A stretch of DNA of 64,000 bases from Natronospirales bacterium (lineage in GTDB: Bacteria > Pseudomonadota > Gammaproteobacteria > Natronospirales > REEB76). Below, in pieces: positions 1 through 64,000 of the stretch (positions are counted from its first letter, which is position 1; each line of letters starts with the position of its first letter). Location: positions 62,001 through 126,000 of the forward strand of contig JAKAXB010000002.1 in the NCBI GenBank assembly GCA_021816765.1, given 5' to 3'. The notes beneath the pieces are model-generated. The model had not been told where the DNA came from. It saw only the letters and a list, made by a program, of their open reading frames with translations, and ran no database searches. Both the position numbers and the translations under genes were made by a program.

Positions 1-2
1 AT

Positions 3-470
3 TCTGTCGGTGCCATTGCGGGACCGTTTGACAGCTTTCTCGCACTACGTGGTCTCAAGACCCTGGCGCTGCGCATGGAACGCCATTGCAGTAACGCACT
101 GGAACTCGCCAGCTGGCTGGAAAAGCACCCGCGGGTGGAGCGCGTGGTCTATCCCGGGCTCAGCAGCCATCCCCAGCAGGCACTGGCGAAACGGCAGATG
201 CGTGCCTTTGGCGGCATGCTGACAATTTTTCTCAGGGGTGGGGAACCGGAAGCCCGCCGTTTTCTGGGGCATTGCAGGCTGTTTACACTGGCCGAAAGCC
301 TGGGCGGCGTGGAGAGCCTCATCGAGCATCCGGGCATCATGACCCATGCGTCCGTTCCCAGGGAGGTGCGCGCTACATTGGGTGTGAGCGATGCGCTGGT
401 GCGCTTGTCGGTGGGCGTGGAGGACGCAGCCGACCTGCGAGCGGACTTGGAGCAGGCGTTCGCCTCCTGA
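3..470 (+). CDS. Trans-sulfuration PLP enzyme (cystathionine gamma-synthase/beta-lyase family), C-terminal part
   Basis: The frame is open from the window edge, so the N-terminus and the PLP-binding lysine lie outside. The visible 155 residues match the C-terminal domain of the Cys/Met-metabolism PLP-enzyme family. They include RGLKTLALRMERH, the YPGL segment, the FGGMLTIF strand, SLGGVESLIEHP, and the end ALVRLSVGVEDAADL. Members make or cleave cystathionine, or sulfhydrylate activated homoserine, in the cytoplasm. The visible part cannot separate cystathionine gamma-synthase, cystathionine beta-lyase and O-succinylhomoserine sulfhydrylase, so no symbol is given. A convergent small lipoprotein gene follows. 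Confidence 0.85.
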   Translation, partial: SVGAIAGPFDSFLALRGLKTLALRMERHCSNALELASWLEKHPRVERVVYPGLSSHPQQALAKRQMRAFGGMLTIFLRGGEPEARRFLGHCRLFTLAESLGGVESLIEHPGIMTHASVPREVRATLGVSDALVRLSVGVEDAADLRADLEQAFAS

Positions 471-584
471 AACACAAATGAAAAGAGCAGATCGTTTCCG
501 ACCTGCCCTTAATCATTTGCTCCCCAGCCATCCGCCGGGGCGGGTGGCCTGAAGGATTGACCCGGCGTCCGCCGGAATCACGCC

Positions 585-788
585 CTACTTTTTCGGAGGA
601 GTTTTTGTGCTAGCAGCCGGAGCCTTCGTCGCCGTGCTGGCCGCCGGGGCAGCCGTTGAAGCAGCTGTTGAGGCTGCCGGAGCAGCCGTGGAGGCCGCCG
701 GGGTCGCAGGAGCTTCGCTCTTCTTGCCGCAGGCAGTCAGAGTGAGCGCCAAAGCGGCAGCAGAAAGGACAACAACGTATTTATTCAT
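585..788 (-). CDS. Small Ala/Ser/Thr/Pro-rich putative lipoprotein
   Basis: This 67-residue protein starts MNKYVVVLSAAALALTL and has a lipobox LTAC, with Cys20 as the predicted lipidated residue. It continues GKKSEAPATP. The rest is low complexity: repeats of the type AAPAAST, then a Lys-containing end. No enzymatic domain is visible. Such short lipoproteins are usually anchored in the outer membrane, here probably with an extended, disordered, weakly basic tail. It is convergent with the preceding PLP enzyme gene, and the function is unknown. The signal peptide supports a real gene even though the coding part is repetitive and an antisense frame is also open. Confidence 0.6.
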   Translation of the reverse strand: MNKYVVVLSAAALALTLTACGKKSEAPATPAASTAAPAASTAASTAAPAASTATKAPAASTKTPPKK

Positions 789-1459
789 GTTCGTTCACCA
801 CCAGTGTGCAAAAAAAGTAACCGTAAAACCATAATACTACTCGACGATTTGTTTGCAAATCGCGCGATCGGGCGCAGATTCTAGCCAATCCGCACCGAGC
901 TTGCGAAAATAGCGCGATTTTATTTATTTTTCATTTATAATCAACAAGTTATGTGTATAAAGTCCAACTCCGTGTGCCGGGTGCTTGAATTCTGCCTGAA
1001 AGACTGCTCATCCGCATGTGTGCGTCGTCCTCCACATTTTGCGCTGATTGCGGTGTCACCACGACACAAACCTGGCTCGGACGTGTCGCGTCAGATTGCG
1101 TCCCGAGGATTCACGCCGGGCGATAGCTTTTTATTGTCACTCCGCGGGTTCGTGGAGTTCATGCGCGCAGTGAGTACGCGTGGAAACAACACTGTTTCCG
1201 TAGAGCAGTTATCGGCCGCGCACCGACACGGCGGCTGCGTATCATCGGCCAATTCACTTCACATGAGCCGGCCAGTTTTCTGAATGCCAGGCATGGCACA
1301 TGCACTGCGGCCGACAGGGTGCATGCCGTTCGGCCACAACGGCTGATGTCACTGCCGATCCCGGTACCCCTGTTATGCATCGAAAATACTTGCGGTTGTC
1401 GCGGACAGTCAGGCACACTGCCACAGTCCCACGGTTAACAGTACGCGGGGAGTCTGCGC
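789..1459. other. Intergenic region, 671 bp, no convincing gene
   Basis: This region lies between two divergently transcribed genes. It holds a small inverted repeat (CGATTTG/CAAATCG, 845-862) and an AT-rich stretch at 918-956 with a TATAAT at 936-941 but no matching -35 box. Open frames here on both strands have no recognisable protein character. The last bases carry the ribosome-binding site (GGGGAG) of the membrane protein gene that starts at 1460. Confidence 0.5.
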
Positions 1460-2335
1460 ATGTTTGAACTGGATACCACCCCCCAGCCACCCATCAGGAT
1501 CTGGTCCCGCGGCATAAAACTGGGTCTGGCAAGCTTCCGCAGGCTGTTTGCACTGGCGAGCGCACTGGGATTCATCAGCTTGTTACCGGCCATATATCTG
1601 GCTTGGAAGATGGGCGATAACCCCATCACGCCGGATGCCATGCTGCAGATGCTCAGGCAAGGGTACTTTGCATTGAATTTTCTGTTGCTGGAACTGCTGG
1701 TGCTGGTTTTGAGTTCGCTTATCAATGCATTGATTATTCAGCGCCTCGATCGCGCCGCGCAGGGGGCGGCGATGGTCCATGAATTGCAGTTTGCTTTGCG
1801 CAAGACAGCAACACTGGTGCTGGCCGGTATCCTGTTTTTCATCACCCTGCTGATTGGCATATTTATTGCAGACATCATCGGGACCCTTCTTGGTGCCTTG
1901 CTGGGAACGATGCTTGGGCATGGCGCTACCGTCGTTGTCATCCGGGTTTGTCTCATTGTTGCCATCATGTTTATCGTTGTTAATTTGCTTTTCTTCCAGT
2001 TCGCCATCGTCCTGGACGGCAAAGGACCCGTCAGCGCCCTGAATCACAGTTGTGCCCTGGTGTTTCATAACTGGTGGCATTCTTTTCTCGTACTCCTGAT
2101 GATCGTGGCGGCCATCGTGGGCATCGTGGTCGTGGTCATGTTGCCGTTCATGCATTGGTTGCCGCTGTTGGCTGCCGCGGATACCGGCCGTGCGCTTATG
2201 GAGAAGAGTGTGTTAAGGCTGGTGGGCGCGGCGATATTCACCCCCTTTGTGGTTGGGGTGCTGTATGTGCTGTATCACGATCTCAAAACGCGGCGTGCGC
2301 AGAAATCCACCGCGACCGGGGCCGTTCAGGCTTGA
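1460..2335 (+). CDS. Multi-pass inner-membrane protein, function unknown (copy 1 of 2)
   Basis: This protein of 291 residues has about six hydrophobic segments, near residues 30-50, 70-90, 115-150, 155-185, 210-235 and 255-275. It has a charged N-terminus and a basic end (HDLKTRRAQK). The segment around LFFQFAIVLDGKGPVSALNHS resembles membrane proteins related to the glycerophosphodiesterase membrane domain/YciC type, where a conserved short loop precedes a helix. The start is supported by GGGGAG nine bases upstream of ATG. The next gene begins seven bases after the stop and has the same architecture, so the two are probably co-transcribed and act together. No catalytic motif is seen. Confidence 0.75.
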   Translation: MFELDTTPQPPIRIWSRGIKLGLASFRRLFALASALGFISLLPAIYLAWKMGDNPITPDAMLQMLRQGYFALNFLLLELLVLVLSSLINALIIQRLDRAAQGAAMVHELQFALRKTATLVLAGILFFITLLIGIFIADIIGTLLGALLGTMLGHGATVVVIRVCLIVAIMFIVVNLLFFQFAIVLDGKGPVSALNHSCALVFHNWWHSFLVLLMIVAAIVGIVVVVMLPFMHWLPLLAAADTGRALMEKSVLRLVGAAIFTPFVVGVLYVLYHDLKTRRAQKSTATGAVQA

Positions 2336-2341
2336 GTCAAT

Positions 2342-3094
2342 TTGAATAAGGCAATGCATAACGCCGGACTGCCGCCCATCGGCGCCACGCTGGATGAGGG
2401 CTGGCGATTGTTCCTGCAGTCCCTGATGGTAATTTTCCTGCCTGTATGGATCGCCGGCATAGTGGACGTTCTGCCGGATGAAATCGCCGGGGGTGGGTTG
2501 CTTACCGGCAGTTTGAACTGGTCTGTTCTCGCGGTGACTGTGCCGGCTTGGCTTGTGGAGGCTGCGCTCTATGGCATCGCCATAGCCAAACTGAATGCGG
2601 TTGCCACGGGGGGCAAGCTTTCTTATACCCAGGCATTACGTCTGGGAATCCGCGCAGCCCCAGCCATAGTTATCGGTGATTTGGTGTACAACATCGCATC
2701 CTGGGGCGGCCTTTTGCTGTTCATCGTGCCCGGCATAATTCTCGGCACCACCCTGGCATTTTTTGCCTATGCTGCGGTACTGGACCGCAAGAACATCCTG
2801 GATGCACTCAGCTACAGTCATACATTGACGTGGCCGGATTGGTGGCGGACGTCCGTAGTGATTTCCGTGCCGGCGATCGTGTTGTTCATTTTCGGCGTTA
2901 TTGCCGGCTGGCCCGATATCATGGGTGCCATGCGGCAGGTGAGCATGGGGCAGATGCCTTCGGCAACGTCACTCGTGAATCCATGGTATGACTTTGGGCT
3001 CATGCCGTTATTGGGCGGGATAGTGTGGTGCTATGTGCTTGCAGTCTGCTACGTGCAGTATCGAAAGCTTCAAGCACGCGCTGAAGCTCACTGA
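2342..3094 (+). CDS. Multi-pass inner-membrane protein, function unknown (copy 2 of 2)
   Basis: This protein has 250 residues and about six hydrophobic segments. It contains [20 protein letters not shown], closely matching the VLDGKGPVSALNHS loop of the upstream gene, followed in both by an aromatic stretch (W-x-x-W) and another helix. The two are therefore likely paralogues from a local duplication. The start codon appears to be TTG at 2342. The stop overlaps the end of the convergent prfA gene by seven bases, so there is no room for a separate terminator. Function is unknown; a membrane assembly or transport role is only a guess. Confidence 0.72.
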
Positions 3095-4173
3095 GCCGTC
3101 ATGGCGGCCAGCTCTTCCGCCTGATACTCATTCATGAGCGGCAGGATTACCTCATCCAGGTTTCCCCGCAGGATGTCATCCAATTTATAAAGTGTCAGAT
3201 TGATGCGGTGATCGGTGACGCGTCCCTGGGGAAAGTTGTAGGTACGGATGCGTTCCGAGCGGTCACCGCTGCCCACCTGCAGTTTTCTCGATTGTGCCTG
3301 CGCGCTAATCTGCTTTTCCCGCTCGGCTGACAACAGCTTCGCCTTTAACAGTGACATGGCGCGTGCGCGGTTCTTGTGTTGGGAGCGTTCATCCTGGCAT
3401 TCCACCACGATGCCGCTGGGCAGATGGGTGATACGGATGGCGGAATCGGTCTTGTTCACATGCTGACCCCCGGCGCCCGAGGACCGGTAAGTATCCACCT
3501 TCAAATCCGCCGGATTGATATCCACGTGTTCCACTTCCGCCACCTCCGGCAGGATCGCCACGGTGCAGGCAGAGGTGTGGATGCGGCCCTGAGCCTCGGT
3601 TTCCGGCACGCGCTGCACGCGGTGGGTGCCGGACTCGAATTTGAACCTGGAATAAGCGCTCTGGCCCACGATGCGGGTAATGATTTCCTTGTAGCCGCCG
3701 TGTTCGCCGGAACTTTCATGCAGTATTTCCACGCGCCAGCCATGCACCTCCGCATAACGGCCGTACATGCGGAACAGATCACCGGCGAACAGCGCCGCTT
3801 CGTCACCGCCGGTACCGGCGCGGATTTCCAGATAAATATTACTGTCGTCGTGGGGGTCCCTGGGCACCAGCAACTTGAGAAGCTCCGGTTCCAGCGCCGC
3901 CAGGCGCTGTTCGGAAAGACACCTTTCTTCCTGTGCCAGACCGCGCATTTCCGCGTCGCCGTCTTGCGCCATTTCCCCGGCGTTTTTGCTATCCGCTTCC
4001 ACGCGCTGATATTCACGGAACCTGAGCGCCAGCGGTCCGATACGCGCGTATTCCTGCGACAATTCCCGGAACTGGTTCTGGCTGCCGATCACGGCTGGGC
4101 TGGCAAGCAGTGCCGCGAGCTCCTCGTGACGTGCAGCCACCCGTTCAAGTTTCTGGCGAATGGAGTCTTTCAC
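3088..4173 (-). CDS. prfA: Peptide chain release factor 1
   Basis: RF1 recognises UAA and UAG in the ribosomal A site and triggers release of the finished protein. The GGQ motif ([14 protein letters not shown]) and the RF1-type tripeptide P-E-T in [17 protein letters not shown] are both present; the PxT form separates it from RF2. With the GTG at 4173 the protein is 361 residues, and PxT and GGQ fall at about 190-192 and 235-237, within two residues of E. coli RF1. An in-frame ATG at 4203 would add ten residues, but it lacks a ribosome-binding site and overlaps a TATAAT sequence. The gene follows hemA on the same strand, the usual gammaproteobacterial order. Confidence 0.96.
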
Positions 4174-4365
4174 GGAAGTGTCCCACAGGTACGTGGGCGT
4201 CATTATAGCGGTGCCAGGAGAGCGTTAGTGCAAACCCCGCGAACACGATGCAGGGATGTCCGGCGCAAATTTATTGTACTCAGGCGCCGGATTCCGGAGT
4301 GACGCCGAAACCGCCTGGCGGCGGAGCGATCACACACAGCCGGGGGCGGACCTTGCAACCATCCG

Positions 4366-5640
4366 TCAGGACTTCTTTTCCTGGTCCTGGTCTTTCAGGC
4401 CGAAGAGTTCATGGGCTTCACGGATCACATGCTCGCGGCCTTCATGGGCTGCCTGGCGCAGATAAGCAGTGGGAGCGTGCAGCAGCCGGTTGGTGAGTGT
4501 TTCCGCCAGGAATTTGAGCGCTTCATCCGGCGGTGCGCCGCCGGCAAGCAGACGTTGTGCCTGTTCCAGGGTGTGGTCGCGGAGCGATGCGGCATTGTCG
4601 CGCACCGCGCGGATGGTAGGCACCGCATTCAGGCCGCGCAGTTGCGCCATGAAGCGTTCCAGCTGCGCATTGATGATGACCTCCGCTTCTTCTGCCGCTG
4701 TCCGGCGTGAACGCAGATTGTTCTCTACCACGTTGCGCAGGTCGTCAATAGTGAAAAGATAAACATCATCCAGTTCCGCCACACTGGCGTCGATGTCGCG
4801 CGGCACGGCGATATCCAGCATGAGCACCGGACGATGTTTGCGCGTGCTGAGGGCCGCAGCCACGGTGGCGCGTGTAAGAATGGGTTCCGGACTGCCGGTG
4901 GAGGCGATCACGATGTCAGCTTCGTAGAGATGCGCGGGAATCTCGTGCAAGCCGATGGCATAGCCATCGAATTGTTCTGCGAGCCGGTGCGCGCGGTCGA
5001 GAGTACGGTTGGCGATAATCATGCGCTGCGTACCCTGTTCGCGCAGGTGCTGTGCTGCAAGTTCTATGGTTTCCCCGGCACCGATAAGCAGCGGCGTGAG
5101 TTTGCTGAAGTCGGCGAAGATTTGCCGCGCCAGATGCACCGTGGCATAGGCAATGGACACCGGGTTTTCACCGATGTGCGTATCGGTACGTACCTGTTTT
5201 GCCACCGTGAAGGCATACTGAAACAGACGGTGCAGGCGATTGCCGGCAGTGTTGCTCTGCCGTGCCAGTTCGTAAGCTTCCTTGATCTGACCGAGAATCT
5301 GCGGTTCACCCAGGACCATGGAATCAAGGCCGCAAGCCACACGGAACAAGTGTCGTGCCGCCGACTCGCCATCGTGGGTGTAGAAACGCCCGCGTATGCC
5401 CGGATCATCCGGACTGCGCACGCGTGTGAGCCAGTCCGCCAGGTGCGTTCCTGAACCGTTGCCCAGGTAGGTATAGATCTCGGTGCGGTTGCAGGTGGAC
5501 AGGATAGCCGCTTCCTCTACCCCCGGTAGGCCTGTTACTGCATGCAACGCGCCGGGAATCTGTTCCACACCGAAGCTCAGGCGCTCCCGTATGGCGACGG
5601 GTGCGGTGGCGTGGCTGATTCCGAGGACAAAGAAGGGCAT
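4366..5640 (-). CDS. hemA: Glutamyl-tRNA reductase
   Basis: HemA reduces Glu-tRNA(Glu) to glutamate-1-semialdehyde with NADPH, the first committed step of C5 tetrapyrrole synthesis. From the start MPFFVLGISHATAPV the catalytic cysteine falls at residue 50 in STCNRTEIY, exactly the family position. LGEPQILGQIKEAY marks the catalytic domain, the nucleotide-binding loop is LLIGAGETIEL, and the C-terminal dimerisation domain follows. The frame is open 156 bases further upstream, but that extension has no family resemblance. The 424-residue length is normal. It heads a likely hemA-prfA transcript and is divergent from the TPR lipoprotein gene, with 138 bp between the two starts. Confidence 0.96.
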   Translation of the reverse strand: MPFFVLGISHATAPVAIRERLSFGVEQIPGALHAVTGLPGVEEAAILSTCNRTEIYTYLGNGSGTHLADWLTRVRSPDDPGIRGRFYTHDGESAARHLFRVACGLDSMVLGEPQILGQIKEAYELARQSNTAGNRLHRLFQYAFTVAKQVRTDTHIGENPVSIAYATVHLARQIFADFSKLTPLLIGAGETIELAAQHLREQGTQRMIIANRTLDRAHRLAEQFDGYAIGLHEIPAHLYEADIVIASTGSPEPILTRATVAAALSTRKHRPVLMLDIAVPRDIDASVAELDDVYLFTIDDLRNVVENNLRSRRTAAEEAEVIINAQLERFMAQLRGLNAVPTIRAVRDNAASLRDHTLEQAQRLLAGGAPPDEALKFLAETLTNRLLHAPTAYLRQAAHEGREHVIREAHELFGLKDQDQEKKS

Positions 5641-5778
5641 GCGCGTGTGGGCCGGGCAGGGTGGACAAATTTTGGGCGAATTTCCGCATTCTAACAAGCG
5701 CTTACCCTTGTGAAGGCTTACGGCCTCTCGCCGCGGCGGAGTATAGTGGATGCGTGGGACATTATTGAGCAGAACCCC

Positions 5779-7467
5779 ATGAGGATGCAGTTTCATGCGG
5801 CCCTCGCATGCACAGCCCTGGTGCTGGCCGGCTGCGTAGCCGCACCGACGCGGCTGTCGGCACCGCTACCCCAACCCGCGACCGGTCGTCACGCCCCGGC
5901 GCAGGCGCTTGTCTATCATGTCTTTATGGGCGAACTGGCGTTACAACGCGGCAACCGCCAGCAGGCGGTGCAGCAGTATGCGCGCGCGGCGGAGCTGAGT
6001 GGCGATCCCGCCCTGGCGGAACACGCGGTGGTGCTGGCCTACCAGGCGGGTGATGATCAACTGGCGCTGGATTTGAGCCGTCACTGGCTGACGCTCGCTC
6101 CCAAGGATATCAGTGCGCAGCATTTTGAAGCGCTTCTGAATACGCGGCTTGGCAATGTTGCAGCCGCCGTGAGCGAATTCAAAAGCCTGCTGCGGGATGT
6201 ACCCAGCGAGAGTTTCCCGCTCATTGCGGAATTGCTCGGCCAGGAAACAGATGCCCGGCAGGGGCTGCCGGTGATGCGACAACTCGTTGTCGCTTATCCA
6301 CAATCAGCGCAGGCGCATTTTGCCCTCGGCCAGCTCGCCTTGCATTATCGGCAGGTGCCGCTTGCCGTCAGCGAGGCACAGCGCGCACTTGTCCTTGAGC
6401 CCCATTGGGATGCAGCCCTGGTGCTGGAAGCGCGCGCGCTGGTGGCGGCGCACCGCAGTGATGAGGCACTCAAAGCGCTCAAGGCGTATGTACAGGCCGC
6501 GCCGGATAACATCGGCCTGCGCCTGGCCTATGCCGCATTACTGGCTCAGACACAAGAGAACGCCCAGGCACGGGCGGAATTCACCGCGATTATCAGGCAA
6601 AATCCACACAACCCCGACGCGCTCTATTCCCTAGGCCTGCTGGCATTGCAGGACAGCCATTGGGCGGAAGCACACGGCTATTTCATGCGCCTGCTCAAGA
6701 CCGGCAGGCGCAATGAGGACGCGAGGTATTTTCTCGGCAATACCGCCGAACTGGCAAAGCGCTATGCCGAGGCGCTGGCATGGTACCAGCGGGTGAACGG
6801 CGGCCATTATTGGTTGTCGGCGCAGCTCGGCGTGGTACGCGCGCTGGTGGCGCAGGGCAAACCGGACGCAGCGCGCAGTTATATGAATAGCATCGTCGGC
6901 GAGGATGCGGCTGACACCGCGCAATTACGCATTGCCGAAGCGCAGATATTCAGCGATATGGGACATAACAAAGCCGCGCTTCAGGTTTTTGATCGGGCCC
7001 TGGAGCAGGACCCGCAAAATACAGACCTGCTGTATGCGCGTGCGCTGCTGCAGGAAAACCTGGGCAATGTGGCGGCGGCTGAAAGCGACCTGCACCGCAT
7101 CCTTAACCGGTCGCCCGACAATGCTGATGCCCTTAACGCTCTCGGTTACACGCTCACCGTTCATTCCACCCGCTATCAGGAAGCGCTTGGCTATATCGAG
7201 AAAGCCTTGAGTATCCGACCGCGCGACCCCGCCATCATTGACAGCATGGGCTGGGTGGAGTATCGCCTCGGCAATTATCAGCAGGCTCTCGGTTATCTGC
7301 GCAAGGCCTATGCGCGTCTTGCCGATCCACAGGTGGCAGCACACCTCGCCGAAGTGTTATGGGTATCGGGCAACAAGCAAGAAGCGCGCAGCATTTGGAG
7401 CGCGGCACTCAAGCAGCATCCCCACAATCCCGCCCTTCTCGATGTCGGTCGGCGGTTCTCACCGTGA
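5779..7467 (+). CDS. Tetratricopeptide-repeat lipoprotein
   Basis: The protein of 562 residues starts MRMQFHAALACTALVLAGC, with a lipobox LAGC just before the mature N-terminus, so it is a predicted lipoprotein. The rest is an almost continuous array of TPR units, recognisable by repeats such as PDNADALNALGY, NPHNPDALYSLGLLAL and RDPAIIDSMGWVEYRLGNYQQAL. TPR solenoids bind partner proteins. Its place immediately before lolB, overlapping it by four bases (GTGA), is typical of Gammaproteobacteria and suggests a role in the cell envelope. The upstream in-frame extension to 5710 is rejected because it would bury the signal peptide. Confidence 0.9.
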   Translation: MRMQFHAALACTALVLAGCVAAPTRLSAPLPQPATGRHAPAQALVYHVFMGELALQRGNRQQAVQQYARAAELSGDPALAEHAVVLAYQAGDDQLALDLSRHWLTLAPKDISAQHFEALLNTRLGNVAAAVSEFKSLLRDVPSESFPLIAELLGQETDARQGLPVMRQLVVAYPQSAQAHFALGQLALHYRQVPLAVSEAQRALVLEPHWDAALVLEARALVAAHRSDEALKALKAYVQAAPDNIGLRLAYAALLAQTQENAQARAEFTAIIRQNPHNPDALYSLGLLALQDSHWAEAHGYFMRLLKTGRRNEDARYFLGNTAELAKRYAEALAWYQRVNGGHYWLSAQLGVVRALVAQGKPDAARSYMNSIVGEDAADTAQLRIAEAQIFSDMGHNKAALQVFDRALEQDPQNTDLLYARALLQENLGNVAAAESDLHRILNRSPDNADALNALGYTLTVHSTRYQEALGYIEKALSIRPRDPAIIDSMGWVEYRLGNYQQALGYLRKAYARLADPQVAAHLAEVLWVSGNKQEARSIWSAALKQHPHNPALLDVGRRFSP

Positions 7468-8096
7468 GTGCCCGCGGGCTGGTTCTGTTCGGTATCGTGA
7501 TGTTGGCCGGTTGTGCGAGTGTGCCGGGCACGGCACCCCTGGGCCCGCCCAACGAAGCCGCCTGGCAGGTGCGGCGCGCGCAACTGGAAAAACTTGTGGA
7601 CTGGGAACTGCAGGGCCGTGTCGGCATCCTTAATGGCAAGGATGGCGGCAGCGGTTCCATGGACTGGAAGCAGCAGGGTGATATCCTCGATTTCAGTTTT
7701 CGCGGTCCTTTCGGTGCCGGCGCACTGGAAGTGCAGGGTGATGCCAATGTTCTCTGGGTGCGAAGCTCCCGCGGCGATGACTTCATCACTACCGATCCGG
7801 AACGGGATTTTGCCCGCCGTCTGCGTGTGCCGCTGCCGGTGTTGAGTATGCGGTATTGGATGGTGGGCATTCCCGACCCCCACGCGTCCTTTAGTCACAC
7901 CGTAGATGATCGCGGACATCTGGTGATGCTCACGCAGCGCGGGTGGCAGGTGGATTACCGGAACTACGCCCGTTTCGACGGCTATGATCTGCCGACGCGC
8001 ATGCTGCTGCGTCGCGATCGGGTGCGCATCAAGATCGCCATCAATGACTGGCATGTATTTGCGCACCCGGGCAATCAACCCGCAACCGTTCAATGA
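7464..8096 (+). CDS. lolB: Outer-membrane lipoprotein insertion protein LolB
   Basis: LolB takes lipoproteins from the periplasmic carrier LolA and inserts them into the outer membrane. The 210-residue product begins at a GTG that overlaps the stop of the TPR gene (GTGA). It has a lipoprotein signal ending VMLAGC. Family features include WELQGRVGILNGKDGG near the N-terminus of the mature protein, a following beta-rich barrel (MDWKQQGDILDFSFRGPFG), and the late segment WQVDYRNYARFDGYDLPTRM. Its stop overlaps the ispE start by ATGA, so the genes are translationally coupled. The longer frame beginning at 7359 is rejected because it lies inside the TPR gene. Confidence 0.92.
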   Translation: MSARGLVLFGIVMLAGCASVPGTAPLGPPNEAAWQVRRAQLEKLVDWELQGRVGILNGKDGGSGSMDWKQQGDILDFSFRGPFGAGALEVQGDANVLWVRSSRGDDFITTDPERDFARRLRVPLPVLSMRYWMVGIPDPHASFSHTVDDRGHLVMLTQRGWQVDYRNYARFDGYDLPTRMLLRRDRVRIKIAINDWHVFAHPGNQPATVQ

Positions 8097-8977
8097 TACC
8101 GACCATCAGCCGCGATTGGCCCGCACCGGCCAAGCTCAATCTGTTCCTGCACATCACCGGCCGCCGTGCCGACGGTTATCATCTGTTGCAGACCGTATTC
8201 CAGTTCCTGGAGCATGGCGACACACTGGATTTTATGCCGCGCGCCGACAGTGGCATCACACGCTCAGTGGGGCCGGCGGACATTGCGGTCGGAAGCGACC
8301 TGGCCGTGCGTGCTGCCTGCCTGTTACAGGAACGCTCGCATTGCGGGTGCGGCGTGGATATACATTTGCACAAGCGTCTGCCCCGGCAGGCAGGGCTGGG
8401 TGGCGGCAGTTCCGATGCGGCTACCACACTGGTAGCCCTCAATCATCTTTGGGGCACGGGCCTGCCCACAACCGAGCTCGCCCGCCTGGGTCTGGAGCTG
8501 GGCGCGGATGTGCCGGTATTCGTACACGGACATGCAGCCTGGGCGGAGGGGGTAGGGGAGATTCTCACGCCCGTGGAGCTGGTGGAGCCCTGGTTTCTGG
8601 TGCTCGAGCCTGCCTGTGAAATCCCAACCCGGGAAATTTTCCAGGCTCCTGAATTGACACGAAATTCCCCGCCAATCACAATAGCGCGCTTTCGCTCAGG
8701 CGAGGGCCACAACGACTTCGAACCCCTGGTGCGGACCCGCTACCCGGCGGTGGCAGAGGCCCTGGATTGGCTCGGCCTGCGGGCCAAAGCCCGGTTGACC
8801 GGCTCCGGCGCCAGTGTATTTGCCGGGTTTACGCACGAGGCCGCGGCGCGGCGCATGTTGCGGGACTTGCCCAGCGGTTGGCGGGCATGCGTTGCCCGGG
8901 GACGCAACCGCTCGCCCCTGCTCGACCGGCTGGCGGCGGAAAAGCCCGTTGAGAATTGGGGCGTAGCCAAGCGGTAA
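8093..8977 (+). CDS. ispE: 4-diphosphocytidyl-2-C-methyl-D-erythritol kinase
   Basis: IspE phosphorylates CDP-methylerythritol with ATP in the MEP pathway to isoprenoid precursors. The N-terminal WPAPAKLNLFLHITGRRADGYH holds the substrate-binding lysine. The GHMP-kinase ATP loop is PRQAGLGGGSSDAATTL at about 98-114. SGASVFAGF is the late GHMP motif. The length is 294 residues. The C-terminus is extended past the usual end (RNRSPLLDRL): the last seven codons (NWGVAKR) and the stop lie inside the tRNA-Gln gene. The start overlaps lolB by ATGA. Confidence 0.95.
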   Translation: MIPTISRDWPAPAKLNLFLHITGRRADGYHLLQTVFQFLEHGDTLDFMPRADSGITRSVGPADIAVGSDLAVRAACLLQERSHCGCGVDIHLHKRLPRQAGLGGGSSDAATTLVALNHLWGTGLPTTELARLGLELGADVPVFVHGHAAWAEGVGEILTPVELVEPWFLVLEPACEIPTREIFQAPELTRNSPPITIARFRSGEGHNDFEPLVRTRYPAVAEALDWLGLRAKARLTGSGASVFAGFTHEAAARRMLRDLPSGWRACVARGRNRSPLLDRLAAEKPVENWGVAKR

Positions 8978-9031
8978 GGCAGCGGGTTTTGATCCCGCCA
9001 TTCCCAGGTTCGAATCCTGGCGCCCCAGCCA
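8957..9031 (+). tRNA. tRNA-Gln (anticodon TTG)
   Basis: The gene folds as a standard cloverleaf: acceptor TGGGGCG pairs with CGCCCCA, anticodon stem GCGGG/CCCGC encloses loop TTTTGAT with anticodon TTG, and the T arm is CCAGG-TTCGAAT-CCTGG. The 3' CCA is encoded. Its first 21 bases are also the end of the ispE reading frame. The ispE, tRNA-Gln, prs order is the same as in Pseudomonas. The tRNA must be cut out of the longer transcript or have its own promoter inside ispE. Confidence 0.97.
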
Positions 9032-9099
9032 GTGGGATTTTCAGGGATTAAGTGGTGGATCCCGGTATGACTGACCACAGCAGGTTAAGTGAGGGCGCC

Positions 9100-10053
9100 G
9101 TGTCAGCAGGCAGCATGATGGTTTTCGCAGGCAATGCCAATCCGCAATTGGCCGCCAGGATTGCCAACCATCTGCAATTGCCGCTGGGCAAGGTACAGGT
9201 GGGCCGCTTCAGCGACGGCGAAGTGGCGGTGGAGCTGATGGAGAACGTGCGCGGCCGCGACGTCTTTATCGTGCAATCCACCTGCCCACCCACCAACGAC
9301 AACCTCATGGAGTTGTTGGTGATGGCGGACGCCCTGCGGCGGGCTTCGGCCTCACGCATTACCGCAGTGGTGCCGTATTTCGGGTACGCTCGCCAGGACC
9401 GGCGCCAGCGCGCCGCGCGTGTGCCCATCACGGCGAAGCTCGTGGCCAACATGATGGTATCGGCGGGTATTAACCGCGTGCTGACCGTGGATCTGCATGC
9501 GGACCAGATACAGGGATTTTTCGATATACCGGTGGATAACGTATATGCATCGCCCGTGCTGTTGGGCGAAGTGTGGAAGCAGAAGTTCAAGAACCTGATC
9601 GTGGTGTCACCTGACGTGGGCGGTGTGGTCAGGGCGAGGGCGCTGGCGAAGCGTCTTGATGATGCAGACCTGGCCATCATCGACAAGCGCCGTCCGCGCG
9701 CCAATGAGACACAGGTCATGAACATCATCGGCGAGGTTCAGGGCAAGACCTGCGTCATTGTGGATGACCTGGTGGATACGGCGGGCACCTTGTGCCTTGC
9801 GGCAAAAGCCCTCAAAGAGCAGGGTGCGGCGAATGTGCTGGCCTACATCAGCCATCCGGTGCTCTCCGGCAAGGCCATTAACAACATCGAGGGTTCGGTG
9901 CTGGACGAACTGGTGGTGACGGATACGATACCGCTGCGCGACCAGGCCCGGACCTGTCGCAAGATCCGCCAACTGAGCATCGCGCAGCTCTTGGCCGAAA
10001 CCATGCGCCGCGTGAGTGACGAGGAATCCGTCTCCTCGCTGTATATAGATTAG
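9100..10053 (+). CDS. prs: Ribose-phosphate pyrophosphokinase (PRPP synthetase)
   Basis: Prs makes PRPP from ribose-5-phosphate and ATP for purine, pyrimidine, NAD, histidine and tryptophan synthesis. The N-terminus [13 protein letters not shown], the flexible-loop region [13 protein letters not shown], the metal-binding [12 protein letters not shown] and the PRPP loop [13 protein letters not shown] are all intact. A GTG at 9100 with GAGGG five bases upstream gives 317 residues, the usual length. An ATG at 9067 or GTG at 9052 in the same frame would add 11 to 16 residues absent from relatives, so the start is not certain. It lies 68 bases after tRNA-Gln in the conserved cluster. Confidence 0.94.
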
Positions 10054-10069
10054 GAATTGCGACGGGATG

Positions 10070-10092
10070 CCGCTCCTGTTTTGCGGGAGCGG
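10070..10092 (+). other. Stem-loop between prs and rplY
   Basis: A seven-pair hairpin, CCGCTCC/GGAGCGG with a nine-base loop (tgttttgcg), lies 17 bases past the prs stop. No T-run follows it, so it is not a clear intrinsic terminator. It may be an mRNA-processing or attenuation structure ahead of rplY. Confidence 0.35.
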
Positions 10093-10172
10093 ACTGTGGC
10101 CGCGATTCTTCATGAGGAGCCAAACCTGGTCGCGGGGGAGGCGTTTGTTAAACGTAACCGGAGAAACGAGAC

Positions 10173-10922
10173 ATGGCTATCAGCTTCAATCTGAGCGCCG
10201 AGGTCCGCAACGACAAGGGGAAAGGTGCGAGCCGCCGCCTGCGTCGTGCGGGTAAGGTGCCGGGCATTCTTTACGGTGCCGGCGAACCGCCGGTGGAACT
10301 GGCTTTCGATCATAATGAACTGCGCAATAACCTGACACATGAGGCTTTCTATTCGCATGTCCTCAAGATCAGAGTTGCCGGCGATGAGCATCAGGCGATC
10401 GTGAAGGATCTGCAGCGCCATCCGGCCAAGCCACTCATCATGCATCTGGATCTGTTGCGCGTAAAGGATGACCAGGAAATCCGCGTGCATGTACCGCTGC
10501 ATTTCCTTGGCGAGAAGGAAGCCATCGGCGTCAAGCAACAGGGCGGCGTGGTATCGCGTAACCTGATTGAAATCGAGATCGCCTGCCTGCCGCGTTATTT
10601 ACCCGAGTACATTGACGTGGATGTGATTAATCTCGAACTGAACCATGCACTGCACATGTCCGACCTCAAGCTTCCCGAAGGTGTGCGCATCGTGCAACTG
10701 GCCTATGGCGAGGAGCACGACCTGCCGGTGGTGGCCATTCATCATCCGCGCATCACGGTCGAGGAAGAGCCGGTGGCGGAAGCCGTGGCTCCGGCGGAAG
10801 GCGCAGCGGCGGCCTCTGCGGAAGGCGCAGCGGCCCCTGCGGCCGACGCCAAGGCGCCCGCAGCGGATGCCAAGGCGGCTCCGGCGGCCGAGAAAGGCGA
10901 CAAGGGCAAGGAGAAGAAGTAA
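10173..10922 (+). CDS. rplY: 50S ribosomal protein L25 (Ctc/TL5 form)
   Basis: L25 binds 5S rRNA in the large ribosomal subunit. This is the long Ctc/TL5 form (249 residues): an N-terminal 5S-binding beta-barrel (EVRNDKGKGASRRLRRAGKVPGILYG, in part) and a second beta domain (residues ~95-190, with LPRYLPEYIDVDV and MSDLKLPEGV). A disordered tail of about 55 residues follows, made of Ala, Pro, Glu and Lys with duplicated units such as AEGAAA and AADAKAP. GGAG lies nine bases before the ATG. The tail is longer and more repetitive than usual but common in this family in Gammaproteobacteria. Confidence 0.95.
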   Translation: MAISFNLSAEVRNDKGKGASRRLRRAGKVPGILYGAGEPPVELAFDHNELRNNLTHEAFYSHVLKIRVAGDEHQAIVKDLQRHPAKPLIMHLDLLRVKDDQEIRVHVPLHFLGEKEAIGVKQQGGVVSRNLIEIEIACLPRYLPEYIDVDVINLELNHALHMSDLKLPEGVRIVQLAYGEEHDLPVVAIHHPRITVEEEPVAEAVAPAEGAAAASAEGAAAPAADAKAPAADAKAAPAAEKGDKGKEKK

Positions 10923-10970
10923 TCAGGCGCCGGTCCGCTGCGACGGGCCGGGCATTACTTTTCCCTGGTC

Positions 10971-11621
10971 ATGGCATCAGCGGTGCAAATCCAACTCGTG
11001 GTCGGCCTCGGCAATCCCGGGGCCGATTACATTTTGACACGCCACAACGCCGGCTTCTGGTTTGTGGATGCACTGGCCCGCGCTCATGGGGGTGGCTTTA
11101 GCCACGAGCGCAAATTCAGCGGTGACGTGTGTCGCCTGCAGTTTGGTGGGCATGACATACGCTTGCTCAAACCCGCCACCTTCATGAACCGCAGCGGCCA
11201 GTCGGTGCAGGCGCTCGCGGCCTATCTCAAGCTGCCGGCGGAAGCTATCCTGGTGGCGCATGATGATCTGGACCTGCCTGTGGGTAGCGTACGTCTGAAA
11301 CAGGGCGGCGGCCACGGCGGTCATAACGGCCTGCGGGACATCACCGACCGCCTGGGCGAAAGCTTCTCCCGTCTGCGCTTCGGCATCGGCCGGCCTGACG
11401 CCGGCGCGGAAGTCATAGACTACGTGCTGCACCGCGCCAGCGAGGACGATGAAATGCAGATCATGGAAGCCGTAGCCGCGGCTATCGCCGTCATGCCGCG
11501 GCTCCTGAATGGCGAAACCGGAAAAGTGATGCATGAATTGCACAGCCGCGGCGTGGTACCGCGCAACAAGCGCAGCGAATCATTGACCGATGCCGGCAGC
11601 ACGCAGACGAGTAAAAAATGA
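10971..11621 (+). CDS. pth: Peptidyl-tRNA hydrolase
   Basis: Pth frees tRNA from peptidyl-tRNAs that drop off the ribosome. The family motifs are intact: [11 protein letters not shown] at the N-terminus, the catalytic histidine in [20 protein letters not shown], the aspartate in [10 protein letters not shown], and [13 protein letters not shown]. The length of 216 residues includes a C-terminal tail (EFSLTDAGS-like, Ser/Thr rich) longer than in E. coli. ATG at 10971 lacks an obvious Shine-Dalgarno; GTG at 10983 ([10 protein letters not shown] follows) is a credible alternative. The stop overlaps the ychF start (ATGA), indicating coupled translation. Confidence 0.95.
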
Positions 11622-12709
11622 GCCTTAAATGCGGCATCGTCGGTCTGCCCAATGTGGGTAAATCCACGCTCTTCAACGCTCTCACCAAGGCGGGCATTGC
11701 CGCGGAAAACTATCCCTTTTGTACCATTGATCCCAACGTGGGTGTGGTGCCGGTGCCGGATGCCCGTCTGAATGTTCTCGCCGCCATCGTGCAGCCACAG
11801 AAAATCATTCCCGCCACGGTGGAATTTGTGGACATCGCCGGTCTGGTGGCCGGTGCTTCCAGGGGTGAGGGTCTCGGCAACCAGTTCCTGTCCCATATCC
11901 GGGAAACGGATGCCATCGCCCACGTGGTGCGCTGTTTCGAGGATGCCGATGTGGTGCATGTCACCGGGAAAGTAAATCCGGCATCGGACATCGAGACCAT
12001 CAACACTGAATTGGCCCTGGCGGATCTCGAAACCGTGAGTCGCGCGATGGAGCGCAATGTGCGTACAGCCAAATCCGGCGACAAGGACGCGCTAGCGAGA
12101 CACAAAGTTTTGGAAACATTGAGAACCCATCTCAACCAGGCCAGGCCGACGCGTTCATTGGGGTTGTCGCCGGAAGAGCATGCGCTGGTGCGCGACTTCG
12201 GTTTACTGACACTCAAGCCCACCATGTACGTGGCCAACGTGGATGAACACGGCTTCGTCAATAATCCGTTACTGGAGAAAGTGCGGGCCATCGCGCAAGC
12301 GGAGAAATCAGAAGTTGTACCGGTGTGTGCGGCCATGGAAGCGGAGATTGCTGAACTGAATGAGGATGATAAAGCGGATTTCTTGAAGGATATGGGGCTG
12401 ACTGAACCCGGCCTCGACCGTGTGATCGGTGTCGGCTATAAATTGTTGGGACTCGAGACTTACTTTACCGCCGGCCCCAAGGAAGTGCGTGCCTGGACCA
12501 TCCATAAAGGGTTCACTGCGCCGCAAGCGGCGGGCATCATCCATACGGATTTCGAGAAAGGTTTTATCCGCGCCGAAGTGGTGGCCTACGAGGATTACGT
12601 GAAGTACAAGGGCGAAGCTGGCGCCCGCGAAGCCGGCAAGTGGCGCTTGGAGGGAAAGGAATACGTCGTCCGCGAAGGCGACGTGATGCATTTCCGGTTT
12701 AACGTATAA
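11618..12709 (+). CDS. ychF: Redox-regulated ATPase YchF (OLA1 family)
   Basis: YchF is a TRAFAC-class protein that binds the ribosome and hydrolyses ATP rather than GTP. It has the P-loop [22 protein letters not shown] (switch I), [20 protein letters not shown] (switch II), and NVDE in place of the guanine-specific NKxD, the hallmark of ATP preference. A coiled-coil arm follows (residues ~140-190). The C-terminal TGS domain contains [14 protein letters not shown] and [16 protein letters not shown]. The length of 363 residues is exact for the family. The start overlaps pth by four bases, matching pth-ychF operons elsewhere. Confidence 0.97.
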
Positions 12710-12794
12710 ACAGCAGCGTTTTCTTGACTTGAAGCGGCTGAAAACCGACAATTTGCGCCCCTCGCGCCGGAACATTCCGGCATCCGCTTCCAAT

Positions 12795-12871
12795 GGCTAC
12801 GTAGCTCAGCTGGTTAGAGCGCGGCACTCATAATGCTGAGGTCGGTGGTTCGAGTCCACCCGTAGCCACCA
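12795..12871 (+). tRNA. tRNA-Met (elongator, anticodon CAT)
   Basis: The gene is a 77-base cloverleaf: acceptor GGCTACG/CGTAGCC, D arm GCTCAGCTGGTTAGAGC, anticodon stem CGGCA/TGCTG around CTCATAA, T arm GGTGG-TTCGAGT-CCACC, and an encoded CCA. The 5' half is almost the same as the E. coli elongator methionine tRNA. A tRNA-Ile with lysidine-modified CAT is less likely, because the acceptor and loop match elongator Met. Confidence 0.95.
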
Positions 12872-12905
12872 GCGTTATCAAGCACTTACGCTGCCGGCGC
12901 AAGTG

Positions 12906-12911
12906 TATAAT
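12906..12911 (+). promoter_or_regulatory. Possible -10 element of the toxin-antitoxin operon
   Basis: A perfect TATAAT lies 35 bases past the tRNA-Met CCA and 34 bases before the antitoxin ATG. No good -35 box is visible at the right distance. An AAGGGG ribosome-binding site sits five bases before the start codon. The palindrome CATGCATG at 12914-12921, just downstream, could be an operator, but this is a guess. Confidence 0.35.
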
Positions 12912-12945
12912 CACATGCATGTTATGGTTCAGCTAAGGGGTTGAA

Positions 12946-13155
12946 ATGATGACCGAAATCATGTTTCTCGTGGACGAGGTGCCCGAGGGCGGTTATCAGG
13001 CGCGCGCGCTGGGTGAATCCATTTTTACCGAGGCGGATAATCTGGAAAGTCTCCATGTTCGGGTACGCGACGCTGTGCAGTGCCATTTCGAGCAGGATCA
13101 GGCGCCAAAAATCATTCGCCTCCACTTCGTCAGAGATGAAGTGATTGCCTTATGA
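12946..13155 (+). CDS. HicB-like antitoxin (short form)
   Basis: This protein of 69 residues begins MMTEIMFLVDEVPEGGYQA and contains ALGESIFTEADNLESL, the pattern of the small HicB-type fold (beta strand, Gly-Gly turn, then an A-x-x-GxSIFTEADT-like segment). It ends EVIAL. Homologues are often mislabelled as 2-oxoisovalerate dehydrogenase subunits. It is too short for the C-terminal DNA-binding domain of full-length HicB. It overlaps the HicA gene by four bases (ATGA), as expected for an antitoxin-toxin pair. By inference it neutralises the toxin through direct binding; autoregulation without a DNA-binding domain is unclear. Confidence 0.75.
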   Translation: MMTEIMFLVDEVPEGGYQARALGESIFTEADNLESLHVRVRDAVQCHFEQDQAPKIIRLHFVRDEVIAL

Positions 13156-13394
13156 AGTTGCCCCGCGCTGTAAGCGGGGCAGCGCTAGCCAAATCCCTGC
13201 AGAAATTTGGATATCGAGCGACGCGCCAGACGGGCAGCCATATTCGGCTGGCCCGTGATACCCCGGACCAGCATCACATTACAATTTCCAATCATGCTCC
13301 GATACGAGTGGGCACACTATCCGCCATTCTGTCTGATGTTGCGCTGCACTTGAAGATGCCGAAAGAGAAGTTGGCTAGGCAGTTATTTGAATAA
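13152..13394 (+). CDS. hicA: HicA-family mRNA interferase toxin
   Basis: HicA toxins are small double-stranded-RNA-binding-like ribonucleases that cleave mRNA when not bound by the antitoxin. This one has 80 residues, with the family signature GYRATRQTGSHIRL, where His30 is the expected catalytic residue. The basic N-terminus MKLPRAVSGAALAKSLQKF is the first helix. Later come HHITISNHAPIRVGTL and an amphipathic C-terminal helix. The ATG overlaps the antitoxin stop. In this pair the antitoxin gene comes first, the reverse of the classical hicA-hicB order but usual for this short-antitoxin subtype. Confidence 0.8.
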   Translation: MKLPRAVSGAALAKSLQKFGYRATRQTGSHIRLARDTPDQHHITISNHAPIRVGTLSAILSDVALHLKMPKEKLARQLFE

Positions 13395-13628
13395 CCGACG
13401 TGGTGACTGGTCTTTGTTGAATTCCGTACCAAGTTGACCCACCATTTCAATCTTGGCTAACCCACTCTGATCGGCATTGGCCGTTGATAATGATGGAAAT
13501 TCCTGCGTATTGCGTGGGTCAGCGCAATTAAAATGGTGAGTAAAAAGGGGATAAAAATCAATAACCTACCAACAGCGCCAAAGGAATCACGGGGCGGCTC
13601 ACCGCTCCGGAGGCCTCACAGACGTGCT
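13395..13628. other. Intergenic region with possible mobile-element remnant
   Basis: No convincing gene is present. It holds an imperfectly placed inverted pair, TGACCCAC near 13433 and GTGGGTCA near 13518, with CCATTT and AAATGG close to the two arms. This is reminiscent of insertion-sequence ends, but no transposase fragment is seen. The region separates the toxin gene from the promoter of the c-di-GMP riboswitch. Confidence 0.3.
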
Positions 13629-13657
13629 TTGACCGGATGAAGTATTTGGTCTAGATT
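13629..13657 (+). promoter_or_regulatory. Sigma-70-type promoter of the riboswitch transcript
   Basis: TTGACC (13629-13634) and TAGATT (13652-13657) are separated by exactly 17 bases. The predicted start of transcription, about seven bases downstream at 13664, is directly in front of the riboswitch. The -35 matches consensus at five of six positions, the -10 at four of six. Confidence 0.65.
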
Positions 13658-13664
13658 GAACATA

Positions 13665-13751
13665 AATCGCCCAGGGCAAACCCGTCGAAAGACGGGGACG
13701 CAAAGTCACCGGTCTAAGGAGTAGCACTCTATGACAGCGGGATCGCCGACA
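13665..13751 (+). promoter_or_regulatory. Cyclic-di-GMP-I (GEMM) riboswitch
   Basis: The conserved core of GEMM-I aptamers is read directly: CAGGGCAAACC (13671-), the P1b hairpin CCCGTC-GAAA-GACGGG (13681-13696) with its GNRA loop, then GACGCAAAG (13697-13705). The second stem is GTCA/TGAC and GGAGT/ACTCT with the tetraloop receptor CCGGTCTAA, and AGCGGG closes the core. The closing P1 helix is weak and imperfect. It lies about 250 bases upstream of an EAL-domain gene, so its ligand is made and degraded by the class of protein it controls. The expression platform is not obvious: a hairpin follows at 13779 without a T-run. Confidence 0.92.
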
Positions 13752-13973
13752 GCCAAGCCTTATCCAGAAGCCTGCCGTCTTGTTTCCCGGACGCTGGGGA
13801 ACAAGGGACTTCCCTCCGTTTCCAAGACCTCTTCTCCCGGCGCCCATTTATCTGTATCCCGTGCCCGGTGGGCGCTTGCAGTCACGCGTGATCGGGGCGT
13901 ACCTCACCATCAAAAGACAGGCAAAGCATCCATGGCATCATGGTGGGAATGCCAGTACGGCCGCACCCGATGA
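13731..13973 (+). other. Possible leader ORF inside the riboswitch leader
   Basis: An 80-codon frame starts at an ATG in the 3' strand of the second aptamer stem, with AAGGAG eight bases before it in the 5' strand. It ends 28 bases before the EAL gene start. Its protein (MTAGSPTAKPYPEACRLV...) has no recognisable domain and a non-coding look. It is recorded because the position of the ribosome-binding site could make its translation ligand-dependent; it may equally be chance. Confidence 0.2.
13779..13805 (+). other. Leader stem-loop downstream of the riboswitch
   Basis: CTTGTTTCCC pairs with GGGGAACAAG (ten pairs, one G-T) around a seven-base loop. Placed 28 bases after the aptamer, it is the best candidate for part of the expression platform. 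There is no T-tract, so Rho-dependent termination or translational control is more likely than intrinsic termination. A second possible pairing is GCGCCCA (13840-13846) with TGGGCGC (13869-13875). Confidence 0.4.
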
Positions 13974-14001
13974 TTGATATGTATTTTTGAGGGCACGCCC
14001 C

Positions 14002-16935
14002 ATGCGGATGCACGCGCTATTGGATTCCCTGCGGACGCGGCTGCTGCTGTTCGTCACGCTGGCTGTGCTCCCGGCGCTGATCGCGATCGTGTATTCAGGC
14101 CTGCAACAGCGCAATGCAGCGGAGGACCACGCCCGGGAGCGGGCGCTCATCGCCGCAAGACATACGGCGGATGAGATTGCCAACGTTCGGGAGGACTCCC
14201 TGCTGATCCTGTCCATACTCACGAAAGTTCCCGAGGTTGCCGCGCTGTCGCCCTCCGACTGCGATTCGTTTCTCGCCAAGCTCTTACGGGATCATCCGGA
14301 ATTCGCCAACATTGGCGTCATTTCTGACGCGGGCCTGCTCGTGTGCAGCGCACGCCCCACCTCCGGTCCCGTCTATCTGGGGGATCGTGGTTATTTTAAA
14401 AATGCCATCGTATCCAAGACGATGGTCACCGGGATGTATCAGGTGGGCCGTGTGTTGCAGGTGCCCATGGTGATCTTCGCGGCGCCTGTTCTCGGTGCAC
14501 ATGATTTTGTGCACGCCGTCGCCTATGTGTCACTGGAACTGCGCTGGCTGAACCAAGTGGCTTCCAAGACCAACACCCCAGCAGGGGCATCCTTGCTGGT
14601 TCTCGACCGCCGGGGATTCATTCTGGTAAGACAGCCCGATCCGGAGAAGTGGGTCGGTCATAAAGCGGCCGACTTTTGCAAACCACATCACCTGGACTGC
14701 ATGAAGGGCGAAGGATTTATTACAAATGCCTGGCCGGATGGTGTCCGTCGGCTGTACGGATACAGAAGCCTGCAGGATCCGGATGGTGCTACGGCTCTGA
14801 CCATCCTGTACGGTATTCCGAAATCCCAGATCGTGGAGGCCGCCCGGAACGCGCTGATCACGCACCTGGGTATCCTGGGCGTCATCCTTTTTTTCATCTA
14901 CCTGTTCGCCTGGTACGGGAGCGACGCGCTCGTGCTGCAAAACCTGAAAGTCCTGTTGGCGGCGATCCGGGACATCCAAGCCGGCAAGACCGATGCCCGT
15001 GCCGACATCCCAGGCCGGCACGAACTGGCGCTCATCGGTAACGCGTTCAACGACATGGCGGAGAACCTCGCGACAAAATCCCGGCAGATATCCACACAGC
15101 TGGAGCGTATTCGGCGCCTGCTGCGTATCTACCGCGTGCTCAGCGCCATCAATGGGTCGATTCTGCGTACGCATGCCGAAGAGGAGCTGGTGAGTGCCGC
15201 CTGCCGCATCGCGGTCGAACAGGGTGGGTTCAAGATCGCCTGGATCGGTCAGGTTGACCAGCAAACGCAGTGGGTGACACCCGTTGCCCATGCCGGGATC
15301 GGTCGGGATGCCGTATATGCCTTGAGGATCTCCGCACGCGAAGACATCCCGGAGGGCCAAGGGACCGTCGGGACCGCGCTGCGTACCCGCGAGCCCGCCA
15401 TTGACAACGATATCGCGACCAGCACGCGGCTCACGCCGTGGCGGCATGAGCTGCTCGGGCTCGGCTGCCACTCCCTGGCGAGCTTCCCACTCCTCTACGG
15501 CGACGAACTCTACGGGAACCTGTCGCTGTATGCGGCGGAAAGGAACTTCTTTGACGAGGAGGAGGTCCGCCTGCTGCGGCAACTGGCTGCGGACACGGCC
15601 ATCGGATTAAAGAACATCCGCACCGAAACCGCCCTGCGGCAGCTGTCGTATTTTGATCCGATCACCGGTCTGCCCAATCGCCGGCTCTTCGAGGACCGGA
15701 CCGGCCAGATCCTGGCGCGGGCCCGGCGTGACCATGTGAAAGCCATGGTGCTCGCAGTGCAGATCGAGGAGGTCCACAGAATTGAGGACGCGTTGGGCCG
15801 GCATGTCGTGGACGGACTGCTGCAGGAAATCGCCATCCGGCTGAAAGCCCATGTCGATTCGAGCGACAGCATCGCCAAGCTTTCCCGAGATACTTTTGCT
15901 CTGTGCCTGATCGTCTATCCGGGCGAGGATGTCCTGGGCCTATCAGCAAAAATCATGCAGCTTTTCCCCCTGCAACTGACCGCAGGTGGCGAGCCGGTGG
16001 TGATCTCGGCCTGGGCGGGGGCCGCCCTCTTCCCGGCCGATGGGGACACGGCGGCGACGCTGATCCGCAATGCGGAGGTATCGCTGAGGAATCCCGCCCG
16101 TGAGTCAGGCGCCGTCTGCAGCTTTTATTCCTCCGGGATGGATATCCAGGCGGACCGGCGGTTCTCTCTGGAAAAGGAACTGCATTTCGCGATCGAGCGC
16201 AACGAATTGTCCCTGGTCTATCAGCCCATATTTGACCTGCCCGGTCGCCGGATGATCGGTGCCGAGGCCTTGCTGCGCTGGACCAGTCAAACGCTGGGAC
16301 CCGTGTCGCCGACGGAATTCATTCCCATTGCCGAGCAGGCCGGCCTGATTGTTCCCATCGGGGAATGGGTGCTGAAAGAGGGCTGTGCACAGGCATTGAA
16401 ATGGCATCCCGTTGGCTCACCGACTTTTCGCGTCAGTGTCAACGTTTCGCTCATTCAACTCCATGAGTCCGACTTTCTGGGTCGTTTGAAAGAGATATTG
16501 GCGATGCTCAAGTTTGATCCGAAGATCATTCCTCTCGCCGTGGAGATCACGGAAAGCGAGATGGCATATAACGTCGAAGAGACCATATCCATTTTACAGG
16601 CCATCCGCGCGCTCGGTATTCACATCTATATGGATGATTTCGGCACTGGGTACTCCTCGCTCGGCTACCTGAAGCGCATGCCGATCCATGCGCTGAAGAT
16701 CGACCGGATCTTCGTGAAGGACCTGGATAACGACTCCGGGGACAAGGAATTCATGCGCGTGATTGTGTCGTTGGCCAAGAGTCTTGGCCTGAGTGCCATT
16801 GCGGAGGGCGTGGAGACAGGACGGCAACTGGCTATCCTGGAATCCCTGGGGTGCGAGGCGATACAGGGGTATCTGCTCGGACACCCTGTGCCGCCCGATG
16901 GTATCAGCGCCCTTCTTGGCAAGGGCTTTGCCTGA
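14002..16935 (+). CDS. Membrane-bound c-di-GMP phosphodiesterase: Cache-HAMP-GAF-degenerate GGDEF-EAL
   Basis: The protein of 977 residues probably degrades cyclic-di-GMP. Two membrane helices (about 13-34 and 290-308) flank a periplasmic Cache-type sensor. HAMP follows (about 310-365, with PGRHELALIGNAFNDMAEN), then GAF (about 395-540) and GGDEF. The GGDEF active-site motif is replaced by SRDTF (628-632), so it should not make c-di-GMP, although FDPITGLPNRRLFEDR is kept. The EAL domain looks active: EALLRW (EAL at 755-757), NVSLIQL, EITESEM, DDFGTGYSS (from 878), KIDRIFVKDL and EGVET. ATG at 14002 has GAGGG eight bases upstream; the TTG at 13987 is rejected. A c-di-GMP riboswitch precedes it. 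Confidence 0.93.
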   Translation: MRMHALLDSLRTRLLLFVTLAVLPALIAIVYSGLQQRNAAEDHARERALIAARHTADEIANVREDSLLILSILTKVPEVAALSPSDCDSFLAKLLRDHPEFANIGVISDAGLLVCSARPTSGPVYLGDRGYFKNAIVSKTMVTGMYQVGRVLQVPMVIFAAPVLGAHDFVHAVAYVSLELRWLNQVASKTNTPAGASLLVLDRRGFILVRQPDPEKWVGHKAADFCKPHHLDCMKGEGFITNAWPDGVRRLYGYRSLQDPDGATALTILYGIPKSQIVEAARNALITHLGILGVILFFIYLFAWYGSDALVLQNLKVLLAAIRDIQAGKTDARADIPGRHELALIGNAFNDMAENLATKSRQISTQLERIRRLLRIYRVLSAINGSILRTHAEEELVSAACRIAVEQGGFKIAWIGQVDQQTQWVTPVAHAGIGRDAVYALRISAREDIPEGQGTVGTALRTREPAIDNDIATSTRLTPWRHELLGLGCHSLASFPLLYGDELYGNLSLYAAERNFFDEEEVRLLRQLAADTAIGLKNIRTETALRQLSYFDPITGLPNRRLFEDRTGQILARARRDHVKAMVLAVQIEEVHRIEDALGRHVVDGLLQEIAIRLKAHVDSSDSIAKLSRDTFALCLIVYPGEDVLGLSAKIMQLFPLQLTAGGEPVVISAWAGAALFPADGDTAATLIRNAEVSLRNPARESGAVCSFYSSGMDIQADRRFSLEKELHFAIERNELSLVYQPIFDLPGRRMIGAEALLRWTSQTLGPVSPTEFIPIAEQAGLIVPIGEWVLKEGCAQALKWHPVGSPTFRVSVNVSLIQLHESDFLGRLKEILAMLKFDPKIIPLAVEITESEMAYNVEETISILQAIRALGIHIYMDDFGTGYSSLGYLKRMPIHALKIDRIFVKDLDNDSGDKEFMRVIVSLAKSLGLSAIAEGVETGRQLAILESLGCEAIQGYLLGHPVPPDGISALLGKGFA

Positions 16936-17086
16936 ATAACCCGGTAGCTGGGGGCTATGACCGGTTAATGGCCTTTGCGTGCACCCAGGTACGCCGGTAA
17001 GACGGGATTATTGCTGCTGTTTGTGCGCTGATTTCAGATTCTCATCGTTTTTTGGCCAGGCGCTTTCATCCCCGCGGTACAAGAGG

Positions 17087-18319
17087 TTATCGTAGTTGCA
17101 ACTCCTCCAGCAGGATCCGTCGAACATCAATCTGTACTGCCGCGGGATCAACAATTTCGCGTATCCCCCACTGTGTAGAGAGCCCGGCGGAATCAATGAA
17201 TTCCAAATTCAATGTCCGCCGTGGCAGTACCGCTTTCCCAGCGGGATCCCGTACCAGGAGCACGGTAGGATGCAGCCGTTTCTTTTCATCGGAAGCCACT
17301 ATGATTGCCAGGGCGTTATTCTGCAGGCGCACCAAACTCCCCAAAGGGTAAATTCCGATCCAACGTATGAACTTCTCGACCAGTTCCTTGTTGAAATGCA
17401 CCGCCGCACGTTTTGTCAGTCGCGCAACGGCTGCCGATGGAGTCAGCTGCGGACGGTAGCATTGGTCGGTGGTGTACGAGTCGTACACGTCGCATATTGA
17501 TACAAGCTGGACATAGTCGGGAATCATGTCACCCGTCAGTCCATCCGGATAACCGCTTCCATCCAGGCGTTCATGATGATGACGGGCGATGTCCAGAATT
17601 CTGGGATCAAGCCCCGTGCTGCTATCCAGGTGCGCGGCCGCATAGCCAGGATGCAATTTGATCAGTCTCCTTTCATCCCGGTTGAGCGCCGTAGGCTTGT
17701 CCCGGATATGCCTGGGTATTTTCGCCATCCCGACATCGTGCAGCATGGCGCCCTCGCCCACGACCCCCTGGAGCGCGGCGTCCCAGCCCAGGTCGGCTGC
17801 AAACCCGACCGCCAATATGGTGGTATTCATGGCGTGGCGTCCAATGGTCGCATCCTGTTCAGAAAGAATGCGCATCCACAGGCTGGTTTTCGGGTCGGCA
17901 GAAATGTCGTCAATAAGGTGGACCACAGCCTCGCGGGTATCACGCAGGTGTTCGCTCCGGTCACCCGGATCACTCTCGGCGAATTTCGTGAGTCTTACCA
18001 CGGCGGCATCGCTCTGCTGCCTGATGGTCTTTATACTTTTCCGAAGGGTGTCAAACCCTTTCCATTCTTTGATTTCTATAGTGATGGTGTTTCCACGAAC
18101 CGCACCGTGCAATCTCTCCTGAATAGCGGGGTCACTGCGCGACTTGAGATCATCCACGAATACATATTTGCAGCACTGCTTCAATTGCGTGAGATCGTCG
18201 TCATTCTCGATGATGAATCCCTGGAACAGGAAAGGTGTCCCGGCCCACGGCCGGTCCAATTCGGCGACGTACATGCCCTTTTCAAGTTGTTCGACGCGGT
18301 ACTGGATCTTCAAATCCAT
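17087..18319 (-). CDS. HD-GYP domain protein, predicted c-di-GMP phosphodiesterase
   Basis: The protein of 410 residues has an N-terminal DUF3391 domain (MDLKIQYRVEQLEKGMYVAE, with VFVDDL) and a C-terminal HD-GYP domain. Metal-binding and signature residues are present: His162, LHDVGM with HD at 194-195, His223 in KLHPGYAA, ARHHHERLDGSGYPDGL with GYP at 256-258, and SICDVYDSYTTD. HD-GYP enzymes hydrolyse c-di-GMP to pGpG or GMP. It is cytoplasmic, with no membrane segment. It converges on the EAL gene, so two c-di-GMP-degrading enzymes sit tail to tail, separated by 151 bases. Confidence 0.93.
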   Translation of the reverse strand: MDLKIQYRVEQLEKGMYVAELDRPWAGTPFLFQGFIIENDDDLTQLKQCCKYVFVDDLKSRSDPAIQERLHGAVRGNTITIEIKEWKGFDTLRKSIKTIRQQSDAAVVRLTKFAESDPGDRSEHLRDTREAVVHLIDDISADPKTSLWMRILSEQDATIGRHAMNTTILAVGFAADLGWDAALQGVVGEGAMLHDVGMAKIPRHIRDKPTALNRDERRLIKLHPGYAAAHLDSSTGLDPRILDIARHHHERLDGSGYPDGLTGDMIPDYVQLVSICDVYDSYTTDQCYRPQLTPSAAVARLTKRAAVHFNKELVEKFIRWIGIYPLGSLVRLQNNALAIIVASDEKKRLHPTVLLVRDPAGKAVLPRRTLNLEFIDSAGLSTQWGIREIVDPAAVQIDVRRILLEELQLR

Positions 18320-18797
18320 GCTCCAGTGAGCAACGCCTGATGAAACCCCTGGACAGTGAGTGTAATTCCATATCCGGTCGTCAGTCGAGCGTCCGCCAGC
18401 CTGCCCGTCGCCGGTATGGGCAGGGCCGTCTGGTCAGCCGGAAAATACCCAATTAACCGGAAGTTACCTTGCCAAGGCGATCGGGGCTGTCGGTCAAGAA
18501 TGTGCCATCCCGGCATGTGCTGCTTTGCGCTGAACTGTGCGTGAATTGCGGCAGGGAGGAGGCAAGCGTTGCAGGTGACTAGATTGTCTGGACGGACTTA
18601 TTCCTAGTCCAAGCCCATCATGTCGAGATCATTGCATTGGTTCGCCGGCAAGCTGCGCTCTGTCTGCGTCATTTGCCTGCCCGAGGCGGCTATCGTGGCC
18701 GCCCGTTCGGCCGGGCCAAGCCGTGCCTTGGCTGACCCGACCTCACACCCGTAGCCGCCAAGCGCATCAAACACTTGTGTTCACAGGGCCGCGGTGA
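18320..18797. other. Intergenic region, 478 bp, no convincing gene
   Basis: The region lies upstream of the HD-GYP gene and downstream of the DUF3300 gene, both on the minus strand. It contains a hairpin CCTGCCC/GGGCAGG (18400-18424) and a G+C-rich stretch with repeated GGCC (18690-18725). It was checked on the minus strand for a second GEMM riboswitch; the core sequences are absent. No protein-like frame is seen. Confidence 0.5.
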
Positions 18798-20114
18798 TTA
18801 TTTGAATCTGTGCGGTGGATGCCGTGTACGACTCGGCACAGGCCTATATGGAGTGGGAGAGGGCCGGTATGACTGGGGTGCCGGCCGGAACACAGGCCTG
18901 TAGGTCTGCGGTGAAGATCGAAATGTTTGAGGTGCAAGCCGGTATGCAGGCCGCGCGGATTGTGGAGTAAACCGGTATGGCCGAGATGAGGGCCGATAGG
19001 CGGGCCGCGCGGCTTGTGGGTTAAACCGGTATGGCCGAGACGCGGGTCGAAATGCTGTGCGATAGGGCTGCACAGGCCGGAACGCGGGCTGTGCAGTGTG
19101 CGGCGATACTGCTCGCAATGGGTTCTGTCCAGCGCGAAGCTGGCCCGGTTGTGGACCACGCATATTGTTATTGCGGTTGACGAGCGGGTTACCCACCCGC
19201 CTGTTTCTGTTCGCCAATAAGCGGGTGCGGATCAACCTGGTGAAGGTGACATTGCGATGCACGCTGGCATAGCTGTTGAGATTATTGACGTTCACGGTAC
19301 GCTGAAGCACCGCGCGGTTGATGGGGATATGTGCGTAACGGTTGTTGACGTACACGGTGGTGATTTGAATGTACGGACGCGAACGTGCGATCCAGCCATC
19401 ACCGCGCCAGTCAGTGTAATAGATACGGTCATCGCGCCAATCGCAGTCATAGTTCAGCCAGGCTCCGATGATGAATCCCGTGCCAAAAGATATGAGGCTA
19501 TCCTGAAATCCCTGCCCATAACCATAGCCGCCTTGATAATAGACCGCATACGGATCGTACATCGGCACGTAGATGTACTGGGGCTGATACGGGTCAATTT
19601 GAATGTACCCCGGCTCCACGATCACCTGCTGTTGCTGATTCGAAACCAGGTTACCCGCGGAACGGGCCAGTGCACGCAGGCGCTGGATGGAGGCCATCAC
19701 GTCTGTGGACTGGTTCACATAGGCCTGTCCCAGTGCAGTGGTCCAGTTGATCTTGTCGTTCATCATGTAGAGCACAGACGGGTAATGTGCAACGGCCTTG
19801 ACACTGACATCCCAGGGTTGATAGCTGATTCCACTCACCCCGTGCGTACGCACCCACTGCGCCGCTTCCTGAATCTGATTCACAAATGTGGCGGCAGGCA
19901 AGACCTGCGCCAGCAGCGGATCCGGATAAAGCGCGATGGGGGCCAGCAGATTGTCCAATTGATTTGCGCTATACGGTACGTACGACGACATGTCCCGGGG
20001 CGACGCTGAAACGGCGGGGTACGCTCCCGGAGGTGCGGCATTCACGAGCAGCGGTGCACAGGCAAGGCTGATTCCGAGTGAGCACACGGAAAATGTTCGT
20101 AAGATTACGTGCAT
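18798..20114 (-). CDS. DUF3300 domain secreted protein with Arg/Pro/Tyr repeat tail
   Basis: The protein of 438 residues has a cleavable signal peptide (MHVILRTFSVCSLGISLACAPLLVNA). A DUF3300 domain follows: NLLAPIALYPDPLLAQVLPA, QWVRTHGV, VKAVAHYPSVLYMMND, and VIVEPGYIQIDPYQPQYIYV in separate places. The last third (about 315-438) is a degenerate repeat with units like RPAYRPSSRPYRF and APQSYRPSP, strongly basic and Pro/Tyr rich. A very good Shine-Dalgarno, AGGAGGTGA, precedes the ATG. Domain function is unknown; the tail could bind polysaccharide, nucleic acid or cell wall. It stands alone between an MHS transporter and the HD-GYP gene. Confidence 0.85.
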   Translation of the reverse strand: MHVILRTFSVCSLGISLACAPLLVNAAPPGAYPAVSASPRDMSSYVPYSANQLDNLLAPIALYPDPLLAQVLPAATFVNQIQEAAQWVRTHGVSGISYQPWDVSVKAVAHYPSVLYMMNDKINWTTALGQAYVNQSTDVMASIQRLRALARSAGNLVSNQQQQVIVEPGYIQIDPYQPQYIYVPMYDPYAVYYQGGYGYGQGFQDSLISFGTGFIIGAWLNYDCDWRDDRIYYTDWRGDGWIARSRPYIQITTVYVNNRYAHIPINRAVLQRTVNVNNLNSYASVHRNVTFTRLIRTRLLANRNRRVGNPLVNRNNNMRGPQPGQLRAGQNPLRAVSPHTAQPAFRPVQPYRTAFRPASRPYRFNPQAARPAYRPSSRPYRFTPQSARPAYRLAPQTFRSSPQTYRPVFRPAPQSYRPSPTPYRPVPSRTRHPPHRFK

Positions 20115-20343
20115 AAATCACCTCCTGTCTGATAGAAAATCTACTCCATTATCAGAGCGGCGGCAGAAGGTGAACGGAATTTAATGCCGGGTTCATAATC
20201 ACGGTAATGGCGCAATTTGCTTGCAGATCAATGGCATGGACTATGGCCCGGCAAACCAGGAAAGAGCGCGGCTCGGGCGCAAGATTCTCAGGGACACTTG
20301 TGACCACGGACGCGGCAGCTGCCTGGTGAAAGCCAGATAATGC

Positions 20344-20361
20344 GCCCTGCTGTTGCAGGGC
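20344..20361 (-). terminator. Possible terminator of the MHS transporter gene
   Basis: A perfect seven-pair hairpin, GCCCTGC/GCAGGGC with a four-base loop, lies 28 bases past the transporter stop on the minus strand. The T-run is absent (GCATTATC follows), so the assignment rests on stem quality and position. Confidence 0.4.
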
Positions 20362-20389
20362 AAGTCAGGGTGTTTCAGGTCAGATTTTC

Positions 20390-21736
20390 TTAGGGTGTGA
20401 TGGCGGAATGCGTACGAGGATCGCGGCTGAACAGGCCATAGCTGAGCAGGCTGATGGCTACGCCGCAGACAATGTAGTAGGCGGGTGACATGGGATTGCC
20501 GGTGAGTTTTACCAGCCAGGTGATGATCAGCGGAGCCAGTCCGCCAAACAGCATGACGCTGAAATTGTAGATAAGAGAAACACTGGTGGAACGCACGCCC
20601 ACGGGGAATACTTCCGTGACCGCCGTGGGATAGGGACCCCAGATGAATCCGATGCACAGCGCCGAGATGAATTGCAGCAGGATGAAATGCGCGAGACTCG
20701 GCGCACGCAGCAGATATGCCGTCAGACCGAAGGCAACGAGCGCATACAGCGCCATCGCGAGCACCAGCATACGCTTGCGGTTCCAGCGGTCCGAAAGGTA
20801 TCCGGTGAAAGGGCAGAGCCCCACCAGCAGGATACCGCTCATGATGGTGGACAGGCTCGCATCGGCGAGCGGCAGATGCAGCTCCCGGTCGGCGAAGATC
20901 GGCATGTAGATGAAGGTAACGTAGAATGAAATCGTTGCCGCCACGGTGAGGCCAAAGCCGCTCACAAGGGACCGGCCGTTACTGACAAACATGTTCCTGA
21001 AGCCGGCCAAGGTCCGGTCCGGATGTGATGTCCTGTAGGCTTCAAACTCAGGCGATTCCCTCAGGCGCTTGCGGATGTAGTAGCCGACAGGTCCGACCAG
21101 GACCCCGAACAGGAATGGCAGCCGCCAGCCCCAGGCATTGAGCGAGCTGGCTGACAGCCAGATACTCAGGGCGTATGCCGCGAAGCCGGCGAAGGTGATC
21201 GCCAGCGCCTGGGAGCACATCTGGAAGCTGCCGTAGAATCCGCGCTGTTGCGGTGGGGCGTATTCGATCAGCAGCGAAGTGGCCCCGCCGAATTCACCGC
21301 CGGCGGAAAATCCCTGGATGATGCGCGCCACCACCACCAGGACCGGCGCGCTGATGCCGATCACGTGATAGCCCGGAACGAAGGCAATCATGGCGCTGCC
21401 CAACGCCATCAACAGCACCATGTTGGCGACCGCCGACTTGCGGCCCATCCGGTCGGCATAGAGTCCGAAGACGATACCACCGATGGGACGGAAAAAGAAC
21501 GCGATACCCAGCGTCGCCGTGCCCAGCAGCAGGGAATTGGTGCTGGATTCGGCTGGAAAGAATTGCCTTGAGATGATGATGGTAAACAGCCCGAATACCG
21601 TAAAATCAAACCATTCGAAGGCGTTACCGATTGTGGATGCCACGATCACCCGGTAGCGCAGCCTGGGTGGGATGGCCTGCAAGCCGGGCGGTGTGGTGGC
21701 GGGGTGTCCCATTCCGTCTTGAAGAGCTGTGGGCAC
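20390..21736 (-). CDS. MFS transporter, metabolite:H+ symporter (MHS) type
   Basis: The protein of 448 residues has about twelve membrane helices and MHS-family motifs: IGNAFEWFDFTVFGLF in helix 1, FFFRPIGGIVFGLYADRMGRKSA (loop 2-3) in part, ARIIQGFSAGGEFGGA, and PPQQRGFYGSFQMCSQ. The family (ProP, KgtP, ShiA) takes up osmolytes or organic acids with protons; the substrate cannot be read here. GTG at 21736 has GGAGG five bases upstream; the frame is open to 21991, but the added 85 residues are not transporter-like. It diverges from an M20 amidohydrolase, so the pair may import and hydrolyse an N-acyl amino acid or similar compound (inference). Confidence 0.9.
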   Translation of the reverse strand: MPTALQDGMGHPATTPPGLQAIPPRLRYRVIVASTIGNAFEWFDFTVFGLFTIIISRQFFPAESSTNSLLLGTATLGIAFFFRPIGGIVFGLYADRMGRKSAVANMVLLMALGSAMIAFVPGYHVIGISAPVLVVVARIIQGFSAGGEFGGATSLLIEYAPPQQRGFYGSFQMCSQALAITFAGFAAYALSIWLSASSLNAWGWRLPFLFGVLVGPVGYYIRKRLRESPEFEAYRTSHPDRTLAGFRNMFVSNGRSLVSGFGLTVAATISFYVTFIYMPIFADRELHLPLADASLSTIMSGILLVGLCPFTGYLSDRWNRKRMLVLAMALYALVAFGLTAYLLRAPSLAHFILLQFISALCIGFIWGPYPTAVTEVFPVGVRSTSVSLIYNFSVMLFGGLAPLIITWLVKLTGNPMSPAYYIVCGVAISLLSYGLFSRDPRTHSAITP

Positions 21737-21941
21737 GTCTGCCTCCGGGTGTTGCCACGAGGGCGGGTTTAAGGAACGTCCATGCACTACGGGCAAGCGT
21801 AGCATGCCGAAAACCCCGCTGCGACGACAATTTCTTGCTGCATGCGTCGCGACCCCGAAGGGATGCCCCGGATCACACGGGGCGGGCGCAGGTGGGTGCG
21901 GATACTGCAACCAGATCTGAATCTTGAGAGGGCGACCGGCA

Positions 21942-23135
21942 ATGAAAACCATTCCTGAAATCACCGCATGGCAGGATGAGTTCACCGCCATACGGCGTGA
22001 CCTGCATGCGCACCCGGAGTTGCGTTACGACGAACATCGCACCGCCGGGCTCGTGGCGGAGCGCCTGGCGGGCTGGGGCCTGGAGGTGACCCGTGGCCTG
22101 GGCGGCACGGGAGTCGTCGCCACCCTACGCGCGGGAAAATCTTCCAGGAGTGTCGGGTTGCGCGCGGACATGGATGCGTTGCCGGTGCTGGAGCAGAACC
22201 AGTTCCCGCATCGTTCCCTCCATCCGGGACGGATGCATGCCTGTGGCCACGACGGCCACACCACCATGTTGCTGGCAGCGGCGCGCTATCTGGCCGGCCG
22301 ACGGAATTTTGACGGGACGGTGCACTTCATTTTTCAGCCGGCGGAGGAGGGCGGGGCCGGAGCCCGCGCGATGATCGAGAGTGGGTTGTTCAAGCGGTTT
22401 CCCTGCGAGGCGGTATTCGGCATTCACAACTGGCCCGGCCTGCCGGCGGGGCATTTCGCGGTGAATCCGGGCGCCATCATGGCATCCAGCAACGAGTTCA
22501 GGATCACGGTTCGGGGAAAGGGCGGTCATGCCGCCATGCCGCACAATACACGTGATCCCGTATTTGCGGCCATCCAGATCGCCAATGGCCTGCAGGGCAT
22601 TATCACCCGCAACAAGAAGCCGGTGGATGCAGCGGTGCTGTCCATCACCCAGTTACATGGGGGTGAGGCAAGCAATGTGATACCGGATGAGGCGGCGTTG
22701 GGCGGTACCGTGCGTACCTTCAACATCGAAGCGCTGGACCTCATTGAGTCGCGGATGCGGAAACTGGCCGCCGCAACGGCGGCCGCCCATGACTGCACTG
22801 CGGAGACGGGATTTGAACGCAACTACCCGCCAACGATCAACAGTCCCGCGGAGACGGAATTTGCCGTGTCAGTGATGCGCGAAGTGTGTGGCGCGGAAAG
22901 TGTCATCGCCAACGTCGAGCCCACCATGGGTGCGGAGGATTTCGCCTTCATGCTGCTGGCAAAACCCGGGTGCTATGCATTTATCGGCAATGGAGACGGG
23001 ATACACCGCACGTCCGGCCACGGCGAGGGGCCGTGCATGCTGCACAACGCCAGTTATGACTTCAACGATGAACTTATTCCCATAGGCGGAACCTATTGGG
23101 TATGGCTGGTGGAACGCTACCTGCCGCGGGTGTAA
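21942..23135 (+). CDS. M20-family amidohydrolase (hippurate/N-acyl amino acid hydrolase type)
   Basis: The protein of 397 residues is a cytoplasmic di-metal hydrolase that releases amino acids from N-acyl or N-aroyl conjugates. Motifs include RRDLHAHPELRYDEHRT, VGLRADMDALPV, the metal-binding MHACGHDGHTTMLL, FQPAEEGGAGARAMIESGL and the late MGAEDFAFML. The small dimerisation domain is the middle block (ITVRGKGGHAAMPH). The start ATG has GAGAGGG nine bases upstream; the TTG at 21924 is rejected. Relatives include auxin-conjugate and hippurate hydrolases. The substrate is not certain. Confidence 0.93.
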   Translation: MKTIPEITAWQDEFTAIRRDLHAHPELRYDEHRTAGLVAERLAGWGLEVTRGLGGTGVVATLRAGKSSRSVGLRADMDALPVLEQNQFPHRSLHPGRMHACGHDGHTTMLLAAARYLAGRRNFDGTVHFIFQPAEEGGAGARAMIESGLFKRFPCEAVFGIHNWPGLPAGHFAVNPGAIMASSNEFRITVRGKGGHAAMPHNTRDPVFAAIQIANGLQGIITRNKKPVDAAVLSITQLHGGEASNVIPDEAALGGTVRTFNIEALDLIESRMRKLAAATAAAHDCTAETGFERNYPPTINSPAETEFAVSVMREVCGAESVIANVEPTMGAEDFAFMLLAKPGCYAFIGNGDGIHRTSGHGEGPCMLHNASYDFNDELIPIGGTYWVWLVERYLPRV

Positions 23136-23327
23136 GCCGGGCGTGGCAGTTGTCGGTTATTTCCAGCTTGGAATGACGATTTTGTTTGATATCCAAATTG
23201 TACAAGCACTGCACATACTTCAATAAAACATGCCGTCAGCACATGATGTGCGTGTTGGATATTCTGGCGCCGAGGTTCACAGCAACCCATCGTCCTGGTT
23301 TGTATCAATGCGGTTGGAAGTGACGCT

Positions 23328-24617
23328 TCATAGTCTCGTCGTCAGCAGTTTTTCATTGGCAAGTGACAGCCGCTCCACCAGCGCATTTGCGAACATGCGA
23401 TAGAAGCGCAACTGGCAATCGCGGGAGGCGCGCTCCATGAGCGTGGTGTTGACGCAAAGCAGGTTTACATCGCCTTGTGCGCGTACGGTAGCCGTGCGTT
23501 GCATCCTGCTGAGGTAGCTCATTTCGCCGAAGCAATCCCCGGCGCCGAGCATGCCAAGAAGAGTATTGCCCTTGTACACCGCGACGATTCCCGAGGCGAT
23601 GATGAAGAAGCGGGTATCCAGTTCCCCCTCGGACACCACCGTCTGGCTATCCGTGTACTTTTTCCAGCCGCTGGCGCGGATAATCTCCCAGATGTCCGCA
23701 TGAGTGAAATCCCTGAAACAGTCCAGCCGGCTCACCAGGTTGTAATGTTCCTTCTCGGTGATCTCGGTGGCACGGGCTTTCAGACTGCCGGAGACATTGA
23801 TGAGGTCGCCGGCGATATCCATGCAGGTTTTGTAGCGACGTTTGACCGGCTTTCTGAGACAACGCATCACAATGTGATTGAGAACATCGGGCATGTCAGT
23901 GCGTCGTTCGATCAACGGCTGGGGATCGGCATGCAGTATCTGATACGTCAGGCTGGGCAGGGTGTCGCCTGAAAATGCCGGAGTCCCGGCAACCAGCTCG
24001 TAAATCAGGGCGCCCATGGAAAAGATGTCGCTCTGGTTGGTGACCGCCTCACCGCGCACCTGTTCCGGAGACATGTAACGTGGCGTACCCACCACCCCGA
24101 CGGTGGGGTTGGTCTGGCCGATGGCGGTTTTTGCGTTGCCGAAGTCCACGATCATGATGTGCCCCTCCGGGTTGATCATGAGATTCGCGGGTTTGATATC
24201 GCGGTGGATGACGCCGTTGCGGTGGGCGTAGTCCAGGGCTTTGGCCATGGTGAAAAAAATTTCCACTACTTTTGGCAATGGCAGCAGGGTATCCGGGCGG
24301 CAATGACCGGTGAGGGGCCAGTAATGATTGAGCAGCGCCATTACCACATAGCACAGGCCGCCCTCTTCCCCGGCGTCATGGATGGGAAGGATGTTGGGGT
24401 GCAGCAGTTTGCCGGCGATGTGCGCTTCGTTGAAGAACAGCTTGTATTGCAGCCCGGCCTGTTCGCGGCTGACATCGGTTTCGGCGTAATATACCTTGAT
24501 GGCCACATCACGATGGGCGAACGGGTCATGGGCCAGATAAACGATTCCCGAGGAACCGCGTCCGAGTTCGCGATCCAGAATGTATTTGCCGAGTTTCTCT
24601 GCTGTCTTGGCAGCCAT
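23328..24617 (-). CDS. Ser/Thr protein kinase with C-terminal cyclic-nucleotide-binding domain
   Basis: The protein of 429 residues joins two domains. The kinase has the Gly loop LGRGSSGIVYLAHD, Lys41 in VAIKVYY, Glu64, the catalytic loop VIHRDIKPANLM (Asp140), DFGNAK (158-160) and the activation/P+1 segment VGTPRYMSPEQVRGE. The CNB domain (about 300-425) has VVSEGELDTRFFIIASG, then the phosphate-binding cassette FGEMSYLSRMQRTATV, with Glu365 and Arg374 as in cAMP-binding sites. No membrane segment is seen. The inferred role is a kinase whose activity or location responds to a cyclic nucleotide. The target is unknown. Confidence 0.93.
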   Translation of the reverse strand: MAAKTAEKLGKYILDRELGRGSSGIVYLAHDPFAHRDVAIKVYYAETDVSREQAGLQYKLFFNEAHIAGKLLHPNILPIHDAGEEGGLCYVVMALLNHYWPLTGHCRPDTLLPLPKVVEIFFTMAKALDYAHRNGVIHRDIKPANLMINPEGHIMIVDFGNAKTAIGQTNPTVGVVGTPRYMSPEQVRGEAVTNQSDIFSMGALIYELVAGTPAFSGDTLPSLTYQILHADPQPLIERRTDMPDVLNHIVMRCLRKPVKRRYKTCMDIAGDLINVSGSLKARATEITEKEHYNLVSRLDCFRDFTHADIWEIIRASGWKKYTDSQTVVSEGELDTRFFIIASGIVAVYKGNTLLGMLGAGDCFGEMSYLSRMQRTATVRAQGDVNLLCVNTTLMERASRDCQLRFYRMFANALVERLSLANEKLLTTRL

Positions 24618-24634
24618 GGGTGCCAGCCTTGGCG

Positions 24635-24832
24635 CTATAGCGTGGGGGATGTGTAGCGCGCCTGGCGCGCGGCACGGCGTTCAGCCGCCTGCCGCAGTAT
24701 TTCGCGTTTTTCTTGCCCAGGCATTTCTGACCAGCGGCGGATCTCATCAAGCGTACGTCCGCAACCGATGCACACGTTGTCGTCGTCAAGACAACATATG
24801 CGTACACAGGGGGAAGCGAGTGGATCGTTCAT
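24635..24832 (-). CDS. DUF1289 domain protein
   Basis: A small protein of 65 residues, with the DUF1289 signature SPCVRICCLDDDNVCIGCGRT and then LDEIRRWSEMPGQEK. Three or four cysteines in C-x3-C...C-x2-C spacing suggest a bound metal or Fe-S centre, though this has not been shown. The tail is basic (RRAARQARYTS). It lies 17 bases upstream of the kinase gene on the same strand, so both are probably on one transcript. Function is unknown. Confidence 0.88.
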   Translation of the reverse strand: MNDPLASPCVRICCLDDDNVCIGCGRTLDEIRRWSEMPGQEKREILRQAAERRAARQARYTSPTL

Positions 24833-25009
24833 ACCGGCACCCCGCGGGAGACCATGGTAAAAACCGCTGCGCTGGACATAATTCTATTGTGCGCCGCTGC
24901 GGAATATTCAGGTATCGCCGCGTACACTTCGCTCTCCCGATATCTTGCGCCGTGTCCCGCCCACAATGTTCTTGAACGACTTCCACCCCACGGTTGAGAG
25001 ATTGTACGC

Positions 25010-26017
25010 TTACACCACCAGAACAAAGAACAGCAGATACACCAGTCCGTTGAGTATCAGCCAGGCAGGAGTCAGGCGGCGCCTGGCGGCGAGCAGCAGC
25101 AGCCAGAGAACCGCTGCAAAGGTCAGCGCCATGGCCCAGAGGATATCGGCCCGTGGCTGCCAGGCCGCGAGCTGCATGCCGAACGCCGTCAGCAAGGCGC
25201 CCTGAAACACCAGCGCACCGGTGATGTTGCCGAAGGCGAGGGTGTCCTTGTTGCGGCGTATCCACAGGATGCTGTTCAGTTTTTCCGGCATTTCCGTGGC
25301 CACGGGAATAATCAGCAGCGACAGCGCCAGTACGCCGAAACCGGTCAGGCGTGCCACCTGTTCCACGCCGTAAACAAATATCTTGGCCCCGGTGATGATA
25401 AACGCCAGTCCCAGTGCCAGTTGCGTGATTTCGGCCCAAAGGGTATGCGGGATGCGGATGTGTCTTAACCAAAGTGCGGCGTCGGTACGGGTACCGTGAC
25501 CCCGCTGTACCAGCAGGGTGGAGGCACGGATGGTATTCACCACGTACATCACATACAGGAATACCAGCGCGGTGCTTGCCAGGATACGCGTGCCCGCTGG
25601 GTGCGCGGGGATGAACAAGCCCAGGAAACCAATGAGGAACGCCACCAGAAAATACAGCAGGTCACGCAGCAGGCCGCTGATCTCGGGTTTCAGCGGCGTA
25701 TGCCAGCCGCGTTTCGTGCCTGCGAACAGGGCGATCAAGGCGATGGCGACGGAGGAAAGCATCAGGGGTGCGCCCAGGACGGCGCCGACACCGATGTGTT
25801 GGCGTGTCTCCGCGATGGGCCCGCCGAAGAACACGGCGACAATGGGCACCATGGTTTCCGGCAGAGCGGTGGCCACGGCGGCCAGCACCGATCCCACCAG
25901 TCCCTCCGAAAACGAGAAGCGCTCACCCACGTGCTCGAGCGCATTGGTGAAGAGTTCCGCGCCGACCAGGATGATGGCGAGCGCCGCCAGCAGCGCGCCA
26001 AGATCAAGCATCAGCAC
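25010..26017 (-). CDS. Sodium/calcium exchanger family (CaCA) cation antiporter
   Basis: The protein of 335 residues has about ten membrane helices. The two alpha-repeats of the CaCA superfamily are visible: GSVLAAVATALPETMVPIV (about residues 42-60) and the inverted partner SLLIIPVATEMPEKLNSILW (about 230-250), each with the acidic residue (TALPE, ATEMPE) that binds the cation. Members exchange Na+ or H+ for Ca2+ at the inner membrane. GTG at 26017 has GGAGG six bases upstream; an ATG two codons later is the alternative. The ion is not proven. Confidence 0.9.
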   Translation of the reverse strand: MLMLDLGALLAALAIILVGAELFTNALEHVGERFSFSEGLVGSVLAAVATALPETMVPIVAVFFGGPIAETRQHIGVGAVLGAPLMLSSVAIALIALFAGTKRGWHTPLKPEISGLLRDLLYFLVAFLIGFLGLFIPAHPAGTRILASTALVFLYVMYVVNTIRASTLLVQRGHGTRTDAALWLRHIRIPHTLWAEITQLALGLAFIITGAKIFVYGVEQVARLTGFGVLALSLLIIPVATEMPEKLNSILWIRRNKDTLAFGNITGALVFQGALLTAFGMQLAAWQPRADILWAMALTFAAVLWLLLLAARRRLTPAWLILNGLVYLLFFVLVV

Positions 26018-26102
26018 GCGCCACCTCCCTGTGCGCAGGCCATCAATCGGGAGATGAACAAGCTTGGGGCATCATGCGGATAGGCGACAGGCATGCACGA
26101 TC

Positions 26103-26765
26103 TCACTGGCGCCAGTGAGGGGGGTAGGTGCGCGCGTAACCCGGCAGCGCTTCAACCGCCGCCGTCCAGCGGGCGAGATGGAGGTAATGCCGGGTAAATG
26201 GCATGTACGCCAATTTGAGTTTTTCGGCTGTGGGTTTCGCGGCGGCCCGCAGCAGCGTGGGCAGGAAGGGATAGAGCACGATGTCGCTGGCACTGATGCG
26301 CTCGCCGCGCAGCCACGGGGAGTGTGCGAGGCGTGCGTCATAGCGGCTGAATTCCTGATGCACGGCCTCGGCCGCCTCCTGCACCTGCTGCTCCTTGCCG
26401 GCCAGCTCGCCGCTGAACAGCGGCCGGGTGATACGGCTCACCGGTCCCTCCATATAGGAAAGCATTTCGCATACATCCTGGTTGATTGCACCGCTTTCTT
26501 CCGCTGTGGTGCCGAACAGCGGTACCTGCGGATACTTGTGATCCAGGTACTGCAGGATGGCGATGGATTCATACACCACGAAATCCCCGTCCTTGAGGGT
26601 CGGTACCTTGCCGCGGGGATTCATCTGCAGGAACGCGGGTGTTTTATGTTCTTTTTGGGAGAATTCCAGGAGCCTGGAGGCATATGGCAGCTTCTTGGCT
26701 TCCAGGGCCAGCAGCACACGCCAGGCGAAGGTACTGCCGCTGCCCCAGTAGATTTCGATGGCCAT
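26103..26765 (-). CDS. Glutathione S-transferase family protein
   Basis: The protein of 220 residues has the GST layout. The thioredoxin-like N-terminal domain (about 1-80) shows SGSTFAWRVLLALEAKKLPY, the cis-proline in NPRGKVPTLKD, and the glutathione gamma-glutamyl contact ESIAILQYLD. An all-helical C-terminal domain follows, with WLRGERISASDIVLYPFLP, the usual N-capping/hydrophobic staple region. A serine near residue 11 is the likely catalytic hydroxyl. It conjugates or reduces using glutathione; the gshA gene, which makes gamma-glutamylcysteine, lies in the same window. The substrate is unknown. Confidence 0.92.
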   Translation of the reverse strand: MAIEIYWGSGSTFAWRVLLALEAKKLPYASRLLEFSQKEHKTPAFLQMNPRGKVPTLKDGDFVVYESIAILQYLDHKYPQVPLFGTTAEESGAINQDVCEMLSYMEGPVSRITRPLFSGELAGKEQQVQEAAEAVHQEFSRYDARLAHSPWLRGERISASDIVLYPFLPTLLRAAAKPTAEKLKLAYMPFTRHYLHLARWTAAVEALPGYARTYPPHWRQ

Positions 26766-26864
26766 GGACGACTCCTGTTATTCTTGAGACCGCGGCAGGA
26801 TCTGCGCCAGCGGAAAGCGGAAATGATCGCAGGTTGCGTATCCTAACCCAAAAGGAGAAGAGAC

Positions 26865-27860
26865 ATGCGTGCATGGTGCATTACCCGGCCGGGTGGTCCG
26901 GACGTGTTCGAGCTGGAGGAGTTGCCCGATCCGCAGCCGGGGCCGGAGGAAATCGTGGTGCGCGTGCAGGCGGTGGGCGTGAACCGCGCCGACCTGCTGC
27001 AACGGCGCGGGCACTATCCGGCACCGCCGGGATTCGATGCGCGTGTGCCGGGCATGGAATACGCCGGTGTGGTGGAGCGAGCGGGACATCGCTGCCGGCT
27101 GCGCAAGGTGGGCGATAACGTGATGGGCATCATCGGCGGCGGCGCCTATGCGGAGAAACTGGTGGCCCACGAGCGCGAGACCCTGCGTGTGCCGGAAGGA
27201 CTGGCACTCACGCATGCCGCCGCCGTACCGGAGGCGTTCCTGACCGCCTACCGCGCCCTGTACCTGGAGGCCGGTCTTGCCCATGGTGAGTGGTGCCTGA
27301 TCCGCGCCGTCACCTCCGGCGTCGGCATGGCCGCGGTGCAGTTGGCGCGTGCTTTCGGTAACCGCAGCATCGGCACCAGCCGCTCCGCCGCACGCTTGCA
27401 AAAACTGGCCGTCCTCGGACTTGATGCCGGTCTCGCGGAGGGTGAGGGCGACGTGCCGCAGCGGGTAGCCGGAATCACCGGCGGCGCAGGCGTGAGTGTG
27501 GTGCTGGATCTGCTGGGAGGCGGCTATCTCGCCGAGAACCTGGACTGTCTGCGCGACGAGGGCACGCTGGTGCTGGTGGGAGCCATGGCGGGCCGCGAGG
27601 ACCGTATTGATCTGGGCATGTTCCTGAACCGCCGGCTGAAACTCAAAGCCATGACCATGCGCAGTCAGCCGCTGGAGCGCAAGATTGAGTTGGCTCGTGT
27701 GTTTGAGCAGCGGCTCGCGCCGTTGCTTGCAACGGGGAGGCTGAAAGCGTTTGTGGACAGACTGGTGCCTTTCGAGGATGCACCGCAAGCGCATCGTGTC
27801 ATGGAAGCTGGCGGGCATCTGGGCAAGATTGTGATCGTCATGCAGGTGCGCAGCCCGTGA
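26865..27860 (+). CDS. Zinc-independent quinone oxidoreductase (MDR family)
   Basis: The protein of 331 residues is of the NAD(P)H quinone reductase/PIG3 type. It has MRAWCITRPGGPDVFEL at the N-terminus, VGVNRADLLQRRGHYPAPPG (the quinone reductase signature), PGMEYAGVV and VPEAFLTAYRALY. The nucleotide-binding turn reads SGVGMAAVQLARAFG, followed by SRSAARLQKLAVLG. The zinc-binding residues of alcohol dehydrogenases are absent. AAAGGAG precedes the ATG. The usual HGASSGVG is altered to RAVTSGVG but the glycine pattern stands. It is divergent from the GST gene with 99 bases between the starts, so the pair may answer the same electrophile stress. Confidence 0.9.
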   Translation: MRAWCITRPGGPDVFELEELPDPQPGPEEIVVRVQAVGVNRADLLQRRGHYPAPPGFDARVPGMEYAGVVERAGHRCRLRKVGDNVMGIIGGGAYAEKLVAHERETLRVPEGLALTHAAAVPEAFLTAYRALYLEAGLAHGEWCLIRAVTSGVGMAAVQLARAFGNRSIGTSRSAARLQKLAVLGLDAGLAEGEGDVPQRVAGITGGAGVSVVLDLLGGGYLAENLDCLRDEGTLVLVGAMAGREDRIDLGMFLNRRLKLKAMTMRSQPLERKIELARVFEQRLAPLLATGRLKAFVDRLVPFEDAPQAHRVMEAGGHLGKIVIVMQVRSP

Positions 27861-27862
27861 TC

Positions 27863-28501
27863 TCAGTTTGAGGGGTTCAGCGGCCGGCGCACGGTATCCA
27901 TTGCCTGTCGGAAGACTTCCGCCTGCTGCGCACCGGAGACGGAGTAGCGGCTGGCGAAGATGAAGAAAGGCACGCCGCTGATGCCGAATTCCCGGCCGGC
28001 CTGCAGATCGTTGAGTACCTCGGAACGTTCGCCTTCGCCGGTCAGCCAGGTACCGATATCTCCCTCCAAACCCGCGGAGTGGGCCAGCCCGGCGAGTGTG
28101 GCATCATCGCCGATATCGCGGCCCTCCAGGAAGTAACCGCGGAACAACGTCTCCACCATCGCGTCCGCTTTGTGCTGCGTGGCTGCCAGTTGTATCAGGC
28201 GGTGGGAGTTGAAGGTATTGGGACTGCGGATGATTTTCTCGAACTGAAAATCAATGCCCACACTGCGGCCCGCTTCCCGCACCCGCGCGTAAATCCGTTC
28301 CGCCGCTTCCGCACCGCCGAACTTGGCGTCCAGGTATTCCCTGCGGTCGCGACCCTGCGCCGGCAGATCGGGGTTGAGCTGGAAGGCATGCCAGTGAATC
28401 TCGGTTTCGATCGGGGGCATTGCGGCCAGTGCCGTTTCCAGGCGGCGCTTGCCGATGAAGCACCAGGGGCAGACCGTATCGGAAAAGATATCGATGCGCA
28501 T
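27863..28501 (-). CDS. DsbA-family oxidoreductase (FrnE/2-hydroxychromene-2-carboxylate isomerase-like)
   Basis: The protein of 212 residues has no signal peptide and is therefore cytoplasmic. The thioredoxin-like core carries CPWC at 11-14, the helical insertion contains IIRSPNTFNSHRL, and the cis-proline loop is GISGVPFFIF. These mark the FrnE branch of DsbA proteins, which act as cytoplasmic thiol oxidoreductases or thiol-linked isomerases. The stop is two bases from the end of the convergent quinone oxidoreductase gene. Confidence 0.92.
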   Translation of the reverse strand: MRIDIFSDTVCPWCFIGKRRLETALAAMPPIETEIHWHAFQLNPDLPAQGRDRREYLDAKFGGAEAAERIYARVREAGRSVGIDFQFEKIIRSPNTFNSHRLIQLAATQHKADAMVETLFRGYFLEGRDIGDDATLAGLAHSAGLEGDIGTWLTGEGERSEVLNDLQAGREFGISGVPFFIFASRYSVSGAQQAEVFRQAMDTVRRPLNPSN

Positions 28502-28504
28502 GGT

Positions 28505-28723
28505 TCAACGGCTGATCCTGGTGTAGATCACGCTGGCTTTGTCGCCACGGCGTGAATAGAGATGTTCGCGGCTGAATTCTTCGTAGGCCTCGTCACGGTC
28601 GTGCTCGGTGTCGTACCAGCGGCAGGCTTCCCAATCCGGACCCAGCAAGTGCGGCGCCGCCATGGGATCATGCGGCGGCAGGGTGCAGCGGATGCCATAA
28701 CGTTTCCGGGGTTCCTCGTTCAT
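28505..28723 (-). CDS. Small conserved hypothetical protein
   Basis: The start at 28723 (MNEEPRKRYGIRCTLPP) gives 72 residues: RPKRYGIRC, then LLGPDWEACRWYDTEHDRDEAYEEFSREH in part and a basic end. The charged, aromatic-rich protein has no recognised domain. The frame is open to 28900, but that extension is not protein-like. Two bases separate it from the DsbA-like gene, so the genes are probably co-transcribed. Confidence 0.6.
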   Translation of the reverse strand: MNEEPRKRYGIRCTLPPHDPMAAPHLLGPDWEACRWYDTEHDRDEAYEEFSREHLYSRRGDKASVIYTRISR

Positions 28724-28796
28724 GCAACAGTTCACTCTGGTTATGCGATATGGATATATTATCGTCTTCCCCGGTGCGGCGCTCCCACAGCAGAAC

Positions 28797-30371
28797 TCAG
28801 GTCTGGGAAAAATACTGCCTGAGATATGCATCGAAGGAAAGCCTGTCCGTCGCTTCGATTTCTGCCTGCTGATCCAGGGATTCCCGTGCCAGGCGCTCAA
28901 AATACTGCTGTGTGGCGGCCGGCAGGCGGCGGTTCAGGAAATAATCACGGTGGGTTTCCGAGAGGCGCTTGGCAAACTGGAAGAAGCCTTCATGGCGGGC
29001 ACGCATATCCGCCAGAATCCGTGCCGACGGCAGGAATTCCGGTTCTGCAATGGCTTCGCGCTGGGCTTGCAGGGCGGCATGGTGGGGTTTGTGCTGATCC
29101 TCGCCGTCCAGGATCTCGCAGATGCCATCCATCTGCCCGGTGATTTCCTGAGCCCAGTCCCGCAGCCGCAGGGTGTGGCCGTCGCGTTGCAATTGCAGCG
29201 TCGGGTCACGGCCATGGCGGGCGGTTTGCGTCTGATTGTGGTTGATGCCTTGTTGCTCTTGGAGTGAAATGGGCGGGCTGTCCTGCAGCAGGCAGAACGC
29301 CAGCAGTGCTTCGATGAAGTGCAAGGCAGGCTGGTCCGCGCCCGCCGGGTCGTAGGCATTCACATCCAGCGCGCGCACCTCGGCGTACAGGACGCCGCGT
29401 TTCCTGAGTGCAAGCGCGGCACGCTCCCCCTGGTTGATGGGCTGTTTGGGACGGATGTATGCGTAAAACTCGTTTTCAATCTGCAGGATATTGGCATTCA
29501 ATTGCCGATATTCGCTGTTCACTTTCACACCGATAGCTTCGTATTCCGGCTCCGGCGTGCTGATAGCGTGGGTGAGAGTGGTGACGTAATCATCAAGACT
29601 GTTGTAACTGACGCCGATACGTGACTGGTTCTTGTTCTTGTAGCCGATATCGCTCATGCGCAGCGAGGTGGCGTAGGGTTCGTACCAGGTGTGTGGATCG
29701 AATTCCCTGAAGCCCAAGTCACGGCCGTGCAGAAAACTCTTGCATACCGCCGGCGAGGCGCCGAACAGGTAGGGCACAAGCCAGCTTATGCGCTGAAAAT
29801 TGCGCAGCATGCCGAAATAACATTCATCCGCGAATTCCCGCAGCGGCCGGCGGTCCCGCTCCAGCTCCCGCAGCGCCGGCCAGAGCGCTTCCGGAAACGA
29901 ATAGTTGAAATGCACGCCGGAGATGGTCTGCATGGTACGGCCGTAACGGTATCCCAGACCGCGGCGGTACACGTGCTTCATCATGCCCACGTTGGATTTG
30001 CCGTAGCGGGCGATGGGAATATTCTCGTCGCTTTCCAGCACACAGGGCATGCTGGTGGCCCAGAGCATCTCGTTGTGCAGGTGCTGATATACAAAGCTGT
30101 GGATATCGCACAGGAAATCGAGCGTGGCGTGTACGTCTTCCAAAGGCGGCGTCACCAGCTCGATCAAGGCCTCGGAATAATCCGTGGTGATGTGTGGGTG
30201 AGTCAGCGCGGCGCCGAGGGTATCGGGGTGGGGCGTACGGGCGATACAGCCTTGCGTATTCACCCGCAGACTTTCCTTCTCCAGGCCCTTGCTGCCGCCG
30301 CGCAGCAGAGGCGCGGCGCGACTTGCCAGCAGGCGGCTCAGACGTTGGTCCATCTGTTTGACGGAAGACAT
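28797..30371 (-). CDS. gshA: Glutamate-cysteine ligase (class I)
   Basis: GshA joins glutamate and cysteine with ATP, the first and limiting step of glutathione synthesis. The class-I proteobacterial form is recognised by GGSKGLEKESLRV, DYSEALIELVTPP, LWATSMPCVL, GVHFNYSFPEALW, SDIGYKNKNQSRIGVSYN in part, and RGVLYAEVRALDVNAYDPAG. Its length is 524 residues from the ATG at 30371; a GTG at 30389 is possible. Family length and motif order are complete. It lies downstream of pilE copy A with the pilE terminator between them, and is transcribed separately. Confidence 0.95.
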   Translation of the reverse strand: MSSVKQMDQRLSRLLASRAAPLLRGGSKGLEKESLRVNTQGCIARTPHPDTLGAALTHPHITTDYSEALIELVTPPLEDVHATLDFLCDIHSFVYQHLHNEMLWATSMPCVLESDENIPIARYGKSNVGMMKHVYRRGLGYRYGRTMQTISGVHFNYSFPEALWPALRELERDRRPLREFADECYFGMLRNFQRISWLVPYLFGASPAVCKSFLHGRDLGFREFDPHTWYEPYATSLRMSDIGYKNKNQSRIGVSYNSLDDYVTTLTHAISTPEPEYEAIGVKVNSEYRQLNANILQIENEFYAYIRPKQPINQGERAALALRKRGVLYAEVRALDVNAYDPAGADQPALHFIEALLAFCLLQDSPPISLQEQQGINHNQTQTARHGRDPTLQLQRDGHTLRLRDWAQEITGQMDGICEILDGEDQHKPHHAALQAQREAIAEPEFLPSARILADMRARHEGFFQFAKRLSETHRDYFLNRRLPAATQQYFERLARESLDQQAEIEATDRLSFDAYLRQYFSQT

Positions 30372-30505
30372 CGGGAATGTGTCCGGCACACGGGGCGGAC
30401 ATGGTGGCGTAAACCGGGGCGATGACGCAAGCCTGCGGCATGGGCGTTCAGACGCCGATTACTTTATAGTCATGGTCGCAAGCGGAATCCATGTGCCGCG
30501 CACGC

Positions 30506-30532
30506 AAAAACCGGCCGGCGAGTGCCGGCCGG
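30506..30532 (-). terminator. Intrinsic terminator of minor-pilin operon A
   Basis: On the minus strand a perfect nine-pair stem, CCGGCCGGC/GCCGGCCGG, with a four-base loop is followed by TTTTT. It lies 23 bases past the pilE stop and shuts off the operon before gshA. Confidence 0.88.
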
Positions 30533-30554
30533 ATCAAACAGGGGTGGGCGGGTA

Positions 30555-30986
30555 TCAGTGTCCCCAGCAGGTGCTGGTAGTGAGAACGCCGGCGGAATTG
30601 GTGGAAGTCTTGTTGCCGGTGTTGTCGAGGCTGAAGGTGCGGCAATCGGTATCGTTGAGCTGGTTGCCGAGGGCGGTGGCCGTGAGGCTGTAGGTGGAGG
30701 CGGCCACGGTATAGGTCACGGCGTAGTAGGCATATTGGGACCGGGTAGTGAGCGGCGGCGAGCAGTTGGCGTTGTTGTAGGCAAAGTACTGGGTGTAGCA
30801 GCGTTCCAGGATCTGGGAATCCTGACTGAGGAGGGTTTCCGCGTCGGAGCGGTGGGATTTCAGCACTGAGCGTTCATAGGAGGGATAGGCGATGGCGGCG
30901 ATGATGCCGACGATGGCCACCACGATCATGAGCTCGATCAGCGAGAAGCCCGCGGCGGGCCGTACGCTGGCCGCCGGACTCGTCAT
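30555..30986 (-). CDS. pilE: Type IV minor pilin PilE (copy A)
   Basis: PilE is a minor pilin that joins the PilV-PilW-PilX priming complex to the pilus shaft. The protein of 143 residues has a type III prepilin signal: cleavage after Gly13 in AAGFSLIELM, with Glu18 as mature Glu5, then the hydrophobic spine IVVAIVGIIAAIAYPSYE. Cysteines near the C-terminus (CYTQYF, NCSPP, DCRTF, TCWGH) may form the D-region disulphide. It is the last gene of the operon and overlaps the pilY2-like gene by ATGA. The protein and DNA are identical to copy B. Confidence 0.93.
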   Translation of the reverse strand: MTSPAASVRPAAGFSLIELMIVVAIVGIIAAIAYPSYERSVLKSHRSDAETLLSQDSQILERCYTQYFAYNNANCSPPLTTRSQYAYYAVTYTVAASTYSLTATALGNQLNDTDCRTFSLDNTGNKTSTNSAGVLTTSTCWGH

Positions 30987-31324
30987 GGGTGTCCCCCCGG
31001 TTGCGCGGGGAGTGCGGGCAGCACGATGATATGGGTGATTACCGAGGAGGTTTTGTTCACCGGGCCGTTCATGATGTATCTCACCCGCATGCCCGTTTGC
31101 AGATTTTCGAAACTCTTGGCGCCCGTGACGAATGCCTTGGACGAGATGGGGTAGGTATGACCGTTCACGGTGAGGGTGCGCGCAGCATAATTGACCGTAC
31201 CGATGGTGCCGGTACCCATCCGGCTTTCGGGGATGGCATAAGCCGCCAGCGCCGCCTGTCCCAGCAACAGAACCATGAGCAAACCCGCCGCCGCAAATGT
31301 AGCGAATGTGCGCAACTTCAACAT
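30983..31324 (-). CDS. PilY2-like small secreted protein (copy A)
   Basis: The protein of 113 residues has a signal peptide (MLKLRTFATFAAAGLLMVLLLGQAALA). The mature part has a beta-rich pattern, MGTGTIGTVNYAARTLTVNGH, SSKAFVTG and MRVRYIM, and ends PALPAQPGGHP. It occupies the pilY2 place between pilY1 and pilE. Similarity to known PilY2 is judged by position and size, not by a named motif. The last part is encoded in the 549-bp repeat and so is identical in copy B, while the rest is only distantly related. Confidence 0.75.
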   Translation of the reverse strand: MLKLRTFATFAAAGLLMVLLLGQAALAAYAIPESRMGTGTIGTVNYAARTLTVNGHTYPISSKAFVTGAKSFENLQTGMRVRYIMNGPVNKTSSVITHIIVLPALPAQPGGHP

Positions 31325-31342
31325 ATCCTGATCCTCCTGTTT

Positions 31343-34300
31343 TCAGGGCCCCGGGGCGGCCAGGCCCGGCGGAATGTCCCGCCAGGACTGACGCTGATTT
31401 GAACCGGGCGCCTGACCCACGCTCTTGATTTGACCATTGGATTCCGAAATCAGCTTGACCGCCCCGACGCTGCCCAGGGAAGCGGAGATAATCGTGGGGG
31501 CAGCAGAATACACCTGACCCAGGTACATTCCCACGGGGTTCTGGCCGTTGACCTGGTCAGCGCTGTCCAGCTTTCCGTCACCATTCAAATCCAGTTCCGG
31601 AGCAGGGAATGAATTACCGCTTGCAAAGTTGACCGCCAGCAGCCAGGACTGGCCGCCTGCCGCGCAATTGCTGGCACTGGGCACATAGGTGGTGAAGACC
31701 ACCGCGCCGTTTTCAAGCCGCGGATTGGTGACTACCCGTTCGCCGGCGATGGACAGGTCCATGTACCAGCCCAGTTTGCTGGTCCAGTCTATGGTCGTCG
31801 GGCCGCTCACGGTGCGTACCAAAGTGCCGGCCGGACCGGGCGTGGGCGCGGACAGCACCTGTTGCACCAGATTGCTGCGGGTGACGACATAGGAAAGTCC
31901 CGGCTTGTCCCACACCCCATAGAAAGTCTGGGTACTGGTGGTGCTGAGGTCCGGCGCGCCCAGCAACTGGCCGGTGCCGAAATAAACGATCGTGCCCGTT
32001 TGCCCCGGAAAATTGGGATGCAGGGATACCGTGGGCGCCACCGTGATGGGCTGCGGATTGCCGAGACTGTCCCGCGCCTGGAACAGCAACTGCACGCTCC
32101 AGTTGGCGGGATTGGGGTCGGAAATATCCACTTTCCACAGGTTGCCCTGCAGGTCGCCGGCATACACCGTATCGTCCGGCAATGACAGGGCGCCGCCGCT
32201 GTTCACGGCCACCGGACTGGACAAACCATTGGGCAGGCTCGCGTTGCAGGGGTTGGGGGTGACAGACTGGCAAAGATTGATGCGTGCCAGCAGCGCACCG
32301 GTCTGGGCGTTTACCGCATACAGGTAGGGATTGCCGTCGCTGTTGTTGTAACCGGAACCGAAGAACACCACGAAGTTGGAACCGGTGACATTGGTGCGCG
32401 CAATGAACGGCTGGCTGTAGGTGAGTCCCAGGTAGGGGTCGGTGAATTCCCACAACACGCTGGACGCCAGCGCCGCTTCGCTGTTAATCGCCGACGGATC
32501 GGTCACATCCAGGGCGTAGATGCTGTTGCCGCCGGCATTCAGACCGCCCACCAGGAGCGTGTGCCAACTGCCGTCACTGAACTCTACGTCGCCCGATGTG
32601 GGGGAACCATCCACAAAGAACTGGTGGTGCTGGTTGTAAAGCGGATTGCTGAGATTGGCGAGATGGGCGAACACCCCATCCGGAACATAGGCGAATTCCT
32701 CGTTACCGGTATTGGGGTTGAACGCATGCAGCATGCCGTCGTTGGCGCCCACGTAAAGTACTGCCGGGCGGTTCTGCTGCGCCAGTTCAAAGCTGACGTA
32801 GGACGGGTCCTGGTAAGGTCCGTTGGGCGGGCCGACGAACAGCGGATTGCTGTCCACGATATCCCCCAGGATGTGGGAACGATTACGGAACGTACCCCCG
32901 TTGCGTTGTTCCAGCGAAGTATCGCCGCGCAGATAACTGAGGCGCTGTGATCCCAGACCGTCGTTGACGAGGCTCTGGGGATTGGTGTTGAGATCCGTCT
33001 GCTGGACGCTGCTGATGCTGCTCCATTCGAAGGGTACGCCGCTGGCACTGGATGGATTCCAGGTGGCGATGATGCGGCTGGCGGGAGCCAGCAGGTCCAG
33101 TTGGGTCTGGGCCTTCCAGGTCGGCGTGGTGGTATTGACCGTGCCGTTGGAGAGGATGGGGAAGGCCACCAGGTTGCCGGTCCAGTCGTTGTAGGGCATA
33201 TCGGAGGAGGTGAACTGGGCCTGGTAGGCCACGGCTCCGGCCTTGAGTCCGGTGGAGTTCACCGCCGCGGAACTGGTGGACATGTTGGCCGCCTGGATGG
33301 CGCTCAGGATCACCTGCATATCCACGGTGACCTGAGCGGGGCTGGTGGCGGCGAAGTAGTTGCCGGTACCGCCCGCCATCGCCATGGCGGTCATGGTGGA
33401 GGCCGCCTGCGGATTGAGGCTCGGATTCACACCGGCGCCCACGCCGATGATGTAGGTTTTGATGCCGGCGGCATTGAGTGCCGTCAATTCACTGATGGTG
33501 TCCGTGAGCGCCTGATCGTTGGTGGTATTGAGGGAGCCATCACTGTTGAAACTGGCCGTGACGCCGTAGCCGCTGGCGGACTGGCTGCCCAGGGGCGGCC
33601 AGCTCTTGCCGCTCAGATCCTCGGTGGGCAGGCCGTCGGTGAGCAGCACCACGTAACGTTGCGGTGCGCAGCCGTTGCTGGAAGGTGGATTGGTATTGAA
33701 ATAGGCGAGCGCCTTTTTCAGCAGACCGGCCATGGGTGACTGTACCGCCAGCGCCTTGATTTCACCGCTGCCGGTATCGTTGGTCTCGGGCTCCAGATAG
33801 GGGGTGAATTTTCCGATGACCGTCTGGATTTGAGCGGGTGTCGGATTGGTGCCGGCCGATTGCATGGGCAACAACAAGTCGCCGCTGGTGGCGCTCTGCG
33901 ACGTGTAATAGCCGAAGCCCCGCTCGATGTACATGGTCTGGTCCTGATACGGCACGAACCCGGCATTGGTGGGCCCGGTAGTGAGCGCGCAGGAGTTGAT
34001 TTGGCTGGCGTAGGTGACGGTGATATTGCCGTTGTTGTAATTCGTCAGTGAATAATTTGGAGGGAATGGCGTCGACGGGCTGCGATTGCCATACACCAGA
34101 CATACCGGCGCAAGACCGCCGGCATACAGCACGTCGTTGACGGAGGGATCGTCGCTGGAATTCTGCACCAGCATATAGGGCATGGTGAGCAGTTGCGAAC
34201 CCAGCAGTGCCTGCATGTTGTTGCAGTCGTTATAGACGCTATTGCCGCTGGAAATGTTGTAACAGGGGTTGTTGATGTATTCCCCCGCCGGTGGGGCAGG

Positions 34301-34879
34301 AGTGTTGCTGGCCGAGAAGGTGAAACCGCCGGGATTGCTCATCACGTACAGCCAGGTGGTGTAAAGACTCGGAGCGCCGGTTGCATAGGTCAGCAGGCCG
34401 AAATCCGTATTGCCGACATAGGTCTGGAGGATGGCCTGGATTGCGCTCTTGGCCACGTTCAGGCGGCTGGCGGAGTTGTCACAGAGGTCGCTGGTATTCT
34501 GCGGGGCCACGCATGGCACGGTGTAGGGCTGGGAACTGCCCGCCGTCCCCCCGCTCACGGGCGGCGTGAACCCGCCGGGCACGGTAAAATCCACCGGCGA
34601 ACTGGAAGCGTTGAGTTGGGAGGGAATGCTGCTGATACCGCTTCCGGTCATGATGGCACCGGACAAATCGCCATCCATGGATTGGGAGTTGGGGAGGGCC
34701 AGCAGCACCTGTGGATGGGCCGGCAACACCAGCGTCAGTGGAATATTGGAGATGGATACCACCGGCACAGGTGCGGGCGCAGCGGTAGCGAGGTTGCCGA
34801 CGCTGGCGGTGAAGGCGGCCGCCAACAGCACGACGCCAGACTTCTGCAGGATGTATTTGAGAGTGTGTTGTCTGTTCAT
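31343..34879 (-). CDS. pilY1: PilY1-type pilus tip adhesin (copy A)
   Basis: The predicted tip protein of type IV pili has 1178 residues, with a signal peptide (KYILQKSGVVLLAAAFTASVG). An N-terminal von Willebrand A-like region follows: VLLALPNSQSMDG, where the usual MIDAS D-x-S-x-S has Pro in place of Asp, and later YVVLLTDGLPTEDLSG. The C-terminal beta-propeller has RSHILGDIVDSNPLFVG, YVGANDGMLHAFN and WKVDISD. An EF-hand-like calcium loop, DLNGDGKLDSAD, lies near the end. GAGGT precedes the ATG at 34879; the frame is open 300 bases further but the extension lacks a signal. PilY1 promotes pilus extension, adhesion and surface sensing. Confidence 0.93.
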   Translation of the reverse strand: MNRQHTLKYILQKSGVVLLAAAFTASVGNLATAAPAPVPVVSISNIPLTLVLPAHPQVLLALPNSQSMDGDLSGAIMTGSGISSIPSQLNASSSPVDFTVPGGFTPPVSGGTAGSSQPYTVPCVAPQNTSDLCDNSASRLNVAKSAIQAILQTYVGNTDFGLLTYATGAPSLYTTWLYVMSNPGGFTFSASNTPAPPAGEYINNPCYNISSGNSVYNDCNNMQALLGSQLLTMPYMLVQNSSDDPSVNDVLYAGGLAPVCLVYGNRSPSTPFPPNYSLTNYNNGNITVTYASQINSCALTTGPTNAGFVPYQDQTMYIERGFGYYTSQSATSGDLLLPMQSAGTNPTPAQIQTVIGKFTPYLEPETNDTGSGEIKALAVQSPMAGLLKKALAYFNTNPPSSNGCAPQRYVVLLTDGLPTEDLSGKSWPPLGSQSASGYGVTASFNSDGSLNTTNDQALTDTISELTALNAAGIKTYIIGVGAGVNPSLNPQAASTMTAMAMAGGTGNYFAATSPAQVTVDMQVILSAIQAANMSTSSAAVNSTGLKAGAVAYQAQFTSSDMPYNDWTGNLVAFPILSNGTVNTTTPTWKAQTQLDLLAPASRIIATWNPSSASGVPFEWSSISSVQQTDLNTNPQSLVNDGLGSQRLSYLRGDTSLEQRNGGTFRNRSHILGDIVDSNPLFVGPPNGPYQDPSYVSFELAQQNRPAVLYVGANDGMLHAFNPNTGNEEFAYVPDGVFAHLANLSNPLYNQHHQFFVDGSPTSGDVEFSDGSWHTLLVGGLNAGGNSIYALDVTDPSAINSEAALASSVLWEFTDPYLGLTYSQPFIARTNVTGSNFVVFFGSGYNNSDGNPYLYAVNAQTGALLARINLCQSVTPNPCNASLPNGLSSPVAVNSGGALSLPDDTVYAGDLQGNLWKVDISDPNPANWSVQLLFQARDSLGNPQPITVAPTVSLHPNFPGQTGTIVYFGTGQLLGAPDLSTTSTQTFYGVWDKPGLSYVVTRSNLVQQVLSAPTPGPAGTLVRTVSGPTTIDWTSKLGWYMDLSIAGERVVTNPRLENGAVVFTTYVPSASNCAAGGQSWLLAVNFASGNSFPAPELDLNGDGKLDSADQVNGQNPVGMYLGQVYSAAPTIISASLGSVGAVKLISESNGQIKSVGQAPGSNQRQSWRDIPPGLAAPGP

Positions 34880-34938
34880 GTGGTTACCTCGCCCCGTGCT
34901 CCCGCGAAGGTATGCGCAAGCGTCACCGTCGAAAAAAT

Positions 34939-35508
34939 TCATTGAGTCACCACCGTCTGCAGGATCACGTGACTGGTATGGTCGCCGCCGGTGGCATACA
35001 CCGTGATACGGTAGGGCTGAACCGGCGGCGCGCCGGCACCGCTCTGCTGTTGTGCCAGATTGCTTCCCGGCGGCGCTACCGGCGGCAGTTCCTCGACAAT
35101 GAATATCGGTTGCTGAGTGAGTTGGCCCGGAATGGTGAGGCCGGGGACCGGAGTGGTGATGGGTAGGGCGCTGCCCCATACATTCGGCAGGGTCCAGGCG
35201 GAGGTCCAGGGAGTTCCCCCGCAGCAGTTGGAAAGCAGATAAAGACCATTGGCGTTACTGGCGAAATCCGCATTGCTCCAGAGCCCCTGAAGAATGCCGC
35301 TCCGGGCCGCGGCCAGGCCGGCCTCGGCCGCCTGAAACGCCAGCTCGTGGTTGCGTTCATTGCCGGCCATGCGTTCTTCCAGCAAGGTGCTTTGGGCCGC
35401 CGCCAGGCCGAGGATGGTGAGCAGCAACAACAGTATCAGCGCCATGATCAGCACGAAACCGCGTTGTGGGCGACTGGATAAACCTGACAATGGTTGGCCC
35501 CGGCTCAT
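34939..35508 (-). CDS. pilX: Type IV pilus assembly protein PilX (copy A)
   Basis: This minor pilin of 189 residues has its prepilin cleavage site after Gly17 (RPQRGFVLIMALILLLLL). Position five of the mature protein is Met rather than Glu, as is typical of PilX. The following AAAQSTLLEERMAGNERNHELAFQAAEAGL is the family block. A Pro/Gly-rich C-terminal domain ends with YRITVYATGGDHTSHVI. It lies between pilW and pilY1 in the operon; 14 bases separate it from pilW. Confidence 0.92.
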   Translation of the reverse strand: MSRGQPLSGLSSRPQRGFVLIMALILLLLLTILGLAAAQSTLLEERMAGNERNHELAFQAAEAGLAAARSGILQGLWSNADFASNANGLYLLSNCCGGTPWTSAWTLPNVWGSALPITTPVPGLTIPGQLTQQPIFIVEELPPVAPPGSNLAQQQSGAGAPPVQPYRITVYATGGDHTSHVILQTVVTQ

Positions 35509-35522
35509 GACTGTGTCCTCGT

Positions 35523-36653
35523 TTATTGCAGGCGGTTGCGGATCGCGATGGTGGCGGTAAATATCCGCCGCAGGCGCGTGTCCCTCGGCACGGTGATGCT
35601 GGTGCCGAGCAGGTTGTAGACGGGTGCTACTGTCGGCAGCGGCATGGCACCCTCATCACTGCGCACCAAGAGCGCGATGCGCACGCTCACTACATTGCTC
35701 CAGTCACCGGCCGCCGCCACGGCCGCGGCCGTCTCGTATTCGCTGGGGGTCTGGGTGCCGGTGAGGTCCACTCCATACAGCACCTGCATGTTTTCCACCC
35801 CCGGAACCAGTTCCTCGTAGGAGAAACCGTTGGTCTGGGTGGTATCGGTGACTGCCTCGAACAAGGCGGGCGAACCATCGGTTCCCTGACCAATGAAGAA
35901 GACAATCGTCGTGGGCGCCAGCATCACCTGGGCACCCACGAAGTCTGAAGGCAAGCCCTGTATGGCATTGCCGGGTGAGCCGCTGCCCGTGTTATGCACC
36001 ACATTCGTGCCGCCGCCGTTGACCTGGGTGGCCTGCATCACCACCGCACTCAGGCAGTTGGTAATCACCATCAGGTTACCGGTCTGAATACCCCCGTTCA
36101 TATTGATCTGGAAATCCGCGGAAGGGCTGCCCGGTGAAGCGCCGCCCGGGATGGAGGTGATATAGACGGGATCGCCGCCCTGACTGAAACGCACCACCAA
36201 CACGTCGGTGCCGGGTATCACCCGGTTCTGCAAAGTGCTGTCCAGCGTGGGTGACCAGTTGCCCGTCCCGGTGCTGGGGTTGGGGTTTTCCGACGGGAGG
36301 GTATAGGCGTCCGTCGGTGCGGTGCCGGTAAACTCATAACCCGTGAGCGCGGTGGTGAAATCGTAGGGCAGGTTGGAGCCGGATTGCGGATTGAGGTAGT
36401 TGGCCACCTGGGTGCTGGTGGCGCAGCCCATATAACCCGCCATGCGCGTGTCGTTGTGGATGAAATCCAGGGCGAAACGGCCGTTTTCCTGCACCCGTGC
36501 GATGGCCGTGTTGACGCCGTAACCCTGACGGCTGGAAATGAAAATGGACAGTACGCCCGCCATCAGAATCAGGCCCACTACCAGCGCGATCATGAGTTCG
36601 ATCAGCGACAAACCGGTTTGCCGGAGCCTGAGATGAGTTTGATTACCGCGCAT
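35523..36653 (-). CDS. pilW: Type IV pilus assembly protein PilW (copy A)
   Basis: A minor pilin of 376 residues that joins PilV and PilX at the pilus tip. It has cleavage after Gly14 in RQTGLSLIELMIALVVG, Glu19 (mature Glu5), then QGYGVNTAIARVQENGRFALDF, the PilW family block. The large C-terminal domain has VLVVRFSQGGDP, VNGGGTNVVHNTGSGSPGN and the late VPRDTRLRRIFTATIAIRNRL. It overlaps neither neighbour; the pilV stop is 11 bases upstream. Confidence 0.93.
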   Translation of the reverse strand: MRGNQTHLRLRQTGLSLIELMIALVVGLILMAGVLSIFISSRQGYGVNTAIARVQENGRFALDFIHNDTRMAGYMGCATSTQVANYLNPQSGSNLPYDFTTALTGYEFTGTAPTDAYTLPSENPNPSTGTGNWSPTLDSTLQNRVIPGTDVLVVRFSQGGDPVYITSIPGGASPGSPSADFQINMNGGIQTGNLMVITNCLSAVVMQATQVNGGGTNVVHNTGSGSPGNAIQGLPSDFVGAQVMLAPTTIVFFIGQGTDGSPALFEAVTDTTQTNGFSYEELVPGVENMQVLYGVDLTGTQTPSEYETAAAVAAAGDWSNVVSVRIALLVRSDEGAMPLPTVAPVYNLLGTSITVPRDTRLRRIFTATIAIRNRLQ

Positions 36654-36664
36654 GGGTGCCGTTC

Positions 36665-37231
36665 CTATAGCGCTGAACTGACGCTCAGGCTGAAGGTGGC
36701 GGCAGGGGGTGCGCCGCTCTTCTGCAGGCTGTCGTGGGCGCGGCTGTCATTCCACAGTACCGTGATGGTGACCAGGGTGACGCCGCTGTTGTCGGCGGAG
36801 GTTACGGCGCCCCGGCCCTGGGGCAGCAATGTCGCCAGGTCATATTCCCATTGGCCCAGGTCGTAAGCGGCCAGCGTGGCCGAACTGCAACTTCCGCTGG
36901 TACAGGTGGTGGGTTCGCTGCCGGTAGCGGCGGAGGTGGGCATGGGGATGTCATACATACCGTTGTCCGCCGCAGTTCGATTGGCGCGCATGCGATCCAT
37001 GATGTTGTACGCCAGGGCCGTGGCCTGGGTACGCATGTAGGCGCTGTCGTTGCTCTTGAGCGTAGTGCTGATCATGGCGGCGATGCCCAGCAGCCCCACC
37101 GACAGAATCACCAGTGCGATCAATACCTCCAGCAGGCTGAAGCCGGCCAGTCGTAAGCAGGACGGCAATCCATCCCTCCCGGCGGAAGCGTGACGAGGAG
37201 TGAGGGGGTATTCAGCAAATGTTTTAGGCAT
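36665..37231 (-). CDS. pilV: Type IV pilus modification/minor pilin PilV (copy A)
   Basis: The protein of 188 residues has a long 30-residue prepilin leader cut after Gly30 (LRLAGFSLLEVLIALVIL), Glu35 as mature Glu5, and then SVGLLGIAAMISTTLKSNDSAYMRTQATALAYNIMDRMRAN in part. The leader is unusual: the codons for YPLTPRHAS contain CCCCTCACTCCTCG, a member of the heptamer repeat family seen also at guaA and tadA. The first part of the mature protein is almost identical in DNA to copy B (163 bp, two differences); the C-terminal domain is more divergent. Confidence 0.92.
   Translation of the reverse strand: MPKTFAEYPLTPRHASAGRDGLPSCLRLAGFSLLEVLIALVILSVGLLGIAAMISTTLKSNDSAYMRTQATALAYNIMDRMRANRTAADNGMYDIPMPTSAATGSEPTTCTSGSCSSATLAAYDLGQWEYDLATLLPQGRGAVTSADNSGVTLVTITVLWNDSRAHDSLQKSGAPPAATFSLSVSSAL
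36979..37141. repeat. Highly similar pilV block, copy A (163 bp)
   Basis: The block matches 45129-45291 with only two differences as read by eye (37061 and 37064). It encodes the conserved N-terminal half-helix and first turn of PilV. The similarity falls on both sides. Confidence 0.8.
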
Positions 37232-37246
37232 GACGGCCGGCGTCTC

Positions 37247-37783
37247 TTAAGGACAGGTAAGCGGCGTGCTGCCGTCAAGCCCGTAGCCCACCGTGGTCGC
37301 GGCTTCTGCCATGCCGGTGGCGGACAGGCTGATGGCACGGGCATAGGTGGCGCCTCTGGAGTCACAGAGTGTGAAGGTGACGGGGCCCACGGGTGTGGGG
37401 GTCAGCATGCCATTGGCCTGAAACGTGAAGCGGTAATTGTCATTGCTGGTGAAGGTGTTGTTGTCGCTGATGGCCGGGAACACCTGGATTACCGAGGTGG
37501 CGGCACCGGGAGGCAGAGTGTTGTAGTAGACAATCCAGCCACGGGCCCAGGTGCTGCCGCCGCAAGTGGTATTGCTGCCGGCGCAAATGCTCACATCGGT
37601 ACCGATTTTGATGGCCTCACTGCGGGCCAGTGTCAGGCCCGCAAGCAGGCTGTTGACCTGGGAAAGGTCCCGGTCATTCTTGATGGTGGCGCTGAAATCC
37701 GGAACAGCGACTGTCGTCAGAATGGCAACCACCGCCACCAGGACCAGCAGCTCAATGAGGGTAAAGCCGCCTTGGTGCTTCAT
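37247..37783 (-). CDS. fimT: Type IV pilus pseudopilin FimT/FimU-like (copy A)
   Basis: The protein of 178 residues is the first gene of operon A. The prepilin site is GGFTLIELLVLVAVVAIL, cut after Gly6, with Glu11 as mature Glu5. The following VAVPDFSATIKNDRDLSQVNSL and ARSEAIKIGTDVSIC are the GspH/FimT pattern. It acts with PilV, PilW, PilX and PilE in the minor-pilin priming complex. Either fimT or fimU can be used for such genes. Two cysteine pairs (ICAGSNTTC and the last TCP) may be disulphide-bonded. Confidence 0.9.
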   Translation of the reverse strand: MKHQGGFTLIELLVLVAVVAILTTVAVPDFSATIKNDRDLSQVNSLLAGLTLARSEAIKIGTDVSICAGSNTTCGGSTWARGWIVYYNTLPPGAATSVIQVFPAISDNNTFTSNDNYRFTFQANGMLTPTPVGPVTFTLCDSRGATYARAISLSATGMAEAATTVGYGLDGSTPLTCP

Positions 37784-37939
37784 TGCGCTTCGCTCATAAA
37801 TAGTTCGCGTACTAAAGAATATATGCGGGAGACAATAAAATTGAGCGGTTATGACGACAAGTGTGCAGAAATTCCCGATGAATGGGGGTCACTAGGGCAA
37901 ACCCATATCTATTATTTTACATATTATTTATGACAGATG
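37784..37939. other. Inter-operon spacer between copy A and copy B
   Basis: This AT-rich 156-bp spacer lies upstream of fimT copy A and just past the terminator and pilE of copy B. It contains the promoter region of operon A on the minus strand, but no clear -35/-10 pair is found. A plus-strand AGGGCAAACC at 37895-37904 resembles the GEMM core but lacks the rest. Confidence 0.4.
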
Positions 37940-37971
37940 GGTCGCAAGCGGAATCCATGTGCCGCGCACGC

Positions 37972-37998
37972 AAAAACCGGCCGGCGAGTGCCGGCCGG
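37972..37998 (-). terminator. Intrinsic terminator of minor-pilin operon B
   Basis: This has the same nine-pair stem and T-run as the copy A terminator. It ends operon B before the promoter region of operon A, so the two operons are likely transcribed separately. Confidence 0.88.
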
Positions 37999-38020
37999 AT
38001 CAAACAGGGGTGGGCGGGTA

Positions 38021-38452
38021 TCAGTGTCCCCAGCAGGTGCTGGTAGTGAGAACGCCGGCGGAATTGGTGGAAGTCTTGTTGCCGGTGTTGTCGAGGCTGA
38101 AGGTGCGGCAATCGGTATCGTTGAGCTGGTTGCCGAGGGCGGTGGCCGTGAGGCTGTAGGTGGAGGCGGCCACGGTATAGGTCACGGCGTAGTAGGCATA
38201 TTGGGACCGGGTAGTGAGCGGCGGCGAGCAGTTGGCGTTGTTGTAGGCAAAGTACTGGGTGTAGCAGCGTTCCAGGATCTGGGAATCCTGACTGAGGAGG
38301 GTTTCCGCGTCGGAGCGGTGGGATTTCAGCACTGAGCGTTCATAGGAGGGATAGGCGATGGCGGCGATGATGCCGACGATGGCCACCACGATCATGAGCT
38401 CGATCAGCGAGAAGCCCGCGGCGGGCCGTACGCTGGCCGCCGGACTCGTCAT
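38021..38452 (-). CDS. pilE: Type IV minor pilin PilE (copy B)
   Basis: The 143 residues are identical to copy A, codon for codon. It has the same prepilin site and cysteines. Overlap of its ATG with the stop of the pilY2-like gene (ATGA) is conserved. Identity at synonymous sites contrasts with the diverged operon around it, so the two genes have been homogenised or duplicated very recently. Confidence 0.93.
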   Translation of the reverse strand: MTSPAASVRPAAGFSLIELMIVVAIVGIIAAIAYPSYERSVLKSHRSDAETLLSQDSQILERCYTQYFAYNNANCSPPLTTRSQYAYYAVTYTVAASTYSLTATALGNQLNDTDCRTFSLDNTGNKTSTNSAGVLTTSTCWGH

Positions 38453-38832
38453 GGGTGTCCCCCCGGTTGCGCGGGGAGTGCGGGCAGCCAGGTGATGCGG
38501 GTGATGATGGGGGCGGGCGGGGTGGCTTCGGCCTTGGCCGCAGCCCCGGGACCGGGATGGATGGAGGGACTACCGGTCACGAACTGGATCGGCATACCGA
38601 TGTGCAGCACTGCAAATCCGCCGATACCCCGAAACGCCGCCTGCGGCGAGACCGCATAAATCCGGCCGTTCACCGTGATAGTGTGATGCAGGTAATCAAT
38701 GTGCTGGACCAGACCCGTCGCCACTTGGTCAGCGGCCAAGCCGAACATGGCCAGGGCCGACCGGCCTGTGGCGAGACTCAGAATCAAGGCGGCTGTCAGG
38801 CTCTTAAGCATCAACCGAACATGTTTGCGCAT
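38449..38832 (-). CDS. PilY2-like small secreted protein (copy B)
   Basis: From the ATG at 38832 (GAGG eight bases upstream) the protein has 127 residues. A signal peptide (MRKHVRLMLKSLTAALILSLATGRSALA) is followed by HTITVNGRIYAVSPQAAF and MPIQFVTG. The Ala-rich stretch PGPGAAAKAEATPPAP is absent from copy A, and the shared end is LPAQPGGHP. The longer frame to 38922 would hide the signal peptide. As in copy A, the assignment rests on position, size and secretion. Confidence 0.72.
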   Translation of the reverse strand: MRKHVRLMLKSLTAALILSLATGRSALAMFGLAADQVATGLVQHIDYLHHTITVNGRIYAVSPQAAFRGIGGFAVLHIGMPIQFVTGSPSIHPGPGAAAKAEATPPAPIITRITWLPALPAQPGGHP

Positions 38833-38872
38833 GGAGACATCCTCATTCGTCATACGACATATCACTTCAAAA

Positions 38873-41800
38873 TTAATGTATCTGCCACCACGAGGACCGG
38901 CCGCTTTGCCCGCCGCGTTCACCCACGTTCAGGATGGCACCCGTGGACAAGGTGGTGAGCTTGACCGCCTGGATGGCTCCCTGGCTCGCCGACAGAATGG
39001 TCGGGGCCGACGCATATACAGAGCCGAGCCCGATACCCACCGGATTCTGGCCATTCACCTGATCGCTCGCATTCAGTTGCCCGTCGCCATTGATGTCCAA
39101 TTGCGGCTGCGGGAAGCTGCCGCCGTTCGAGTAGTTCACGGCCATCAGGAACGACGTTCCACCACCGGTACACAAGTCAGCCGGCGACGGCGCGTAGGTG
39201 GTAAACACCACTTCGCCATTGTAGAGCCGCGGATTGGTGATGACCCGCTCGCCGGTGTTCGGCAGATTCATGTACCAGCCACGCGAGGTATTCCAGTTCA
39301 CCGGATTGTTGGTGACGGTGCGGAGCGTGACCGTGGCGCCATTGATGGTGGCACTGGTGTTGGTGAGCGTCTGCTGCACCAGCTGACTCAAGGTGGCGGT
39401 GCCGGCGCCATTGTCCAGTACCGCATAGAATGACTGCACATTGGTATTGGTAATATCCGGCGTGCCGAGATACTGGCCAGTGCCGAAATACACCACGGTG
39501 CCACTCGCGCCCGGGAAGTTCGGTACCAGGGATACCGCTGGGGTTACGGTGATGGGTTGCGGGACATTGCCGGGCCCCAGCGCCTGGAACAACAGCGAGA
39601 CAACCCAGCTGGACGGATTGGCATTGGAGATATCCACTTTCCACAAGTTGCCCTGCAGATCGCCCGCGTACACCGTATCGGCCGGGGCGCTCAGATTACC
39701 ACCACTGTTGATTACCACCGGGCTGGAGAGGCCGTTGGGCAGCGTGCTGCTGCAGGTGCCCGGGACGGCGGCACACAAATTGATCTTGGCCACCAATTGG
39801 CCCGTCTGGGGGTTGACAGCATAGAGATAATCGTTGCCGTCGGAGTTGTTGTAACCCGAGCCGAAGAACACCAGGAAGCCGTTGGAATTGGCGTTGGTAC
39901 TGCCGGTGTCGTTGGTGAGCGCGATAACCGGCTGGCTGTAGGTGAGTCCCAGCGTGGAATCGGTGAATTCCCACAGCACGTTGGACGCCAAGGTGGACTC
40001 GGTGGTGATGGCCGCAGGATTGGTGACATCCAGGGCATAAATACTCTGGCCGCCGTCGTTGAGGCCGCCCACCAGCACCGTGTGCCAACTTCCGTCGCTG
40101 AACTTCACGTCACCTGCCGATGGAGAGCCGTCCACATAGAATTGATGCGCATTGTTGTAGGTCGGAGCGGAAAGGTTGACGAGGTTTGGGAATACCCCGT
40201 TGGGAATGAAGGCGAATTTTTCCTGGCCCGTATTTGCATCGAAGGCGTGCAGCATGCCGTCGTTGGCGCCCACGTAAATCATCGGTGTGCGGCTGGCGGT
40301 ACTGGTGGCGAACGTCTGATAACTTGGGTCGGACAGGTACGGGCCGTTCGAGGCGCCGACATACAGCGCCGCGCTGTCCACGATATCCCCCAGGATGTGG
40401 GAGCGGTTGCGGAAAGTGCCGCCGTTGCGCTGCTCCTCCGCGGTATCGCCGCGCAGGTAGTCGAGCCGGTCAGGTCCGAGGATATCCGTGGGACTGGTCA
40501 TGAGTTCCGATTGCTGGGTGCTGCTGATATCGCTCCAGCGGAAGGGCACGGCGGTCCCGCTGGTCGGATTCCAGGTGGCGATCAAGCGGCTTGTGTCCCA
40601 GCCCGCGCCCATGCCGGGGGTGTTGGGGCAGGAACTGCCGGTTGCCAGGGTATCCAGTTGGCACTGCGCCGACCAGGTGGCGGAGGTGCTTACCACGCCG
40701 GTGGTGGCATTCACGGGGAAGGCCTGCAGATTGCCGGTCCAGTCAAAGTAGGGTGTGTCGTAGCCGGTATAGGAAGCCTGATACACCACCGTGCCGGTGT
40801 TGAGGCCGCTGCCGTTCACCGCCGCCGACACCGAGGACACGTTGAGGGCGTTGATGGTGCTGATGATGGTCTGCATGTCCTGGGCCACGGCCGTGGCGCT
40901 GGTGGCGGCGAAATAGCTGTTGGTGCCGCCGGCCACGGCCATGGCGGTGAGGGCTTGAGCAGCCTGAGGGTTCAGGGTCGGATCCACGCCGGGACCCAGG
41001 CCCACCACAAAGGTTTTCACGCCGGCGTTATTCAGGTCCGTCAATTCCGTGATGGTGTCCTGCAGCGCCTGATCGTTGGTGCTGGTCAGGGCGCCGGTCG
41101 TGGGATCAAAGCTGGCGGTGACCGCATATCCGGCGGCGGCGGCGCTGCCGATGGGCGGCCAGTTCTTGCCGCTCAAATCTTCGGTCGGTAAACCATCGGT
41201 CATGAGGATTACGTAACGCGGCGGTGTGCAGCCGTTGGGAGACGAGCTGGGCGGGTTGCTGTTGTAGTAGGTGAGCGCCTTGCTCAACATGCCGGCGATG
41301 GGGGACTGCCCGGCATTGGAGTAAATGGCGTGGTTGTTGTTGTAATTGGCCAGGCTGCATTCCGCGCTCGCGGGATTGGCGGTGCAATCGGTGGCAGCCT
41401 GGGTGAGTGCGTAGGAAGGGATGGAGCCGAAGTTCGGTTCCGACACCAGGTAGGGGCTGAAATTTGCCAAATACGCGGTGATTTGCGCCTGGGTCGGGTT
41501 CTGGCCGGAGCTGGTGATGGGTACCAGCAGGTTGCCGGTAGTGGCGCTCGGGGTGCCCGACTGGAGCCAGCCGCGGCGCGCATAGGCCACCTCCGGGGAA
41601 TAGGCCACGTAGCCCGCATTGGTGGGGTAGGTGTTGAGTGCACCGGTGCCGCCGATGCTGGGGGTGGTGACGCTGTAGGTGAGCTCGACCTGATTCGTGT
41701 TGTACTGGCTGAGGGTGAACGAGGTGTAGGGGTTCCCGGGCGTGGGACCGCTGCTGGCCTCGAAGATGTTCTGGTTGAACGACCCGGTCAGGAACACGTC

Positions 41801-43057
41801 GTTGATGTCGGGGTCATCGGCGCTGGCTCCGATGATCAGGTAGGGGCTGGTGTTGGCCGTGCTGCCGTACGTGCTGATGATGCTGTTGCACCAGCCGCCC
41901 GGGTTGTTGTGGCAGGGATTGTTGACGTAGCGTGTGCCGGCCGCGGGCACCGTGCTGGAGAAACTGAAGCCGCCCGCGGGGCTGATGTAGTAGGCCCAGG
42001 TTGGGTACCAATTGACGCCAGACACGGAGTAATCCAGCAGGCCGAAATCCGTCTCGCCCGCATAGGTGGAGATCACCTTGGTGATGGCCGCCTTGGTGAT
42101 GTTCATGCGGCTGGGTGCGTTGTCGATCTGGCCATTCCAGGAATTGTGATAGGGATAGGTATAGGCAGCAGCAAACTCCCACAGGTGGCAATAATAGGTT
42201 ACAGGTGTCGGGCAGGGTGTTCCGGAATCGCCCGGGCCGGTGCCGCAAGGCGGCGTGGGCGTCCCGCTGCCAGTGGAGCGGGTGTGGGCGCCGCTGCCGT
42301 TGCCACCTGCCAGGTCGCTGACATTGCCCAAGCCCAAGAGCATGGCTGCCGGACTCACGGCGGAAATGCCATCGGGCGGCATCGCCGAGTGGGTGGCGAG
42401 GCGCTCCGCCGAGGGTTTCCACAGCATGGTGATGGGAGACAGAGCGCTGGTGGAATAGTTGCCGTTGCCGTTGTACCACCAGGTTACCGTATTGTTCCAA
42501 GTGAGACCGGACGGCCAGTCGGAATCCGAGGTGGGGGGATTATTGGGTCGCGGCAGGGAAGTTGGATAGCCCGACGTGGTGATGGGGGTGGTGTTATTGA
42601 CGGCGCAATACCAGTAATTGCCGCCGTTACCGGTCTGTACCGTCGGGTCCGTGTAACCGAATGAGTAGGTGTAGGGTGCCTGACCGTTGCCGTTTGAGCC
42701 TACCGGTGGCGTGAAACCGCTCGGAATCTGGTAATTGACCGGCGAGCTGGATTGGTCCAGCGCGTTCCCCACCGGTATCCCCGACCAGGTCATGATGGCG
42801 CTTGAGCTGGGGGCGCCACTGATGCTGCTGTCGTCGGTGACATTGTCGCTGCTGTCCATGGAGTTGGAGTTGCCCACTGCGATCAGCACCTGCGGATGGG
42901 TGGGGATCACCACCGTCATGGGAATGCTGGAGATGGCCACCTGGGGTGGTGCGGAGCTACCCAGCGCCATGTCCGTGACGCCTGCGAACAGGGCGCTGGT
43001 AATCAGCGTCACGGCGGCGGTGAGCAGCCAGGGTTTCTTGTTGGGGCAGACGCGCAT
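38873..43057 (-). CDS. pilY1: PilY1-type pilus tip adhesin (copy B)
   Basis: This copy has 1394 residues, about 216 more than copy A. The signal peptide (MRVCPNKKPWLLTAAVTLITSALFAG) is followed by VLIAVGNSNSMDSSDN, where Gly replaces the first MIDAS Asp, and YVILMTDGLPTEDLSG. The extra length is in the N-terminal half, in Asn/Ser/Gly/Thr/Pro-rich segments with several cysteines. The C-terminal propeller keeps RSHILGDIVDSAALYVG, YVGANDGMLHAFD and WKVDISN, and the calcium loop is DINGDGQLNASD. The start at 43057 has GGAG six bases upstream. It follows pilX and precedes the pilY2-like gene. Confidence 0.93.
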   Translation of the reverse strand: MRVCPNKKPWLLTAAVTLITSALFAGVTDMALGSSAPPQVAISSIPMTVVIPTHPQVLIAVGNSNSMDSSDNVTDDSSISGAPSSSAIMTWSGIPVGNALDQSSSPVNYQIPSGFTPPVGSNGNGQAPYTYSFGYTDPTVQTGNGGNYWYCAVNNTTPITTSGYPTSLPRPNNPPTSDSDWPSGLTWNNTVTWWYNGNGNYSTSALSPITMLWKPSAERLATHSAMPPDGISAVSPAAMLLGLGNVSDLAGGNGSGAHTRSTGSGTPTPPCGTGPGDSGTPCPTPVTYYCHLWEFAAAYTYPYHNSWNGQIDNAPSRMNITKAAITKVISTYAGETDFGLLDYSVSGVNWYPTWAYYISPAGGFSFSSTVPAAGTRYVNNPCHNNPGGWCNSIISTYGSTANTSPYLIIGASADDPDINDVFLTGSFNQNIFEASSGPTPGNPYTSFTLSQYNTNQVELTYSVTTPSIGGTGALNTYPTNAGYVAYSPEVAYARRGWLQSGTPSATTGNLLVPITSSGQNPTQAQITAYLANFSPYLVSEPNFGSIPSYALTQAATDCTANPASAECSLANYNNNHAIYSNAGQSPIAGMLSKALTYYNSNPPSSSPNGCTPPRYVILMTDGLPTEDLSGKNWPPIGSAAAAGYAVTASFDPTTGALTSTNDQALQDTITELTDLNNAGVKTFVVGLGPGVDPTLNPQAAQALTAMAVAGGTNSYFAATSATAVAQDMQTIISTINALNVSSVSAAVNGSGLNTGTVVYQASYTGYDTPYFDWTGNLQAFPVNATTGVVSTSATWSAQCQLDTLATGSSCPNTPGMGAGWDTSRLIATWNPTSGTAVPFRWSDISSTQQSELMTSPTDILGPDRLDYLRGDTAEEQRNGGTFRNRSHILGDIVDSAALYVGASNGPYLSDPSYQTFATSTASRTPMIYVGANDGMLHAFDANTGQEKFAFIPNGVFPNLVNLSAPTYNNAHQFYVDGSPSAGDVKFSDGSWHTVLVGGLNDGGQSIYALDVTNPAAITTESTLASNVLWEFTDSTLGLTYSQPVIALTNDTGSTNANSNGFLVFFGSGYNNSDGNDYLYAVNPQTGQLVAKINLCAAVPGTCSSTLPNGLSSPVVINSGGNLSAPADTVYAGDLQGNLWKVDISNANPSSWVVSLLFQALGPGNVPQPITVTPAVSLVPNFPGASGTVVYFGTGQYLGTPDITNTNVQSFYAVLDNGAGTATLSQLVQQTLTNTSATINGATVTLRTVTNNPVNWNTSRGWYMNLPNTGERVITNPRLYNGEVVFTTYAPSPADLCTGGGTSFLMAVNYSNGGSFPQPQLDINGDGQLNASDQVNGQNPVGIGLGSVYASAPTILSASQGAIQAVKLTTLSTGAILNVGERGGQSGRSSWWQIH

Positions 43058-43103
43058 GCTGATCTCCTTCAACGGTACGGATCACGCACCGCTGTTTCTC
43101 CAA

Positions 43104-43697
43104 TCATTGGCGGTACATGCTTTGCAGCATGGCCGTCGCTGTGGTGTCACCGCCGGTGCCGAGTACGGTGATGCGGTAAAGCTGGATGGTGGGTGTGCCG
43201 CCGCCGAACTGCGGCTGGGCCAGGTTACCGCCCGGCGCCGCCACCGGCGGCATTTGTTCGATGATGATTTCCGGTTGTGCGGCAACGTACTGGAGACTGG
43301 AACCGGTAATAGTGGAATAACCGAGCACATTGCCGCTGTTGCTCCACAGTCCGGAACTTTCCCACAACGGTACGGCCGGTGGGTTGAGTGCATTGAAAAG
43401 GTAAGTACCGGCGGTATCGGCGCTGAAGTTGCTGCAGGCCGTCAGCATGGTGCTCAGGCAACTTTGCGCCGCGCTAAGGCCGGCTTCGGCCGACTGGAAA
43501 GCCAAGTCGCGGTTGCGGGCGTTGCCCGCCATGCGTTCTTCCAGTGATGTGCTCTGGGCTGCGGCCAGGCCGAGGATGGTCAGTACCAGCAGCAGGATCA
43601 GGGCCACGATCAGCACGAACCCCTGTTGGTTGTGGGATGAGGAATTTGACGGTGACTGTTGTTGCGGTTGCCGCATCATGACGGTGTCCTTGCTCAT
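43104..43697 (-). CDS. pilX: Type IV pilus assembly protein PilX (copy B)
   Basis: The minor pilin has 197 residues, with cleavage after Gly26 (SHNQQGFVLIVALILLLVL) and Val at mature position five, like other PilX proteins. The block AAAQSTSLEERMAGNARN is shared with copy A. A Gln/Ser-rich leader is unusual. The ATG overlaps the pilW stop by ATGA; a later ATG (43679) is possible. The C-terminal part has two cysteines (QSCLSTMLTACS). Confidence 0.91.
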   Translation of the reverse strand: MSKDTVMMRQPQQQSPSNSSSHNQQGFVLIVALILLLVLTILGLAAAQSTSLEERMAGNARNRDLAFQSAEAGLSAAQSCLSTMLTACSNFSADTAGTYLFNALNPPAVPLWESSGLWSNSGNVLGYSTITGSSLQYVAAQPEIIIEQMPPVAAPGGNLAQPQFGGGTPTIQLYRITVLGTGGDTTATAMLQSMYRQ

Positions 43698-44812
43698 GGC
43701 AGACGATTGCGAATGGCGATGGTGGCGGTGAATACCTGCCGCAGCCGCGTATCCCGTGGTACGGTGATGGTGGTACCGAGCAGATTGTAGGTGGGTGCGG
43801 CAGCCGGCAACGGTACAGCGCCCAGATCGCTGCGCAACAGCAGGGCGATGCGCACGCTCACCACGCTGCTCCAGTCCGGCACGTTCGTCGCCGTAACGTA
43901 CTCGCTGGGCACTTGGCTGCCGGTCAGATCCACGCCGTACAGCACCTGCATGTTTTCCACTCCCGGCACCAGCTCCTGGTATTGGAAACCATTGGCCTGG
44001 CTGGTATCGGTGATCGCCTCGAACAGAGCCGGGGAGCCGTCAGCACCCTGGCCTACATAGAACACAGTGGTGGTGGGCGCTAATGTCACCTGAGCGCCTT
44101 GGTAGTAGGTGGGCAGGATCTTGATCGCATTGCCGGGTGAGCCGCTGCCCGTGTTATGCACTACATTCGTTCCTCCACCGTTGACCTGGGTGGCCTGCAG
44201 TACAACAGCGCTCACACAATTGCTGACGATCAGCAAATCCCCCGGCTGAATCCCGCCGTTGGTTGTGATATTAAAGTCCGCGGAAGGGGTACTCGGGACG
44301 AAGTTGATATAAATCTGGCTGGTACCGGCTTGGGAATACCTCACCACCAGCGCATCGCTGCCGGGCATCACCTTGTTCTGCAGGGTGCTGTCCAGCGTGG
44401 GTGACCAGTTGCTCGTCCCCGTGCTGGGGCTGGGGTTTTCTGCCGGGATGGTATAGGAGTTTGACGGTGCGGTGCCGCTGTATTCAAAGCCGGTGAGGGC
44501 CGTGCCGAAATCGTAGGGTAGGTTGGAGCCTGATGGTGTGTTGAGGTAGCTTTTTATCTGCGCACTGGTGGCGCAACCCATGTAGCCAGCCATGCGCGCG
44601 TCGGTGCGGATAAAGTCCAGGGCGAAGCGGCCGTTTTCCTGTATCTGGCCCACGGCGTTGTTGATGCCGTAACTCTGGCGGCTGGCGATGAAAATGGATA
44701 TCACACCTGCCATCAGGATCAGTCCCACCACCAGCGCGATCATGAGTTCGATCAGTGACATGCCGTCCTGCCGGGCTCGAAGTTGGGTTGGATTGAAGCG
44801 CATGGGAGTCAT
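43694..44812 (-). CDS. pilW: Type IV pilus assembly protein PilW (copy B)
   Basis: The minor pilin has 372 residues, with cleavage after Gly17 (ARQDGMSLIELMIALVVG), Glu22 as mature Glu5, then QSYGINNAVGQIQENGRFALDF. It shares many blocks with copy A, including SNWSPTLDSTLQN, VNGGGTNVVHNTGSGSPGN and VPRDTRLRQVFTATIAIRN, and differs mainly in the middle. A second ATG (44803) would also be acceptable. The operon order and overlaps are as in copy A. Confidence 0.93.
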   Translation of the reverse strand: MTPMRFNPTQLRARQDGMSLIELMIALVVGLILMAGVISIFIASRQSYGINNAVGQIQENGRFALDFIRTDARMAGYMGCATSAQIKSYLNTPSGSNLPYDFGTALTGFEYSGTAPSNSYTIPAENPSPSTGTSNWSPTLDSTLQNKVMPGSDALVVRYSQAGTSQIYINFVPSTPSADFNITTNGGIQPGDLLIVSNCVSAVVLQATQVNGGGTNVVHNTGSGSPGNAIKILPTYYQGAQVTLAPTTTVFYVGQGADGSPALFEAITDTSQANGFQYQELVPGVENMQVLYGVDLTGSQVPSEYVTATNVPDWSSVVSVRIALLLRSDLGAVPLPAAAPTYNLLGTTITVPRDTRLRQVFTATIAIRNRLP

Positions 44813-44814
44813 TC

Positions 44815-45369
44815 CTATAACGCCGAACTGACGGCCAGGCTGAAGGTGGTGGCCGCGGGCGCACCGCCCCCTATCAGGCTGCTCAAGGCCCGGCTGTCAT
44901 TCCACAATACGGTGACCGTCACCGTGGTCACACCACCACCCGTGGCGGTGGCGACGGCTCCCCGGCCTTCAGGGAGTTGGTTTGCCAAGTCATATTCCCA
45001 TTGGCCCAGGTCGTAGGCAGCCAACGTGGTCGAATCGCAAGTTCCGCTGGTGCAGGTGGTGGGGTCGCTGCCGGTAGCGGCGGAGGCGGGCATGGTGATG
45101 TCATAGCTACCGCCGGTGGCCGCCGGCAGATTGGCGCGCATGCGATCCATGATGTTGTACGCCAGGGCCGTGGCCTGGGTACGCATGTAGGCGCTGTCGT
45201 TGCTCTTGAGGGTGGTGCTGATCATGGCGGCGATGCCCAGCAGCCCCACCGACAGAATCACCAGTGCGATCAATACCTCCAGCAGGCTGAAACCGCACAG
45301 CAGCCGTGGGTGGCGACCGGATACCTTGACTCCATTTGTGCCGTCCACGAACATCAACTCCCCATGCAT
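44815..45369 (-). CDS. pilV: Type IV pilus minor pilin PilV (copy B)
   Basis: The start at 45369 gives 184 residues with a 26-residue leader cut after Gly26 (PRLLCGFSLLEVLIALVIL) and Glu31 as mature Glu5. An ATG at 45354 and an upstream frame to 45435 are alternatives; the latter would overlap the fimT end. The mature N-terminal block is nearly identical in DNA to copy A. The C-terminal end FSLAVSSAL echoes copy A (FSLSVSSAL). Confidence 0.9.
   Translation of the reverse strand: MHGELMFVDGTNGVKVSGRHPRLLCGFSLLEVLIALVILSVGLLGIAAMISTTLKSNDSAYMRTQATALAYNIMDRMRANLPAATGGSYDITMPASAATGSDPTTCTSGTCDSTTLAAYDLGQWEYDLANQLPEGRGAVATATGGGVTTVTVTVLWNDSRALSSLIGGGAPAATTFSLAVSSAL
45129..45291. repeat. Highly similar pilV block, copy B (163 bp)
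   Basis: This pairs with 36979-37141, with two differences. It marks a second, shorter conversion-like tract between the two operons. Confidence 0.8.
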
Positions 45370-45406
45370 GACTCGACTTGTTGAATCCGTTATTTTCCGG
45401 GATAAC

Positions 45407-45928
45407 CTAGGGACAGGTGAGCGCAGTGGCGCCATCCACCTGATAGCCTACCTTGCTGGCCGCCTCCGCCCGTCCGGTGGCAGCCAAGTCAATCGATCGG
45501 GCATAACTGGCGCCGCGGGAATCGCACAGCGTGAATGTGCTGGCAACGCCGGTCATGCCGCTGGCGTTGAAGGTGAAAGTGTTGCCGCCGCTGCTCGTTA
45601 AAGTGTTGCCGCTGTTCAGCGCCGGGAAAACGCGAATAACCGTGCTGGCCCCCGGGGGCGGGCTGTTGTAATACACCATCCAGCCGGCAGTCCACACGTT
45701 ACTGCAGGCCAGATCGTTAGAAGTTGCGCAGATGCTCACGGGAGTACTGCTCTTGATGGCCTCGCTGCGCGCCAGCATCAAACCGGTAAGCAGAGTGTTA
45801 ATCTGGGATATGTCGCGGTCGTTCTTGATGGTGGCGCTGAAGTCGGGCACGGCGATCGTGGTCAGGATTGCCACCACCGCCAGCAGGACCAACAACTCGA
45901 TCAGGGTGAAGCCGTATGCCTTTTTCAT
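45407..45928 (-). CDS. fimT: Type IV pilus pseudopilin FimT/FimU-like (copy B)
   Basis: This is the first gene of operon B, with 173 residues. Prepilin cleavage is after Gly6 (MKKAYGFTLIELLVLLAVV). VAVPDFSATIKNDRDISQINTL and ARSEAIKSSTPVSICA are the GspH/FimT signature. The C-terminal part differs from copy A (TSNDLACSNVW, with a Cys pair), although both end with a Cys-Pro. A TATAGT at 45936-45941 on the minus strand may be the -10 of the operon, but the -35 is poor. Confidence 0.9.
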   Translation of the reverse strand: MKKAYGFTLIELLVLLAVVAILTTIAVPDFSATIKNDRDISQINTLLTGLMLARSEAIKSSTPVSICATSNDLACSNVWTAGWMVYYNSPPPGASTVIRVFPALNSGNTLTSSGGNTFTFNASGMTGVASTFTLCDSRGASYARSIDLAATGRAEAASKVGYQVDGATALTCP

Positions 45929-46041
45929 GCCCTACACTATAGGTGACGACCTGTTGTTATGTGAGGTTCACTGGACAGGCGTTCACGAATTGACGATGAG
46001 TGGCGCCGACAGCGGATAATATTTTAAAATCAAAAGCTTGG

Positions 46042-47664
46042 ATGAATATGGATTCTGGCCTGGAATTTTTTCAAGCACCGCCGGTACTCGGCAACCAATA
46101 CCGGGATGACGCGGTGCTGCGTGCCTGGCTCAAGGCCCGCTTGCCGGCGGAGGTGCTCCGGGACATCGAACCCGGCCTGGAGCGTCTCGGGGAGCGGGCG
46201 GCCGGGGAGATGCTGGCCATGGCGGCGGATGCGGAGGCTCATCCCCCGCGGCATGTGCCCTACGACCCCTGGGGCCGGCGGGTGGACCGCATCGAGACCA
46301 CTTGGGGCTGGCAGGCCCTGCACCGGGTGGCGGTGGAAGAGGGTATCGTGGCCACTGCCTATGAGCGCCGCCACGGACCCTGGTCCCGGCTGCACCAGTT
46401 GGTGCGACTCTACTTATATAACCCTTCTTCCGCCCTCTGTTCCTGCCCCCTCGCCATGACCGACGGCGCCGCACGGGTTATTGAAGTCCATGGTGACCCG
46501 GAACTGAAAGAGCGGCTTTTACCTCATCTTCTCAGCCGCGATCCCGGGAGCTTCTGGACCTCGGGCCAGTGGATGACGGAGCGCAGCGGCGGTTCCGACG
46601 TGAGCGGCACTGCCACATTGGCGCTCCTGGAGCACGGGCGCTACCGGCTGTATGGTACCAAGTGGTTCACTTCCGCCACCACCTGCGAGGTCGCGGTGAC
46701 GCTGGCACGCGATGAAGCGGCGGATGCGGACGGCAAGCTGAGTGTGTTCTGCCTGGAGCTGCGCGATTCCCAGGGCAATCTCAACAACATCTTCGTGCAC
46801 CGCCTGAAGGACAAACTGGGAACCAAGGCCTTGCCCACCGCCGAGCTGACGCTCAAGGGCACCCCGGCGGTGCGCATCGGCGAGCCGGGCCGCGGCGTCA
46901 AGACCATCGCCACGGTGCTGAACATCACGCGCTTCTACAACGCCGTGGCCGCTGCGAGCTTCATGCGCCGCGGCATCGCCCTCGCTGACGATTATGCGCA
47001 TCGCCGCCAGGCTTTCGGCAAATTGCTTATCGAGCACCCCCTGCATCGCGAAACCCTGGCGGATATGCAGGCGGAATTCACCGGCGCCCTCCATCTGGTG
47101 TTCCATCTCGGTGTGCTGCTGGGCCGCGAGGAAACCGGCGTGGCCGGCGAGAATGACAAGGCACTGCTGCGGCTGCTCACGCCGTTAGCCAAGCTCTATA
47201 CGGGCAAGCAAGCCATCGCGGTGGCGAGCGAAGCACTGGAATGTTTCGGCGGCCAGGGTTATATCGAAGACACCGGTCTGCCGTCACTGTTGCGCGACTG
47301 TCAGGTGCTGTCCATCTGGGAAGGTACCACCAATGTGCTCAGCCTGGACGTGTTGCGCGTCATCGAGCAAGCCGGGGGGCTGGAGCTGGTTACCGGCGAT
47401 ATCATGCGCCGTCTGGAAATCCTGCTGCGCCCGGAGCTTGCTGTGCTGCGCGTCAGCATCCAGCGCGCCATGAAGGACATCACCGCCTGGTTGCAGATGG
47501 CGCAGAAATCCCATGGCGAGATTCTGGAAAGTGGCGCGCGGCGTTTTGCCTTCAGTCTCGCGCGCACCTATACAGCCGCATTGCTGGCGGAAGCCGCTCA
47601 CAGCGGTTATGTCAGTAGCGATACCCTGCAGCGCTGGTGCCGTCAGCCGCTGACGCTGCTGTAG
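46042..47664 (+). CDS. Acyl-CoA dehydrogenase family protein (AidB/ACAD11-like)
   Basis: The protein of 540 residues, longer than simple acyl-CoA dehydrogenases, resembles AidB-type members. Signature segments are CPLAMTDGAARVIEVHG, WMTERSGGSDVSGTAT, LYGTKWFTSATTCEVAVTLAR, RRQAFGKLLIEHPLHRETLADMQ in part, and ECFGGQGYIEDTGLPSLLRDCQVL then IWEGTTNVLSLDVL. Substrate or flavin-only function is undecided: AidB binds DNA and FAD, others oxidise acyl-CoA. The start at 46042 (or 46048) is favoured over the GTG at 46000. Confidence 0.88.
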   Translation: MNMDSGLEFFQAPPVLGNQYRDDAVLRAWLKARLPAEVLRDIEPGLERLGERAAGEMLAMAADAEAHPPRHVPYDPWGRRVDRIETTWGWQALHRVAVEEGIVATAYERRHGPWSRLHQLVRLYLYNPSSALCSCPLAMTDGAARVIEVHGDPELKERLLPHLLSRDPGSFWTSGQWMTERSGGSDVSGTATLALLEHGRYRLYGTKWFTSATTCEVAVTLARDEAADADGKLSVFCLELRDSQGNLNNIFVHRLKDKLGTKALPTAELTLKGTPAVRIGEPGRGVKTIATVLNITRFYNAVAAASFMRRGIALADDYAHRRQAFGKLLIEHPLHRETLADMQAEFTGALHLVFHLGVLLGREETGVAGENDKALLRLLTPLAKLYTGKQAIAVASEALECFGGQGYIEDTGLPSLLRDCQVLSIWEGTTNVLSLDVLRVIEQAGGLELVTGDIMRRLEILLRPELAVLRVSIQRAMKDITAWLQMAQKSHGEILESGARRFAFSLARTYTAALLAEAAHSGYVSSDTLQRWCRQPLTLL

Positions 47665-47800
47665 CCATTCATGCAGTCTGCCGGCGCTACAGCAGCGGGT
47701 ACTCTGCTGTGCGCGCGAAAGTTTGACTGCATTGTGCGGTGTTGCTCCGGCAGGCGCAGATGCAGTTTAGCCGCGGGCAGAGCGCATTAAAATCAAGGAA

Positions 47801-49042
47801 ATGACGCAAGTGGGTGAGGTATACCAATCCGTGTTATTGCGTCCCGCGCGGGTCTGGACAGCGGCTGAGGCACGCACACATTCCGGCTGGGCGGTGCAGG
47901 TGCAGGGCGAGCGCATCCTGGCCGCAGGACCCGCGGATGAAATGGGCGTGCCGCAGTCTGCGCGCGTAATTGCCCTGCCCGGCATGACCTTGTTGCCGGG
48001 TCTCATGGACCTGCATTCCCATTTGTTTCTGCATCCCTATAACGAAACCTCCTGGAACGATCAGGTACTCAGGGAGCCGGTGCCTTATCGCACGCTGGTC
48101 GCCGCACGCCATGCGCACGCCACGCTCATGGCGGGGTTCACCACGTTGCGGGATCTCGGCACGGAAGGCGCGGATTACGCAGACCTGTCGCTGAAACGTG
48201 CCATCGAGGAAGGACTCATTCCCGGGCCGCGGCTGTTCGTGGCTACCCGCGCCATCGTTGCCACCGGCTCCTACGGGCCGGGGCCGCGCGACTTCAGACC
48301 GGATATCGGTTGTCTGCCCGGGGGTGCGCAGGAGGTGAGCGGCGTCGCGGAGATCCTCAAGGCGGTGCGCGAGCAGGCGGGGCGCGGTGCCGACTGGATC
48401 AAGGTTTATGCCGATTATCGCTGGGGTCCCGATGCCGGAACGCAGCCCACTTTCACGCAGGAGGAATTGAACGCACTGGTGGAGGCGGCCCATTCCTCCG
48501 GCCGTCCGGTCTCCGCCCACGCCACCGGCGCCGAGGGCATGCGCCGCGCGCTCTTGGCCGGCGTGGACAGCATCGAACACGGGTATGGCGGCAGCGAAGA
48601 AATATTCAGACTGATGGCGGAACGCCATGTCGCCTATTTCCCCACGCTTACCGCTTACGAGGCCATTGCGGAATATGCGGGCTACCTGCCCGGCAAAATG
48701 CCGCCGACGGTGCGCATGCAACAGTGCCAACACGCCTTCCAGCTGGCCATGCAGGCAGACGTCACCATCGGCTGCGGCAGTGACGTGGGCGTGTTCGCGC
48801 ATGGCAGCAATTGCCGTGAACTGGCATGGATGGTGCATAACGGCATGACACCGCTGCAGGCGCTTACCGCCGCCACGGCCGTCAATGCCAAAGTGTTGCG
48901 CATGGAAACCGCATTGGGGCATGTGAAGGCGGGCATGCTCGCCGATCTCATTGCAGTAGCTGGAGACCCGACGCGGCATATCGAGGCACTGGAGCAGGTG
49001 ACTTTTGTGATGAAACATGGCGTAATCTGCAAGCAGCCCTGA
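47801..49042 (+). CDS. Amidohydrolase (imidazolonepropionase/prolidase-like)
   Basis: The protein of 413 residues has the amidohydrolase TIM barrel with metal ligands. It has [15 protein letters not shown] (H-x-H), the lysine of [12 protein letters not shown], histidines in [10 protein letters not shown] and DSIEHGYGG, and the catalytic aspartate in [10 protein letters not shown]. The composite beta-sandwich at both ends and [17 protein letters not shown] fit the imidazolonepropionase-like subgroup. AAGGAA precedes the ATG. The natural substrate is not known; relatives hydrolyse cyclic amides or Xaa-Pro dipeptides. Confidence 0.9.
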
Positions 49043-49141
49043 CAAACTTATTCACCAAGGATCCGGGACATTAGCGACACAGCCAATAACAAGACCGTCT
49101 CCGACGACGGCTTTTACCGACGGCATCACCCTCCTTATGTA

Positions 49142-50215
49142 TTGAGCCGGGATTATCTTCTGTGGGTGTTTGTCGCCGCGCTGCTGGTATTGAGCGCGCT
49201 GGCACCGCAGAAGATTCCCACCTATCCGGGACTGGTGCATTGGCCCACCATTGCCACCCTGCTGGGGCTGATGATTCTCACCAAAGGTGTGGAGCTCAGC
49301 GGCTGGCTGCACCAGGTTGGCTACCGCGTGATGGTGCGTATAGGCAATCAGCGACTGCTGGCGTTGTTTCTGATGGGGGGGGCGGCATTGCTGGCGATGG
49401 TACTGACCAACGATATCGCCTTGTTCATCGTGGTGCCATTAACACTCGGCCTTGGTGAACTCGCGGAACTGCCGCTGCGGCGCCTGGTGATTTTCGAGGC
49501 ACTGGCCGTGAACGCCGGCTCCATGCTTACCCCCATCGGCAACCCGCAGAATATTTTCCTGTGGCAATTGTCTGGCAGCAGTTTCGGCGGCTTTATCCTG
49601 CACATGTTGCCGCCGTTCATTATCGCGGTGCTGGCGCTGCTGTTCTTCACGCTGTGCGCCTTCCCCCCCCGTGGCATTCATGTGAGTGAAATCCGGCAGG
49701 CACCGGCCATCCGCAAGCCGGTACTGCTGGTATCTTTACTCCTATATATACCCTTCCTGGTACTGGCGGATCTGCGCTATACCGCCGTCGGGCTGATGCT
49801 GGTGGCAGTGGTATTTTTCATTGCGTTCCCGCGCCTGCTGCGCCGGATTGACTGGTCGCTGCTGGTGGTATTCGTGCTGATGTTCATCGACCTGGGCCTG
49901 CTGGCCCAGTACCGCGTGCTGACGTTGTTTGATCTCGCCCGTAGCAGCACTCTTTACCTGAGTGGAGCCCTGACTTCCCAGATCATCAGCAATGTGCCCA
50001 CGGCCATTCTGCTGGCCAGGTATTCCAGTAACTGGACCATCATCGCCTGGTCGGTGGATGTCGGCGGATTCGGGCTTGTCATCAGTTCGCTGGCCAGCAT
50101 CATCGCCCTGCGCATCGGCCGGCAACCAGGCAGCTTTGTCACTTTTCATGTCTGGTCTGTGCCGTTTTTTATCGTGGTCGGGACGCTCACCTATATTTGG
50201 CTGTCTATCCGCTGA
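49142..50215 (+). CDS. ArsB/NhaD-superfamily ion transporter (YbiR-like)
   Basis: The protein of 357 residues has about ten membrane helices. Two half-repeat motifs characteristic of this superfamily occur: NAGSMLTPIGNPQNIFLW and the second, SQIISNVPTAILLARYS. LTNDIALFIVVPLTLGL is a further match. Members export or exchange inorganic anions or Na+/H+; the ion is unknown. The frame starts at TTG 49142 and no good Shine-Dalgarno is visible, so a start at 49166 (GTG) is possible. Confidence 0.85.
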   Translation: MSRDYLLWVFVAALLVLSALAPQKIPTYPGLVHWPTIATLLGLMILTKGVELSGWLHQVGYRVMVRIGNQRLLALFLMGGAALLAMVLTNDIALFIVVPLTLGLGELAELPLRRLVIFEALAVNAGSMLTPIGNPQNIFLWQLSGSSFGGFILHMLPPFIIAVLALLFFTLCAFPPRGIHVSEIRQAPAIRKPVLLVSLLLYIPFLVLADLRYTAVGLMLVAVVFFIAFPRLLRRIDWSLLVVFVLMFIDLGLLAQYRVLTLFDLARSSTLYLSGALTSQIISNVPTAILLARYSSNWTIIAWSVDVGGFGLVISSLASIIALRIGRQPGSFVTFHVWSVPFFIVVGTLTYIWLSIR

Positions 50216-50256
50216 TTCCATCTTTGGGTTGGCATCCCGCGGCCGGCTCGGGCAAA

Positions 50257-51408
50257 ATGCTGACCCCTGAATACGGTGCGCACATTGTGACTACCGCCAT
50301 CCGTTCCTCCGCTCTTGTGGCCGGTGCGCGCCGTTTGGTGCCGCTGCCGGGTCCGTTCGCCATGCGTCACGGCGGCGTGTTGCGCAGCGCGCAGATCGCC
50401 TGTGAAACCTGGGGACGGCTGGCGACCGATGGCGGCAACGTGCTGTTGCTGTTCACCGGTCTTTCGCCTTCCGCCCATGCCGCCGCCTCGCCCACCGATC
50501 CCACGCCCGGCTGGTGGGAGGAGATGGTGGGTCCGGGCAAACCCCTGGACACACACCATTTTTATGTGGTGTGCGTGAATTCGCTCGGCAGTTGTTTCGG
50601 TTCCACCGGGCCTGCGTCTATCAATCCCGACACGGGCAAGCCTTATGCACTCACATTTCCCACGCTCACGGTGGAGGACATCGCCGCCGCCGCGCGCGAC
50701 GCGCTCAGCGTGCTTGGCGTGCGTCACGTACGGGTGGCGATGGGGGCGTCGCTGGGCGGCATGAGTGCGCTCGCGTATGCGCTCATGTTTCCCGGTGAAG
50801 TGGAGGTGCTGGTGAGCATATCCTCCGCCACTCATTCTGAGCCCTTCGCCATCGCCATTCGTTCGCTGCAGCGGGAACTCATCCGTGCCGACCGCGCCTG
50901 GAAAGGCGGCAATTACCAATCCGCTGATGGGCCGCGAGAGGGCATGCGTCTGGCGCGCAAGCTCGGCATGATCTCTTACCGCTCGGCGCGCGAATGGATG
51001 GAGCGATTCGGCCGTGAGCGTGCCGGCGATTCCGCCACGCAGCCATTTGCCGCTGAATTCGAAGTGGAATCCTATCTGGAATCCCGCGCCCGCACCTTTG
51101 TCGGCGGTTTCGATGCCAACTCCTATCTATATCTCTCCCGTGCCATGGATCTGTTTGATGTGGCGGAGCATGGCGGCACCGTGGAAAAGGCTTTCAGTCG
51201 CCTGCAATTGAAGAAGGTGCAGGTGGTGGGCGTGGAGACCGATATTCTCTTCCCCCTGCATCAGCAGCAGGCGTTGACGGATGCACTGCGACATGCCGGG
51301 GTCGAGACCCGCTATGTACCGCTGCCCTCGAAGCAAGGTCATGACTCATTCCTGGTGGATATGGACCGCTTTCGCCCCACCATCGGCGATTTTCTCGCTA
51401 CGCTATAA
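50257..51408 (+). CDS. metX: Homoserine O-acyltransferase (MetX family)
   Basis: An alpha/beta-hydrolase that acylates homoserine (or serine in some members) from acetyl- or succinyl-CoA, the first step towards methionine or cysteine. From the ATG at 50257 it has 383 residues. CVNSLGSCFGSTGPASINP is the family block. The nucleophile is Ser165 in AMGASLGGMSALAYAL. The other triad residues are Asp in VETDILFP and His in KQGHDSF. Acetyl versus succinyl, and homoserine versus serine, cannot be decided by eye. The frame is open to 50197. A trans-sulfuration enzyme fragment at 1-470 might use such products. Confidence 0.9.
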   Translation: MLTPEYGAHIVTTAIRSSALVAGARRLVPLPGPFAMRHGGVLRSAQIACETWGRLATDGGNVLLLFTGLSPSAHAAASPTDPTPGWWEEMVGPGKPLDTHHFYVVCVNSLGSCFGSTGPASINPDTGKPYALTFPTLTVEDIAAAARDALSVLGVRHVRVAMGASLGGMSALAYALMFPGEVEVLVSISSATHSEPFAIAIRSLQRELIRADRAWKGGNYQSADGPREGMRLARKLGMISYRSAREWMERFGRERAGDSATQPFAAEFEVESYLESRARTFVGGFDANSYLYLSRAMDLFDVAEHGGTVEKAFSRLQLKKVQVVGVETDILFPLHQQQALTDALRHAGVETRYVPLPSKQGHDSFLVDMDRFRPTIGDFLATL

Positions 51409-51475
51409 AAGACCGGTTGCCATACCTGCGCGTATTACCGTGGAGACGGAAATGCGCTGCTACCCCCTGCAATCC

Positions 51476-52858
51476 TCATTTCTTGCCCTCTCCGTTGATG
51501 GCTTCAATGTTTGCCGAAAACCGCCCGTCTGCGAGACGCGCCTGGACCTGTTGCCCGCGATGTGCGGAGTGCACGGAGGCGATCACCTTGCCGCTGGCGG
51601 TATCCGTGATAATTGCATAGCCCCGTTGCAGCGTCGCCAGCGGACTCACCGTATCCAGGGTGCGCATGGCAAGACCCAGGTCATTCTCCAGCCTTTTCAG
51701 GTATTGCCGCGCGGAAAACGCCAGCCGTTGCCGCAGCGTCAGGCAGCTATTCCCGAGCAGTACAAACTTCTGTGCGGGACTGTGCTGATGCAGGCGCGCG
51801 CGTAATCCCTCAAAGCGCGTGGTGCGTGTACGCAAATCCGTGTGCAGCGATTGCCGCAGGCGCAGTTCCAGTTCATCCACGCGTTGGGCATGGTCCCGCA
51901 GCAGCCGTGCCGGATGCAGATGTTCCAGGCGTTCACCGCACCAGGTAACGAGCTCGTGCAGCCCGGACAATGTGTGTGCGAGCGCCTGTGTCAGACGCCG
52001 GTGTGTATCCCTCAGATTTCGCAGCCATGCCTCGCTGTCGGGGGTCACCAATTCAGCCGCACCGGTGGGTGTGGGAGCGCGGACATCGGCGACGAAATCC
52101 GCGATGGTGAAATCAATCTCGTGACCCACACCGCTGACCACGGGGATGTCACAGGCGTAGATGGCGCGAGCTACAATTTCTTCATTGAATGCCCACAAAT
52201 CTTCCAGCGAGCCACCGCCACGGGCCACGATGAGTACATCGCATTCGGCGCGCGCCGCCGCGAGATGGATCATGGCGGCAATCTTTTCTGCCGAGCCTTC
52301 CCCCTGTACCGGCACCGGGTAAACGATGACCCGCACCGCCGCATGCCGACGGCGGATCACGCTCAGGATATCGCGGATGGCGGCACCGCTCGGTGAGGTG
52401 ACCACGCCGATACGGCGCGGTACCGCGGGCAATGGATTCTTGTGAGCGGCGTCAAACAGCCCCTGTTTTGCCAGTTTCTGCTTGAGTTCCTCGAAGGCGC
52501 GTTGCAGCGCGCCGTGGCCCGCTTCCTCCATGTGCTCGACGATGAGCTGAAAATCGCCGCGCGCTTCATAAAGACTCACGCGGGCACGCATCAGCACGTG
52601 CAGGCCATCCTGCGGTTTGAAGCGCAGCAGGGTAGCGCGGTTGCGGAACAGGGCGCAGCGCACCTGCGCGGCGGCATCCTTCAGGGAAAAGTACACGTGG
52701 CCGGACACGGGGCGCGACAGGTTGGAAATTTCGCCTTCCACCCAGATGAGCGGAAAGCCGCCCTCCAGCAGGGCGCGGGCCTCGCGATTGAGCTGCGAAA
52801 CCGAAAGCACCTGCCGCGCGGGCGATTCCAGGGCAAGGCTGTCCTGTGCTGAGGTCAT
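51476..52858 (-). CDS. xseA: Exodeoxyribonuclease VII large subunit
   Basis: XseA with XseB degrades single-stranded DNA from both ends. The N-terminal OB fold has LSVSQLNREARALLEGGFPLIWVEGEISNLSRP in part and SGHVYFSLKD. The catalytic domain has RIGVVTSPSGAAIRDIL, ARGGGSLEDLWAFNEE and SGVGHEIDFTIADFVADVRAPTPTGAAEL in part. A coiled-coil region (about 290-390) and a C-terminal LQRGYAI segment follow. The length of 460 residues matches the family. It lies alone, convergent with metX (the two stops are 67 bases apart) and divergent from guaB. Confidence 0.96.
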   Translation of the reverse strand: MTSAQDSLALESPARQVLSVSQLNREARALLEGGFPLIWVEGEISNLSRPVSGHVYFSLKDAAAQVRCALFRNRATLLRFKPQDGLHVLMRARVSLYEARGDFQLIVEHMEEAGHGALQRAFEELKQKLAKQGLFDAAHKNPLPAVPRRIGVVTSPSGAAIRDILSVIRRRHAAVRVIVYPVPVQGEGSAEKIAAMIHLAAARAECDVLIVARGGGSLEDLWAFNEEIVARAIYACDIPVVSGVGHEIDFTIADFVADVRAPTPTGAAELVTPDSEAWLRNLRDTHRRLTQALAHTLSGLHELVTWCGERLEHLHPARLLRDHAQRVDELELRLRQSLHTDLRTRTTRFEGLRARLHQHSPAQKFVLLGNSCLTLRQRLAFSARQYLKRLENDLGLAMRTLDTVSPLATLQRGYAIITDTASGKVIASVHSAHRGQQVQARLADGRFSANIEAINGEGKK

Positions 52859-52993
52859 GCCACATGATAGCGGTGGGGGACAGGCAGCGGTAGCCGCGGA
52901 ATCGCATGACGGCCGCTGGGTCAGGTTTACCCGGGAGGAGTCAAAAGATTATAATTCCAAGCTTTACCGCAACCCACCCGCCTGGGAGCCGTC

Positions 52994-54460
52994 ATGCGCA
53001 TCGTCCAGGAAGCCCTCACCTTCGATGACGTTCTGCTTGTGCCCGCCTATACCGAGGTGCTGCCGCGCGATGTGGACCTTAGAACGCGACTGACGCGCCA
53101 CATTACTCTCAACATTCCGCTGGTTTCCGCCGCCATGGATTCGGTTACCGAGGCGCGGCTTGCCATCACCATGGCGCAGGAAGGCGGCATCGGTATCATC
53201 CACAAGAACATGACACCCGAGGAACAGGCGCGCCAGGTGCGTACCGTGAAAAAATACGAAAGCGGTGTTATCAAGGATCCCATCACCGTCACGCCGGACA
53301 CCACCGTTGGCGATGTGCTCAAGCTTACTCATGCGCATCAGATTTCCGGTGTGCCGGTGGTGGACGGCGAGCGGCTTGTGGGAATTGTCACCAGCCGCGA
53401 CCTGCGTTTCGAGACACGTTACAACGAAGTGGTGGCGAAGATCATGACCAGCAAGGATCGCCTGGTTACTGTGCAGGAGGGGGCGGACAAAGAGGAAATC
53501 CTCGCCAAGCTGCACCAACACCGCATCGAGAAGGTGCTGGTGGTGAATGACAAATACCAGTTGCGCGGCATGATTACGGTGAAGGATATCCAGAAAGCCA
53601 AGGATTATCCCGATGCCTGCAAGGATGAGCACGGCCGCCTGCGTGTCGGTGCGGCGGTGGGTACCGGCGGCGACACCGATGCACGCATTGCGGCGCTGGT
53701 GGAAGCGGGCGTGGATGTGGTTATCGTGGACACCTCCCATGGTCACAGTCAGGGCGTACTGGAGCGCGTGCGCCAGATGAAGAAGCGTTATAAGGATCTC
53801 GCCGTCATCGGCGGCAACATCGTGACCGCCGAGGCTGCCAGGGTCCTGGTGGAGGCGGGCGCTGATGGCGTCAAGGTGGGCATCGGACCGGGCTCCATTT
53901 GCACCACGCGCATCGTGGCCGGCGTCGGCGTGCCGCAAATTTCCGCCATCGCCAACGTGGCGGAGGCACTCGCCAAGTCCGGCGTGCCGCTGATCGCCGA
54001 CGGCGGCATCCGTTATTCCGGTGACATCGCCAAGGCCTTGGCCGCCGGCGCCTATTCGGTGATGCTGGGCGGTCTGTTTGCCGGCACCGAGGAAGCACCC
54101 GGTGAAGTGGAGTTATACCAGGGCCGCTCTTACAAATCCTACCGCGGTATGGGGTCGCTGGGCGCCATGGCGCAGAAGCAGGGGTCCGCTGACCGCTATT
54201 TCCAGGATGCCACCGAGGAAGTGGAGAAACTGGTGCCGGAAGGCATTGAGGGCCGTGTGCCCTACAAGGGCAGCATGGCGGCCATCATCCATCAATTGAT
54301 GGGGGGTGTGCGTTCCAGCATGGGTTATACGGGTTGCAGGGACATTGACGAGATGCGCACCAAACCCCAGTTCGTGCGTATCACCGGTGCCGGTATACGT
54401 GAGAGCCACGTGCACGACGTGACCATCACCAAAGAAGCACCCAATTATCATCACGACTGA
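52994..54460 (+). CDS. guaB: Inosine-5'-monophosphate dehydrogenase
   Basis: GuaB oxidises IMP to XMP with NAD+, the first dedicated step of GMP synthesis. The protein of 488 residues has [17 protein letters not shown] and [25 protein letters not shown], then the paired CBS domains (about 93-205). The catalytic cysteine is in [20 protein letters not shown], the flap is [10 protein letters not shown], and the C-terminus has [12 protein letters not shown]. It is followed by guaA, as in most proteobacterial gua operons. The 164 bases between them contain the heptamer repeat. Confidence 0.97.
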
Positions 54461-54486
54461 CGGCGCGTTTTCAGTCATGGTGGTAA

Positions 54487-54542
54487 GGAGTGAGGAGTGA
54501 GGAGTGAGGAGTGAGGAGTGAGGAGTGAGGAGTGAGGAGTGA
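54487..54542. repeat. Eight tandem GGAGTGA heptamers between guaB and guaA
   Basis: The heptamer GGAGTGA is repeated eight times without interruption, followed by a decayed copy (GGAATAA). Ninety-odd bases downstream (54645-54663) the complementary form TCACCCC-TCACTCC-TCACC occurs inside the guaA N-terminal codons. The two arrays are inverted and could pair in the guaBA transcript. Confidence 0.9.
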
Positions 54543-54624
54543 GGAATAAGAAACCACCTAGATGCTGCGAATTGCCGGCCCGGGTACATACGCGTGGTGC
54601 CCAGGGTGCGGGTGGAAGGCCTGC

Positions 54625-56247
54625 ATGATGCCAGTGTCCACCCCTCACCCCTCACTCCTCACCGGGGCGCAGCCGCGCAGCGACATCCACGCCCAGCGCA
54701 TCCTGATTCTGGACTTCGGTTCCCAGTGGACACAACTCATCGCGCGACGCGTGCGTGAAATCGGTGTGTTCTGCGAAATCCGCTCGCCGGACACCGACGA
54801 ACAAACGCTGCGAGCGTGTGCACCGCGCGGCGTGATCCTCTCCGGCGGCCCGGAATCGGTGGTGGGCGACGCCACGCCCAAGGCGCCGCGCGCAGTGTTC
54901 GAGCTGGGTGTGCCGGTGCTGGGCATCTGCTACGGCATGCATGACCTGGCAGCGCAGCTCGGCGGCAGGGTGGAATCCGGCAAGCACCGTGAATTCGGCG
55001 TGGAACGCATGACGGTCACAGCGCCATCGCGTCTGCTGGATGGCATCGAGGATGACATGGGCGAGGATGGCCGGGCGCTGCTGGAAGTCATGATGAATCA
55101 CGGTGATTCGGTGACGCAATTGCCGGCGGGCTTCGCTCGCATCGGTGTATCAAAGGATGCTTCCTGCGCCGCCATGGCGGATGACGCGCGGCGCTTTTAC
55201 GGCGTACAGTTCCATCCGGAGGTCACCCAGACGCGTCAGGGCGGGCGCATTCTTTCGCGTTTCGTGCTGGAGCTTTGCGGCTGCACGCCGCTGTGGAATC
55301 CGTCCGGCATCATCGGGGATGCGATATGCGCCGTGCGCGGGAAAGTGGGTTCAGACAAAGTGTTGCTGGGTCTTTCTGGCGGCGTGGATTCCTCCGTGGT
55401 GGCAGCGCTGCTGCACCGTGCCATTGGCGACCAGCTCAGATGTGTGTTCGTGGATACCGGCCTGCTGCGCCTGCATGAAGGCGACCAGGTCATGGCAACC
55501 TTCGCGGGCAATATGGGCGTGCGCGTCATCCGCGTGGATGCGGAGTGGCGTTTTCTCAGGGCGCTGGCGGGTGTCACCGACCCTGAACAGAAACGCAAGA
55601 CCATCGGCAGACTTTTCATTGAGGTATTCGAGGAAGAAGCCGCCAAGCTTAAAGACGTGCGCTGGCTCGCTCAGGGCACCATTTATCCGGATGTGATCGA
55701 ATCCGCCGCCGCCAGCGGCAAGGCCCACGTCATCAAGTCGCACCACAACGTGGGTGGGTTGCCGGGAAACATGCAGCTCAAGCTCATCGAGCCCCTGCGG
55801 GAGCTGTTCAAGGATGAAGTGCGCCGCATCGGCGTGGAACTCGGGCTGCCCCACGACATGGTGTATCGCCACCCGTTCCCGGGGCCGGGCTTGGGCGTAC
55901 GCATCCTGGGGGAAGTGAAGAAGGAGTACGCCGATCTGCTGCGCCACGCCGATGCCATATATATGGAGGAGCTGCGCCAGGCCTGCCTGTACGACAAAGT
56001 GAGTCAGGCATTCGCCGTGTTCCTGCCGGTACGCTCCGTGGGCGTGATGGGTGATGGCCGGCGCTATGATTATGTGGTGGCGCTGCGCGCCGTGGAAACG
56101 GTTGACTTCATGTCGGCGCGCTGGGCACGCCTGCCCTATGAGTTCCTCGACCGGGTGTCCCGGCGCATCGTGAACGAAGTGGCCGGCATCTCACGCGTGG
56201 TGTATGACATCAGTGGCAAGCCGCCGGCCACCATCGAGTGGGAATAA
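54625..56247 (+). CDS. guaA: GMP synthase (glutamine-hydrolysing)
   Basis: GuaA makes GMP from XMP, glutamine and ATP. The class I glutamine amidotransferase has its catalytic Cys in [10 protein letters not shown] and the His/Glu pair in FHPEV. The ATP pyrophosphatase has [17 protein letters not shown], and the dimerisation domain [16 protein letters not shown]. The 540 residues include an unusual N-terminal extension of about 20 residues before [15 protein letters not shown], which includes PHPSLLTG encoded by the TCACTCC repeat. ATG at 54625 has GGAAGG five bases upstream; 54628 and GTG 54634 also fit. Relatives usually start close to the DIHAQRI segment, so the original start seems displaced. 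Confidence 0.93.
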
Positions 56248-56299
56248 TGAAAGTAGTGCCGGTAAGGCGTGAGCATGGAAATGCTTCGTTCCCGCATAG

Positions 56300-56809
<510 letters not shown>

Positions 56810-56847
56810 AAATTGGGAAGGCCCCCGATGAGCCTTTCCGGTTCAAA

Positions 56848-56938
56848 TGGCGGAGGGGGTGGGATTCGAACCCACGTGGGGCGTAAGCCCCCAACCGATT
56901 TCGAGTCGGTGCCGTTGTGACCGCTTCGGTACCCCTCC
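56848..56938 (-). tRNA. tRNA-Ser (anticodon CGA)
   Basis: A long-variable-arm tRNA is read on the minus strand: acceptor GGAGGGG/CCCCTCC, anticodon stem ACCGA/TCGGT around CTCGAAA (anticodon CGA), a variable-arm hairpin GGGGGC-TTAC-GCCCC, T arm GTGGG-TTCGAAT-CCCAC, and encoded CCA. The long variable arm and anticodon fit the UCG-reading serine tRNA. Confidence 0.95.
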
Positions 56939-57200
56939 AACTAAACTTTCATGCTCATGGAGCCATCCCTGGCGGTCTGACCAGCCTCGCCATCCATAGC
57001 TCGGCGTTCGCCGGATCGAAATGCCGCCGGCATTTCGATGAGAGGAACCGGCTTCACCCGCTTCGCTACCCGCCCCGGGGGTGGGGATTTTACCCCAGAA
57101 ACAGCGGCTATCCACAGCATGTCACTGCACCGGCTTTACATGGAAGGTCCCGGGCGGCTCCGGTAGAATGGCGGCGCATACCTTGACGGATATTGACATC

Positions 57201-57542
57201 ATGGCCGTGCGCCACATCTATAAAGTGATTTTCATGAACCAGGGCAAGATCTATGAGGTCTATGCCCGCAAGGTGAGCCAGGATGGTTTCTGGGGGTTCA
57301 TCGAGATCGAGCAGATGGTGTTCGGCGAGCGTTCCAGGGTGGTGCTGGACCCCAGCGAAGAAAAGCTCAAGGATGAATTTACCGGCGTGAAGCGCACGTA
57401 TATTCCCATGCATGCCGTGGTGCGCATCGACGAGGTGGCCCACGAAGGTACCGCCAAGATCATTGCGCTCGAAGGCGGTTCCAACGTGACGTCTTTCCCC
57501 CTGCCGGTATATCCGCCGGGCAGCGGCGCGCACAAGAAATGA
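57201..57542 (+). CDS. DUF1820 family protein
   Basis: A small cytoplasmic protein of 113 residues begins MAVRHIYKVIFMNQGKIYE and has the family run VFGERSRVVLDPSEEKLK, then EFTGVKRTYIPMHAVVRIDEV. It has no catalytic motif and the function is unknown. The upstream frame (from 57081) is rejected because it is not conserved-looking. It lies 262 bases from the tRNA-Ser gene on the other strand and 40 bases upstream of the metallo-beta-lactamase gene, so it may be co-transcribed with it. Confidence 0.88.
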   Translation: MAVRHIYKVIFMNQGKIYEVYARKVSQDGFWGFIEIEQMVFGERSRVVLDPSEEKLKDEFTGVKRTYIPMHAVVRIDEVAHEGTAKIIALEGGSNVTSFPLPVYPPGSGAHKK

Positions 57543-57582
57543 GACATCCGCTCCGCAACCCCGAATCGGAGCTTCGCTGACA

Positions 57583-58338
57583 GTGCGGTTTGCCTCGCTC
57601 GGAAGCGGCAGTCGCGGCAACGCCACGCTGGTTCAGTCGGGTCGCACCTGTGTCATGGTGGATTGCGGCTTCTCCATCGCAGAGACCACGGCGCGTCTTG
57701 CCCGTCTCGGCATCACACCGGAATACATCGCCGCCATCCTGGTCACCCATGAGCATGCGGACCATGTAAGCGGCGTGGCACGATTCGCTGCACGTCACCG
57801 GCTTCCCGTGTGGTGCACGGCAGGCACTCTGACGGCTGGTGACGGGGCGGGTCTGGTCAGCACTGGAATTCTCGATGCGCATGTGGATTTTGTCCTGGGT
57901 GATCTGTGCATCACACCGGTGACGGTGCCACATGATGCGCGTGAACCGATCCAGTATGTTTTTGCCGACGGCAGGCATCGTTTCGGGGTACTCACGGACA
58001 CGGGGAGCATTACACCGCATATCCGGCGGTTGCTGCATGGCTGTGATGCGCTCATGCTCGAATGCAACCACGACCTGCTGGAGACCGGCCCGTATCCCGC
58101 CCAACTCAAGTCGCGTGTGGGCGGAGCCTTGGGCCATCTCAGCAATGCCCAGGCAGCGACATTGTTGGCGGATCTGGATTATGGGCGGCTGCAGCATCTG
58201 GTGGCGGCGCATTTGAGCGACACGAACAATACTCCTGCGCTGGCCTGTCAGGCATTGGCGCAAGCGGCGGGCTGTGCGTCCGCATGGATACAGGTGGCTA
58301 AACAGGATGAGGGTCTCGGTTGGCGCGAACTTCATTAA
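57583..58338 (+). CDS. Metallo-beta-lactamase-fold hydrolase (YycJ/WalJ-like)
   Basis: The protein of 251 residues starts at GTG. MRFASLGSGSRGNATLV is the first strand and loop. The zinc motif H-x-H-x-D-H is in LVTHEHADHVSGVARF, followed by the later conserved residues PHDAREPIQY, VLTDTGSIT and LECNHDLLE. SRVGGALGHLSNAQAATLL is typical of the YycJ group. It probably acts on a phosphodiester bond, such as in DNA ends or nucleotides, but this is inference. It precedes purL by 67 bases. Confidence 0.9.
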   Translation: MRFASLGSGSRGNATLVQSGRTCVMVDCGFSIAETTARLARLGITPEYIAAILVTHEHADHVSGVARFAARHRLPVWCTAGTLTAGDGAGLVSTGILDAHVDFVLGDLCITPVTVPHDAREPIQYVFADGRHRFGVLTDTGSITPHIRRLLHGCDALMLECNHDLLETGPYPAQLKSRVGGALGHLSNAQAATLLADLDYGRLQHLVAAHLSDTNNTPALACQALAQAAGCASAWIQVAKQDEGLGWRELH

Positions 58339-58405
58339 GCCGCCGCTGGAGGATGGGGAGTCATTACGGTAAAATACCCATCCGCCCCGCCCACAAGGAC
58401 CGATC

Positions 58406-61400
58406 ATGCAGCAGTTCCGTGGTGGCCCGGCCCTTTCCGAATTCCGTGTCCAGAAACTGCTTGCTGATCTGCGCAAACCCATTCCCGTTGTCTCGGGCCT
58501 GGCAACCGAGTTCCGTTATTTTGTGGACGTGGCCGGATCGCTCGACGCGGGCGAAGAACGCATCCTCGGCGAACTGTTCGCCGAGAGCCGTCCACCCGCC
58601 CCCGCCCCCCCCGCCGGAACCATGCTGTTATGCGTGCCGCGTCTCGGCACGGTTTCGCCCTGGGCCAGCAAGGCCACCGACATTGCCCACAACTGCGGTC
58701 TCGCCAAAATCCACCGCATCGAACGCGGTATTGCCTTTCATCTGACGCATACCGGCGCACCTCTGCCTCATGACCGGCTGCAGCGTATTGCATACCTGCT
58801 GCATGACCGCATGACTCAGACACTGTTGTTCGATGCGGAACAGGCCGGCCGGCTTTTTGAACAAGCGACCCCTGCGCGCCTCCGGACCGTTAATCTCCTC
58901 ACGGGCGGCCGTCGGGCACTGGTGAAGGCGGACAGGGAATTCGGCTTCGCCCTTTCCGACGACGAAATGGATTATCTTGTCAAGAATTTCAAGCAACTCG
59001 GACGCAATCCCACGGATGCGGAGCTCATGATGTTTGCCCAGGCAAACTCCGAGCACTGCCGCCACAAGATTTTCCGCGGCGACTGGATAATTGATGGTGA
59101 ACCGCAGCCGCTGTCGCTGTTCGACATGATCCGCCGCACCCATGAGCACAATCCGCAGGGCGTGCTCTCCGCCTATCGCGATAATGCCTCCGTCATCGAA
59201 GGTCGGCGTGGCGGGCGTTTTTTCCCACGCCCCGCGGACAGGGTTTATGCTCGCCATGAGGAGCCTGTGCATATCCTCATGAAGGTGGAAACACACAACC
59301 ATCCAACCGCCATCTCGCCGTTTCCCGGCGCCGCCACCGGTGCCGGCGGAGAAATCCGCGACGAGGGTGCCACCGGCCGCGGCGCCAAACCCAAGGCGGG
59401 ACTCACGGGCTTTTCCGTGTCCAACCTGCGCATCCCCGGTTTCGAGCAACCCTGGGAGAGGAATTACGGCAAGCCGGCGCACATCGCCTCCGCCCTCGAC
59501 ATCATGCTCGAAGGGCCCATTGGTGCGGCTGCATTCAACAATGAATTCGGCCGGCCCGTGCTCAACGGCTATTTCCGCAGCTACGAACTGGATGTGTGCG
59601 GAACCCTGCGCGGCTATCACAAGCCCATCATGGTTGCCGGTGGCATCGGCAATATCCGCGCGGTGCATGTTGACAAGCAGTCGTTGCCGGCGGGCGCCAG
59701 GGTGATCGTGCTGGGTGGGGCCGCCATGAAGATCGGTCTGGGCGGCGGTGCGGCTTCCAGTGTGGCCAGTGGCTCGAGTATCGAGGATCTGGATTTTGCC
59801 TCGGTGCAACGCGGCAACCCGGAAATCCAGCGGCGTGCCCAGGAAGTGATTGATGCCTGCTGGGCATTGGGCGAGAACAATCCGATCTTATCCATCCATG
59901 ACGTGGGCGCCGGCGGCCTGTCCAACGCCGTACCGGAAATCCTGGATGCGAGTCAGCGCGGCGGCGCGTTCGATTTGCGCCGTGTGCCCAATGATGAAGC
60001 GGGCATGTCTCCGATGGAGATCTGGTGCAACGAAGCCCAGGAACGCTATGTGCTGGTCGTGGCGCCGGAGCGGCTCATGGATTTTGAGCGCATCTGTGAA
60101 CGCGAGCGCTGTCCATTCGCCGTCATCGGCGAGGCTACCGGTGAACGCCTTCTGATCGTAGTGGATCCGCATTTCGATAACAGACCCGTGGCGATGTCCA
60201 TGGAAATGCTCCTGGGGAAAACGCCGAAGACGTCGCGCGACGTGCAGCGGCTCAAGCCAGTGCCCACCCGTTTCGATACCACGAAAATCGATCTGCGTGA
60301 GGCGGCCTTGCGCGTATTGCACCTGCCTGCGGTGGCGGACAAAGGTTTTCTCATCACTATAGGCGACCGCAGCGTGGGCGGACTCGTGTGCCGCGATCAG
60401 CTGGTGGGACCGTGGCAGGTGCCGGTGAGCGACCTGGCTGTCACCGCCGCGAGTTACGACGGTTGCCACGGTGAAGCCATGGCCATGGGTGAGCGGACGC
60501 CGTTGGCGGTAGTGGATGCTCCGGCTTCGGGTCGCATGGCGGTGGCGGAAGCACTCAGTAACATCGCCGCCGCCGACATCGGTGCTCTGGACAACGTGCG
60601 CTTGTCGGCCAACTGGATGGCAGCCTGTGGACATCCGGGTGAGGATGCGGCGCTGTATGACACCGTAAAAGCGGTGAGCGAGCTGTGCGTGGCGCTCAAC
60701 ATCACGATCCCGGTCGGGAAGGATTCCCTCTCCATGAAAACCGCATGGGAGGAAGGGGGTACGACACACAGCATGGTGGCGCCGCTGTCGCTCATCGTAT
60801 CGGCGTTTGCGCCGGTACAGGACGTGCGCCGCACGCTCACGCCGCAGTTGCGGACAGATGTGGGTGAGACCCGGTTGCTGCTGATCGATCTGGCGGACGG
60901 CCGTAATCGCCTGGGCGGTTCGTGTCTGGCGCAGGTATATGGAGAGGCGGGCGGGGCGACGCCGGACGTGGACAGCCCGGCCAGACTGCAGGGTTTTTTC
61001 GCGGCCATTCAGCAACTGCACGCCGCCGGCAAACTGCTGGCTTATCACGATCGCTCGGACGGCGGCTTGTTTGCAACCCTTTGCGAGATGGCTTTTGCCT
61101 CACACTGCGGTATTGAAGCGCGGCTGGAGAGTCCGGGGGATGACACGGCGGCGGCGCTGTTTGCCGAGGAGGCGGGCGCGGTCATCCAGGTGCGCGAGGA
61201 GGATGTGCCGCTGGTGCAGCGGGTATGTGCGGACCATGGGTTGCCGGAGGCGCGGGTATTGGGCGCGCCGCGCGACGACGACCGTTTGGTGTTCAGCAGT
61301 CGTGCGCAGGTGATATTGTCGGGTGGGCGGGTGGAATTCCAGAGCGCCTGGAGTGAAACCAGCCTGCACATGCAGCGGCTGCGGGACAACCCGCAGGGAG

Positions 61401-62284
61401 CACAGCAGGAATTCGAGTCGAAACTGGATCCCGGGGATCCCGGTTTGCATGCGCGGCTCGCCTTCGATCCGACGGAAGATGTTGCCGCACCCTTTGTCGC
61501 CAGGGGGCTGCGTCCGCGCGTGGCCATTTTGCGCGAGCAGGGTGTGAACGGCCAGGCGGAGATGGCGGCAGCTTTTGACTGCGCCGGTTTTGCCGCCGTG
61601 GACGTGCACATGACCGATATCATCGAAGGCCGCATGACTTTGGCGGATTACACGGGCATTGTCGCTTGCGGCGGCTTTTCGTATGGCGACGTATTGGGTG
61701 CGGGACTGGGCTGGGCCAAGTCCATCCTCTTCAATCCGCGTGCGCGCGATGAGTTCGGCCGATTTTTCGACCGCGACGACAGTTTTGGACTGGGCGTTTG
61801 CAACGGCTGCCAGATGATGGCGGCGCTGGGTGATCTCATTCCCGGCACGGTGGGCTGGCCGCGTTTCGTGCGCAATGCCTCAGAGCAGTTTGAGGGTCGG
61901 CTGAGTCTGGTGGAAATCCAGCCTTCTGCATCGCTGTTTTTCACCGGCATGGAAGGGTCGGTGTTACCCATCGTGGTAGCTCATGGCGAGGGGCGGGCGG
62001 AATTCACCCGGGCCGACGACGCACAACAGTTGTTGGTGAGCGGGCGCGTGACGCTGCGTTTCGTGGATAACCGCGAGCGTGCCACGGAGCTTTACCCCGC
62101 CAACCCCAATGGTTCACCCCTGGGTATCGCCGGCATCACCAATACCGACGGACGCTATACGCTGCTGATGCCGCATCCGGAGCGCGTGTTTCGCACGCTG
62201 CAGATGTCCTGGCACCCGCGCGGCTGGGACGAAGAATCACCGTGGTTGCGCATGTTCCGCAATGCCCGCTGCTGGGTAAGCTGA
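58406..62284 (+). CDS. purL: Phosphoribosylformylglycinamidine synthase (large fused form)
   Basis: PurL makes FGAM from FGAR, glutamine and ATP, the fourth step of purine synthesis. The product of 1292 residues is the single-chain proteobacterial form. It has an N-terminal PurS-like domain, a linker with [14 protein letters not shown], two AIRS-like halves ([20 protein letters not shown] is the active-site block; [14 protein letters not shown] begins the second), and a C-terminal glutaminase with [10 protein letters not shown] (catalytic Cys) and MPHPERVFR. The E. coli enzyme is 1295 residues. Nothing is missing. Confidence 0.97.
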
Positions 62285-62339
62285 GTTATTTCCGGGAAAA
62301 AGAAAGATCAAAGGGTTGATGTCCAGCCAATCCATTGCC

Positions 62340-62420
62340 ACTGCGGCAACCTTTGTATCGCCGTTTGCCGCAGTATTCCGCCACGCCATTTCAACGTGTT
62401 GCATACGTTGAAATGGCGTG
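62340..62420. terminator. Two stem-loops between convergent purL and the M56 peptidase gene
   Basis: The first hairpin pairs ACTGCGGCAA (62340-62349) with TTGCCGCAGT (62365-62374). The second is a perfect 16-pair stem, CACGCCATTTCAACGT (62382-62397) with its complement (62405-62420), and a seven-base loop. Their place between two convergent genes suggests a bidirectional terminator, though no T-run follows; a REP-like element is an alternative. Confidence 0.5.
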
Positions 62421-62510
62421 ACATTTGTCAGTTTGTCGCCACCCTCAACCGGCCGATTCAACCGCGGTGCAATCGTGTGGGTTCCGCGTTGCGATGCGCA
62501 GTCCGCCCGG

Positions 62511-64000
62511 TCAGCGCAAGCCCGTACACACGTGGTAGCCCAGAGGAATTGTGCACGGCCCATTGCTCTTGTCGGATGCATGGTTCAGCCGGAAAACGAA
62601 CTCCTCGGACATACGCTGCGTAACCGGTACACCCGCCACGGTAACGGGCGTGAACTTCCACTTGCGGATGGCGCGCAAGGCGGCCTCTGCGAACAGCCGC
62701 GAGCCGGTCACATGGTTCGCCTTTATGTTGGTCACAGCGCCTTGCGTTGTGAGTGTGAATTCCACCGTAGCCGCTCCTTCCATTCGCTGTTCCAGGGCCA
62801 TGGGCGGATAAACAGGTACATATCGGGAAATCACCTCACCGCCCACGGGTTTTACTGTCGGTTTGGCAGGTTCGGTTGCTGCGATAGCGGTGCCAGGCGA
62901 TAGTGCATTTGATGGTGATGGCGCTGCCAAAACGGGTAGGATTGAGAACGCGGCATGCGGCAAATCGCCGAGCTTGGGCGGCTGGTTGTAGGCGAGCCGT
63001 GCCCATGCCGTGGTATTCATTCGGGTTGGCTGTATCACGGCAGCGGCAGATATTTTCACCGGTGTGGGCTTGATTTGCTGCTTCGTGCCCAACAACGTGT
63101 ATTTCGCGGTCAAGGGTGAATGCAGTGGCGCTTTTTGAGAGATAAATTGCATCAGGCCACCGGCAAGCAGCAGACCGGCAGTCAACAGCAGCGGCGGCCA
63201 ATATGCGGCTGCATTGGATGCCGGCAGCCCCACCAGACGGTGAATCCGCTCCATGACCTGGCCGCCGTCCGCACCCAGCAGCAACGCGGTATGTGGATGG
63301 CGCATGCTTTCCAGTTCCGTCAGTGCACGTGCGTAATCAATGGCGGTGCCGTTTAGTTCCACCACGATATCATCACAGCATTGCTCGCGTTCAAGGCGGG
63401 CCTGGTGCGATACCCAGCGGACCGCTGGGTGATAAAACAGCAGCGTGTCCACCGCCACTTGCAGCAGATTCCACAGGTAGTCCTGGCGGCGGATATGGGC
63501 AAGTTCATGGGCCAGTATCAGTTCCATCTGCAACGGCGTCAGTCCGGACAGGACGCTGGGCGGAATCAATATCACGGGTTTCAGCCAGCCGATTACGCAG
63601 GGAACCGTCACACTCGTGGACACGGCCAGCCGTACCATCTTGCGGATTCCGAGCAATGTGCACAGGGATTCCACCAGTATGTGCCACTGCGGTACGGGAA
63701 TGTAATCCGCTGTTTCCCGCAGATCGCGCGCATGCCGCCAGCCGCGCCAGACGCGCAATGTCATGACCATGACACCCAGCAGCCACAGGGGGACAGTCCA
63801 GGACACCAGCGGTTGCAGCCAGATTTTCAGGTGCTCGAATGGCGAGAGCGCCGAGGAACCACCGTGACCGGCGCCGCTCATAGTCGCACCGGCGAGTGTT
63901 TGCAGCGTTCCATTCACCGCAATACCCGCAGGCGTGTCGGAAAGATGTAGGAAGGTGATGACGGGCAAGGCGGCCATCACGGCCAGTGTGCCCATGGCCA
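62511..64000 (-). CDS. M56 metallopeptidase (BlaR1-like) fused to a TonB C-terminal domain, N-terminus cut by window end
   Basis: The gene runs off the window. The visible part has several membrane helices, then the zinc peptidase motif HELAHIRRQDYLWN and REQCCDDIVVELNG, which places it in the BlaR1/MecR1 M56 family. A helix (WPPLLLTAGLLLAGGL) leads to a periplasmic linker rich in Pro and Ala. The C-terminal domain has VYPPMALEQRMEGAATVEFTL and RAIRKWKFTPV, the TonB energy-coupling fold. Such fusions may sense cell-wall or outer-membrane signals. A BlaI-type repressor would be expected upstream, outside the window. Confidence 0.88.
   Translation of the reverse strand, partial: AMGTLAVMAALPVITFLHLSDTPAGIAVNGTLQTLAGATMSGAGHGGSSALSPFEHLKIWLQPLVSWTVPLWLLGVMVMTLRVWRGWRHARDLRETADYIPVPQWHILVESLCTLLGIRKMVRLAVSTSVTVPCVIGWLKPVILIPPSVLSGLTPLQMELILAHELAHIRRQDYLWNLLQVAVDTLLFYHPAVRWVSHQARLEREQCCDDIVVELNGTAIDYARALTELESMRHPHTALLLGADGGQVMERIHRLVGLPASNAAAYWPPLLLTAGLLLAGGLMQFISQKAPLHSPLTAKYTLLGTKQQIKPTPVKISAAAVIQPTRMNTTAWARLAYNQPPKLGDLPHAAFSILPVLAAPSPSNALSPGTAIAATEPAKPTVKPVGGEVISRYVPVYPPMALEQRMEGAATVEFTLTTQGAVTNIKANHVTGSRLFAEAALRAIRKWKFTPVTVAGVPVTQRMSEEFVFRLNHASDKSNGPCTIPLGYHVCTGLR

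Follow-up and report, generated by a model that had tools for sequence, protein, structure and literature searches.

The window, a 64,000-nucleotide stretch of a Natronospirales bacterium genome, carries on its forward strand a c-di-GMP-I (GEMM-I) aptamer between a promoter-like element and the gene for a predicted membrane-bound c-di-GMP phosphodiesterase (Table 1). The promoter ends 7 bases before the aptamer, and transcription is predicted to start at about 13664-13665, at the aptamer's first base. A sequence-only reading of the same DNA had called this promoter near-ideal. Its position is confirmed and its 17-bp spacer is ideal, but the second hexamer agrees at only 4 of 6 positions, so that near-ideal is too strong and we describe it as good. 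Of the four aptamers in related genomes, L037 and L038 have a similar element at nearly the same distance; the same scan found no good match ahead of L035 and L036.

Table 1. Features of the riboswitch locus, in positions of the window.
Feature	Position	Strand	Evidence
Sigma-70-like promoter, TTGACC-17-TAGATT	13629-13657	+	1 site with 9/12 consensus matches, 0.4 expected from shuffles of the region
c-di-GMP-I (GEMM-I) riboswitch aptamer	13665-13750	+	RF01051, 79.9 bits, full length
P2 with GAAA tetraloop (13687-13690)	13676-13701	+	Family alignment, pair list
P3 with tetraloop-receptor strand	13704-13744	+	Family alignment, pair list
Leader from aptamer to start codon, 251 nt, no intrinsic terminator	13751-14001	+	Coordinates, terminator scan
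Stable hairpin without T-run	13780-13804	+	z -3.25
C-rich, G-poor stretch, candidate Rho loading region	13808-13885	+	C/G 1.94
Likely Shine-Dalgarno GAGGG, 8 nt before ATG	13989-13993	+	Sequence, predicted fold
Gene for a predicted 977-aa membrane sensor c-di-GMP phosphodiesterase, dCache-HAMP-GAF-degenerate GGDEF-EAL	14002-16935	+	ATG in frame with the ORF end; Pfam, motifs

Upstream, a HicA-type toxin gene (12946-13394, forward strand) directly precedes the riboswitch region; a small ORF before it, without a Pfam match, may be the antitoxin. The roughly 147 bases at 13415-13561 (forward strand), before the promoter, have one counterpart in each of two congeners, at 80-82% identity (G007:C269:164-310 and G006:C69:25193-25293). 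Nothing in the surrounding part of the window matches the genes beside those loci, and the stretch matched no Rfam family.

The aptamer and its occurrence in relatives

The aptamer matches the Rfam covariance model RF01051, the check that the sequence-only reading had proposed, over model positions 1-87 of 87, with a score far above the curated cut-off of 35 bits (E 4.4e-14 over 64 kb). At lax settings, no further match above chance appeared beside it in 13390-14010. Of the aligned pairs, 21 of 22 are standard, the sole exception being an A-C mismatch at the base of P3 (13704-13744). The GNRA-type tetraloop of P2 and its receptor in P3, by which membership of the family is judged, are both present. 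The element is almost certainly a c-di-GMP-I riboswitch, and its placement ahead of an EAL gene, as first read from the letters, holds.

In this 2.58-Mb genome, 99% complete, it is the only c-di-GMP-I match detected, alongside 13 full EAL domains and one fragment, 22 GGDEF domains and 4 PilZ domains. A search for c-di-GMP-II riboswitches gave no match, but neither did its controls, so it carries no weight as evidence of absence. GEMM-I occurs in 4 of 12 genomes of the family. In the congener G007 the aptamer L035 precedes a gene for a surface-type protein with an SCPU (spore coat U) domain, and L036 in G006 sits at a similar locus. L035 thus shares genus and aptamer class with the window locus but has a surface-type target and a shorter leader. 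Of two aptamers in the family's other genus, one lies before a methyltransferase-family gene and the other before a gene without a Pfam match. Both the aptamer and this EAL gene are missing from G005, the closest relative when judged by the neighbouring GTPase (94% identity), and the stretch after the GTPase and its tRNA-Met gene varies between relatives.

The predicted phosphodiesterase gene and the rarity of the pairing

The 977-residue protein gives Pfam matches to dCache_1 (below that family's own cut-off), HAMP, GAF, GGDEF and EAL (PF00563, 222 bits), a fuller architecture than the EAL phosphodiesterase first proposed for the gene. The GGDEF motif is degenerate, reading SRDTF at residue 628 in place of the GG(D/E)EF of active cyclases, and cyclase activity is therefore not expected. 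The EAL motifs are intact (EALLR755, VNVS813, EITES848, DDFG878 within DDFGTGYSSL, LKIDR898, AEGVET934 and QGY955), so that the catalytic EAL, N, E, DD, K, E and Q are all present. With the GGDEF motif dead and every EAL catalytic motif in place, the protein is predicted to be a sensor phosphodiesterase whose EAL domain is active. MucR and MorA are among the proteins with the closest solved EAL domains. Among 19 genomes of the order, no protein is more than 37% identical to it from end to end, or more than 44% in any of the stretches reported, and a plasmid search returned nothing relevant.

The EAL gene is faced by a convergent DUF3391-HD gene (17087-18319, reverse strand), itself c-di-GMP phosphodiesterase-like. 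G009 has a copy with 70% identity in the neighbourhood of the same GTPase gene; there, an ABC-exporter-like gene set takes the place of the window's EAL gene.

c-di-GMP riboswitches usually feed the messenger into adhesion or motility genes. We collected 125 GEMM-I loci, each with some 4 kb of downstream sequence if its contig was long enough. The first 85 comprise the window's own, 4 from the family and 80 found in 370 genomes of the class; a second draw, on 397 genomes of the phylum, supplied the other 40. A same-strand downstream EAL domain occurs at one of the 125, that of the window, in a sample restricted to one class, favouring strong matches and including some short contigs. Weak GGDEF-like matches lie downstream at five other loci, two of them from one stretch. 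GEMM-I aptamers upstream of DGC and phosphodiesterase genes formed part of the ligand discovery (Sudarsan et al. 2008, as cited in PMC3971182 and PMC7266159), and those cases, as cited there, resemble the present one in placing the aptamer before a c-di-GMP turnover gene. Such placement has been described as rare (PMC6366702). The pairing of aptamer and phosphodiesterase is uncommon but precedented, and the class is well known; the literature searched held no description of this exact locus. Elsewhere in the class, one genome has three tandem c-di-GMP-I aptamers about 11-12 bases apart (G375:C5:265305-265595).

The leader and the expression platform

The long spacer of about 250 bases noted earlier is confirmed by measurement. 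The scan found no intrinsic terminator (hairpin plus T-run) between aptamer and gene; the same method gave a match at 22 of the 85 loci first sampled and none here. The strong hairpin previously placed at 13779 lies one base further on and is indeed followed by no T-run. Equal stability was reached in 3 of 300 shuffles, and its pattern has no second occurrence in the window. RNA that is rich in C and poor in G is where Rho can load. The C/G ratio of the 78-base C-rich stretch is above 99.5% of forward-strand windows, or 97.3% when both strands are counted.

In folding predictions the likely Shine-Dalgarno sequence pairs with 13902-13911 and is flanked by a helix of 13894-13900 with 13995-14001; the start site is occluded in both modelled aptamer states, although in accessibility it ranks 38 of 47 window genes and is thus only moderately inaccessible. 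A sequestering helix of 13894-13903 with 13992-14001 did no better than shuffles, and the accessibility is unexceptional. The outer strands of the aptamer (13668-13677 and 13736-13747) are also able to pair with 13838-13874 in folding; shuffled leaders did as well in 58 of 200 and 148 of 200 cases, respectively. Measured against dinucleotide shuffles of the leader, no switching helix scored better than chance, and we therefore claim none. The relatives offer no orthologous leader for covariation, only the aptamer and the upstream element having matches. The way in which the gene is switched is not visible in the sequence, which bears out the caution of the sequence-only reading on mechanism.

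Inside P3, a Shine-Dalgarno-AUG pair (TAAGGAG-AUG, 13715-13733) opens an 80-codon frame (13731-13973). Its AUG belongs to the aptamer consensus. As a coding sequence the frame was rejected: its codon score is -0.30, where coding sequence averages 0.24, and 14% of shuffles would be expected to leave such a frame open. It is conceivable, though a long shot, that P3 folded around c-di-GMP covers this pair and leaves the frame untranslated, so that Rho loads on the C-rich leader and the start of the phosphodiesterase gene is kept shut. The sensor would then work through a leader ORF that starts inside its own binding domain. For the principle there is a precedent in the Mycobacterium tuberculosis Mbox, whose control extends to a leader ORF and to Rho termination (PMC12810186). 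At five other loci (L085, L109, L113, L116 and L144), an AUG in the P3 region of the aptamer begins a frame of 267-808 codons; there, the main ORF as called from the sequence could start within the aptamer or be read in frame from it.

A candidate feedback loop and its polarity

In agreement with the sequence-only reading, we propose that the riboswitch forms a feedback loop on a phosphodiesterase of its own ligand. The mRNA of the membrane-bound sensor phosphodiesterase would begin at the aptamer, and c-di-GMP, once bound, would alter how strongly its own degrading enzyme is expressed; if the aptamer works, the loop follows. Because an intrinsic terminator is lacking, output would probably lie at translation initiation and/or at Rho-dependent termination in the C-rich leader. 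As an ON switch, the riboswitch would raise phosphodiesterase with rising c-di-GMP and so provide homeostasis. To the whole loop, ON polarity included, we assign a rough probability of 0.58, judged from sequence.

The polarity is argued from known systems. Vc1 (gbpA) and Vc2 (VC1722) of V. cholerae have the same aptamer class and contact bases as the window locus. The Vc1 leader is an ON switch whose transcription starts 244 bp before the start codon, with no apparent terminator or anti-Shine-Dalgarno (PMC4744006); it is similar in length to ours and likewise lacks an intrinsic terminator. The targets differ, being a chitin-binding adhesin and a tfoX-like gene in V. cholerae and a c-di-GMP enzyme here. 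Since Vc1 is the nearest terminator-less precedent, we favour ON over OFF polarity. With the opposite polarity, c-di-GMP would lower phosphodiesterase expression, and the positive feedback would give a bistable high or low state and no homeostasis. Class I OFF switches do exist, as in Cd1 (PMC9262584), and the Shine-Dalgarno-AUG pair in P3 would be occluded on ligand binding; the locus has no Cd1-type terminator, however, and with Vc1 pointing the other way the OFF polarity is possible but rather unlikely.

The absence of switching structure above chance in the spacer would also fit a decayed or uncoupled remnant that has lost control of the gene, as would a P1 of only about three pairs by eye (13667-13669 with 13747-13749) and a locus not kept in relatives. 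Against this, the full-length match and the intact contact bases show no sign of decay and the promoter is well placed, so that a remnant seems improbable. A role of the EAL protein as an enzymatically inactive c-di-GMP receptor, of the LapD or FimX type, is more improbable still: degenerate GGDEF-EAL proteins are many and the GGDEF motif here is SRDTF, but every EAL catalytic motif is present, and the LapD model scores 127 against a cut-off of 1020 bits.

The ligand is predicted to be c-di-GMP rather than cGAMP because the equivalents of the named Vc2 contact residues G20, A47 and C92 (PMC4744006) are kept, as G13675, A13702 and C13746 in our own alignment to the family consensus. cGAMP (GEMM-Ib) variants differ at essentially one base, with A at position 20, and A20G confers c-di-GMP selectivity (PMC6456294); with G at that position here, a cGAMP sensor is scarcely credible. 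The equivalent base is G in 117 of the 125 sampled aptamers and A in 6. The cGAMP riboswitches of Geobacter share the fold of the window aptamer but, unlike it, carry A at position 20 and use platforms of the terminator/antiterminator type (PMC6456294, PMC9262584). At another locus (L099, G089:C15:66531-66613), the aptamer has the cGAMP-type A at this position, and a weak GGDEF match follows some 560 nt downstream; it may be a cGAMP switch close to a member of the family that makes its ligand.

If the c-di-GMP feedback loop on the phosphodiesterase is confirmed, it would be a simple natural one, in which homeostasis (ON) and bistability (OFF) can be distinguished. For the organism, a riboswitch on one of its 13 genes with a full EAL domain would tune the messenger's own level.
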